IMG/VR virus record: IMGVR_UViG_3300010370_007246 | Location: 1-38,161 of that record | DNA length: 38,161 nucleotides | Source of the DNA: a virus | Strand: one strand, 5' to 3' | In this document: in pieces, positions 1 through 38,161 of the stretch | Numbering within the stretch: the stretch's first letter is position 1 | How the letters are laid out: each line of letters opens with the position of its first letter | Program-made: the position numbers and the translations under genes | The notes under the pieces: model-generated | What the model was told of the DNA's origin: nothing | Databases searched by the model: none | What the model saw: the letters and a program-made list of their open reading frames with translations, nothing else

Positions 1-2
1 GG

Positions 3-1622
3 GCCCAGGGACCTTCACCAATTGGTAATACGGGAGCACAAGGTGCACAAGGAGCCAAAGGAGGTCAAGGACCTTCACCTCAAGGAGCTACAGGTCCTTC
101 GGGTACAAGAGGATCACAAGGTGCGTCTCCACAAGGGCCAACCGGAGCTATTGGTGCACAAGGAGCCAAAGGTTCACAAGGACCTTCTCCTCAAGGTCCA
201 ACAGGTCCAGTTGGTGCACAAGGATCTCAAGGTGCGTCACCTACTGGTGCAGTTGGTGCTATCGGAGCTCAAGGGGCTAAAGGGTCACAAGGACCTTCAC
301 CACAAGGTCCAACAGGTCCAGTTGGTGCACAAGGAGCTCAAGGTAATTCACCAACAGGAAATGTGGGTGCTACAGGACCTCAGGGCCCGAAGGGTAACCA
401 AGGACCTTCACCTCAGGGTGCAACGGGACCAACAGGGGCAAGAGGTTCACAAGGAGCTTCACCAACAGGTACTGGAGGGGCAATAGGTGCACAAGGAGCC
501 AAAGGTTCACAAGGACCCTCTCCGCAAGGACCAACAGGAGCAATAGGTGCACAAGGAGCTCAAGGTGCGTCCCCTACAGGTGCAGTTGGTGCTATTGGTG
601 CACAAGGAGCCAAAGGTTCACAAGGACCCTCTCCGCAAGGACCAACAGGAGCAATAGGTGCACAAGGAGCTCAAGGTAATTCACCAACAGGAAATGTCGG
701 TGCTACAGGACCTCAGGGCCCGAAGGGTAACCAAGGACCTTCTCCACAAGGTCCAACAGGTCCAACAGGTGCTAGAGGATCACAAGGAGCCTCTCCGCAA
801 GGACCAACAGGAGCGATAGGTGCGCAAGGAGCCAAAGGGGGTCAAGGACCATCACCACAAGGTGCGATAGGTGCACAAGGACCAAGAGGTAATCAAGGTT
901 CCTCACCAATTGGATCTCAGGGACCGCAGGGGGCGCAAGGGCCAAAAGGAACAACAGGACCCTCTCCAATTGGAGCACAGGGTGCAACAGGAAATAGAGG
1001 TAGTCAAGGACCCTCACCAATTGGATCTCAGGGCCCGCAAGGACCTAGAGGGCCGGTAGGAAACTCTCCGATAGGTGCTCAAGGTGCTCAGGGAAATAGA
1101 GGAGGTCAAGGACCATCTCCGATCGGAGCCACAGGACCTCAAGGTGCGAGGGGTAACCAAGGACCCTCACCGATAGGACCGACAGGTAATGTTGGTGCTC
1201 AAGGTGCTCAAGGACCTTCACCACAAGGACCGACAGGTAATGTTGGTGCTCAAGGTGCTCAAGGAAATGCACCTCAAGGGGCTACAGGTTATCAAGGACC
1301 TGTAGGGTTTCAAGGACCTGTAGGTAACTCACCAATAGGTGCACAAGGTGCTCAAGGTCCACAAGGTAACGCTCCAATAGGACCCCAAGGCTTTACCGGT
1401 AAACAAGGTGCCAGAGGAAATCAAGGAGGAGTTGGTGCTCAAGGTCCACAAGGACCAAGAGGACCTCAAGGAGGTCAAGGACCAACAGGAGGTCAAGGAC
1501 CTGGCGGTAATCAGGGAACGGTAGGACCTCCAGGACCTCAGGGATATGCTGGACCTCCAGGACCTCAGGGACCGACAGGTGCTCAAGGTTACCAAGGTAA
1601 TCAGGGACCAACAGGACCTCCG
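3..1622 (+). repeat. Collagen-coding tandem repeats
   Basis: These are degenerate repeats coding for units of 17-20 residues: several Gly-X-Y triplets, then G-[PAN]-S-P-[QTI]. Some copies are nearly identical at DNA level. Bases 324-408 recur at 657-741 (offset 333 bp, one mismatch seen, G365/C698), which points to recent duplication or gene conversion. The array probably varies in copy number. Confidence 0.9.
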
Positions 1623-1964
1623 TCAGATATTAGATTAAAACAGTCAGTTGTAACAATCGACGAGGCAATTAAGAAAATATCTAAGATAAGAGGTGTAACC
1701 TATAAAAGAGTTTGGAGAGATAAAGACGATCAGATTGTAAGAGTTTCACCAAATAAAGATTATGGATTTGTTGCACAAGAAATTGAGGTTGTGTTTCCTG
1801 AAGCGGTAATTTTAGAATCCGCAACTAACTTCAGAACTGTAAAATACGCTGAAATTGTATCGGCATCCATACAAGCAATCAATGAACAAAAACTGATTCT
1901 TGATGAGTCTGAAAACCGATTAGAATTCTTAGAAAATAAAGCAAAAGAAAAGGGGTTAATTTAA
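3..1964 (+). CDS. Collagen-like phage fibre protein with C-terminal peptidase S74 chaperone domain (5' end off window)
   Basis: The Gly-X-Y reading frame is open from base 3, so the gene begins upstream of the window; the ATG at 363 is internal. The visible 653 residues are about 540 residues of collagen-like repeat followed by about 113 residues resembling the intramolecular chaperone domain (peptidase S74) of phage fibres and endosialidases. That domain starts at SDIRLKQ (visible residue 541) and contains YGFVAQEIE and a [17 protein letters not shown] helix. In this family the chaperone trimerises the fibre and may cut itself off at the Ser of S-D. The repeats are broken regularly by a five-residue G-x-S-P-x step, about two dozen times. 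The last 70 residues of repeat are uninterrupted and contain GPP triplets. Likely role: trimeric tail or capsid fibre. A bidirectional terminator follows. The family call is firm; the location on the virion is inferred. Confidence 0.93.
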
Positions 1965-1977
1965 ACCCCTTTTTCTT
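1949..1977 (+). terminator. Bidirectional terminator between convergent genes
   Basis: A 9-bp stem AAAGGGGTT/AACCCCTTT (1949-1957 with 1964-1972, loop AATTTA) is followed by a T-rich run. The A-rich 5' side gives a T run on the other strand, so it can also end the leftward gene whose stop lies inside it. Confidence 0.85.
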
Positions 1978-2818
1978 TGTTAATAATATCTTTTATTTCG
2001 TTGGATGTGGTGTATAACATCGATAAGAACTTAGGCCATATCTTTGGGTTAAATTTCTTGATCATTTGTACATAGTGTAGGTAGTATGGTTCGTCCTCAT
2101 AACTTGCTGGAATCATCTCAGATGTTTCAGGATAATCAGTTTGAATGTTTGCTAATATCTGACCGAACTTACCGGCTCCGATACTGTCATCGTTAATTCT
2201 TTGGATGATATTCAGTGATTGTTTTGTCAGAGGTTCGTTCTTGGCGAAGTAATTCATTATATTTTGTAATGATTTCAGTAAAACTTTTTTGTTATCAGTG
2301 TTTTTCAACCTTTCATATCTTCTTTCGAACTCATTGACCAATCCTTCCAAAAACTCGTTGGATATTGCAAAGAATTCAATAGGATGACCCCAATACTTTT
2401 CATCTGATTTTTCATCGTATGTTAAATCGTATCTTGGTGACCACTTATGTGATTGCATCGGGTCAGAGGCATGAATCATTTCGTGATATAAGGTCAAATA
2501 AAGGTTCTTTTTTGACTCATAGAACTTTGGGTTAACCTCAACATATAAATCAGCAGGATCCAAGGATTTCTTGGGTCTATTACCCATATATCCAATGTAT
2601 TTCAGTCTTGGATTAACATAAACCTTCACAAGTCCCTCTGTTTGATCAGCCATCCTAAATCTTATTTGATCTACCAATGTCTTTCCCTTATAAGGCTTGT
2701 TTCTGTCTTTCCACAATTCCTCAACAACTGAAATCAGTTTCATACGTGTTTCAGGATCGAACTGATATCTTTTGGCTTCAGTAAGTAAGTTTGATAATAT
2801 GTTCAAAATTTTCATCAT
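1961..2818 (-). CDS. Putative HExxH zinc metallopeptidase-like protein
   Basis: The protein has 285 residues from the ATG at 2818, which overlaps the upstream stop as ATGA; a start at 2839 would add seven residues. It contains HEMIH (His112 to His116), followed by ASDP, and a later WGHPIEFF segment whose Glu148 could be the third zinc ligand. This is the arrangement of gluzincin-type peptidases. The N-terminus ([18 protein letters not shown]) resembles short head-targeting tags of internal phage proteins ending in an acidic residue. It is translationally coupled to a second HExxH protein. No signal peptide is visible. The substrate is unknown; it could act inside the virion or host, or be a catalytically dead structural protein. 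Confidence 0.6.
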
Positions 2819-3594
2819 CTGTCTAAGTCTGTGCTCCAATCGATTGGTATCGGTTTAGGATTTATCTTTGAAGCATATCTCATAAATATCTGGTTGAACG
2901 GAACCATCGCTTGTTTTATGTTTTTGATTCTATTCATTGAACCTGAAAGACCTGTTGCAAGGTAGGCTTGTAATTCATCCATGTATACATTGTCACCATA
3001 ACCAAAGTCTTTTATCTTCTCAATCATCTTACTTTTGACATTATCATCCATCTCATTAATAGCTTTGGTCATCTGTTTTTTGAACTCAGGATCTGAAAAC
3101 CACAGTCCATGGGCAACCTCATGGAAAATTAATGATGGATCACCACCTGTATCTTGATCGATTCCTATTAGATAGTATGGTTGACTACCAACTATTTTTT
3201 TGATTGTGTCGGTGATACTGAACATTATCATATCATATATGTTAAGATCAGGTATTTTGGCTTTACAAGCTTCGATTGTATCACATGGGATATTGTATCC
3301 TGCAAAGTCCTCATGATATGAGAAATAATCATTCTTTGTCTTTTCTTTGTAGAACTTAATATAATCCTCCCACTTAAATGATTTACCTCTGAAACTATCA
3401 GAGTCAGATTCATAGAACTCTTGGTATCTCAAAAATACTCTTGATCTTAGTTTGTCGTCTTTTATGACAATGGCAAAAATATTTGGATAGACCTCAAATA
3501 ATTTAATTTGATCTAAGATCTTTCTAATATTAGTTGGGGGTTTTTTATGTATGTACTCCCTTTTTTGTTCGTCTAAATTGTTTAAAAGTCCCAT
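2815..3594 (-). CDS. Putative HExxH zinc metallopeptidase-like protein
   Basis: The protein has 259 residues. It contains HEVAHGLW (His158-Glu159 and His162) and about 45 residues later MDELQAYL (Glu207), a plausible third ligand, so a zincin fold is likely. The rest is not recognisable. The start ATG overlaps the end of the preceding leftward gene (at higher coordinates) by a base, and its TGA overlaps the next ATG, so the three leftward genes 4595-1961 look like one operon. It does not resemble the neighbouring HExxH protein outside the motif. Function and substrate are unknown. No signal peptide or membrane segment is seen. Confidence 0.6.
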   Translation of the reverse strand: MGLLNNLDEQKREYIHKKPPTNIRKILDQIKLFEVYPNIFAIVIKDDKLRSRVFLRYQEFYESDSDSFRGKSFKWEDYIKFYKEKTKNDYFSYHEDFAGYNIPCDTIEACKAKIPDLNIYDMIMFSITDTIKKIVGSQPYYLIGIDQDTGGDPSLIFHEVAHGLWFSDPEFKKQMTKAINEMDDNVKSKMIEKIKDFGYGDNVYMDELQAYLATGLSGSMNRIKNIKQAMVPFNQIFMRYASKINPKPIPIDWSTDLDR

Positions 3595-4595
3595 TAAAAA
3601 TAATCTGAAAAGTATTCGTTGATATGTTTATCTACAAGGTGATAGTCAGGATAATCAGGAACCCTTGGTGAAAGACAATCCTTATCCTCTTTGAGTAGAC
3701 CAATAAGTGACCCAAAATACTCAATCGTACCGGAGTTACCATATTTTTTGTTAGAATCCAAATAATCAATCAGGAACCCATTCAAATCAATTATTGGTAA
3801 TTTAAAATATTGGATTTTTGTATCTTTTTTGAAAGGATGAGGTCTTTCCACCCACGTACCATCCCCTTCGAAGTATTCACTTAGTTCATTCATTATTTCA
3901 TTGTATACACTAGTTTCGTAAGCTGAATTATATGCGTTTGAATGTATTGAGTATAAATCAGATCGCATATCTTTCAACTCATCGTCCAACAGGGAGTTTA
4001 ATGACTCATCATCTTTTATGATTCTATCAAGATTTTCGGGTGTAATTTCCCAAAAATCGTTATGACCTTGTTCCGACGCTATTAATTCCATCTCACTTGT
4101 TTCAGGAGAAAGTTGCTTACCTTTCAATTCTTCATATAACCTCTTTTTGAATAATTCGAGATTTTCTTTATTCAGTTCTTCTACAACATCTCTTACCACA
4201 TCATCGGTAGTGTCCCAATGCCTCTCCCAATCATACTCACCACTTAAAATTGATCGAATTGTATCTTGACTGATATCATTTCTTCTATTATCACAGAATA
4301 ACTCTGCTAAATCTTCTCTATCTTTCGTTACTAAAAAGGCTTTTCCATTTTCAAATTCAACATCTGATAAAAACTTTTCAATCCAATCGTAAAAACGAGA
4401 CTTGTCGTGTTGATATGCCCATAAAAGATATTGATTTTGCCATACCTGTGAATCACCGGCATTTTGAGGATCTATCTCGTCTATCAATCCTCTCTTTTTC
4501 AATAGGTTAAACCAAACAGAGTAATCTCCGAAATACTTTTCGACTTCAAGTTCACCGTCGTTGAACATTTCCAAAAATTCTTGTATGTCTGCCAT
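3594..4595 (-). CDS. Hypothetical acidic phage protein
   Basis: The protein has 333 residues and is rich in Asp and Glu; I do not recognise the family. I place the start at the ATG at 4595 (MADIQEFLEMF) rather than 4610, because a TATTTAT box lies 5 nt upstream of it, as for many genes here. The sequence looks mostly helical with aromatic residues and has no signal peptide or membrane segment. It is the first gene of a three-gene leftward operon that continues into two zinc-peptidase-like proteins. A terminator at 4609-4636 separates it from the 54-residue gene upstream, so it has its own promoter. Confidence 0.7.
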   Translation of the reverse strand: MADIQEFLEMFNDGELEVEKYFGDYSVWFNLLKKRGLIDEIDPQNAGDSQVWQNQYLLWAYQHDKSRFYDWIEKFLSDVEFENGKAFLVTKDREDLAELFCDNRRNDISQDTIRSILSGEYDWERHWDTTDDVVRDVVEELNKENLELFKKRLYEELKGKQLSPETSEMELIASEQGHNDFWEITPENLDRIIKDDESLNSLLDDELKDMRSDLYSIHSNAYNSAYETSVYNEIMNELSEYFEGDGTWVERPHPFKKDTKIQYFKLPIIDLNGFLIDYLDSNKKYGNSGTIEYFGSLIGLLKEDKDCLSPRVPDYPDYHLVDKHINEYFSDYF

Positions 4596-4600
4596 ATGAT

Positions 4601-4607
4601 ATAAATA
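4601..4607 (-). promoter_or_regulatory. TATTTAT start-proximal box
   Basis: On the minus strand TATTTAT ends 5 nt before the ATG at 4595. It belongs to the recurrent start-proximal motif of this window and marks the start of the leftward three-gene operon. Confidence 0.55.
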
Positions 4608-4608
4608 C

Positions 4609-4636
4609 AAAAAAAGGGAAGATTTTCTCTTCCCTT
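4609..4636 (-). terminator. Rho-independent terminator (leftward)
   Basis: A 9-bp perfect stem AAGGGAAGA/TCTTCCCTT (4614-4622 with 4628-4636) is followed on the minus strand by a run of seven T. It terminates the small gene 4666-4830. Confidence 0.85.
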
Positions 4637-4665
4637 ACTAATTGAGTTGTTCTCCTATATCCCTT

Positions 4666-4830
4666 TTAGGATTTGTTCTTGTTGTAGTACTTCTCAACAG
4701 TCTTTTTAATGGCTGCTTTCACATCTTCGTTAACTTGTCTCGCTAGTTGAACTTTCTGTGCTTGTTGCTCTTGTGGTGTTTGAGGAGCTTGATTTGTTTG
4801 ATTTCCTTTATTTTTACATCCGCATCCCAT
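4666..4830 (-). CDS. 54-residue MGCGCK small protein
   Basis: A small ORF of 54 residues starts MGCGCKNKGNQ, continues through a Gln-rich linker, and ends in a basic helix (VNEDVKAAIKKTVEKYYNKN). The Cys-x-Cys at residues 3 and 5 may bind metal or be modified; no signal peptide precedes it, so it is not a lipobox. The ORF sits between a divergent promoter region and a strong leftward terminator, which supports a real single-gene unit. I know of similar MGCGCK-starting small proteins in Bacteroidota phages but not of a function. Confidence 0.7.
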   Translation of the reverse strand: MGCGCKNKGNQTNQAPQTPQEQQAQKVQLARQVNEDVKAAIKKTVEKYYNKNKS

Positions 4831-4860
4831 GGTGAACGATTTTTAAATTTTGTTTATGTA

Positions 4861-4890
4861 GATAAATATATGTCCCTTTTAATATTTATC
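4861..4890. promoter_or_regulatory. Mirrored TATTTATC boxes, divergent promoter region
   Basis: GATAAATAT (4861-4869) and ATATTTATC (4882-4890) are perfect inverted copies, so each strand carries the TATTTAT box pointing at its own gene: 15 nt before the ATG at 4905, and about 30 nt before the leftward ATG at 4830. Confidence 0.5.
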
Positions 4891-4904
4891 AAATAAAGAT
4901 TTCA

Positions 4905-6671
4905 ATGGAGGAAAAAATAATTTTGGTTGAAAGTAGGGTATCTGACCTGAGGGAGAAATTCGGTAAGAAATTTTCGCAAGAACAGATGGAAAAAATTATC
5001 GATGAAATTCCCTCCAAGTATTATCCTTGGGCTGCTAAGGTATTGGATCAAATAGGTTTCGATACTAAGTTCCCTATTGTGAAAAATCTTTTGGATTACT
5101 TCAATAAGTTCGGATCAAATTTAGCTAAGACAGATATATTCCAATATACCACAATTGAACAGCTACAGGACGAACTCAACAAATACGCCGAAAAACAAAA
5201 AAGAAATTATAAGAAGGTACAAGGTGCGAATGTGGTTTATGAATCTCCAAAATACCTTGTGGTTAATCCTCTCAGTCATGAGTCCTCCTGTTATTATGGT
5301 AAGGGAACTAAGTGGTGTACTAGCGGAAGAGACTCCTCAGATACTTTCAACAGATATAATACTGATGGGAAGTTATTTTACATTATCGACAAAACTCTCC
5401 CTTCGAGTGACCCGAATTATAAAATTGCTTTGTCATTGAAGTTCGATGGTGATGAGTCTTTTTATGATGCAGTGGATAATGCTTTGAGAAATCCATCGTT
5501 ATTTGAAACCGCAGAGTTTAAGAGCTTGATGGAAAAGATCAAATCTTATTTGAACACTGAATATTCTGAACAAGTTAAGACTGAACAGGAAAAGAAACGT
5601 CAGAAGATGGAAGCCGAAAAACAAAGAAGGTTGGAGGTTCAGAGGATCAAAATGGCAAAAAGAGCGGAGGCTGATGAAAGGAGGGTAGAACAAGAATGGG
5701 CTCTGACAAATGATATAGATGATGAGGGGAAAATGGCTTGGGCGGTTCTGAATTACTTGGAAAGTGAAGGTGCCAATGTAAGGGATAGAGAACAAGAAGA
5801 AAGACTCTCTGAAATTCAGGTACAGTTGGACCAATTAAATGCTGAATATGAGGCAGACCCTGAATTTAGATCCGACATATATGATCAAATTACAGAATTA
5901 GAAGACGAGAGAGACGAGATCTTGGAAATGATAGATGTTTATTACATCATACCACAAAGATACGAACATTATGGACTTTCTCAGTTTGAGGTTACTCACG
6001 ATGATTTCTATGGACAAACATTTGCGGTTGGTACAGAATCAGAAGTTGAAGAGGCAGCTGAAGAATATGTTAGATCTCTTATTGACGATATCGGAATTGT
6101 AGGTTTTAATAAAAGTTTTTATTCTGGTTATATTGACGAGGATGCTGTCTTGACTTATGCAAGGGATCTTTACGAGGACGACGTGTATCAGAATCCTGAC
6201 GTTTATTTATCAGATGATGATAGATTATTAAGTACAAAACAAATCGATACCATCAACTACAAAAAGACCGTAATTTCTAGATTAGAAAAACAAAAAGATG
6301 ATTTGGATAATTTAACGATTGAATTGGAGGATGAAGATGAGATCGAAAGAGTTGAATCAAAAATCGAGGAGATAGATGAACAAATCGAAGAACTGGAGAA
6401 CGAAATTGAAGAGATTGAATCACAACCTGATGGAGATTGGCCTGACGCTTTGATGGAAGAAAAAGTTGAAGATTTAGTTACTTATGCTGAACGTAATATA
6501 GAGTACTTCATGGAAGATCACGGACTTAATATTGAAGATTACATTGATATTGATGAATTCGTTAAGGCGGTTGTTGATCAAGATGGTTATGGACAACTAA
6601 GCTCTTATGATGGGAACTATGAGATTTTCAAAGTTATGGGTGAAGAATACTACATATTCAGAATTGATTAA
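4905..6671 (+). CDS. Large phage protein with KWCTSG motif and acidic coiled-coil C-terminus
   Basis: The protein has 588 residues. The N-terminus (MEEKIILVESRVSDLREKF) resembles a short tag shared with other proteins here. Around residues 125-165 lies YGKGTKWCTSGRDSSDTF followed by LFYIIDK, a conserved block I have seen in phage proteins of unknown function. From about residue 205 to 265 and 430 to 500 the chain is charged and strongly coiled-coil-like. The C-terminal half is very acidic. It has no signal peptide or membrane segment. It heads a rightward unit with the next gene 26 nt downstream. The Cys in KWC could be catalytic, but there is no direct evidence. It may be a virion or internal protein. 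Confidence 0.75.
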   Translation: MEEKIILVESRVSDLREKFGKKFSQEQMEKIIDEIPSKYYPWAAKVLDQIGFDTKFPIVKNLLDYFNKFGSNLAKTDIFQYTTIEQLQDELNKYAEKQKRNYKKVQGANVVYESPKYLVVNPLSHESSCYYGKGTKWCTSGRDSSDTFNRYNTDGKLFYIIDKTLPSSDPNYKIALSLKFDGDESFYDAVDNALRNPSLFETAEFKSLMEKIKSYLNTEYSEQVKTEQEKKRQKMEAEKQRRLEVQRIKMAKRAEADERRVEQEWALTNDIDDEGKMAWAVLNYLESEGANVRDREQEERLSEIQVQLDQLNAEYEADPEFRSDIYDQITELEDERDEILEMIDVYYIIPQRYEHYGLSQFEVTHDDFYGQTFAVGTESEVEEAAEEYVRSLIDDIGIVGFNKSFYSGYIDEDAVLTYARDLYEDDVYQNPDVYLSDDDRLLSTKQIDTINYKKTVISRLEKQKDDLDNLTIELEDEDEIERVESKIEEIDEQIEELENEIEEIESQPDGDWPDALMEEKVEDLVTYAERNIEYFMEDHGLNIEDYIDIDEFVKAVVDQDGYGQLSSYDGNYEIFKVMGEEYYIFRID

Positions 6672-6697
6672 GGGTTTTAAAATATTATATTTTTTCT

Positions 6698-7471
6698 ATG
6701 GCAACCAAAACCAAAAAAAGTACTTTTCAATTAGACCCTGAATGGATATTTCAAGACCCCATAGACTTTGAGCACAAGAAATATACTCTCTTAGCCTATT
6801 TGCAAAAATGTGACAAAAGATTTGACGAACTCAAAATATATCCTGACTTTGTCGAACTATCTCTTCATTTGGCGAATCTCCAATCAATCTCCAAGGAAAA
6901 TACAATGTTAACAATCAAAAAGAAATTAACATCAAATGATGATGAAATATTGTTCAAAGATTTGATTGCTAAAAGACCACCCAAATTAGAATCTGATCTA
7001 CAAAAAGAGATTGATAAAACTGTAAAATACTCAGGACAAAAAATATACGAGGCTTTCGAAATTGCAAAATCAATTTGGAATGTTGCTCATGACTCAATTT
7101 CAGTACACGTAAGAAGAAACAAAACCAGATTAGAAGACGGTAGAGGATATATTTTCTATAGGAAAAAATTTGATGATCAGATTTATGTTTGGGAGTACGA
7201 AATTCGAAAAGAAGCTACCGATGATCACTATAGTAAAACCTTTTTGACTTTCATTTATTCAGGGGGGACAGATGAAAAGTCGTTCACACAAATTATTGAT
7301 GAAAACTCAACTTGGAACAAGACAGATTACTATAAAGATGTTCCGGTCTTTGAAGTTAAATGTGACCAAGAGTTTCCATTTGAGGAAACCTTTATACCCA
7401 TGATGAAAAGAGCTCTGATGAATTACATTTTCCAAATTGTAAACTTCAGAAAAATGCACGATTTGGAGTAG
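6698..7471 (+). CDS. Hypothetical phage protein
   Basis: The protein has 257 residues, begins with a basic MATKTKKST, and is otherwise mixed alpha/beta with aromatic patches (FIYSGGTDEKSF, IYVWEYEIRK). I do not recognise a family or catalytic motif. It has no signal peptide or membrane segment. It follows the 588-residue gene after 26 nt and probably shares its transcript. It precedes a new consensus promoter at 7462-7493 that overlaps its last codons. Confidence 0.75.
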   Translation: MATKTKKSTFQLDPEWIFQDPIDFEHKKYTLLAYLQKCDKRFDELKIYPDFVELSLHLANLQSISKENTMLTIKKKLTSNDDEILFKDLIAKRPPKLESDLQKEIDKTVKYSGQKIYEAFEIAKSIWNVAHDSISVHVRRNKTRLEDGRGYIFYRKKFDDQIYVWEYEIRKEATDDHYSKTFLTFIYSGGTDEKSFTQIIDENSTWNKTDYYKDVPVFEVKCDQEFPFEETFIPMMKRALMNYIFQIVNFRKMHDLE

Positions 7472-7493
7472 TCTGTAATATTTCTTATATTTG
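7462..7493 (+). promoter_or_regulatory. Consensus Bacteroidota promoter
   Basis: TTTG (7462-7465), 20 nt, TATATTTG (7486-7493). The -7 box ends only 5 nt before the ATG at 7499, so the transcript is probably leaderless. Confidence 0.7.
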
Positions 7494-7498
7494 TTTTT

Positions 7499-7711
7499 AT
7501 GGGATTCAACAGAAGATTTCTTGATAAGGAAAAATGTTTCCATTTTCTTAAAACATCATCGTTATTAACACTTTATGGAAAGAGTGATATGTTAATATTC
7601 GAAGATGATGAAAGTAGCAACATTTATGAAATGTTCAAACAAGGTAAATCCGATAAAGAAATAGCAGAACATTATGGAATACAAAGAACTGAGCCCAAAG
7701 ATAACGGATAA
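7499..7711 (+). CDS. Small protein with HTH-like C-terminus
   Basis: The protein has 70 residues. The second half (EMFKQGKSDKEIAEHYGI) reads like the first two helices of a resolvase or sigma-type helix-turn-helix that decides whether to act on DNA, but it is short. The N-terminal half is basic and aromatic. It has its own consensus promoter directly upstream. It overlaps the following glycosyltransferase by 38 nt in another frame. It could be a small regulator; no family assignment. Confidence 0.6.
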   Translation: MGFNRRFLDKEKCFHFLKTSSLLTLYGKSDMLIFEDDESSNIYEMFKQGKSDKEIAEHYGIQRTEPKDNG

Positions 7712-8600
7712 GACAGGATCGGTTGTTTTAATGGGAGGGCTTGGAAATCTAATGTTCCAGATTTCCGCACTCCTTTCTCACGCAAAGGATAATCCTGAGG
7801 TTGATCCTGTACTCGGATATTGGTTGACTCACCAATCAGAGTTTTCACTTCAATCAAACATAACAGGAACATCCAAAAGAAATCACCATTTCGATCCTTG
7901 GGGTGGACACACCATTAAAGATAGAGGAATATCGTTGGGTGATATTTTTCCGAGACTACCTTGGTTCTACTGTAGACCTGAGGCATTCATTTGGGACTTT
8001 GATCAGAGATTAACCTGGCAGTACGACACAGGATCAGGAGGGGAATTTGTACCCATAGGTTCATTATCCAAACCACCATTCTTAATACAAGGATATTTTT
8101 TCAACAAAGAATACTGGCATCACAATAGAGAATATCTTTTGGAATATTTTCAACCAAATAATAAAATTTTAGATTATTTGAACTATCACTACTCAAAACT
8201 CTATACTCAATCAACCATATCTCTACACATGAGAATGGGTAATGATAATGATTTCATTTCACCTATCATTCCTCCTATCGAGTGGTACGATCATGTATTG
8301 AGTCTACAATCACATGAAGATCAAATTCTTGTGTTTACAGATAATCACCAAAAGTCAAGTTTTTTGCTCAATAAACTGGACATTCCGAAAAGTAGAATTA
8401 CATTTATTGATGAAGACCCACACGTTTCAATGATAATGATGGCTAAATGCGACAAACACATTCTTTCAAACTCAACTTTATCGTTTTGGGGTGCGTATCT
8501 TGATAATAAGCAAGAAAATTCCGATACTTACATTCACGAAACATTTTTTCAATATCATCCAAAGTCTATGATTCCATATGACTCTTGGAAAATAAATTAA
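7674..8600 (+). CDS. Glycosyltransferase family 11 (alpha-1,2-fucosyltransferase-like)
   Basis: The protein has 308 residues. It carries the GT11 signatures in order: GGLGNLMFQ near residue 21 (family GGLGNQMFQ), LHMRMGN near 184 (family HxRRGD, here changed to HMRMGN), and SNSTLSFWGAYL near 270 (family NSTFSWWAAYL). GT11 enzymes transfer fucose from GDP-fucose to galactose-type acceptors. The change at the HxRRGD Arg/Asp may alter donor or acceptor choice. It overlaps the 70-residue gene by 38 nt. It may modify phage virion proteins or host surface glycans; other sugar-modifying genes (29947) lie further along. Confidence 0.8.
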   Translation: MEYKELSPKITDKTGSVVLMGGLGNLMFQISALLSHAKDNPEVDPVLGYWLTHQSEFSLQSNITGTSKRNHHFDPWGGHTIKDRGISLGDIFPRLPWFYCRPEAFIWDFDQRLTWQYDTGSGGEFVPIGSLSKPPFLIQGYFFNKEYWHHNREYLLEYFQPNNKILDYLNYHYSKLYTQSTISLHMRMGNDNDFISPIIPPIEWYDHVLSLQSHEDQILVFTDNHQKSSFLLNKLDIPKSRITFIDEDPHVSMIMMAKCDKHILSNSTLSFWGAYLDNKQENSDTYIHETFFQYHPKSMIPYDSWKIN

Positions 8601-8604
8601 ACAT

Positions 8605-8610
8605 GGAGGT
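8605..8610 (+). promoter_or_regulatory. Strong Shine-Dalgarno sequence
   Basis: GGAGGT lies 5 nt before the ATG at 8616. It is exceptional here, where nearly all other starts lack a Shine-Dalgarno sequence. Confidence 0.75.
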
Positions 8611-8615
8611 AAACT

Positions 8616-8873
8616 ATGAAGTGTATTAAAGCAATCAGAGCGTCGAAAGGCGTAGAAGTCGGTGACATCAAAAGAGTTGATGACAAAACCGCAATGAACA
8701 TGGTAGGTATCAGTTGGCAATATGTGTCCAAAACTGAGTGGAAAAATTGGAGAGGAGGTAAAAGTAACTCCGAAGAAGAGACTGAACAACCTAAAAAGAA
8801 ATCAAACCCTAAACAAATGGACGGTCAACCAAGCACGGAACCTTTCGTAAAAACAAGAAAAAAATCTAAATAA
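8616..8873 (+). CDS. Small phage protein with basic Pro/Lys-rich tail
   Basis: The protein has 85 residues. An N-terminal compact domain of about 45 residues (MKCIKAIRASKGVEVGDIKR to VSKTEWKNW) is followed by a disordered Lys/Glu/Pro tail. The start is fixed by a full Shine-Dalgarno sequence 5 nt upstream. It begins a close-packed run of small genes, and its TAA overlaps the next ATG. Similar short proteins are common in large phages, but I know of no function. Confidence 0.75.
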   Translation: MKCIKAIRASKGVEVGDIKRVDDKTAMNMVGISWQYVSKTEWKNWRGGKSNSEEETEQPKKKSNPKQMDGQPSTEPFVKTRKKSK

Positions 8874-9088
8874 TGGCAAATATTAAAATTCACCTATTCG
8901 AAATGCTTCGCAAAGAAGCGGAAGCACAGAAAGCCAAAGCTCTTTTGTCTTTGGAATTATTATCAAACCACGCGGCTGGTATCGGAGATCACTCAACAGG
9001 AGATTTCTATAAAAATGCAGAAGAAGCTCTTCAAATGTTAGTTGACGCTGACGACAGATTGGAAGCTATCGATAAGTATTTTGGTTAA
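8873..9088 (+). CDS. Small helical phage protein
   Basis: The protein has 71 residues and is almost wholly helical (FEMLRKEAEAQKAKALLSLE, then AEEALQMLVDADDRLEAIDKY), with a central GIGDHSTGDF turn. The start overlaps the previous stop (TAATG), so translation is coupled. It resembles conserved phage orphans rich in Ala/Glu/Leu; no function is known to me. Confidence 0.75.
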   Translation: MANIKIHLFEMLRKEAEAQKAKALLSLELLSNHAAGIGDHSTGDFYKNAEEALQMLVDADDRLEAIDKYFG

Positions 9089-9098
9089 TTCGTACCCT

Positions 9099-9233
9099 AT
9101 GAAAACTCTCAAACTAATAATCAAAAAACTCGATTGGTGGTTCGACTATTATATTGCATGGATGTTCTATAATGGTAACAAAACACACCGATACATCGAG
9201 TACATGGAAGAAAAGTGGGGGAATAAAAAATGA
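9099..9233 (+). CDS. 44-residue basic small protein
   Basis: The longer frame opening at 9042 overlaps the previous gene, so I take the ATG at 9099 just after that gene's stop, giving 44 residues (MKTLKLIIKKLDWWFDYYIA...). It is basic and aromatic with a WFDYYIAWMFYNGN patch that could lie on a membrane. Its TGA overlaps the next ATG. Function unknown. Confidence 0.6.
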   Translation: MKTLKLIIKKLDWWFDYYIAWMFYNGNKTHRYIEYMEEKWGNKK

Positions 9234-9463
9234 AAAAGTTAGACGGAGGGGCTTTGATTTATCTGGCAGTTTTAGTTCTTAGTTGGGTCATAATAATTTA
9301 TTATCTTGTTTACTTAGAACGAGAGGAAACCATAAAGGAAGAATTGAAAACCTATCCATATGAACACAGCAGAATAACCGACTCAACTTTAAAAAGAAAT
9401 GAACATGGAGATTCAATCAAACGAGATGGTGAACCATCCGAATCACTACGGAGGGGAAAATAA
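9230..9463 (+). CDS. Small single-span membrane protein
   Basis: The protein has 77 residues. Residues 8-30 form one hydrophobic membrane segment (ALIYLAVLVLSWVIIIYYLV), followed by a charged tail. The start overlaps the previous stop as ATGA. Its 3' end overlaps the DUF3310 gene by 65 nt in another frame, an unusually long overlap, so the tail after about residue 56 is under double constraint. Role unknown; an inner-membrane host-takeover or lysis-related role is possible but unsupported. Confidence 0.65.
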   Translation: MKKLDGGALIYLAVLVLSWVIIIYYLVYLEREETIKEELKTYPYEHSRITDSTLKRNEHGDSIKRDGEPSESLRRGK

Positions 9464-9638
9464 TCCATACGAAGTCATAAAAGTTTGTGAGGCTTGGGAT
9501 TTAGACAAGGACGCATACCTTTTCAACGTAGTCAAATACGTTGCACGAGCAGGAAAAAAATGTGTTACCAAAGAGTTGGAGGATCTCAAGAAGGCAGCAT
9601 TCTATTTGGACAGAAAAATTAAAAACTTACAAAAATGA
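9399..9638 (+). CDS. DUF3310 family protein (T7 gp1.7-like)
   Basis: The protein has 79 residues and matches the DUF3310 pattern: VNHPNHYGG, then NPYEVIKVCEAW, NVVKYVARAGKK and ELEDLKKAAFYLDRKI. T7 gp1.7 of this family is a nucleotide kinase acting on dGMP and dTMP; many members are small and of unproven activity. The ATG at 9405 is an alternative start two residues in. It lies in a run of overlapping small genes upstream of APS kinase and overlaps the next ATG by 4 nt. Nucleotide metabolism is the likely area. Confidence 0.8.
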   Translation: MNMEIQSNEMVNHPNHYGGENNPYEVIKVCEAWDLDKDAYLFNVVKYVARAGKKCVTKELEDLKKAAFYLDRKIKNLQK

Positions 9639-9817
9639 AAAGATTAAGTTTATTACATAAGATTGTATTTGTTCTCGCAATAATTTCTGTTGTTGGAAGT
9701 ATAGTCACTGGTTTAACTTTGGGTCAAGATGTAACTTGGCAGAGTATCACCCTACTTTGGGTATTATCCGCAGTAATTGCAGAACTCAGAATAAAAGAAT
9801 TGGAGGATAAATCATGA
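9635..9817 (+). CDS. Small two-span membrane protein
   Basis: The protein has 60 residues with two hydrophobic stretches (about 8-28 and 36-50) separated by a short polar turn (GQDVTWQS), and a charged C-terminus. Its start and stop each overlap neighbouring genes by 4 nt, so it is translated in a coupled row. The shape (short, basic start, hairpin of helices) fits holin-like or other small membrane proteins, but no lysin is near, so I make no call. Confidence 0.65.
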   Translation: MKRLSLLHKIVFVLAIISVVGSIVTGLTLGQDVTWQSITLLWVLSAVIAELRIKELEDKS

Positions 9818-10260
9818 TTATTTGGTTAACAGGGCAACCTGGATCTGGTAAGACTACGATAGCGAAAGAAATTGTGACGACAGGTCCTCTATGTCAGTGG
9901 TTTCATATCGACGGTGATGACATAAGAGAACTCTTTGATAACAAAGATTATTCTGAAACAGGAAGAAGAAAAAATATTGAGTTAGCTCAACAATTGGCAC
10001 AATATCTTAATTCAAAAGGTAAGAAAGTTGTTGTCTCATTGGTTTCCCCTTATAAAGACCAAAGAGATAAGTTCAAAGAAAAGATGGGGGATAATTTGGT
10101 TGAGGTCTATGTTCATACTACTGAAGTGAGAGGTAGAGAAAGTTTTTTCGTAAGTGATTATCAACAACCTTCAGAGAACTACCTTGACTTGGACACCACA
10201 AACGATGTTTTGGAGGAGTCCGTACAAAAAGTTTTAGATTATGCAAAAAATCCACGTTGA
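9814..10260 (+). CDS. Adenylylsulfate (APS) kinase-like P-loop kinase
   Basis: The protein has 148 residues and resembles CysC, which phosphorylates APS with ATP to make PAPS, the universal sulfate donor. It has the Walker A GQPGSGKTT (residues 7-15), the DGDDIR block (33-38) and SLVSPYKDQR (about 75-84), matching the CysC order. It is shorter than typical CysC (about 180-200), because the region around the lid is reduced. It overlaps the following nucleotidyltransferase by 20 nt. With two sulfotransferases elsewhere in the window, a PAPS supply role is coherent. It could instead phosphorylate another adenylylated or hydroxylated substrate. Confidence 0.75.
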   Translation: MIIWLTGQPGSGKTTIAKEIVTTGPLCQWFHIDGDDIRELFDNKDYSETGRRKNIELAQQLAQYLNSKGKKVVVSLVSPYKDQRDKFKEKMGDNLVEVYVHTTEVRGRESFFVSDYQQPSENYLDLDTTNDVLEESVQKVLDYAKNPR

Positions 10261-10642
10261 GGGTGATCCGAAATTAAAAAATACAGGATCAAAACAATAT
10301 TCAATGTTCATCGGTAGATGGCAACCATGGCACGCGGGACACAGGTGGTTAATCGACCAAAGACTAAATGAAGGAAAAAACGTACTCATCTGTATTAGAG
10401 ATATACAACCTGATGAAAAAAACCCTTTCAGTGCGGAAGAAGTTGATAGAAACATTAGAAATGAACTTTGGCCTCTGATAGGTGAGGAGAGAGTGAAAGT
10501 CCTAATCATACCTGATATCGAATCAGTGAACTTCGGAAGAGGGGTAGGATATGATATAATAGAACATATACCTCCAACGGAAGTGGGGGAAATATCTGCA
10601 ACCAAAATTAGAGAACAATTGAAACAAGAGGGAAAATTATGA
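10241..10642 (+). CDS. HxGH nucleotidyltransferase (cytidylyltransferase/NMNAT-like)
   Basis: The protein has 133 residues. GRWQPWHAGH (about 25-34) holds the HxGH signature of the nucleotidyltransferase superfamily, and ISATKIREQ near the C-terminus matches the ISSTKIR motif; both bind the nucleotide phosphates. Family members join an NMP to an acid or phosphate (CTP:phosphocholine, FMN, NMN, pantetheine, and, more distantly, ATP sulfurylase). Its overlap with the APS kinase gene suggests a shared pathway; a minimal PAPS synthase is one inference, but the substrate cannot be read from sequence. Its stop overlaps the methyltransferase start. Confidence 0.75.
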   Translation: MQKIHVEGDPKLKNTGSKQYSMFIGRWQPWHAGHRWLIDQRLNEGKNVLICIRDIQPDEKNPFSAEEVDRNIRNELWPLIGEERVKVLIIPDIESVNFGRGVGYDIIEHIPPTEVGEISATKIREQLKQEGKL

Positions 10643-11496
10643 GTTTAGAAAAAATTATTAACACTATAGTAAATGGAGATTGTATCAAAGTGATGTCAGA
10701 CATGCCCGAGAAATCTGTGGATTTGATTGTCACATCTCCACCATACGGAGTTGGAATCGAATACGACACATTCGAAGATGATTTAGAATTTGATCAATAC
10801 AAGACATTCTCGAACAATTGGTTAAGAGAGGCTTATAGAATTCTAAAAGATGATGGTAGGATTGCGGTAAACATTCCTTACGAAATTAATCGTCAAGGAA
10901 AGGGTGGTCGTATATTCATGGCTGGTGAGGTTTGGAGTATAATGAAAAGTATTGGATTTGGTTTCTTCGGTATAGTTGATCTTGAGGAGGAATCACCACA
11001 CAGAAGTAAAACAACGGCTTGGGGATCTTGGATGTCACCCTCATCTCCTTACATCTATAACCCCAAAGAATGTGTGATCTTGGCATATAAGAAACAACAT
11101 ATCAAAAAAGTTAAGGGTGAGCCACAGTGGTCGGCTGTTATGGTAGAACAAGAAGATGGTAAAGAAAAAAAGACATATACCGAGGAACAGAAAAGAGAGT
11201 TTATCGATCTTGTTTATGGTCAGTGGAAATACTTTGCGGATACAAAACAAATGACAAAGGCAACATTTTCAATGGATATCCCGACCAAAGCAATAAAAAT
11301 ATTGTCCTACAAGAATGATTTGATTTTGGATCCATTCGCAGGATCAGGGACGAGTATGGTTGCGGCGGAACTATTAGATAGACGTTGGATTGGAATCGAA
11401 TTGTCACCCAATTATTGTGAAGTTGCCAGAAAACGTATTAGAAGTTTTATAGATGATAAAAGCCAACCTGAGTTGGATTTCGAAAAGGGTTCTTAA
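10639..11496 (+). CDS. DNA methyltransferase (TSPPY type, orphan)
   Basis: The protein has 285 residues and is an amino-methyltransferase with catalytic motif TSPPY at 32-36 and AdoMet motif DPFAGSGT at about 231-238, followed by RRWIGIELSPNYCEVA. That order (catalytic motif first) is the beta class, common to N4-cytosine and N6-adenine enzymes; SPPY is more frequent in N4-cytosine types. No restriction endonuclease gene is adjacent, so it is likely an orphan that shields phage DNA or marks it. The target site is unknown. It ends in a strong terminator. It overlaps the previous gene by 4 nt. Confidence 0.9.
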   Translation: MSLEKIINTIVNGDCIKVMSDMPEKSVDLIVTSPPYGVGIEYDTFEDDLEFDQYKTFSNNWLREAYRILKDDGRIAVNIPYEINRQGKGGRIFMAGEVWSIMKSIGFGFFGIVDLEEESPHRSKTTAWGSWMSPSSPYIYNPKECVILAYKKQHIKKVKGEPQWSAVMVEQEDGKEKKTYTEEQKREFIDLVYGQWKYFADTKQMTKATFSMDIPTKAIKILSYKNDLILDPFAGSGTSMVAAELLDRRWIGIELSPNYCEVARKRIRSFIDDKSQPELDFEKGS

Positions 11497-11510
11497 TGAA
11501 CCCTTTTTTT
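11484..11510 (+). terminator. Rho-independent terminator
   Basis: A 9-bp stem AAAGGGTTC/GAACCCTTT (11484-11492 with 11498-11506, loop TTAAT) is followed by a T run. It covers the end of the methyltransferase gene and closes the operon 8616-11496. Confidence 0.9.
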
Positions 11511-11520
11511 ATGTCTTGGA

Positions 11521-11528
11521 TATTTATA
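11521..11528 (+). promoter_or_regulatory. TATTTATA box
   Basis: TATTTATA lies right after the terminator and about 13 nt before the ATG at 11541. It belongs to the recurring phage box and supports 11541 rather than 11496 as the start. Confidence 0.5.
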
Positions 11529-11540
11529 AAGAAAAAACAA

Positions 11541-12752
11541 ATGTCTGACATTATAATAACAAACGAACAGCTCGATAGAATATCGGACCAACTCAAAAGA
11601 GAAAAAGTAATTCAATCTATCAAAGAGAATTGGGCTAAGTGTAACAAAGAACAGAGACTGTTTGTTTTGGAATACCTCAAGGTTTTACATCCAGAGAAAT
11701 CACAGGAGATCCAAAAATTAATCAAGGAAACAAAGTCCGGAACTTTGAATGAAGAGTGGTATAACAATGTTCTCGGTTTTATAGGATGGTTAGACCCAAC
11801 GGGAATTGCTGACACTTTAAATGGTGTTTTATACATGAGTCAGGGGGATTATTTATTTGGATTCCTTTCACTTGTTTCAGCTGTACCATATATTGGCGAT
11901 GTAGTTGCTAAACCTGTAATGGGGGCACTCAAAGTGGGAGCACCTTCGGCAAAGGCACTGAATAATGTAATGGCACTTTCCAAAGCAGGTAAAACAGCAG
12001 AAGCTTCAGCAGAATTGGCTAAACTTTCTTCACAAGGTGGTCTTATTAGTAAATTTGTGAGTGGTATCGGAAAAATCGGTAACAAATTGGAAGATTTAAT
12101 AAATGCGATGCCAGGATCTAAACTTAAAGGTTTCAAGAACACAATACTAGAATGGATTCGTTTATTCAAAGGTAGTGCGAAGACAGGTGTACAGGCAAGA
12201 ACCGCTCTTGGAACATTGGCTAAGAACATGCCGAAAATGAGTGCTGCGGATCAGGTCAAAAATTTGGAGATGATGAAAAAAGCCTTGGTTGCTGATCGAT
12301 CATTCATTGGTAAATTTATGGGACCAAGAGGTGCTTTCAGTGGATATAGAACCGCAGGTTCGGGAGCAACTTGGAAAACTCCTTGGAAAATATTCACATG
12401 GAAGAATTTTTGGGGTGGAATGCCTCAACTGATGAATAGGAACAAGTCAGTAAGAGCTTTAATGAGAAAAACAAAATGGTATTTGGGATTACTGGATTTC
12501 TTGGGTATAGGAAATTTTGTGGGACCCGATGAACTTCAACAGAAATTAGGGGATGCAAAATATGAACAGAGTATTTCAGACTATAATCAATCGGCACAGG
12601 CACAACAGTATATTCAAGATGACTTTGGAAACCAAGGATTGGACGACTCACAACAAGTTCCAACAACAACATCAAATACTTCAAATCAACAATCAACACA
12701 AACTCAAATGGATCCGCTGAGTTGGTTAATGGGATCATTAATACCGAAATAA
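11541..12752 (+). CDS. Tagged protein with pretoxin-like hydrophobic segment, candidate virion protein
   Basis: The protein has 403 residues starting MSDIIITNEQLDRI; the frame is open from 11496, but that start lies inside the terminator. About residues 70-130 hold a hydrophobic Gly/Ala segment (GWLDPTGIADTLNGVLY, GDYLFGFLSLVSAVPYIGD) resembling the membrane or pretoxin region found in polymorphic toxins and some ejected phage proteins. The middle is basic and Ala/Gly-rich. The last 60 residues are Gln/Ser/Thr-rich and disordered. The N-terminus resembles the tag of 13127 and 20750. A virion-internal protein that inserts in the host membrane is one reading; unproven. Confidence 0.65.
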   Translation: MSDIIITNEQLDRISDQLKREKVIQSIKENWAKCNKEQRLFVLEYLKVLHPEKSQEIQKLIKETKSGTLNEEWYNNVLGFIGWLDPTGIADTLNGVLYMSQGDYLFGFLSLVSAVPYIGDVVAKPVMGALKVGAPSAKALNNVMALSKAGKTAEASAELAKLSSQGGLISKFVSGIGKIGNKLEDLINAMPGSKLKGFKNTILEWIRLFKGSAKTGVQARTALGTLAKNMPKMSAADQVKNLEMMKKALVADRSFIGKFMGPRGAFSGYRTAGSGATWKTPWKIFTWKNFWGGMPQLMNRNKSVRALMRKTKWYLGLLDFLGIGNFVGPDELQQKLGDAKYEQSISDYNQSAQAQQYIQDDFGNQGLDDSQQVPTTTSNTSNQQSTQTQMDPLSWLMGSLIPK

Positions 12753-12753
12753 T

Positions 12754-13125
12754 ATGAAAGAGGAATTAATATTAAAATTGTTACAAATACAGAATCAATT
12801 TAGATTCTTACATTGGCAGACATTTGGTGATGCCAAACACAGATCTTACGGAGAAATCTATGAACTTATCGATGGACATCTTGATACTTTTGCTGAAGCA
12901 ATGATGGGCAAATACGGGAGACCAGTTTTCCCTGATGAATTTGTGATTGCATTTCAAGACATAAAAGCTTTGAATCTACAAAACTTCATTGATGGAATAG
13001 TTGAATTCTTAGTTTCAATAACAGAAATTTTGGACCCAAAATACGATACAGATCTACTTAATATTAGAGACGAAATACTTGCGGGTATTAATAAAACAAA
13101 ATACTTACTCACCTTAAAAAGTTAA
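12754..13125 (+). CDS. DUF5856-like helical protein (ferritin/Dps-like fold possible)
   Basis: The protein has 123 residues, all helical. FRFLHWQTFGDAKHRSYGEI followed by LIDGHLDTFAEAMMGKYGRP resembles the LHWxT...H..................D..E pattern of Dps-type ferritins and the phage family DUF5856. The His and Asp/Glu residues could form a metal site, but this is not shown. It begins one base after the previous stop and is followed after one base by the next gene, so the row 11541-14850 is an operon. A role in virion or DNA protection is possible. Confidence 0.6.
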   Translation: MKEELILKLLQIQNQFRFLHWQTFGDAKHRSYGEIYELIDGHLDTFAEAMMGKYGRPVFPDEFVIAFQDIKALNLQNFIDGIVEFLVSITEILDPKYDTDLLNIRDEILAGINKTKYLLTLKS

Positions 13126-13126
13126 T

Positions 13127-13432
13127 ATGAAAAAAACAATTAGATTGACAGAAAGTGATCTCAAAGAGATCGTAAAAAGAATAATCAAAGAACAGGTTAC
13201 CAAGACAATAACAATAGTAACACCTGGTAAAAACGCAGAAGCGGAAATCGTTGACAGAGGAGGAAAAAAACTTCTTAAGGTTAGAACTGAAACAGGTAGA
13301 GAAGAATCTTTAGTAGTTAAGACGAGTCTTCCAATTGGTAAATTTATGTTCGAGATGGGATCAGATGGTAAGAGAATGTTTGGATTTGATCCTAAAACGA
13401 AGAAAAAAATTGAAATATTCGCGGTAAAATAA
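13127..13432 (+). CDS. Small protein with IRLTESDL N-terminal tag
   Basis: The protein has 101 residues. The first 23 residues (IRLTESDLKEIVKRIIKEQ core) are an amphipathic helix that I recognise as a recurring N-terminal module in uncultured Bacteroidota phage proteins. The rest (KTITIVTPGKNAEAEIVDRG, MFGFDPKTKKKIEIF) looks like a small beta-rich domain with no known family. Similar but diverged tags begin the proteins at 11541, 20750 and 34980. It may be a packaging or assembly signal. It overlaps the next ATG (TAATG). Confidence 0.75.
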   Translation: MKKTIRLTESDLKEIVKRIIKEQVTKTITIVTPGKNAEAEIVDRGGKKLLKVRTETGREESLVVKTSLPIGKFMFEMGSDGKRMFGFDPKTKKKIEIFAVK

Positions 13433-14850
13433 TGAAGAAAATTTTATCTGAGACTGGACTTAGAGATATTTCTGCACTTAGGAAAAGATATCCTAAGGCT
13501 GAAATATACTTTCATCAAGATCTTGATGGGGTAACAACGGCGATTGCCATGAAGAAGTATCTTGAAGATAACGGGATCAAAGTTGTTGGCGCACACGTAA
13601 TTCAATACGGAGAAAAAGAATTTGCTGTAAAAAAGAATGATGCCACGGGAGATACAATGCCTGTGTTAGTAGACTTTGCACATGGTAAACCAATGTTTGT
13701 TATACATACTGATCATCATGACAAGCAAGTAGGTGCTGAAAAAGGTGCTTCCAAGTCATTCAGACAAGCAAGATCTAATGTTGAAACAATTTCTCAGATA
13801 ATTTCGCCAAGAGATCTTTTCCCTTCATCAGATATACTTCTGATCAGTACTGTCGATTCTGCAGACTTCCTTAAACACAACATATCACCTGACGAGGTAG
13901 TAAACTATCTTTTCAGATTCGAAAAAGAAACACCACTTCAAAGAAACAAAATGTTGATGGGACTCGTTGTGAACAAACTCTTGTTGGCATTTAAAAACAA
14001 AAAGGGTTTTCTTGAGAGTTTAGTTTTGGATTCTGAACCGTCTTTACTTTCGATCCTTGGAAACATTAAGAAATGGATGAAGGAAAACAAAGCACCTTCA
14101 CCTGAACAATTACAAGCAAATGCCAAAGACTATGCTGAGACAATGAAATCATTCCAAGGAGTTGAATTCAAGGACGGTATTATTACACAATATGGCGGTG
14201 GAGATATGAGAAAACCTGGATCTTATGATAGGTATACTCCCTTTAGAACATATCCCAATGCAGATTTTTTGATTATGGCTTGGCCACTTGGATTAGTTCA
14301 AGTTTCTTGTAATCCTTTCAAGAAAGAAAGAGGTTTGAAAGGAGTTAATTTAGGTGAAATTGCAAAAGAAGTTATTGGTAAATGGGAATCACAATTGAAG
14401 GACAGAGTGATACCATTATCTACAATTAAGTGGATAAGTGAAACAGCCGTAGGTCCTGAAAGTGTAGGATTTACATTTAAGGATTTTGATGCACTTTACG
14501 GTGAAAGATTTATGTTTATGGACGGTGGAGAAGAGAAGTTGGATCACATCAGAGAAATGATGGAGGTTCCTTTCAGTGAGCTACCTGAAGAGCACAGACT
14601 TATGTTGGACAAGATTGGTGTAAGTGCATGGGATTTGATTAACTCAATGTCAGGTGGACACAAATGTATCACCAATATCTCAGGTCTCAATTATTTGGGA
14701 AGAAGTAAAAGACCACCTTCAGGTTCTTACAAATACGATCCTGAAAGAGAAGATGCTCCTTACATTAAGTTTTTGAAAATGATTGTTTCCGAATTCAAGA
14801 AAAGACTTGAGGAAAAAATTGCTGAAGATAAAGTTGAAGTCCCCGAATAA
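13432..14850 (+). CDS. DHH-family phosphoesterase
   Basis: The protein has 472 residues. It has the DHH superfamily motifs: FHQDLDG (28-33, the HxDxDG metal site), PVLVDFAHG (Asp81), and TDHHD (94-96, the DHH triad), and near the C-terminus SGGHKCITNISG, like the GGH substrate motif of DHHA1. Relatives (RecJ, NrnA, cyclic-dinucleotide phosphodiesterases) cut phosphodiesters in DNA, nanoRNA or c-di-AMP. The middle is an insertion of about 250 residues unlike NrnA. It has no membrane segment. It lies after the tagged gene 13127 with a TAATG overlap. Possible roles are nucleotide recycling or breakdown of immune second messengers; the sequence does not decide. Confidence 0.75.
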   Translation: MKKILSETGLRDISALRKRYPKAEIYFHQDLDGVTTAIAMKKYLEDNGIKVVGAHVIQYGEKEFAVKKNDATGDTMPVLVDFAHGKPMFVIHTDHHDKQVGAEKGASKSFRQARSNVETISQIISPRDLFPSSDILLISTVDSADFLKHNISPDEVVNYLFRFEKETPLQRNKMLMGLVVNKLLLAFKNKKGFLESLVLDSEPSLLSILGNIKKWMKENKAPSPEQLQANAKDYAETMKSFQGVEFKDGIITQYGGGDMRKPGSYDRYTPFRTYPNADFLIMAWPLGLVQVSCNPFKKERGLKGVNLGEIAKEVIGKWESQLKDRVIPLSTIKWISETAVGPESVGFTFKDFDALYGERFMFMDGGEEKLDHIREMMEVPFSELPEEHRLMLDKIGVSAWDLINSMSGGHKCITNISGLNYLGRSKRPPSGSYKYDPEREDAPYIKFLKMIVSEFKKRLEEKIAEDKVEVPE

Positions 14851-14867
14851 GTTGTTAGATTTAGTGT

Positions 14868-15407
14868 ATGTCCAAAAAGGTATACACAAAAAAAGGTGAT
14901 GACGGCACCACAAGTCTACTGTCAGGAAGAAGAGTTTCCAAAACAATTCAAGAAATTAAAGCTGTTGGTTCATTAGATGAACTCAACTCATTCGTTGGTC
15001 TACTCAGGAGTGAGACAGCTAATGCTCACGTTCAATTAGAAATTATTCAGTGGAATCTATTCAATGCTGGATCAATGTTGATCAATGATAATGAAACTGA
15101 ACTAACTGAGGTAACACAAGAAGATGTGAAAATATTAGAGGAGGCGATGGATACTATGAACAAAGAACTTCCCGAACTCAAAAACTTCATTTTACCAAAA
15201 GGTACAAGAGCGGTTGCATTGGCTCACATCTGTAGAACAATTGCGAGAAGAACCGAAATACAAGTTTTGGAATGTAAAATCCTCGATAATTTTATTAAAC
15301 TTCATCCAATTACAATATATTTGAACAGACTGAGTGATTTCTTTTTTGTACTTGCAAGGTACATCGGTCACAAGGAAGATGTTAATGAAACTATTTGGAA
15401 AAATTAA
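14868..15407 (+). CDS. PduO-type cob(I)alamin adenosyltransferase
   Basis: The protein has 179 residues and matches the PduO/MMAB family that moves the adenosyl group of ATP to cob(I)alamin, making coenzyme B12. It shows KKGDDGTTSLLSG (8-20), SLDELNSFVGLL (35-46), ILPKGT (108-113), RTIARRTE (123-130) and YLNRLSDFFFVLARY (151-165), all in family order and at normal length. It would support B12-dependent enzymes such as class II ribonucleotide reductase; none lies in this window. It sits 17 nt after the DHH gene and meets the leftward DUF192 gene tail to tail with a 4-nt overlap. Confidence 0.9.
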   Translation: MSKKVYTKKGDDGTTSLLSGRRVSKTIQEIKAVGSLDELNSFVGLLRSETANAHVQLEIIQWNLFNAGSMLINDNETELTEVTQEDVKILEEAMDTMNKELPELKNFILPKGTRAVALAHICRTIARRTEIQVLECKILDNFIKLHPITIYLNRLSDFFFVLARYIGHKEDVNETIWKN

Positions 15408-15754
15408 TTCAGGATATAATTAACTGAGTCACCAGCTTCGATACCAAGCCTATCGCAGGTGCCACCCATAACCTCGAGTACAATATTACCGTTACCACAG
15501 TAGGATGGACAATCATCATCGTTACATGGAGGACAATTGTGATGAATGTTTACGACAACGTTATTTTTGATAACAATAATATCCAAAGGGATAATACAAT
15601 TCTTCATCCAAAAACATTGTTCGTCACCTCCCATAAGGAACAACATACCGTTGAATGATTCATCGAACGTTTTTTTCATCATTCCAATTTTTTGTTCTTT
15701 TGGAGAGACTAAAGTTTTGACATTAAAAATATTTTTCCCTACCTTTACATTCAT
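15404..15754 (-). CDS. DUF192 family protein
   Basis: The protein has 116 residues from the ATG at 15754 (MNVKVGKNIFNVKTLVSPKE); the frame also opens at 15787, but the TATTTAT box 4 nt upstream supports 15754. It matches DUF192: SPKEQKIGMMKKTFDESF, then GMLFLM, FWMKNCIIPLDIIVI. The C-terminal part departs from the family with Cys-rich CPPCNDDDCPSYCGNG. DUF192 proteins are small beta-rich folds of unknown function, often exported, but no signal peptide is visible here. It is convergent with the cobalamin gene and divergent from Nudix, sharing a palindromic box. Confidence 0.8.
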   Translation of the reverse strand: MNVKVGKNIFNVKTLVSPKEQKIGMMKKTFDESFNGMLFLMGGDEQCFWMKNCIIPLDIIVIKNNVVVNIHHNCPPCNDDDCPSYCGNGNIVLEVMGGTCDRLGIEAGDSVNYILN

Positions 15755-15765
15755 ATTTATAAATA
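15754..15765. promoter_or_regulatory. Palindromic TATTTATAAATA divergent box
   Basis: The 12-bp palindrome gives a TATTTAT box on each strand: 4 nt before the leftward ATG at 15754 and 7 nt before the rightward ATG at 15768. The leftward start codon's first base pairs with the palindrome edge. Confidence 0.6.
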
Positions 15766-15767
15766 CA

Positions 15768-16187
15768 ATGGATAAAAAAAGATACACCGGAGTAATGGTA
15801 AAATGTGGAGATAAAGTTCTCCTCGCTAAAAGAAATAGTCAAGGAGCGTTTCCTGGTATGTGGTCAATCTTTGGGGGCAAACTAGAAGAAAATGAAACAA
15901 CCATGGAAGGTGCCAAACGTGAGTTCTTTGAAGAAACTGCGATTGACATTGATGAAAAAGATCTAAAGTTCATAGGTCTAATTCCGAGACATACTCGTGA
16001 TGGAAACAAAGTGAAGGGTTTGATGTATGTGTATCTTTTGGATACTCAAAATCCAATTGAACCTGATCTAGAAAACGCGATTGATGGTGAAGAACACACA
16101 GAATGGGGTTACTTTTCTTTGGATCAAATCGACCCAATGAAAACAGGACATTATATTCATAGAATAGCAGAAATTATATTACAATGA
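15768..16187 (+). CDS. Nudix hydrolase
   Basis: The protein has 139 residues from the ATG at 15768; the upstream frame from 15546 is antisense to DUF192 and is not used. The Nudix box is complete at residues 37-59: G-x5-E-x7-REFFEE-x-A-I. It removes a nucleoside diphosphate-linked group, using Mg2+ held by the box glutamates. The SIFGGKLEENE context and MYVYLL strand resemble MutT-like NTP cleaners. The substrate is unknown. Its TGA overlaps the start of a 34-residue peptide. Confidence 0.9.
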   Translation: MDKKRYTGVMVKCGDKVLLAKRNSQGAFPGMWSIFGGKLEENETTMEGAKREFFEETAIDIDEKDLKFIGLIPRHTRDGNKVKGLMYVYLLDTQNPIEPDLENAIDGEEHTEWGYFSLDQIDPMKTGHYIHRIAEIILQ

Positions 16188-16288
16188 TAGTATTAATATT
16201 AATTTGTTCAGTTATCGTTATAGGTATCTATGGTTACTTTGACATGATGAAACAAATAAAAAAGATGGTTGACAAAGTAGATATGTAA
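16184..16288 (+). CDS. 34-residue membrane peptide
   Basis: A small ORF of 34 residues starts inside the Nudix stop (ATGA overlap). Residues 2-19 are a hydrophobic membrane segment (IVLILICSVIVIGIYGYF) followed by a basic tail (KQIKKMVDKVDM). The coupling and clear single-span shape support a real gene. Function unknown. Confidence 0.6.
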   Translation: MIVLILICSVIVIGIYGYFDMMKQIKKMVDKVDM

Positions 16289-16473
16289 AAAAATCTTCGT
16301 CAAACACTTGTCAGGACCATATTTTTTACTATGTTTGTAGTCCTTTAATACCTAACGGTATATTTATCACTTACCGAAATTAAGATCTTTGAGGGTAACT
16401 ACCCTAAGTGAGTACAACCAGAGCATGACTTGGATGGTGACGAGAAAACGGGTAGTTAAGCCATAATTTATAT
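16289..16473 (+). other. Structured non-coding stretch upstream of the tRNA
   Basis: No plausible ORF. A promoter-like pair TTTG (16334-16337), 21 nt, TATATTTA (16359-16366) is followed by strong pairing. CACTTA and TAAGTG enclose a GGGTA/TACCC hairpin (16393-16397 with 16400-16404). Alternatively TAACTACCC (16396-16404) pairs perfectly with GGGTAGTTA (16450-16458). The two pairings exclude each other. It may be tRNA leader or an independent RNA. Confidence 0.4.
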
Positions 16474-16546
16474 CGCGAGGTAGTAGCAGCGGTAGCTCGC
16501 AAGGCTCATAACCTTGAGGTCGTTGGTTCGATTCCAACCCTCGCAA
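16474..16546 (+). tRNA. Initiator-type tRNA-Met (CAT)
   Basis: Acceptor CGCGAGG (16474-16480) pairs with CCTCGCA (16539-16545), leaving C1 opposite A72 unpaired, the hallmark of bacterial initiator tRNAs. The anticodon stem CAAGG/CCTTG holds CTCATAA (anticodon CAT at 16507-16509), and the T arm is GTTGG-TTCGATT-CCAAC. The D stem reads G-AGC/GCTC with one extra U, giving an A11-U24 pair as in bacterial initiators. Only two of the three G-C pairs above the anticodon loop are kept. CCA is not encoded (CAA follows the discriminator). Confidence 0.85.
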
Positions 16547-16555
16547 CAAAAAAGA

Positions 16556-16587
16556 TTTGACCAATTGAAAAACTTGTCTTATCTTTG
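16556..16587 (+). promoter_or_regulatory. Consensus Bacteroidota promoter
   Basis: TTTG (16556-16559), 20 nt, TATCTTTG (16580-16587). No ORF follows, so it probably drives a small RNA just upstream of the giant RNA. Confidence 0.7.
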
Positions 16588-16592
16588 TAAAC

Positions 16593-16680
16593 CCTTCGGG
16601 TAGTTCCGATGTGGATCTTTGAAATGATGTATTTTTGAACCTGTCCCATTAAGAGTGGGGGGTATTAGAATCAAAAAACA
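16593..16680 (+). ncRNA. Possible small RNA
   Basis: The start is inferred from the promoter at 16556-16587; the 3' end is a guess. It holds a UUC-capped hairpin ACCC/GGGT near its 5' end and a CCCA/TGGG pairing near 16646-16659. There is no clear terminator, so the transcript may instead run on into the giant RNA. Confidence 0.35.
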
Positions 16681-16705
16681 TTTAATCAAAAAAAGTTTCC
16701 AAAAG

Positions 16706-16737
16706 TTTGATTGTTTCCCAAAACACACTTACCTTTG
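16706..16737 (+). promoter_or_regulatory. Consensus Bacteroidota promoter of the giant RNA
   Basis: TTTG (16706-16709), 20 nt, TACCTTTG (16730-16737). The expected start near 16743 falls at the foot of a long 5' hairpin. Confidence 0.75.
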
Positions 16738-16742
16738 TGAAA

Positions 16743-17668
16743 CAAATGAAGGAGACAGGTTGTAAAGATTACCTTCTCCTTCATTTCAAAATGAGTTCTT
16801 TGACTAAAGATATTGGGCCGTCTATGGTCCATAAAATAAACTACGAAAGTAGTATAAAGTGGAACACCCTGGTTTGGGTGGTCTGCGGCTTCTGAGGGAA
16901 ACCTCTTGAGCTCGAGTAGACAAGCAGGATATCATTTGACCTTTAGTACCGAGGGTAACACTGTAGGGAACGTGGTTCGATGAACGGGGGATGCGGGTCC
17001 TTCGTTTGAGGTGGGAACACCAACAAGAGTAACCTGTAGAACGATTGCAAGAAGTAAGGTCATCCAACTTTACAATTGCGTTCTTCAATATCCGAGTTGG
17101 CTTAAAAACCGAAAGGTAAGTTTCATACCAGGTGGTGCTGATGAAACCTTAACCATTTCTCTACCAAGAGAATCGTTATGAAGTTGACTCACAATATGGA
17201 GGTCGGGAGACTTCAGAGGGTAGTTTAGTATCGTGTCGTTCAAAAGATGACATGGCTGGTGACGAGCCGCTACCTTCCTCATCCGTAAACCAACTTTGGA
17301 ATTGCAATGTCCAAAACATTAAAATTAACAAAGGAGAAGTGCTCGTCAGTTGTGTGTGACAGGTCACTACATAGTCGTGAGATGTTCACGGCCGTGAAGG
17401 GTCCCAAGCCCGACATGAGTTTCGAGAAAGTTCTCTAATCCCGCAAGGATGAATTGGTGGGGCACCATCGAAGAGTGATAAGTACCGAGAGAGTCGTATA
17501 CAACTTAAGGATTGGTTAATCTAATTGACCGTGACTGAGGGTTACCGTTCAAAAGACGGTGGAAATGAAAGGAAACAATAATCTTTCTAAAGATCCTTAC
17601 AAAATGGTGTATTCTCAACCTATTTTGCCTAACCCTGACCGTTTCTACGGTTGGGGTTTTTTATTTTA
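16743..17668 (+). ncRNA. Giant structured RNA (about 920 nt; GOLLD/ROOL-like class suspected)
   Basis: About 920 nt with no credible ORF on either strand, with its own promoter and a strong terminator. It opens with a 5' hairpin of about 16 bp (16744-16760 with 16771-16786). Inside are many short perfect stems, several with GNRA loops: 16840-16853 (GAAA), 16894-16905 (GAAA), 17010-17021 (GGAA). Others are 16865-16880, 17038-17043/17079-17084, 17120-17126/17141-17147, 17157-17172, 17219-17223/17270-17274 enclosing 17254-17268, 17385-17398, 17456-17466, 17514-17530 and 17544-17560. Size, phage setting and the adjacent tRNA fit the GOLLD class (also ROOL). I cannot align it to their consensus, so the class is inference. 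Short matches to 16S rRNA words look fortuitous. Confidence 0.8.
17631..17668 (+). terminator. Terminator of the giant RNA
   Basis: An 11-bp stem with two wobbles (17631-17641 with 17648-17658, loop TTTCTA) is followed by TTTTTTATTTT. The T run overlaps the stop of the leftward gene at 17661. Confidence 0.9.
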
Positions 17669-17948
17669 CAAACTTTGAAAATGTGGGAGATTTCTCCAGT
17701 GTCTTTTGAAGATTTGTTTTGTATGATCCTGTCTGTTTCATTTCCTCCCAATAATCTGCGACTTCAGAAGCGAAACTTTTACCCTCGTCGTGGGCTAAAG
17801 CAACATAAATAAAATTTCTTGACAGTCTATCCATATTGTAATCTTCTAATTTCTTAACCAAACCTGATAAAAGAATTTCCCTATATGTTGGAGTTATATT
17901 CAGGTCCCTAAGAATTTTATCTAATATGTCCAAATCTTTTTCTAACAT
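17661..17948 (-). CDS. Hypothetical small helical protein
   Basis: The protein has 95 residues from the ATG at 17948 (MLEKDLDILDKIL); the track start two codons earlier overlaps the TATTTAT box, which ends exactly 4 nt before 17948. It is mostly helical and charged, with no recognised domain. It lies convergent to the giant RNA, its stop inside that RNA's terminator T run, and divergent from the SPFH gene. Confidence 0.65.
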   Translation of the reverse strand: MLEKDLDILDKILRDLNITPTYREILLSGLVKKLEDYNMDRLSRNFIYVALAHDEGKSFASEVADYWEEMKQTGSYKTNLQKTLEKSPTFSKFVK

Positions 17949-17952
17949 ACTC

Positions 17953-17959
17953 ATAAATA
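17953..17959 (-). promoter_or_regulatory. TATTTAT start-proximal box
   Basis: TATTTAT on the minus strand, then GAGT, then the ATG at 17948: spacing of exactly 4 nt. Confidence 0.6.
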
Positions 17960-18004
17960 TTTTGTAGTGTCGAAATATTGGTATAAATTAGCAAAAACAG
18001 ATTT

Positions 18005-18562
18005 ATGTTCGATAAACTCATAGAGGTTTTTGTCACCTTCATACACGACATTCTACCATACAAAATTGTTGATCAATGGGAAAAGGGTGTACACCTCAGA
18101 TACGGAAAATTCATCGGGGTCGTTCACCCTGGATTAAATTGGAAAAGACCATTCTTTGATAAGATTTGGGTAACTCCCGTGATCACTCAAACCGTTAATC
18201 TAAAACCACAAACCGTAACATCATTGGATGATAAATGTGTGGTTCTTTCAAGTATTGTTAGATATCACATTTTCGATGTCGAGAAGTTTTTACTCGGAGT
18301 AATGCATGCCAATGATGTATTAGTGGACACAACTCAAGGTATTATCAGAGATATGGTTGAAAATACTACTTGGGATGAATTAGTTGATCTTACAAAAATA
18401 GTTACTCCTGAGGTTAATCAACATGTAAATAAATGGGGTATAAACGTGGAGATGGTAAGTTTTCCTGATTTAGGTAACATTACCACTTATAGGATTATTA
18501 CAGATGGTGGTGTTAAAGATCATACTTTTCCTGTTCCTACTGGAAACCAGACTCCATCATGA
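18005..18562 (+). CDS. SPFH / band 7 (prohibitin-like) domain protein
   Basis: The protein has 185 residues. GVHLRYGKFIGVVHPGLNWKRPFFDKIWV (residues 28 onward) and VVLSSIVRYHIFDVEKFLLG match the beta-rich SPFH core, and IRDMVENTTWDELV the following helix. SPFH proteins form ring or cage scaffolds on membranes (HflK/C, stomatin, prohibitin). The N-terminal FVTFIHDILPY is only weakly hydrophobic, so membrane anchoring is uncertain, and the usual long C-terminal coiled coil is missing. The 3' end overlaps a convergent sulfotransferase by 6 nt. It could protect phage proteins from FtsH or organise the membrane; unknown. Confidence 0.75.
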   Translation: MFDKLIEVFVTFIHDILPYKIVDQWEKGVHLRYGKFIGVVHPGLNWKRPFFDKIWVTPVITQTVNLKPQTVTSLDDKCVVLSSIVRYHIFDVEKFLLGVMHANDVLVDTTQGIIRDMVENTTWDELVDLTKIVTPEVNQHVNKWGINVEMVSFPDLGNITTYRIITDGGVKDHTFPVPTGNQTPS

Positions 18563-19258
18563 CATCCACGAATCCTTATGATAATCCATGATAATAAATT
18601 TGTCTTTGAAAGTCGTGTAAACTATTTCTGCGGATTCTTGTTTGTAGTATAATTTGAAATCACTCGGAAAATAATTCTCTATGTTCGAGTGATTCTGAAT
18701 GTCTCTGTAGTCACCGTGTTTTTCTTTTGATAACATTTCTATTTGGTCGATTGTTTCTTGACTGTAATTTTTTATAAATGGAATTTGCATTATGTTTTCC
18801 GAAAAACTTTCAAGTTTAATCCTATGATCAATTTTTCTTTTTTTTAGTTGATCAATTGAATTTTTCAGAGAGGGTATTAACCATGGATCGGATTCGTTGT
18901 AAAATAAATATTCTTTGAGAAACTCTATAAATTCGTCTTTAATGTTAAAAGTGGATCTTATTGTTTTTTTGGGTAACATACTCAATCTGAACATACTTGC
19001 AAGAATAGCATAAGGATTTCGACAAGTGATTATAACTTGATGATTCAAATGGTCTTCCATCAGTTTCAAGGTGTGATTATGACTTGGACCCAGATTGATG
19101 AATATGAATTTATTATCATCCCAACCGTAGGTGTTGAAATCCAAAAATTTCAATATTCTTGTTATATTTCGCGATCCTGTTTTGGGAGGTGTTAGGACAA
19201 AACAGTTGTTTTTTTCACTGAAATTCAGAAAAGTGTTATAGTTTGTGATTTCTACCAT
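18557..19258 (-). CDS. PAPS-dependent sulfotransferase
   Basis: The protein has 233 residues. It has the 5'-phosphosulfate loop TPPKTGSR (23-30) and the 3'-phosphate motif CRNPYAILAS (Arg80, Ser88), the two PAPS-binding signatures of sulfotransferases. The C-terminal third (VYTTFKDKFIIMDYHKDSW) resembles the end of the second sulfotransferase at 32319. It moves sulfate from PAPS to an unknown hydroxyl or amine, on a sugar, lipid or protein. PAPS could be supplied by the APS kinase at 9814. No signal peptide is visible, so it acts in the cytoplasm. Confidence 0.8.
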   Translation of the reverse strand: MVEITNYNTFLNFSEKNNCFVLTPPKTGSRNITRILKFLDFNTYGWDDNKFIFINLGPSHNHTLKLMEDHLNHQVIITCRNPYAILASMFRLSMLPKKTIRSTFNIKDEFIEFLKEYLFYNESDPWLIPSLKNSIDQLKKRKIDHRIKLESFSENIMQIPFIKNYSQETIDQIEMLSKEKHGDYRDIQNHSNIENYFPSDFKLYYKQESAEIVYTTFKDKFIIMDYHKDSWMS

Positions 19259-19263
19259 TTTTT

Positions 19264-19294
19264 TTTGTGGTTAAAAAATTTTTGATTACTTTTG
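19264..19294 (+). promoter_or_regulatory. Consensus Bacteroidota promoter
   Basis: TTTG (19264-19267), 19 nt, TACTTTTG (19287-19294), 15 nt before the ATG at 19310. It drives the three-gene unit 19310-20169. Confidence 0.7.
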
Positions 19295-19309
19295 TAAAAA
19301 TAAACGGAA

Positions 19310-19594
19310 ATGACACTTACTCAATACAACATCAGAATCGAGAACGAGAAATTTGGTACACTCTTGAAAGAAACCTTCATTGACCCAATCCAGTACAAAC
19401 TTTTTCTCAAGATGGTACAATCTTGTATTGAGTTGAAAAACGATTTAACATTCTTCAATGGAACTGATTTCTTTATTCACGTTCCTTACAAACACCTGGT
19501 TGAATCAATTATTCTTACCACAACACCTCAGTACAGTGCAGCTGATGTGTTGATCTCTAAATCAAAAATTGAGGCTGAACACACAAAAAAATAA
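19310..19594 (+). CDS. Hypothetical small phage protein
   Basis: The protein has 94 residues. It looks alpha/beta with a VPYKHLVESIILTT segment; no family is recognised. It is the first gene after a consensus host-type promoter, so probably expressed by the host polymerase early in infection. The next gene follows after 3 nt. It has no signal peptide or membrane segment. Confidence 0.7.
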   Translation: MTLTQYNIRIENEKFGTLLKETFIDPIQYKLFLKMVQSCIELKNDLTFFNGTDFFIHVPYKHLVESIILTTTPQYSAADVLISKSKIEAEHTKK

Positions 19595-19597
19595 ACT

Positions 19598-19876
19598 ATG
19601 AAACAATTCACACTCGTACAACTTTTACTTTTGGTTTTGGTTGGATTTCTGAGTTTCAAATGGGGTCAGAATGTAGAAAAAAATAAGTATGGAAAAAAAT
19701 CAGAGGACACCACCCCTGAGGAAACATCGACAGATTTCAATGATTCTGCAGATGAGGAAATTTATGTTGCTCAAATACTAAACGAACTCCGTAAGAAACC
19801 CAAGAAAACTCAAAAGGACAAATACAATATCGGACTTTTGGAAGTGAAACTTCAACAATTAAGAAAAAGAAAATGA
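19598..19876 (+). CDS. Single-span membrane protein with charged coiled-coil tail
   Basis: The protein has 92 residues. Residues 5-22 (TLVQLLLLVLVGFLSFKW) form a membrane segment or uncleaved signal anchor; after a Thr/Glu-rich linker the tail is Lys/Glu-rich and coiled-coil-like. The layout resembles spanin or inner-membrane anchor proteins, but no lysis gene is near. Its stop overlaps the next ATG (ATGA). Confidence 0.65.
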   Translation: MKQFTLVQLLLLVLVGFLSFKWGQNVEKNKYGKKSEDTTPEETSTDFNDSADEEIYVAQILNELRKKPKKTQKDKYNIGLLEVKLQQLRKRK

Positions 19877-20169
19877 TTACCATAGACTATATCAAGAAGC
19901 ATTCCCAACCTCACGATGTTAGTGGTGGTCGTAGAATTAATTTATACAACGACAAATATATTCTTTCAATTGTTGGAGGAGCTCAGGGATTATATGGTGA
20001 TTTCGAAGAAGATTTTGAAATTGCGATTATTGATCCTACAACAAAAGACTTTATAACTAAACTGTTCATACCTGAAAACGGTGATGATGTGGTTGGATAC
20101 ATGAAATCAAAAGAAGTTGAAAAAATTGCGAATACTTTATTTAAAGAAGGTAGTTTCCAAGTTCGTTAA
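19873..20169 (+). CDS. Hypothetical small phage protein
   Basis: The protein has 98 residues, beta-rich with a YILSIVGGAQGLYGDFEEDF stretch and an acidic surface. No known domain. It is translationally coupled to the membrane protein upstream and followed by a strong terminator, closing a three-gene early unit. Confidence 0.7.
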   Translation: MITIDYIKKHSQPHDVSGGRRINLYNDKYILSIVGGAQGLYGDFEEDFEIAIIDPTTKDFITKLFIPENGDDVVGYMKSKEVEKIANTLFKEGSFQVR

Positions 20170-20210
20170 ACTTGGTGGTGGAGCGGCTGTAAAAACCATT
20201 CAGCCCCTTT

Positions 20211-20234
20211 AAGAGGACTTCGGTCCTCTTTTTT
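20211..20234 (+). terminator. Rho-independent terminator
   Basis: A perfect stem AAGAGGAC/GTCCTCTT capped by a UUCG loop (20211-20218 with 20223-20230) is followed by T's. A second small GGCTG/CAGCC hairpin precedes it. Confidence 0.9.
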
Positions 20235-20718
20235 ATTGCCACCATACTCCGAACCCGCAGTTGTAATAAACTTTGTTGTATGCCTGTGATTTGATTTCAT
20301 CGAGTAATTCATCTAACTCAGACCAACCACCCATATCTGTGTTATCTATAATCTCTTCAATTGTCATGTACTTTTCTTGTCCATTTTCATCGGTACCTAA
20401 AAGTCTCGATTCACCCCAGCCATGATTCGAAACAACATCGTTTTCACTTTCATCTTCATCGTAGAATACTGGGTAAATATGTATGTAAACATATTCATCC
20501 CCGTTTGGACCACCCATATCAATCCTCAATCCTTTCTCACCAGTTAATTTTTCTATCGATCGATCACAAAAATCAACAACACCATTTTCACCCATCTCTT
20601 TTTTCAAGTCAAGTAAAAAATAATCCAAATTATAATCAACTGAATTTGCTATGGCTAAGATACTTGGATTTGGATATCCAAATTTCGTTAATATTTTTAA
20701 GAATGTTAAAACATCCAT
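20233..20718 (-). CDS. Hypothetical acidic protein
   Basis: The protein has 161 residues from the ATG at 20718 (MDVLTFLKIL); a GTG at 20721 is an alternative. The N-terminal 55 residues are helical, and the middle is Asp/Glu-rich with GPNGDEYVYIHIYPVFYDED. No family is recognised. It is divergent from the gene at 20750 and convergent with the terminator of the unit 19310-20169. Confidence 0.65.
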   Translation of the reverse strand: MDVLTFLKILTKFGYPNPSILAIANSVDYNLDYFLLDLKKEMGENGVVDFCDRSIEKLTGEKGLRIDMGGPNGDEYVYIHIYPVFYDEDESENDVVSNHGWGESRLLGTDENGQEKYMTIEEIIDNTDMGGWSELDELLDEIKSQAYNKVYYNCGFGVWWQ

Positions 20719-20727
20719 CACTTGTGG

Positions 20728-20734
20728 TATTTAT
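20728..20734 (+). promoter_or_regulatory. TATTTAT box
   Basis: TATTTAT ends 15 nt before the ATG at 20750; the spacing is longer than the usual 4. Confidence 0.4.
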
Positions 20735-20749
20735 TATTAAATAGTTTGA

Positions 20750-21808
20750 ATGCCTGATTACATTATATCAGAATCACAGTTGTCAAAGATAGTGCTTTCA
20801 GTAAATGAGCAAGTTACACAAGACAAGATTGATTACTGTAGAGATACTTTTGGACCAAGGACTGCAGAGTTAAAGTTCTGTAGTAAAGCTCAGGCATATA
20901 TTAAAGCTAACAAAATTTATCAATCGAATTTTCGTGAATATTTGGAGGTATATGTTGGTAATATTGTGTCAGGTAAAATTGCAATGGAGAGATTAACCAA
21001 GGATAATCAAATATTGAAGAGTGGAATTCAAGAAATCAAAGATTTTGAAGAGAAGGTTAAAAATTTCTGTAAGAACCTGAATATTGAGGAAATAATAGCT
21101 GGGTTGATTGATGATTCCCATGTTTACTACAAAAGACCCGATGGAAAATATAGTGTATTCAACAGAATAGACACCAATTATTCGGCACTTGCGGTTGTTA
21201 TTACATGGTACTACCATATCAAAGAAGCGTTTGGGATGTTAATAAATGATATGGGTAAGAAATTGAATAAAGTAGATTGGAATGCAATCGTCGTTTCTTG
21301 GGTTGACCATTTTTTTGATCCTGAATTAACACCTTTGGATCCAAGAACTGAGGAATGGCAATTAAGTTCCCCGATATTTGAAAAAGACAGTTCACCGCCT
21401 TTCGTAGTATTCAATACTTTGTTCAAAGAAAAGAATATAAGATTTGATCATGAAAAGATTTTCAACTCAATTTTAAAGGTATTAAAGTCTGTAAGGGAGA
21501 GAGGTAATCAATCGGAAGATCTTTTCCAAAAAATGTGTGAGAAGTACGACATTGAATACATCAGATATGCCAAAGATTATGGTTTTGTTGATAGATTTTT
21601 GGGAGTTGATTTCTTGGTTAAAAAAGGTAATGAGTGGCTTCCTGTGCAAGTTAAAACAACTAAGACTGAACCTCAATACAGGATCGAAGAACTTGATTGT
21701 GATGAACCTATCGTCGCTGTAAGAGACGGTAATGATTTCAGACTTAATAATGCAAGGGGATTCGAAAGATTTTTCTGTAAGACTCTGAATGTTTGTAGAA
21801 AAGATTAG
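20750..21808 (+). CDS. Tagged protein with PD-(D/E)xK nuclease-like C-terminus
   Basis: The protein has 352 residues. The N-terminus (YIISESQLSKIVLSVNEQ) resembles the tag of 13127. The C-terminal 100 residues contain SEDLFQKMCEKY, GVDFLV and LPVQVKTT, which fit the E...D...QxK core of PD-(D/E)xK nucleases, the usual Glu of ExK being Gln here as in some families. The middle is helical and unrecognised. No signal peptide. A virion-packaged DNase that enters with the phage DNA is one possible reading. It ends overlapping the convergent CxxC-array gene by 4 nt. Confidence 0.6.
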   Translation: MPDYIISESQLSKIVLSVNEQVTQDKIDYCRDTFGPRTAELKFCSKAQAYIKANKIYQSNFREYLEVYVGNIVSGKIAMERLTKDNQILKSGIQEIKDFEEKVKNFCKNLNIEEIIAGLIDDSHVYYKRPDGKYSVFNRIDTNYSALAVVITWYYHIKEAFGMLINDMGKKLNKVDWNAIVVSWVDHFFDPELTPLDPRTEEWQLSSPIFEKDSSPPFVVFNTLFKEKNIRFDHEKIFNSILKVLKSVRERGNQSEDLFQKMCEKYDIEYIRYAKDYGFVDRFLGVDFLVKKGNEWLPVQVKTTKTEPQYRIEELDCDEPIVAVRDGNDFRLNNARGFERFFCKTLNVCRKD

Positions 21809-22653
21809 TCTCGGTAGTCTATAAAATAATCTCCAATACCGTCAGATGTATAAAGCCATGTTTTTCCTGCTACTTGATTGAATTCCACATCATCTAAATC
21901 ATCACTGAAGTAGTATATGTAACTTTCATCTTCTTGTATGAAATCTTCTGGTTCACCGTGACCAGCACCCAAACCTACAAGAACTGTGTTTTCCATAATA
22001 TCTATTTGGTCAATGGGATCTGCAGTTCCAACTCTAATTTCTGCTAAATTCTCTAAATTTTTGTTCCAAGACACGTAAAGTTTTGTTTCAAACAAAGTTT
22101 CGTTGTCTGACTCTAATTCTCCTTGCCCATCACAATCACTACAATCCTGAGATCCATTACCACCACACTCTGTACAACTAATTGATTCATCACCTCCACA
22201 TTCACCACATTCAATTTCGCCTTCACCTCCGCATTCTCCACATTCCTCTGGACCCTCATCACCAATTACTTTTCCATCTCCACTACATTCAAAACATCTT
22301 TCTGTTCCATCTCCATTACATTGAGGACACGTTTCGTGTCCAGAGCCAATACAATTATCACAGTCAACATATCCATTGCCTGAACAGTTATCACACTGGT
22401 AGATGTAAGGTTCTCCTGTGTTAACTAATACACCAACTAAGAAAATATTATTTCTTATATTATCGTACATGTCAAATCCACCTGTTCTTTTGAGTGAAAT
22501 AATCATTAAAAACAGGTTTAAAATGAAAGCAACATCTCGGTTCTTGAGATAATCTGAGTAACGTTTTCTCAAATCTGCCATGTCCTCCCAAGTAAAATCT
22601 TCGGGAGTGATTTGATTGAAATTCTTGGCTAATATTTTTAATTTATCTAACAA
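21805..22653 (-). CDS. CxxC-repeat (DnaJ-type zinc array) protein
   Basis: The protein has 282 residues. About residues 75-190 contain eight CxxC units, several as CxxCxGxG, the pattern of the DnaJ central zinc domain, which has four. There is no J domain and no signal peptide. Eight CxxC pairs suggest four zinc sites, twice the DnaJ number. The C-terminal part is acidic with a GLGAGHGEPEDF stretch. It probably binds unfolded or partner proteins, or just zinc. It overlaps the upstream 125-residue gene by 11 nt, forming a two-gene leftward unit. Confidence 0.75.
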   Translation of the reverse strand: MLDKLKILAKNFNQITPEDFTWEDMADLRKRYSDYLKNRDVAFILNLFLMIISLKRTGGFDMYDNIRNNIFLVGVLVNTGEPYIYQCDNCSGNGYVDCDNCIGSGHETCPQCNGDGTERCFECSGDGKVIGDEGPEECGECGGEGEIECGECGGDESISCTECGGNGSQDCSDCDGQGELESDNETLFETKLYVSWNKNLENLAEIRVGTADPIDQIDIMENTVLVGLGAGHGEPEDFIQEDESYIYYFSDDLDDVEFNQVAGKTWLYTSDGIGDYFIDYRD

Positions 22654-23020
22654 TTAAATCAACTTTAAAAGACATATGGAAAACATGACTTTCGTCAAAT
22701 CTATAATCGATTTTCCAAATTACACCATCAACTGAGATGAAATCTTGATATTCCATGTTTATTTTTCCATCAGGGGTGATTGGATATTTTGCAACAATTT
22801 CTTGTAAGGTTTGTGACATCCTTGAAACATCGGCAGCAAAGTCATAAACTTCTGGATCAATCTTTCCTTGATAATCAAAAGTGATATCAACGTCATACTC
22901 TTCAATCATACCCTCTTTGTCTTTTACAAATTCAACATAGAAATCTGTAATAACAAATTGTTTTGCTTCTGTACGGATCAGATAGTTCAATTTATCACTT
23001 AATACTTTTTCCTTGTCCAT
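22643..23020 (-). CDS. Hypothetical small protein
   Basis: The protein has 125 residues, beta-rich after an N-terminal helix (KEKVLSDKLNYLIRTEAKQF), with alternating charged and aromatic strands (VDGVIWKIDYRFD). No known domain. The start is supported by a TATTTAT box exactly 4 nt upstream. It is the first gene of the unit that continues into the zinc-array protein. Confidence 0.7.
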   Translation of the reverse strand: MDKEKVLSDKLNYLIRTEAKQFVITDFYVEFVKDKEGMIEEYDVDITFDYQGKIDPEVYDFAADVSRMSQTLQEIVAKYPITPDGKINMEYQDFISVDGVIWKIDYRFDESHVFHMSFKVDLIVR

Positions 23021-23024
23021 AGTA

Positions 23025-23031
23025 ATAAATA
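23025..23031 (-). promoter_or_regulatory. TATTTAT start-proximal box
   Basis: Minus-strand TATTTAT, then TACT, then the ATG at 23020: spacing of exactly 4 nt. Confidence 0.6.
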
Positions 23032-23034
23032 TAG

Positions 23035-23064
23035 TTTGTTTATAACTTTTGTCTTTTATACTTT
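23035..23064 (+). promoter_or_regulatory. Bacteroidota-type promoter, near-consensus
   Basis: TTTG (23035-23038), 18 nt, TATACTTTA (from 23057). The start codon at 23084 lies about 19 nt downstream. Confidence 0.45.
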
Positions 23065-23083
23065 ATACATAAAACCTGATAAT

Positions 23084-23512
23084 ATGTCTATCACAGTTAA
23101 AGTAACACAAGAAGAAATCCTTAACACACCCAACGATTTCGTTTTGGGTGAACTTGTAAGAAACAAGTATTGGCAAGAAAGAAGAAATCAAGAGGGTCCT
23201 CCTGTTGATGATGAACATTTTTTCTTAGATATTACCGAAGATGGTACCGTAAACAAAATTATTCGTCCTTGGGAGTGCACCATTTGCGGTGAGAGTACCA
23301 AAGAAGTTGAATATGATTATCTTGCGGGTTATGATCACTTGGCTTGTGTTTTGAAACAAGAGTTAAAACCTAATCCTGATAGTTATGATAAATGTGTTAT
23401 TTGCGGGAAAGAAACACCCTATCTCGTATCAACACACATCGATCATAGAATTGGTTACGTAGAAGGTGGAGGTCAAGGGTGTTATCAACCAAATATATGT
23501 GATAGAGTTTAA
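23084..23512 (+). CDS. Zinc-ribbon-like small protein
   Basis: The protein has 142 residues from the ATG at 23084 (MSITVKVTQEEIL); the frame opens at 23036, but that start precedes the promoter's likely transcription start. Two CxxC pairs (ECTICGE and KCVICGKE), with nearby His and Cys residues (HLACVLKQ, HIDHRIGY), suggest a zinc site. Similar short proteins occur in phages without known role. It may be a nucleic-acid or protein-binding adaptor. Its TAA overlaps the oxygenase ATG. Confidence 0.7.
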   Translation: MSITVKVTQEEILNTPNDFVLGELVRNKYWQERRNQEGPPVDDEHFFLDITEDGTVNKIIRPWECTICGESTKEVEYDYLAGYDHLACVLKQELKPNPDSYDKCVICGKETPYLVSTHIDHRIGYVEGGGQGCYQPNICDRV

Positions 23513-24108
23513 TGGATATTTCTAAATTTATTTACCACAAGGAAAATGTTTTTTCCGAGGAGTTTTGTGATTCGTTGATTGACCTTTTCGATAAAAAAGA
23601 AAAGGATGATAAAGTACACGTTGGATCAATGATGGGTGGGGTTAATTTTGATGTCAAAAACACCACTGAAATAAATCTTTTCGAACATCCCGAACTTGTT
23701 AATCATGACAATTTCTTCAGTGTTATTAATAAACATCTCAGTGATCACTTTCTCAATAACTTACCCTACAGATATTCTTTCGATTCAAATATAAAGTTGT
23801 TTCCTGGTAATACAACCTACGAAACCTGTCAAATACAAAAATACAAGAAAGGAGAGGGTCACTACGAATCTTGGCATGTTGAGGTCGAAAACTTGAAAAG
23901 TGCAGGAAGAGCCTTCTCCATGATTGTATACCTCAACGATGTATATCAAGGGGGTGAAACAGGTTTTCTATATCCTCAACTTAAAGTGAAACCAACCAAA
24001 GGATCGTTGGTGATATTCCCAAGTGCATTTCCCTTTGTTCATTGTGGTTATAAACCCATTTCCAACGACAAATATATCATAGCTACTTGGTTAATTTATA
24101 CTGATTAA
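23512..24108 (+). CDS. 2OG-Fe(II) oxygenase, prolyl-hydroxylase-like
   Basis: The protein has 198 residues. GEGHYESWHVE (His122, Glu124 as iron ligands), then SMIVYLNDVYQGGETGFL, KGSLVIFP, His177 in PFVHCGY, and Lys187 in the place of the 2-oxoglutarate-binding basic residue. This is the prolyl 4-hydroxylase/PKHD layout with the iron triad intact as H-x-E...H. It uses O2 and 2-oxoglutarate to hydroxylate a protein residue or other substrate. The start overlaps the preceding stop as TAATG. The substrate is unproven; the collagen-like fibre is an attractive candidate. Confidence 0.8.
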   Translation: MDISKFIYHKENVFSEEFCDSLIDLFDKKEKDDKVHVGSMMGGVNFDVKNTTEINLFEHPELVNHDNFFSVINKHLSDHFLNNLPYRYSFDSNIKLFPGNTTYETCQIQKYKKGEGHYESWHVEVENLKSAGRAFSMIVYLNDVYQGGETGFLYPQLKVKPTKGSLVIFPSAFPFVHCGYKPISNDKYIIATWLIYTD

Positions 24109-24113
24109 TTTTT

Positions 24114-24144
24114 TTTGTAGATTGGAATATGTGCAGTATCTTTG
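24114..24144 (+). promoter_or_regulatory. Consensus Bacteroidota promoter
   Basis: TTTG (24114-24117), 19 nt, TATCTTTG (24137-24144). The leader to the ATG at 24163 is about 12-15 nt. Confidence 0.7.
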
Positions 24145-24162
24145 TAATCTAAATCACCACAT

Positions 24163-24918
24163 ATGACTACCACAATCCAAGTTTCAGTTCAAGACAAAGT
24201 TCGTAACTATCAAGGTCAAAACCGTTTCATCCTTAATCTCAAGGACTCCATGAAAAAATGGGGTGGGTTGACTCCTAAACAACTTGACGCTGCCGAGAAG
24301 GCACTCAACTCAGAAACCAAAGTAGTAAAGACCGAGGAAATGCCCGAGGGACTCCAAAGGATCTTGGACTACAAAGGTGAAAACAACTTCGTAAAAGACA
24401 TTGCCGTTAAGTTTCAGAAGTGGGGAACTCTCACCTCCAAACAAGTCCAAGCGGCCGTGAATCAAATTCAGAAAGAAGAAGACCGCGAGAAGACTGTACG
24501 TATGAATTGGCCAACACCCGGTGAAACGATTGTGGTAGGTCGTAAGATCGGTGTTCAGCTTAAAGAAAAGTACGGTCTCGAATTCAACCCTGTTCTTTTG
24601 GATATTGTTAAACTTAGGGCGGTTTCTCCAAAAGCGGTTATGTTCGAAGGAAAGATGACTATCAAACGTGGTGACGTTTGTATGTGTTGCGGAAGGACAC
24701 TAACAGATGAGTTCTCAATGTTGACGAAGATGGGTAAGATCTGTGCAGGTCATATGAAGGTGGAATATATCACAGATGCTTCTCAGGCAGAAGCCTTCCG
24801 TGAAAGATATCTTCAGAGAGTTGAAGAAATCGGGGTGATGGAATTTTGGGTTCCTAAAAACCAAATCAAAAAGTGGAATGGATCCACTGAACGTGTCATC
24901 CCTATGTTGACAGCCTAA
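24163..24918 (+). CDS. Zinc-finger protein with duplicated helical repeat, likely highly expressed
   Basis: The protein has 251 residues. Two related segments occur: YQGQNRFILNLKDSMKKWG followed by LTPKQLDAAEKAL, and YKGENNFVKDIAVKFQKWG followed by LTSKQVQAAVNQI. Near residues 170-205 CMCCGRTL and GKICAGHM form a Cys3/His or Cys4 zinc site. No family is firmly recognised, though a DUF6011-like zinc segment is possible. Codons are unlike neighbours: many AAC, TTC, AAG, GAC and CGT, as in strongly expressed genes. It has its own consensus promoter and terminator, so it is a single-gene unit. Confidence 0.75.
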   Translation: MTTTIQVSVQDKVRNYQGQNRFILNLKDSMKKWGGLTPKQLDAAEKALNSETKVVKTEEMPEGLQRILDYKGENNFVKDIAVKFQKWGTLTSKQVQAAVNQIQKEEDREKTVRMNWPTPGETIVVGRKIGVQLKEKYGLEFNPVLLDIVKLRAVSPKAVMFEGKMTIKRGDVCMCCGRTLTDEFSMLTKMGKICAGHMKVEYITDASQAEAFRERYLQRVEEIGVMEFWVPKNQIKKWNGSTERVIPMLTA

Positions 24919-24920
24919 TC

Positions 24921-24950
24921 AAAGACCCCTCCACTTGTGAGGGGTTTTTT
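24921..24950 (+). repeat. 30-bp direct repeat, left copy (contains terminator)
   Basis: The left copy of a perfect 30-bp repeat, identical to 28486-28515. Both copies contain the same terminator and bracket the receptor-lipoprotein pair. Confidence 0.85.
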
Positions 24951-24953
24951 CTT
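24925..24953 (+). terminator. Rho-independent terminator
   Basis: A 7-bp stem ACCCCTC/GAGGGGT with loop CACTTGT is followed by TTTTT. It ends the unit of the zinc-finger gene. Confidence 0.9.
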
Positions 24954-25026
24954 AACCATAAGTTAACACCCAATTTAGGTATTCTAACTCTCTGTTTTCT
25001 AATTATTGTTGTCAAAACTTACAAAA

Positions 25027-27279
25027 ATGATTAGAAAATTTTTAGTGTGTTTGATGATTCCCTCCATCGGATTCACTCAAGACACTCTGTTCAACAAGAC
25101 CATGTCAGAGGTTACCATAAGATCTGCGGGAAAGAAAGAATCAAACGTAGCAATTATAAACACGGTTAGAAATAGTTCAGTGATATCCGACGGATTATCA
25201 GTGGAGTCAATTAAAAGAACTCCTGACAGAACTGTTGGAGATGCCTTGAAGAGAGTAAACGGTGTAACAATACAGAACGATAGGTTTGTACTCGTAAGAG
25301 GATTGGCTGACAGATATAATTCTGTAATCCTTAACAAAACAATATTACCATCAACAGAACCTGATAGGAGGGCATTTTCCTTCGATATAATTCCTTCCAA
25401 CATGATTGATAATATTATTGTATCAAAATCTGCAGTGGCTAGTTTGCCTGGTGACTTTGGTGGTGGGGTAGTTCAGATAACAACAAAAGAAGTATCAAAC
25501 AATTTTTTCTCTTTAGGTCTCGGTTCAGGTTACGGGACCGTGTCAACCTTCCAAAAATTCAAATCGGTGGACTTTATTCACTTCCCACAACAGTTTCCTT
25601 CAACATATGTCTTCAGAGTAGGTACAAATGGAGATAGGAGATCTTATACGAAATTAATATCGGCACCTTCCCCGAATGAAACATTTTCTTATCCAAACTT
25701 AAATGGTAACATATCTTTAGGTATAAAGAAAAATAAATGGAACCTTCTTTTATCAACTGTGGCAAGAAACAATTTTTCTTTGAATTATACTGATAGAAAA
25801 GATTATCAGTCATCCACTGAACTTGCATATGATTACAAAGATACTTTATTTACACAGACATCATCCCTGAATGGTTTATTAAATCTTACTTATTTGGGAG
25901 AAAACAGATTCTCTTGGAAAACACTATTCAACCATCAGAATGAAAAATCATTCCTCACAAGAAACGGTGAAAACTATGATAATGTACAAGATGTCAGAAG
26001 TAATTCATCTAATAACATCATAAAAACTGTATTAAACACTCAATTCGATGGTAAGATAAAATCGTTTGACTTTAACGTTGGTTGGAATTTGATGCTCAGG
26101 GATCAACCTGATTACAGAGTAAATCCAATCACAAAGTCCTTAGGTACTAATACCCCGTTCACAACCGCTTGGAGGGACACTTATAGATTTTGGTCCGTAA
26201 TGGATGAAAATTCATTCAATGGATCTGTAAACAAAACATTCGGTGACGTAAAAATAGGGTCTTCATATCTGAAAAAAATCAGAAATTTCAAGGCCAGGAT
26301 ATTCCGATATGATGCTGTAGATTTGATGAACGAAATAACAAATAATACGGACCGTTATACGGCTGATTTTGATCTTTTGGGTGGATATATTCAAATTGAT
26401 AAAAACTTCGGAAATTGGAAGGTAAATGGAGGTTTGAGAACAGAGTATAACATCTTCAATGTAAACACATCAGACTTCAGTGGACAGAAAGTAACCGTTG
26501 ATAGAAATTATCTGGACCTTTTACCCTCAATTAACCTAAGTTATAATTGGACAAAATCAAAATTGAGATTATCAGGATCCAAAACACTTGCAAGACCTGA
26601 ATTTAGAGAAGTTGCAAATTTTGCTTATTATGACTTTGTCAGAAATGCTCAACTCTTGGGTAATCCGAATTTGGAAAAGTCTGACATATACAATTTGGAT
26701 TTCAAATTTGAATACTATCCAAAGACAGGAGAGAATATCTCCATTGCACTATTCACTAAAAACTTCTCAAAACCCATCGAACAAATTGTTGCGGACGGAT
26801 CGGTACCTTCAAATTTATTATTAACCTACACGAATCCGAAGTCTGCCAAGGTATATGGTGCTGAGTTCGAAATCAGAAAGAAAGTATCCAATTGGCTCGA
26901 AATCTATACAAACACCACATTGAATATGTCAGAAGTTGGAATTAACGGAAATAAGAGACAACTCCAAGGACAGTCAAATTATGTGGTAAACGGTGGTTTA
27001 AATGTAATCAAAGGTAAAAATAATTTTTCATTGACCTACAATAAAGTTGGGGAAAGAATATCAGCAGTTGGATTCCAAGGATATCCTGATATATTCGAGA
27101 ACGCAAGAGATATAATTGATTTTGTGATTCTGAGAAAAATTAAAAATGGTGAAATAAAATTATCGGTTGGAGACATTCTTGCACAACCATCAAAATATTT
27201 TCAAAAAATAAACAACAGAGATCTGATCAAAACAAATAATGAACAATCAGTTGCTCTTTCCTTAAATCTAAATTTATGA
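25027..27279 (+). CDS. TonB-dependent outer-membrane receptor
   Basis: The protein has 750 residues from the ATG at 25027; a TTG at 25006 opens the frame but lacks a signal peptide shape. Residues 1-18 (MIRKFLVCLMIPSIGFTQ) are a signal peptide. A plug domain follows (TVGDALKRVNGVTIQ, VLVRGLADRYNSVILN, GDFGGGVVQITTKE), then a 22-strand-type barrel to the C-terminal LNLNL. The N-terminal carboxypeptidase-regulatory domain common in Bacteroidota receptors is absent. It would sit in the host outer membrane and import a ligand with TonB. It overlaps the lipoprotein start by 4 nt. In a phage this is exceptional; it may change nutrient uptake or block superinfection. Confidence 0.9.
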   Translation: MIRKFLVCLMIPSIGFTQDTLFNKTMSEVTIRSAGKKESNVAIINTVRNSSVISDGLSVESIKRTPDRTVGDALKRVNGVTIQNDRFVLVRGLADRYNSVILNKTILPSTEPDRRAFSFDIIPSNMIDNIIVSKSAVASLPGDFGGGVVQITTKEVSNNFFSLGLGSGYGTVSTFQKFKSVDFIHFPQQFPSTYVFRVGTNGDRRSYTKLISAPSPNETFSYPNLNGNISLGIKKNKWNLLLSTVARNNFSLNYTDRKDYQSSTELAYDYKDTLFTQTSSLNGLLNLTYLGENRFSWKTLFNHQNEKSFLTRNGENYDNVQDVRSNSSNNIIKTVLNTQFDGKIKSFDFNVGWNLMLRDQPDYRVNPITKSLGTNTPFTTAWRDTYRFWSVMDENSFNGSVNKTFGDVKIGSSYLKKIRNFKARIFRYDAVDLMNEITNNTDRYTADFDLLGGYIQIDKNFGNWKVNGGLRTEYNIFNVNTSDFSGQKVTVDRNYLDLLPSINLSYNWTKSKLRLSGSKTLARPEFREVANFAYYDFVRNAQLLGNPNLEKSDIYNLDFKFEYYPKTGENISIALFTKNFSKPIEQIVADGSVPSNLLLTYTNPKSAKVYGAEFEIRKKVSNWLEIYTNTTLNMSEVGINGNKRQLQGQSNYVVNGGLNVIKGKNNFSLTYNKVGERISAVGFQGYPDIFENARDIIDFVILRKIKNGEIKLSVGDILAQPSKYFQKINNRDLIKTNNEQSVALSLNLNL

Positions 27280-28481
27280 AAAAAATCTTTTTGATTTTAT
27301 GTTTATCAACTTCGTTGATTAGTTGCGAAAAGGAGTTGGGTGGTGGAGATCCACCTGTTAATGTTCCATCACTTACAACTTTGACCGGTAACATAAATCA
27401 AACCACAACTTTAACGTCTGACAAAGTTTGGACTCTGAAAGGTTATGTTTATGTGACCGATGGTGCGAAGTTAATCATTCAACCTGGCACAAAAATCATT
27501 TCCGACTTAGCTGAAAAAGGTGCACTTTGTATTGAAAGAGGTGCTCAAATAATTGCTGAGGGAACATCACAAAAACCCATCGTCTTCACATCAGGTAATG
27601 CTGAGGGACAGAGGTCACCAGGTGATTGGGGTGGAATTGTAATCTTAGGTAGAGCAACCACAAACAGATCCTCAGAACCAACAATAGAAGGTGGAATAGG
27701 TAGACCATATGGGGGTACAAATGACTTAGATAACAGCGGGATATTAAAATATGTCAGAATAGAGTATGCAGGAATTGCTGCTCTACCTAATTCGGAGATA
27801 AATGCTCTTACATTGGGTGGGGTAGGAAGTGGAACAATAATCGAGAACGTTCAAACAATTTATGCTAACGATGATGCATTCGAATTTTTTGGTGGTACTG
27901 TGTCTCCAAAAAATCTATACGCATTTGCAACCGCAGATGATGATTTTGACTTCGATTTTGGTTACAGAGGATTGGTATCGAATGGAATTGCAAAAAGAGA
28001 CCCACAGTTCGTAGACAACGGTGATGCCGGAAATGGGGTCGAGTGTGATAACGATGGTACAGGATCTTCGGCACAACCTTTTACAAATCCAATTCTTTCG
28101 AATATGGTATTAGTTGGTCCTAACAGCTCAACATCACTTCCAAACCATAACTTGGGTTTGAGGTGGAGAAGATCAACTAGATTCAACATTACCAATTCTA
28201 TAATTGCAGGTTGGATGAAAGGAGGATTCTCGATAGAATCAAATGAAACTGCACAGGCATATAAAGATGGTATATCTAAGTTTGAAAACAATATTATCGG
28301 GGCTTTTGATCCGTTAATGAATTTCAAATCAACCTCAACATTATTCACGGCTTCGGAAATGAAAGTTAAGGCACTTTCACAAGGAAACTCCGAGAGAGTA
28401 TATTCGACATCGGAATTAGAAGTTTTGACAAACCCGAGTTGGACACAAGGATGGACACGTTTTCCGTCAAAAGGTAACTAA
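27276..28481 (+). CDS. Lipoprotein partner of TonB receptor, beta-helix-like
   Basis: The protein has 401 residues. A signal peptide ends in lipobox LISC (residues 14-17), so Cys17 is lipidated. Beyond it lie repeats of the right-handed beta-helix type (KLIIQPGTKIISD, GDWGGIVILG, ILKYVRIEYAG, YANDDAFEFFGGTV, DDDFDFDFGYRG). Bacteroidota genomes often place such lipoproteins beside a TonB receptor; here the start codon overlaps the receptor stop, so they work together. The Asp-rich DDDFDFDF patch may bind Ca2+. The ligand is unknown. It is followed by the right copy of the repeat terminator. Confidence 0.85.
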   Translation: MKKIFLILCLSTSLISCEKELGGGDPPVNVPSLTTLTGNINQTTTLTSDKVWTLKGYVYVTDGAKLIIQPGTKIISDLAEKGALCIERGAQIIAEGTSQKPIVFTSGNAEGQRSPGDWGGIVILGRATTNRSSEPTIEGGIGRPYGGTNDLDNSGILKYVRIEYAGIAALPNSEINALTLGGVGSGTIIENVQTIYANDDAFEFFGGTVSPKNLYAFATADDDFDFDFGYRGLVSNGIAKRDPQFVDNGDAGNGVECDNDGTGSSAQPFTNPILSNMVLVGPNSSTSLPNHNLGLRWRRSTRFNITNSIIAGWMKGGFSIESNETAQAYKDGISKFENNIIGAFDPLMNFKSTSTLFTASEMKVKALSQGNSERVYSTSELEVLTNPSWTQGWTRFPSKGN

Positions 28482-28485
28482 AAAG

Positions 28486-28515
28486 AAAGACCCCTCCACT
28501 TGTGAGGGGTTTTTT
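28486..28515 (+). repeat. 30-bp direct repeat, right copy (contains terminator)
   Basis: The right copy, identical over 30 bp to 24921-24950. The flanking bases differ (C or G before, C or A after), so the repeat ends are sharp. Confidence 0.85.
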
Positions 28516-28516
28516 A
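28490..28516 (+). terminator. Rho-independent terminator
   Basis: Same ACCCCTC/GAGGGGT hairpin and T run as at 24925; it ends the receptor-lipoprotein unit. Confidence 0.9.
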
Positions 28517-28529
28517 TTATACTTCTAAT

Positions 28530-28910
28530 ATGAAATACAGAACAAGGAAGTTAATCAAACCAGGCGATCTAAATGCTAGAGGAACACTCTTTGGAGGACA
28601 GGTTCTGAAGTGGATTGATGAGGAGGCAGCAATCTTTTGTATATGTCAGTTAGGATCGGCTAATATAGTAACCAAGGCAATGTCCGCTATAAACTTCGTA
28701 CAGACCGCAAAAACGGGAGATATTGTTGAGATTGGATGTGAGGTTGTCAAATTCGGAAACACGTCTATAACGGTCTCCTGTGACGTTAGAAACAAGAATA
28801 CAAAACAATCAATTATTAGGATAGATGAAATAGTTTTCGTATTATTGGACGAAAACGGAAAACCCAAGGTACATGGCAAGTCCAAGACACGACATACAGA
28901 AGATGGTTGA
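28530..28910 (+). CDS. Acyl-CoA thioesterase (hotdog, YciA-like)
   Basis: The protein has 126 residues. NARGTLFGGQVLKWIDEEAAIF (residues 14-35) is the YciA/ACOT signature, with the Asp of WIDE in the catalytic place, followed by FVQTAKTGDIVEI and GNTSITV. These enzymes hydrolyse acyl-CoA to fatty acid and CoA in the cytoplasm. The C-terminal basic tail is short. It lies just after the repeat terminator, in a new transcription unit. It overlaps the next gene by 38 nt. It may shift host lipid metabolism; this is inference. Confidence 0.85.
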   Translation: MKYRTRKLIKPGDLNARGTLFGGQVLKWIDEEAAIFCICQLGSANIVTKAMSAINFVQTAKTGDIVEIGCEVVKFGNTSITVSCDVRNKNTKQSIIRIDEIVFVLLDENGKPKVHGKSKTRHTEDG

Positions 28911-29208
28911 TGAAGTTATGGAAAACTTTGATTTCAACAAAGTTTATCTGACGATGAAAGCCCTAAAATGGGGATGGACAACTGTTCCCCAAACTCCACC
29001 TCCAATTGACAGACTCAAACAAACTGCCGAGTACTTACTCAAAGGTTGTATAGAAGGTGCGGTACAGTGTAAAAACCTCCAACCTGAAGTTCCCTATCTA
29101 CATGCTACAGGTGGATTCAAAGCATATTGTCACATTAACAAATATAAACACGTTACTTCACTTCACCTTGAGTTTATCGTCTCAGAATGGGAGACAGATG
29201 GAGACTAA
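28873..29208 (+). CDS. Hypothetical small phage protein
   Basis: The protein has 111 residues: helical N-terminus, a W-rich segment (MKALKWGWTTVPQTPPPIDR) and a beta-rich C-terminus with HATGGFKAYCHINKY. It looks like a known conserved phage orphan, function unknown. It overlaps the thioesterase by 38 nt. A lone TATTTAT at 29212 lies beyond its stop and may serve the next gene at a distance. Confidence 0.7.
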   Translation: MASPRHDIQKMVDEVMENFDFNKVYLTMKALKWGWTTVPQTPPPIDRLKQTAEYLLKGCIEGAVQCKNLQPEVPYLHATGGFKAYCHINKYKHVTSLHLEFIVSEWETDGD

Positions 29209-29248
29209 ACCTATTTATTTCATAAACTTTTTATGTTAGTTTTCAATT

Positions 29249-29950
29249 ATGATTAACTTTAAACTCCCCAAATACCTGAAGACACAATATGCTACGGAAT
29301 ATCCATTTCCTCATACTGTGATTGATAATTTCATAAACGAAACATTTCTCAACAAAGCCATAGGTCAATTGAACCAAGTGGATTGGGGTTATGATGAAGG
29401 AGAAGTTGGTGAAGGACATCAAGTTAAAAAACTCTACTCACCACATAAGGTTGGTATGTGGAATCATATGCCAGAACACGTTTCAAATGTATTGGATTTT
29501 CTGAACTCAGTTGAGGTCCTAAAATATTTGGAAGAACTTACAGGTATAAAGGATTTGATCCCCGATCCTGAATTTTATGGTGGAGGTTTACACCGTATTC
29601 AAACTGGTGGTAAACTATCCGTTCACGTGGACTACAACTATCATCCGATCACAAAATTACATCGAAGAATAAATCTTTTGTTATACCTCAATAAAGATTG
29701 GAAAGAAGAATGGGGTGGTGATTTACAACTTTGGACGGCAGATCTAAAACACTGTGTGAAAAAGATCCTTCCAATATACAACAGAGCCGTGATATTCAAC
29801 ATATCTGACAAGGCTTATCATGGTCACCCTGGATCATTGAAATCCCCCGAAGGTATTGATAGATACTCTTTCGCCCTTTATTATTTTACAAAAGAAAGAC
29901 CTGTAGAGGAGATTACTGAACCTCACATGGCAATTTTCGAAGATGTATGA
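29249..29950 (+). CDS. 2OG-Fe(II) oxygenase
   Basis: The protein has 233 residues. GLHRIQTGGKLSVHVDYN gives His126-x-Asp128, then INLLLYLNKDWKEEWGGDLQLW, a second-half His191 (HGHPG) and Arg205 (RYSFALYYF): the full 2-His-1-carboxylate plus 2-oxoglutarate Arg of the oxygenase superfamily, of the Ofd1/TPA1 kind. It hydroxylates an unknown substrate. Its TGA overlaps the ATG of a GT2 glycosyltransferase, so the two are made together. It differs from the 198-residue oxygenase at 23512, which has H-x-E and Lys instead. Confidence 0.85.
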   Translation: MINFKLPKYLKTQYATEYPFPHTVIDNFINETFLNKAIGQLNQVDWGYDEGEVGEGHQVKKLYSPHKVGMWNHMPEHVSNVLDFLNSVEVLKYLEELTGIKDLIPDPEFYGGGLHRIQTGGKLSVHVDYNYHPITKLHRRINLLLYLNKDWKEEWGGDLQLWTADLKHCVKKILPIYNRAVIFNISDKAYHGHPGSLKSPEGIDRYSFALYYFTKERPVEEITEPHMAIFEDV

Positions 29951-31188
29951 AAACAAAATTACCTTTAGCTCTCGTATATGGTTGGGATAGATTGGGTACA
30001 CATGAAATTGTTTCTGATGTATATTATTGGGAGGGATTGAATGAAAAAGTAGTCGTTCAATCAGTCAACGATTTATCTCAATTCAGAGAAGATTTCATCA
30101 AGTATGATCCTGACGTTATAATCTCAATTGGTTCTGAATTTGTATCAAACCTTGATTCACTCAATAAAAGAATTGTACATATTCAGGAAATGATTCCTGA
30201 TAACATTCTCGCAAACGTAATTGTCTGCCAGACTACTTTTAAAAACTCCTCAGAGATCAGGCCAAAGTTTTCAATATTCACACCAACATATAAGACAGGA
30301 GATCGAATCTACAGAACTTATGAGGGTCTTTCAAATCAAACTTATACTGATTGGGAATGGGTAATAGTTGATGACTCACCTGATGAGGACACATGGGACA
30401 AAATTCAAGAGATAGCATCCCAAGACTTCAGAGTTAAACCATTCAAAATTTCTCCAATAAGTGGTGGAATCGTTGGGTTAGCGAAGAACAGAGCTTGTCA
30501 TCTTAGTGATGGAGAATGGTTCGTAGAACTTGATCACGATGATTATCTGATTCCTACCTGTTTAGAAGATCTTGACAAAGCATCGAAAATGTATCCTGAT
30601 GCGGGATTCATGTATTCAGAGGTTTGCGAACTATATGACGATGGTGAGATGAAATATTATACTGGTATATGGGGGGAAGAGGGATATGCAAACCCTGAAA
30701 ATGCTTTTAACTGTGGTTATGGAATTCACCAATGGATTGAAGTCGAGGGTAATAAGTTTCTGAGTCATCGATATTCAGATATCAATCCACTTTCAATTAG
30801 ATATAATTTTTCGATGCCGAATCATGTGAGGAGTTGGAGAAGAGACGTATACTTTAAGGTGGGTGGACACAACAAAAGGCTCCCCGTTGCAGACGACTTT
30901 GAACTGATAGTAAGAACTTTCTTGGAGACTAGATTCATACACATAAAAAAACTACTTTATCTCCAATACAATAACAGAAATAGTACTGTTGATAATAATG
31001 TTATTGACATCAACAGAAGAGCACGACTGATAAAAGATCACTTCGATCAAAAAATACATCAAAGAATAATTGATTTGGGTTATCGAGATTGGATGTGGGA
31101 TGAATTAGAAAACAGATCATTTTTGAATTTCGGTGACAAATTGAAATACTACAAAGATGAAGAAGTTATGAATTACATCTATTTATAG
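29947..31188 (+). CDS. Glycosyltransferase family 2
   Basis: The protein has 413 residues. About 110 N-terminal residues of unknown role (MKTKLPLALVYGWD, DVIISIGSEF) precede a GT-A domain: FSIFTPTYKTG, VIVDDSPDEDTW, GLAKNRA and the metal-binding ELDHDDYL. The C-terminal part (RSWRRDVYFKVGGHNKRLPVADDFEL) is typical of GT2 acceptor regions. It uses a nucleotide sugar. The ATG overlaps the oxygenase stop, so hydroxylation followed by glycosylation is a natural reading, like the collagen lysyl hydroxylase/glucosyltransferase of mimivirus. Confidence 0.88.
   Translation: MKTKLPLALVYGWDRLGTHEIVSDVYYWEGLNEKVVVQSVNDLSQFREDFIKYDPDVIISIGSEFVSNLDSLNKRIVHIQEMIPDNILANVIVCQTTFKNSSEIRPKFSIFTPTYKTGDRIYRTYEGLSNQTYTDWEWVIVDDSPDEDTWDKIQEIASQDFRVKPFKISPISGGIVGLAKNRACHLSDGEWFVELDHDDYLIPTCLEDLDKASKMYPDAGFMYSEVCELYDDGEMKYYTGIWGEEGYANPENAFNCGYGIHQWIEVEGNKFLSHRYSDINPLSIRYNFSMPNHVRSWRRDVYFKVGGHNKRLPVADDFELIVRTFLETRFIHIKKLLYLQYNNRNSTVDNNVIDINRRARLIKDHFDQKIHQRIIDLGYRDWMWDELENRSFLNFGDKLKYYKDEEVMNYIYL
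31180..31186 (+). promoter_or_regulatory. TATTTAT start-proximal box
   Basis: TATTTAT, then AGTT, then a GTG start at 31191: spacing of exactly 4 nt. The box supports the GTG start. Confidence 0.6.
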
Positions 31189-31190
31189 TT

Positions 31191-31574
31191 GTGAAATTAG
31201 CTTTAAAGAAAATAAGACAAAATTTAAGACCAAACCAAGTTGGGATAACATTGGACTTCTTGAAGTTTCTTCAAGACAATGCTCCATTGAACAGGGATTT
31301 AGTTATCGTATTTCAAGACAAGAGAAACGAATCCGTTACCACAGGTAAAAACTTTGATGGAAAGTTAGTTGTTTTTACCAAAAGTAGGATTTTAATTGAT
31401 ATTCTTAGAACTTTAGCACACGAATGGGTTCACAGCTTACAGGAACAAGACCCTCAGAATTTAAATAAAACAGAAAGAGAGAGTGAAGATCATGCTAATT
31501 CACTTGCGGGTTATCTTATTAGAAAGTTTATGAAAGAAAATCCCGAACATGAGGTTGAATCATACAAGGACTAA
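31191..31574 (+). CDS. Putative HExxH metallopeptidase-like protein
   Basis: The protein has 127 residues starting at GTG 31191. AHEWVHSLQ (His77, Glu78, His81) is the zincin motif, followed by ERESEDHANSLAGYLI with Glu95, 97 or 99 as possible third ligand. Compact, about the size of a minimal zincin domain. No signal peptide. Function unknown; unlike the two HExxH proteins at 1961-3594 in length. It lies after the oxygenase/GT2 pair with its own start box. Confidence 0.65.
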   Translation: MKLALKKIRQNLRPNQVGITLDFLKFLQDNAPLNRDLVIVFQDKRNESVTTGKNFDGKLVVFTKSRILIDILRTLAHEWVHSLQEQDPQNLNKTERESEDHANSLAGYLIRKFMKENPEHEVESYKD

Positions 31575-31614
31575 TTAATCTTTCCTTTTAAAGAAAAGAG
31601 ATGAATTTTATAAA

Positions 31615-31839
31615 ATGAGATTGTATAGAAAAATACTTAGATTCATTTTTGGAATTCCGAAAAAAGAATTGACTTGGAATGTTAGAGATTTCAAAAAAGC
31701 CGTTTCCCTATTGAAAAGGTTTGATAATCCTGAGAACGAAAAAGTTTCTCTTTGGAAATCATATAAAAACCCTTGGTTCGACTCGGTAGATATTTTACAC
31801 AGAGCAAATATTATAATTCGGAAATCTCAGCAAATATAA
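31615..31839 (+). CDS. Hypothetical small basic protein
   Basis: The protein has 74 residues, basic and helical (MRLYRKILRFIFGIPKK), with no recognised domain. The N-terminal helix is amphipathic and might lie on a membrane. Its 3' end overlaps the convergent gene 31811 by 29 nt. Low-support ORF, kept because it fills its gap and has normal phage-like length. Confidence 0.5.
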   Translation: MRLYRKILRFIFGIPKKELTWNVRDFKKAVSLLKRFDNPENEKVSLWKSYKNPWFDSVDILHRANIIIRKSQQI

Positions 31840-32113
31840 CATCAGTACAACATATAGATGTTTGTAGTGATCTTTGGGTTTTCATTTTGATTTTGTTTTG
31901 AAGATTTCTTACAACTTCATTTCTAACCGAAGTTGGTAGATCAGTATACACTTTCAATCCATAAACCCAATCACACATTGCGGTTCTATGTTTGGACCCA
32001 AAAACGAAGAAAACATTTACCTTACTTAGGTCCATAAATTCATTCTGTTTGATCAATTCATTGACCAACTTCTGAATAAATCTTTTCATCATATCATTCC
32101 CTTCAACTGGCAT
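31811..32113 (-). CDS. Small protein, possible member of a paralogous family
   Basis: The protein has 100 residues; a start at M8 (32092, MMKRFIQKLVNELIKQ) is more like the paralogs. It consists of an N-terminal helix, beta strands (KVNVFFVFG, GLKVYTD), a helix and a final VIFAEISEL strand, the same order as the genes at 36338 and 37038, though identity is low. Function unknown. Confidence 0.6.
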   Translation of the reverse strand: MPVEGNDMMKRFIQKLVNELIKQNEFMDLSKVNVFFVFGSKHRTAMCDWVYGLKVYTDLPTSVRNEVVRNLQNKIKMKTQRSLQTSICCTDVIFAEISEL

Positions 32114-32136
32114 AGAAATGTGTTATAATTATAAAT

Positions 32137-32322
32137 ATGAAAAAAAATGATTCTGTTGGTATTTTTATCCCCATAAAGATAGGGGATTTAATTCTTACAG
32201 GGAGATTCAAAAACAAAAAAACTATTGTGAAAACAATAGGGGTTGACGAATATGGGATGCCAACCGTAAATGGTAAAAGAGTCATGAATTTCAGAATACC
32301 ACCAAAAGAAGAAAAGAAATGA
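32137..32322 (+). CDS. Hypothetical small phage protein
   Basis: The protein has 61 residues, basic, beta-rich (GIFIPIKIGDLILTGRFK, then MPTVNGKRVMNFRI), suggesting a small SH3-like or OB-like barrel. It is translationally coupled (ATGA) to the sulfotransferase that follows. The antisense frame over it is a shadow. Function unknown. Confidence 0.6.
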   Translation: MKKNDSVGIFIPIKIGDLILTGRFKNKKTIVKTIGVDEYGMPTVNGKRVMNFRIPPKEEKK

Positions 32323-32972
32323 ATTTTATTCACTCCGAAAAAACAGTTTGGATTCTACCTGAAAGAACTGCTACAAGGACAGTCGGTCAACTATTAAATT
32401 TTTGGGAAGTACAGATATTTGAAGGTAATCAATATAAAACATGTGTACCAAACAAAAACATCAATGGAGAGTTTTCACAAGGGTTACGCCACGAATGGAA
32501 CATACCTCAAACATTTTTTCATTATGATTTAATATTGAATGTAAGAAATCCTTATACAAGAATGAAAAGCTACTATTACTCACTTTTCCTTAAAAATGAT
32601 TGTAGTGGATCGGGTGACTGTCACATATCCTTTCTTGAATTTTTACAAAAATACGTGCCAGATTACGGTGGAATGTCATATCACTTTGGATTTGAGAAAG
32701 TTTTCACGGAAATTAAACCACCCAAGTACGTAGTAAAATACGAGAATTTGGCGGAAGATTTGATGAAAATACCATTCATAAATAAAAAACATAATGAATC
32801 CGAGGAGTTCAGGTCTGAGTGGGATAGAGTTGTGACTAATAACATTTTCAATAAAGAAACAAAAGGAAACTCCTACAATTATAGCGAACAAGAGGCAGAA
32901 TTAATCTACAATAGTTTTCAAAAACAATTTGAATTATTTGGTTACGAGGAAAATAGTTGGCGGTATTTATAA
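32319..32972 (+). CDS. PAPS-dependent sulfotransferase
   Basis: The protein has 217 residues. ILPERTATRTVG (about 12-23) matches the 5'-phosphosulfate loop and VRNPYTRMKSYY (Arg76, Ser84) the 3'-phosphate motif. KYENLAEDLMKIPFI and EQEAELIYNSFQKQFELFGY are the conserved C-terminal helices. It is a second enzyme of the class, distinct from 18557. It would draw PAPS from the kinase at 9814. Its start overlaps the 61-residue gene and its TAA overlaps the box of the next gene. Confidence 0.82.
   Translation: MNFIHSEKTVWILPERTATRTVGQLLNFWEVQIFEGNQYKTCVPNKNINGEFSQGLRHEWNIPQTFFHYDLILNVRNPYTRMKSYYYSLFLKNDCSGSGDCHISFLEFLQKYVPDYGGMSYHFGFEKVFTEIKPPKYVVKYENLAEDLMKIPFINKKHNESEEFRSEWDRVVTNNIFNKETKGNSYNYSEQEAELIYNSFQKQFELFGYEENSWRYL
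32964..32970 (+). promoter_or_regulatory. TATTTAT start-proximal box
   Basis: TATTTAT, then AATC, then the ATG at 32975: spacing of exactly 4 nt. It overlaps the stop of the sulfotransferase. Confidence 0.6.
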
Positions 32973-32974
32973 TC

Positions 32975-34675
32975 ATGAATAAAAATAAAATTCATGAGAA
33001 GATAGAAGACGTTGCAGGTGGTTCTCCCTTGTATCATCACACCTCTGAGGAAAGAGCAATATCAATACTCAATCAAAACAAACTGAGAGGTAGTTTACCT
33101 GATGATGATTATCTACAAAAAGATAAGAGATTAAGAGATACCAAAAACCAATCTGCGGTTTCATTTACGAGAGACAAAAACTTCCAACCTGGTATCAGTA
33201 TAGGATCTTCTTGGGAAATGCCTAAAGATCTTAATGTCATATTTGTTTTGGATAGAAACAAATTAGCCACAAGGTATAGAATAGAACCTTTCAATTACTC
33301 ATATTTGGATCCTGATTTCAAAGATCAACCTTACGAAAAAAATGATGAACTTGAGGAAAGAGTACTAACCAAATATATTTATCCATTAGACAAATACCTG
33401 TCAAAGATAATTTACAAGGGTAACGACGAAGAAGTGAAAAGAAAATTAGAACAATTTACAAAAGGGAAAATTAACGAATTAGCTCCAACCTCTAATGGGG
33501 TGAAAGAATTCCTTGCCGATGTTAAAGAAAATAAAGGTGCATTAAAAGCACTTGGTTTCCGTACTATCAAAGATCTCGAAAATTATATCTACGATTCTGA
33601 CTACAAAGATTTTCAGGAGTTGAAAAAGGAACTCAAGAAGTTCTTGGGTAGAGATGTGATTGAGGAACAAGAACAACTCGAAAGAATACCCAAAATCGCA
33701 GTTAAGATTTTTAATTACGTTGATTCATTACGTAAAGAAAACCCGAAATACAAAACGAGAAGTGAGATAGAAGAGCTTATCGGTAGAACTTTGACTTATA
33801 TGGGAATGGAAGAAGGTCTTAAAAAGTATTATACCGAACTCTACATTGCCAATCGAAAGAAAACAAAAAAATGGGAAGATTTAGGTCCTGAAGATATCAT
33901 CGATCCAAGAACCTTAGCGGGTAAAACAACGACGAACCCAAATGCTTATCAGTACACCAAAGCAATGTTACCATTCAAAGGATCTAATTTACAGGGCTTA
34001 TGGGAAAAAGATAGAAAAGGAATTCCAATTTATGTTGTTTTATCTTATAGATGGTATCCAATATTTTTGAACAAAGAAGGAAGATGGTACGAAGTCGTAG
34101 ATCGTTATTCTTCTTCAACTGCAAGACAAATATACAACTCAGATCCAACTCAACTGAGTACGAGATGGGATAAAAATCTTGAAGTTCCTGTTTACCTTGT
34201 GAATCCTGACGAGATGAAAAAACTCAGAAATGGTTTGAATCATGAAGAGTTGATGATCGGCAAAAGAGAACGACTTTTAGGTTCAAGAGAAGATCTACAA
34301 AAGAAGAGAGCTCAATTTTCCAAAACATGGGGTGATGCAAGTTGGCCAAGAATACAAGGAGAGGAACCTGAGGTCCCAACCAAAATCAAATACAAAATCA
34401 AGGACGTAATCCAAAAAGACAATAAAGTAATAATCCAAGTGGATATTGTTGATGTGAAAATAAGGAGAGGAAATGTAGGTATCGACACACCTCAGAATTA
34501 TCTTAAGGGAGAACTTCCTGGTATTACGAAAGAAAAAATCGAAAAATCCGTAAAAAGTGATTTGGTGAGAAACTTCAAAGAGTTTATAGGAAATAGATTA
34601 CCAAGTTATTACGATAACTTAGATTTAAAAGATTCCTTGATTGATTTCGAATTCAATCACGTAAAGAAGAGTTAG
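32975..34675 (+). CDS. Large protein with ADP-ribosyltransferase-like N-terminal domain
   Basis: The protein has 566 residues from the ATG at 32975; a TTG at 32957 opens the frame but precedes the TATTTAT box. The N-terminus reads LYHHTSEERAISILNQNKL, then AVSFTRDKNF, VIFVLDRNKLATRYRI and ELEERVLTKYIYPL, a layout like DarT/ART folds: H-[TS] start, SFTRD strand and an E-E-R Glu near the C-end of the domain. This is pattern resemblance, not proof. The remaining 400 residues are charged and unrecognised. A virion- or infection-stage effector is possible. Confidence 0.6.
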   Translation: MNKNKIHEKIEDVAGGSPLYHHTSEERAISILNQNKLRGSLPDDDYLQKDKRLRDTKNQSAVSFTRDKNFQPGISIGSSWEMPKDLNVIFVLDRNKLATRYRIEPFNYSYLDPDFKDQPYEKNDELEERVLTKYIYPLDKYLSKIIYKGNDEEVKRKLEQFTKGKINELAPTSNGVKEFLADVKENKGALKALGFRTIKDLENYIYDSDYKDFQELKKELKKFLGRDVIEEQEQLERIPKIAVKIFNYVDSLRKENPKYKTRSEIEELIGRTLTYMGMEEGLKKYYTELYIANRKKTKKWEDLGPEDIIDPRTLAGKTTTNPNAYQYTKAMLPFKGSNLQGLWEKDRKGIPIYVVLSYRWYPIFLNKEGRWYEVVDRYSSSTARQIYNSDPTQLSTRWDKNLEVPVYLVNPDEMKKLRNGLNHEELMIGKRERLLGSREDLQKKRAQFSKTWGDASWPRIQGEEPEVPTKIKYKIKDVIQKDNKVIIQVDIVDVKIRRGNVGIDTPQNYLKGELPGITKEKIEKSVKSDLVRNFKEFIGNRLPSYYDNLDLKDSLIDFEFNHVKKS

Positions 34676-34980
34676 TAAACATCATCATCTTCTTCATCGT
34701 AGAAGTCTGCTTCACCCCAATCAGTTGCTGGGTGTGACTCCCACTCAAAGTTATTATTAAACCAATCCATAATTAGATCGCCTGCTCTTTCACCGAAGAG
34801 TGTTATCATCTTTTCCAAGAAGTGAGGATTGATAGATAGGTAGTCTTCAAATGTATCAAAATATCTCATTCTGTTACCGAATACGGCAATGTCACCAAAG
34901 TCTTCAACTTCCCAAGTAAATACATCCATGTACTTATTGAATACTGCTTGTAATCTATCTTCTGTGATCAAATATTTCAT
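34672..34980 (-). CDS. Acidic small protein with tag-like N-terminus
   Basis: The protein has 102 residues. It begins MKYLITEDRLQAVFNKY, similar to the IITNEQL/ISESQL/LTESDL tags, and ends in an acidic tail (DFYDEEDDDVY). The middle is W/F-rich. Function unknown. It meets the previous gene tail to tail with a 4-nt overlap and is divergent from 35016, each with its own TATTTAT box. Confidence 0.65.
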   Translation of the reverse strand: MKYLITEDRLQAVFNKYMDVFTWEVEDFGDIAVFGNRMRYFDTFEDYLSINPHFLEKMITLFGERAGDLIMDWFNNNFEWESHPATDWGEADFYDEEDDDVY

Positions 34981-34987
34981 ACTATCT

Positions 34988-34994
34988 ATAAATA
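34988..34994 (-). promoter_or_regulatory. TATTTAT box (leftward)
   Basis: Minus-strand TATTTAT ends 7 nt before the ATG at 34980. Confidence 0.5.
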
Positions 34995-35004
34995 GATTGA
35001 TTTA

Positions 35005-35011
35005 TATTTAT
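35005..35011 (+). promoter_or_regulatory. TATTTAT start-proximal box
   Basis: TATTTAT, then GAGT, then the ATG at 35016: spacing of exactly 4 nt, the same sequence as at 17948. Confidence 0.6.
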
Positions 35012-35015
35012 GAGT

Positions 35016-35462
35016 ATGGAAAGGCACTATTTTGATTTCAAAAAACTTCTGAATGACGGGATCATATACATCACCCAATGTATGGATTTGAGCACAGGAA
35101 AGATGTGTGAACCCGAAATAGATCCGATGACGGGGGAATACTCTGATCCACGTGACTTTTCCAATTTAATTACATTATACAATTTACGTAACCCTGAAGC
35201 TGGCACCCAAGATCATATATTCAAAGCCATGAGAAACCTAAGACCCGATCTTGTCGACCAATGGCAAAGAGATCAGAAGACACTTGTGGACGCAAAATAC
35301 AATCAGATACTATGGGGGATCAATCAGAAGAACAAAAGACCTGAGGATTATTTGGCGGACAAACCAAATAAAGAAATCAAAAGAATAAGTGATATCATTT
35401 CGGGACAAGACGTATCACAACAATACCCAAAAAACAGTATTTCCTTTTACGATACAATGTAA
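35016..35462 (+). CDS. Hypothetical phage protein
   Basis: The protein has 148 residues from the ATG at 35016 (MERHYFDFKKLL), chosen over 35010 because the TATTTAT box ends 4 nt before it. It is mixed, with a Pro-rich middle (CEPEIDPMTGEYSDPRDFSN) and helices to the end. No recognised family. The stop lies next to the stop of a convergent small membrane gene. Single-gene unit. Confidence 0.65.
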   Translation: MERHYFDFKKLLNDGIIYITQCMDLSTGKMCEPEIDPMTGEYSDPRDFSNLITLYNLRNPEAGTQDHIFKAMRNLRPDLVDQWQRDQKTLVDAKYNQILWGINQKNKRPEDYLADKPNKEIKRISDIISGQDVSQQYPKNSISFYDTM

Positions 35463-35612
35463 TTAGAATTGATCCTGGCGTCTATTCTTACCAAGCTTGG
35501 TCAATAGATAAGCACACAACCAAACAAATACAAAGATTTGACCTGTTACAGGATAACCTGTGATTTTAAACGCTAAACAGAATATACCTGTTACAAAGAA
35601 TGTCTTGACCAT
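35463..35612 (-). CDS. 49-residue small membrane protein
   Basis: A small ORF of 49 residues with two hydrophobic stretches (TFFVTGIFCLAFKI and QIFVFVWLCAYLL) separated by GYPVTG, and a basic C-terminus (KNRRQDQF). Its own consensus -7 box lies upstream. It fills the gap exactly between the convergent gene and a divergent promoter region. Function unknown; a small membrane-active phage protein is plausible. Confidence 0.6.
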   Translation of the reverse strand: MVKTFFVTGIFCLAFKITGYPVTGQIFVFVWLCAYLLTKLGKNRRQDQF

Positions 35613-35630
35613 TGTATACGAATTTACTTG

Positions 35631-35680
35631 CAAATATACGGAACAATATTTGAATTCAATTTATTTTTTTCTTATTTTTG
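35631..35680. promoter_or_regulatory. Divergent Bacteroidota promoters
   Basis: Rightward: TTTG (35649-35652), 20 nt, TATTTTTG (35673-35680), ending 4 nt before the ATG at 35685. Leftward: TTG (35659-35657), 18 nt, TATATTTG (35638-35631), 18 nt before the ATG at 35612. Confidence 0.6.
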
Positions 35681-35684
35681 TCAC

Positions 35685-35738
35685 ATGGAAAAATTCATTC
35701 GCTGGTACCTACTAATCCTTTTCACATTTTTCGCTTAA
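35685..35738 (+). CDS. Possible 17-residue hydrophobic peptide
   Basis: A 17-residue ORF (MEKFIRWYLLILFTFFA) sits exactly 4 nt after a perfect consensus promoter, so a leaderless tiny membrane peptide is possible. Its TAA overlaps the stop region of the convergent gene by 4 nt. It is too short to support by sequence alone. Confidence 0.4.
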   Translation: MEKFIRWYLLILFTFFA

Positions 35739-36004
35739 TCCATTTTGCTCACTAAGACAGTCACGTTAGTAGAATTAGTGATTTCACCATATACAGGTCG
35801 GCTATTGACCCACACATCAACCAATCTTTCTGCAACCCTCTCTGAACATGAAAACATGGACTGAATTTTCTTGATCAAGATGTCCTCCAACTGAAACCAT
35901 TGCATATTTTTATCGGGGACACAAATACAATGACCAAACTTTGTCTTTTTGATATAAACGTCGGGATTGGATCCACTGAGATATTCGAACACTAACTTCT
36001 CCAT
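35735..36004 (-). CDS. Hypothetical small protein
   Basis: The protein has 89 residues from the ATG at 36004 (MEKLVFEYLSG); the frame opens at 36022, but the consensus -7 box ends 4 nt before 36004, so I use it. It is compact with Cys residues (FGHCICVPDK, MFSCSERVAERLVDVW) and a helix near the C-terminus. No known domain. Single gene, leftward. Confidence 0.65.
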   Translation of the reverse strand: MEKLVFEYLSGSNPDVYIKKTKFGHCICVPDKNMQWFQLEDILIKKIQSMFSCSERVAERLVDVWVNSRPVYGEITNSTNVTVLVSKMD

Positions 36005-36008
36005 TTTG

Positions 36009-36039
36009 CAAAAATACAACAATTATTCTTTCTTTCAAA
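36009..36039 (-). promoter_or_regulatory. Consensus Bacteroidota promoter, leaderless spacing
   Basis: On the minus strand TTTG (36039-36036), 19 nt, TATTTTTG (36016-36009), then CAAA and the ATG at 36004. A leader of 0-2 nt is expected. Confidence 0.7.
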
Positions 36040-36063
36040 TTACAGATTAACTAAATTTAGGAG

Positions 36064-36357
36064 ATGAAAAATCTTCCAATATTCCGAGTGATCAAGCACA
36101 CATATTATGAAAAGTGTAATATTAAATCAGAACGATATACCATACAAGTTAAAAAGAAGTTTTTATTCTTTTGGGAAAGGTGGTATACAATAAAAGAAAT
36201 GGTTTGTGGAATAGGAGACTGTTATAAAACCGCAATCCATTTTGATTCGGAGTCAGAAGCAATTTACGCAATTAAGAATTTACAGAACGGTTACTTAGCC
36301 GACGGATGGACAGGGGAAGTGTCGACCGTACTAGATTTTAATCGTCAATCAATTTAA
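36064..36357 (+). CDS. Hypothetical small basic protein
   Basis: The protein has 97 residues, beta-rich and basic (FRVIKHTYYEKCNIKSERY, KKKFLFFWERWYTIKE), ending with a Gly/Asp-rich loop. No recognised family. AGGAG lies directly before the ATG at a spacing too short for normal use. Its 3' end overlaps the convergent gene 36338 by 20 nt. Confidence 0.6.
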   Translation: MKNLPIFRVIKHTYYEKCNIKSERYTIQVKKKFLFFWERWYTIKEMVCGIGDCYKTAIHFDSESEAIYAIKNLQNGYLADGWTGEVSTVLDFNRQSI

Positions 36358-36586
36358 AGTCTACAAAAATATCACCAAGAATTTCGGGGGTTAACATTCT
36401 CCATAAACTTATGGTATCTTCCACTATTTTGATATAGTCTTCACGAGTCGCGAAATCCTTTTTCATGTAATAATTAACACGGTAATATCCACCATCCAGA
36501 CCAAACTGTTCGACCTCAACATGGTCGATCTCAGGGTACTGAGGGACTATAATTCTTTCACATACTTTTTGTAGCTGACTTACCAT
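36338..36586 (-). CDS. Small protein, paralog of 37038
   Basis: The protein has 82 residues from the ATG at 36586 (MVSQLQKVCERIIVPQYPEI); the frame extends to 36643 through a divergent promoter, so I shorten it. It shares with 37038 the order IIVPQYPEID, a beta hairpin with YYRVNYYM, a helix and IFVDFKLI. This is a duplicated phage family of unknown role. TATCTTTG plus a 4-nt gap precedes the start. Confidence 0.65.
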   Translation of the reverse strand: MVSQLQKVCERIIVPQYPEIDHVEVEQFGLDGGYYRVNYYMKKDFATREDYIKIVEDTISLWRMLTPEILGDIFVDFKLIDD

Positions 36587-36595
36587 AATACAAAG

Positions 36596-36607
36596 ATAAA
36601 TATTTAT
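36596..36607. promoter_or_regulatory. Palindromic ATAAATATTTAT divergent box
   Basis: The 12-bp palindrome puts TATTTAT on both strands: exactly 4 nt before the rightward ATG at 36612, and 9 nt before the leftward ATG at 36586. Confidence 0.6.
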
Positions 36608-36611
36608 TCTT

Positions 36612-36941
36612 ATGAACTTGCATGAAGAGACAAATAGGATCAAACAAATGATGGGGATTAATGAAAATACTTTCCTTAAAAGAAGGGTTTCTATGCACGA
36701 GTTAACTCAAGCTTTCGAAGACTCTCTTAACTATGCAACTCTCCAACTTCAAAGTCAAAAAAGCCGTGGACAATCAATGTCATTAGGAAGTTTTGCAGGT
36801 AATGTAATATCAATGACCATAGATGATATACATCCACAACTTATTGCAGACAAAGAAGATTTTCCATATGATGAGGTGTACAACTTTATTGCAATCGAAT
36901 ACCAAGAACCTATTATCACCACGTATAATCACCACAAATAG
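36612..36941 (+). CDS. Tagged small protein (EETNRIKQMMG type)
   Basis: The protein has 109 residues. The start MNLHEETNRIKQMMGINEN is a second kind of N-terminal tag I know from uncultured Bacteroidota phage proteins (E-x-x-RIK-x-[LM]MG). The rest is helical then beta-rich (SLGSFAGNVISMTIDDIHPQ, EVYNFIAIEYQEP). The start is fixed by TATTTAT-N4-ATG. Function unknown; maybe virion-associated. Confidence 0.65.
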   Translation: MNLHEETNRIKQMMGINENTFLKRRVSMHELTQAFEDSLNYATLQLQSQKSRGQSMSLGSFAGNVISMTIDDIHPQLIADKEDFPYDEVYNFIAIEYQEPIITTYNHHK

Positions 36942-36966
36942 ATTATCCACCAAGTTCGTTCATTTC

Positions 36967-37009
36967 GGACCAAAAACAATCCACTACACTAACGTTCCGT
37001 GGATGGTCC
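36967..37009 (+). other. Hairpin in gene-free stretch
   Basis: GGACC (36967-36971) and ATCCAC (36979-36984) pair with GTGGAT (36999-37004) and GGTCC (37005-37009). It lies between convergent genes with no T run, so not a classic terminator. Otherwise nothing is seen in 36942-37037. Confidence 0.45.
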
Positions 37010-37037
37010 TTCATTCACTCTCTTGTTGTATAATCGT

Positions 37038-37301
37038 CTAATCCTTAGTAAAGATAGTTACATCATCAAAATAAACACCTGATGGGGGACCAACTGATCT
37101 AAAAAGTGTGGTTACATCCTCTTGTATATCTCTTTCCACCCTATCAGGTAAATTTCCGTAAGACTTAGGATCCACCCATATCTCCAAATTATAGTACTGA
37201 CTGCCCGCATAGAAACGAGTAGTCCAAACAAAGTCATCAATCCATGGGTACTTAGGCATTATAATCTTTCTAATCAATCCGTACAGAACTCTTGTTTCCA
37301 T
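37038..37301 (-). CDS. Small protein, paralog of 36338
   Basis: The protein has 87 residues from the ATG at 37301 (METRVLYGLIRKIIMPKYPWI); the frame opens at 37325, but the TATTTAT box ends exactly 4 nt before 37301. It shares with 36338 the IIMPKYPWIDD start, aromatic beta hairpin (SQYYNLEIWVD), helix and FDDVTIF end. Function unknown. Confidence 0.7.
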   Translation of the reverse strand: METRVLYGLIRKIIMPKYPWIDDFVWTTRFYAGSQYYNLEIWVDPKSYGNLPDRVERDIQEDVTTLFRSVGPPSGVYFDDVTIFTKD

Positions 37302-37305
37302 ATGA

Positions 37306-37312
37306 ATAAATA
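37306..37312 (-). promoter_or_regulatory. TATTTAT start-proximal box
   Basis: Minus-strand TATTTAT, then TCAT, then the ATG at 37301: spacing of exactly 4 nt. Confidence 0.6.
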
Positions 37313-37326
37313 TCAATTTATCCAAA

Positions 37327-38161
37327 TCTACAATTTTTTATGAGTTTTGGAAAAATATAGAACCATCAAATTTCTCCAAATCCCCCACCTTATAGGTTGT
37401 CCCCCACTAATGAATGAACAATGTGAGATGGTGATGGAATAGTTTTCAGGTATAACCGAAAAAGACTACACTTCGTGATGATTATTCGGTTATAACCATA
37501 AACTTTTACAAGGGGTAAAGATATAAGTTTACTTTCATACCCATAGGGTAAAGTTATAACTTGACTATCCCCACAAATTCCCACCATATATGAGATGTTC
37601 TCGTTGAAGGGGACTGTAATAACCACCACATGAGGGGTCATCTAAAACATAACTCGTTGAAGATTAAAGGTTCGTAAACTCACTCCCCCGACCTTTCACC
37701 TAACTATCCCTTTTTTGCTGGAAAATATAACACTAAAAAAACTGGTCCTGGCACTATCAGGAGAGGGGAAAAAGTGGTCTTTATACTATCAGGAACAACA
37801 ATAGTGGTGGTAAAATGTGGGAATGAGTGGTGGGGAAAAGTGGGGAAATATGTGTCGAGGGGATTATCCCCCATCTAACACTCCCCTGACATTTTGACAA
37901 ATCCAAATATTTCTCAACAAAGTTATCCACATTGTCATATTGTCAGAGGGGTTTTTATTCACATTTGTATAATTTTTTATATGTTCCAAACATGTGGAAA
38001 ACTTTATTTATCCCCAAGGTTACACGACAAGATGACACCCATGCGAGGGTGGAGATATGGAATGAGGAGGAAGAGGTGGGGACACTATACTACGAGAGAC
38101 CAAAAGTGGGGTGGACAAAAAAACCCATCTCAACGAATGAGTGGGTCTGCGTGGATGCACA
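37327..38161. other. Gene-free repeat-rich region, possible replication origin
   Basis: No credible gene over 835 bp to the window edge. It holds a perfect DnaA box TTATCCACA (37923-37931), an opposed TTTTCCACA (37993-38001) flanking an AT-rich stretch near 37969-37985, and TTATCCCCA (38008-38016). Inverted repeats are TATAACCGAA/TTCGGTTATA (37451-37460, 37485-37494), a 12-bp palindrome AAGTTATAACTT (37551-37562) and GGTTATAACC (37489-37498). Direct repeats are CTCGTTGAAG (37600-37609, 37653-37662), GGGTAAAGWTATAA (about 37515 and 37547) and ACTATCAGGA (about 37754 and 37786). Many GTGGGG/TATCCCC words also occur. A hairpin lies near 38121-38145. Confidence 0.5.

Follow-up and report, generated by a model that had tools for sequence, protein, structure and literature searches.

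Background

The GOLLD class of large RNAs, the cage that it forms and its neighbourhood of tRNA genes are already known, and a rise in expression during lysis is counted among the marks of the class. The structure of the marine member env-38, of ~833 nt, has been solved by cryo-EM as a 14-mer cage (PMC12286853). GOLLD cages are empty but for a linker, sometimes contain tRNAs, and are reported to bind ribosomes in pull-downs (PMC12286853). ROOL, like the RNA studied here a large phage RNA located near tRNAs, has also been published as a cage, although it is distinct from our RNA in sequence and secondary structure. A different kind of system to be considered is the boxA element of rRNA operons, which works with NusB and S10 and is also used by CRISPR arrays (PMC7862264); in Legionella, boxA GTTCTTTAAAA raised transcription of a CRISPR array ~10-fold (PMC7862264).

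Here we describe an RNA locus in a virus record of 38,161 bases, analysed over its full length and referred to as the window. We consider it probable that this locus specifies the GOLLD RNA of a large lytic phage, likely of Bacteroidota, and that this RNA is made from a transcription unit of its own, relies on boxA antitermination and assembles into a cage. As in env-38, there is a full 3' domain model and a variable 5' domain, the size is comparable (~880 nt), a tRNA-Met lies upstream, and a covarying candidate L20 contact, a GC/CG switch in a putative L21a and a variable linker inside the 3' domain can be recognized. Unlike env-38 as published, the RNA comes with a sigma-A promoter, a boxA-like element and a terminator, and its linker lacks a tRNA. 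The features of the locus are listed in Table 1.

Table 1. Positions of the features of the RNA locus in the window
Feature	Position	Strand	Basis or remarks
Promoter P1	16308-16337	+	TTGTCA ... TATGTTTG; Bacteroidota sigma-A type; upstream of small RNA 1 and tRNA
Small structured RNA 1	16390-16471	+	Conserved; directly upstream of tRNA
Initiator-type tRNA-Met	16474-16547	+	CAT anticodon; CTCATAA loop, C1:A72 mismatch
Promoter P2	16557-16587	+	TTGACC ... TATCTTTG; promoter motif
Small structured RNA 2	~16590-16684	+	Conserved; between P2 and the GOLLD promoter
GOLLD promoter P3	16707-16737	+	TTGATT-N17-TACCTTTG; Bacteroidota sigma-A type; inferred start 16742
5' terminal hairpin, 16 bp	16744-16786	+	Folding; similar hairpins in most relatives
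boxA-like element GTTCTTTGA	16795-16803	+	Between GOLLD promoter and fold
GOLLD 5' domain (cap domain in published cage)	16815-17215	+	Helices 1-20, compensatory changes throughout
Fourth covarying contact	16821-16822 x 16919-16920	+	Contact search
5'-domain loop x linker start, predicted	16992-16995 x 17284-17287	+	UGUG/CACA, UCCG/CGGA, UACG/CGUA, UGUA/UACA
GOLLD 3' domain	17216-17621	+	Full RF02032 match
Variable linker inside 3' domain	17279-17332	+	Counterpart of the disordered linker in the published cage (PMC12286853)
Loop L20 x joining strand, candidate	17403-17405 x 17333-17335	+	Covarying GG/CC, GC/GC, GA/UC, UCGA/UCGA
Pseudoknot strands	17363-17366 x 17532-17535	+	4/4 pairs with double changes, 100% paired (helix 25)
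Intrinsic terminator	17631-17665	+	12-bp stem 17631-17658, then T-run

Assignment to the GOLLD class

An Rfam scan matched the stretch given as the 3' domain in Table 1 to RF02032 (GOLLD) with 320.8 bits and an E-value of 2.7e-91, along model positions 1-416 of 416 (the curated covariance-model cut-off is 150 bits). No ROOL match was obtained at the gathering threshold, nor at E <= 5 in a permissive scan of 16000-18600. We assign the RNA at 16742-17665 to GOLLD as a new member. This agrees with an earlier note on this DNA, which had guessed at GOLLD from the presence of a large RNA beside a tRNA in what it took for a phage: the source is a virus record, and the start site comes 195 nt after the initiator tRNA. 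The two other options mentioned there, ROOL and a new giant phage RNA, share the size and the phage setting but must now be regarded as extremely improbable, ROOL being unmatched in both scans and a new class being excluded because RF02032 is matched over the whole model. The structured, less conserved 5' domain and the total of >800 nt that mark the class were also found, with ~880 nt from the start site to 17621.

The closest GOLLDs show 83% identity over the full length. Among 50 viral records holding a relative of the 588-aa protein encoded at 4905-6671, 36 also carry a GOLLD above the cut-off; for the protein itself, the matches to a structural protein of a jumbo phage are local and weak. 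A GOLLD of the lineage of the window was also seen in LR745206.1, an unannotated phage of 634,780 bases (locus L420, 1341-2256), together with boxA and promoter-like sites. A degenerate DNA pattern for GOLLD gave no match in the viral collection, and none of 296 Bacteroidota genomes contained a GOLLD as a prophage feature, which is weak evidence since the control genomes likewise gave 0. The GOLLDs of phages Herod (Acinetobacter), Rope (Mycobacterium) and Javan636 (Streptococcus) and of DSS3_MAL1 exceed the RF02032 cut-off, as the one described here does, and three of these four are located among tRNA genes.

The possibility that the interval hides a protein-coding gene was rejected. Three antisense ORFs of 63-88 aa are present inside the RNA, but not one of the 30 relatives keeps any of them open, no other frame is conserved across these, and the longest reading frames of the relatives are about as long as in shuffles. 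The absence of a credible ORF, pointed out earlier from the window alone, thus holds across the relatives, and we give a hidden gene practically no credence.

Fold and contacts within the RNA

The fold energy of 16743-17668 is well below that of shuffled sequences (z = -6.7). Covariation was evaluated in an alignment, from boxA to the 3' end, of 31 non-redundant members with <96% mutual identity. The structure comprises 231 base pairs in 38 helices; changes on both sides were found at 163 of the pairs, and 95.1% of the cells hold standard pairs. The covariation score was 0.54, compared with 0.22 in shuffles and ~0.1 with partners slid; none of 500 shuffles was as good, a control that is inflated by kinship among the sequences, and the slid controls were 38-44% paired. 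Covariation supports the fold in both domains, 5' as well as 3'. Stems had been anticipated in the earlier note, and nearly all helices do show compensatory changes, although their number is 38 and not the dozen proposed there; covariation among homologs, which it had suggested looking for, is present in the alignment.

Two pairings proposed by RNAalifold were dropped. One consisted of three base pairs between 16795-16797 and the 3' end, the other was a helix at 17261-17277/17333-17347; both the Rfam helix and covariation speak instead for 17216-17224/17269-17277.

A search of the alignment for extra contacts returned four (Table 1). Besides the pseudoknot and the fourth contact, the pairing of a 5'-domain loop with the start of the linker is a predicted contact between the 5' and 3' domains. 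The covarying pairing of the loop at 17403-17405 with a joining strand fits the intermolecular kissing bridge B7, formed by L20 and J13/15, of which it is a candidate counterpart; in LR745206.1 this contact takes the self-complementary form UCGA/UCGA. In addition, a loop palindrome switches from CGCAAG (centre GC) in the clade of the window to GTCGAAT (centre CG) in the other clade, and this GC/CG loop fits the published L21a (bridge B8) of the env-38 cryo-EM structure. The names L20, J13/15 and L21a are assigned by position and pattern.

Because loop contacts of the env-38 cryo-EM structure appear to be conserved, we expect that the RNA, once folded into its 5' and 3' domains, probably assembles as the published 14-mer cage. 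Some GOLLDs have a tRNA within the linker, but none was found at that place in the window. The GOLLD match of DSS3_MAL1 (locus L435, 1070-1533) includes a tRNA-Arg and has tRNAs before it and a phage tmRNA after it. In the 31-member alignment, which can be used for structure work, compensatory changes back each of the two domains as well as contacts that link them.

The transcription unit

Promoter, 5' hairpin, ~840 nt of structured RNA and intrinsic terminator follow one another as a single unit at 16742-17665. The -7 box TAnnTTTG of Flavobacterium sigma-A promoters spans -12 to -5 (PMC9723704), and the +1 was placed at 16742 by this rule, one base away from the start given in the earlier note, where a promoter, a 16-bp hairpin at the site of initiation and a strong terminator had all been read correctly. 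A consensus promoter is located <=230 nt upstream of boxA in 27 of 31 relatives. A sigma-70 scan missed the GOLLD promoter since that scan is built on the E. coli consensus. The 5' hairpin is absent from those relatives whose boxA comes directly after the start site. Downstream, the stem at 17631-17658 is the sole terminator-like site within 16000-18600, and in most relatives a T-run occurs 23-52 nt past the 3' end. There is thus strong computational support for an independent unit, extending from a host sigma-A promoter to an intrinsic terminator; host sigma-A RNA polymerase would start the GOLLD RNA at this promoter and the terminator would end it.

Weak similarity of the terminator region to PyrR and L10 leaders, scoring below the cut-offs of both, could be taken to mean a cis-regulatory leader or attenuator of a downstream gene; this is very improbable, as the ORF listed next (17661-17954) lies on the opposite strand and the covarying GOLLD fold of 840 nt runs into the terminator. 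The 3' end is organized differently in Herod, Javan636 and one 642-kb phage, where 10-11 nt separate the GOLLD match from the start of a tRNA; this suggests that the 3' end is generated otherwise than by a terminator as in the window, in Herod and Javan636 by co-transcription and tRNA processing.

A boxA-like element in the leader

The element GTTCTTTGA is exact in 29 of the 31 members, the other two having GTTCTTAGA, with one change, and it is the only 9-mer common to more than 22 of the 31 leaders. Its position is flexible: it follows the promoter, where this is of the consensus type, at a distance of 16-166 nt and precedes a reference point in the fold by 37-131 nt. Conservation of a sequence whose place shifts in this way suggests a site for a protein more than a piece of the fold.

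Whether GTTCTTTGA corresponds to the boxA of Bacteroidota rRNA operons was tested on rRNA spacers. An exact search of bacterial genomes with the longer form GTTCTTTGACATATTGG gave matches mostly in Bacteroidota, and 40 of 80 loci were 5-294 nt upstream of 23S. This query is biased, so 41 Bacteroidota genomes were sampled without regard to the element, and 16S-23S spacers were located by coordinates; GTTC[TA]TTGA was present <=350 nt upstream of 23S in 14 of the 17 spacers for which the start of 23S could be read, compared with 0 of 17 for the internal control. The element thus equals in sequence the boxA of the rRNA operons of likely hosts, and it stands, as a boxA would, in a leader after the promoter. 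At two Bacteroidales loci (L210, L225), GTTCTTTGACATATTGG is followed after 128-140 nt by a CRISPR array, which would fit boxA-aided transcription of the arrays. CRISPR arrays were also considered as an explanation for the remaining genomic copies of GTTCTTTGACATATTGG and discarded, only 2 of 37 checked being next to one. In Bacteroidales genomes GTTCTTTGACATATTGGTTTACACG also occurs away from 23S or any detectable CRISPR array (loci L190, L203, L244, L257, L258, L259 and others), where it may head some other boxA-led transcript.

We regard it as likely that the boxA-like element recruits the NusB/S10 antitermination complex that the host uses for rRNA, by which this ~920-nt, never translated RNA would escape Rho and be made in quantity. 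The arrangement resembles that of rRNA operons, with GTTCTTTGA in a leader that follows a sigma-A promoter, has a tRNA for a neighbour and precedes a long untranslated RNA; unlike the rRNA and CRISPR users of boxA, the RNA is a GOLLD, of the cage class, and not rRNA or pre-crRNA, and the function of boxA is here putative. An alternative is that the RNA is a GOLLD but GTTCTTTGA serves as a processing site, as part of the fold or as the site of some other protein. The link to NusB/S10 is drawn from sequence and position, and the element is missing from other GOLLDs, both of which leave some room for this alternative; yet a base-paired part would be ill-fitting for an element that floats to such an extent, its sequence equals the spacer element of the rRNA of likely hosts, and elements of this type recur near the starts of several upstream transcripts, so that we hold it to be unlikely.

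Antitermination by NusB/S10 would in any case be particular to these phages. No boxA-like element was found near the GOLLDs of the Acinetobacter, Mycobacterium and Streptococcus phages, of DSS3_MAL1 or of the 642-kb phage, and since these five unrelated loci lack it, boxA as a general GOLLD feature was rejected and is seen as a trait of this phage lineage. What appears to be new is the lineage-wide presence, in GOLLD leaders, of a boxA-like element of the host rRNA form; no report of boxA in GOLLD was found in the literature searched, which is weak evidence because it consisted mostly of open-access papers. If the link to boxA is true, the phage should run short of cage RNA when NusB is kept from binding, and a phage cage RNA would join rRNA and CRISPR arrays as a long untranslated RNA dependent on boxA.

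An RNA island upstream of GOLLD

The initiator tRNA noticed earlier is borne out by its anticodon, loop and terminal mismatch; the last two also occur in most of its relatives, and a tRNA-Met lies upstream of GOLLD in 22 of 30 relatives. It is accompanied by two small structured RNAs, neither of which has an Rfam match. Small RNA 1 has a boxA-like GATCTTTGA at its 5' side (16384-16392), a core GTACAACCAGNGCATGACNTGGAT(A)GGTGAC and a covarying outer stem, and, of 45 records searched, 12 contain it, each of them together with GOLLD. Small RNA 2 has its own 5' hairpin, a boxA-like GATCTTTGA at 16614-16622 and a conserved hairpin AACCTGTCCCATTAAGAGTGGGGGGT, in which AACCTGTC...GGGGGT is invariant; it may be a separate RNA or belong to a longer GOLLD leader. 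The boxA-like element thus recurs near the start of several transcripts upstream of GOLLD. Promoters of sigma-A type are also frequent in this region, averaging 2.7 per 600 nt in the relatives, against 0.04 when sequences are shuffled and 0.11 for the downstream control.

This layout bears on whether GOLLD is normally made from P3 or forms the 3' portion of a longer precursor, in which P1 or P2 would drive the tRNA, a small RNA and GOLLD together, much as in an rRNA operon, P3 being one of three tandem promoters. No terminator was found between the three promoters, which all lie within 430 nt, and relatives repeat the tandem layout, but P3 shows conservation and its start site is where the 5' hairpin begins; we view a precursor as possible, though somewhat doubtful, and keep the independent unit as the preferred reading.

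A broader and speculative proposal is that the whole island mimics an rRNA operon, combining tandem sigma-A promoters, the boxA of host rRNA, an initiator tRNA, two small RNAs and the cage RNA, so that host antitermination would mass-produce cages whose cargo is maybe the co-transcribed initiator tRNA or the small RNAs. The RNA would presumably act late in infection. Because published cages sometimes hold tRNAs and bind ribosomes (PMC12286853), we may tentatively guess at a translation-related cargo at that stage, such as phage tRNA or ribosome-associated material.

Host and neighbouring genes

The host of the phage is most likely a member of the Bacteroidota, given the promoters, the form of boxA and the presence in the window of a gene for an outer-membrane protein of Bacteroidota type; the suggestion of a Bacteroidota phage in the earlier note fits these same features, the host itself being inferred. 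GOLLDs are very large RNA-only cages, and connecting this lineage with probable Bacteroidota phages provides culturable candidate hosts.

The outer-membrane protein (757 aa, 25006-27279) combines a TonB-dependent receptor plug (PF07715) with a Bacteroidota-type outer-membrane beta-barrel (PF14905) and is unusual for a phage contig. Just upstream of the RNA island, 14868-16187 encodes a cobalamin adenosyltransferase (PF01923) adjoining a NUDIX protein, and just past the GOLLD terminator there is a gene for an SPFH/Band 7 domain protein (18005-18562). The protein encoded at 3-1964, probably a tail fibre, has collagen repeats and, at its C-terminus, an endosialidase chaperone (Peptidase_S74).
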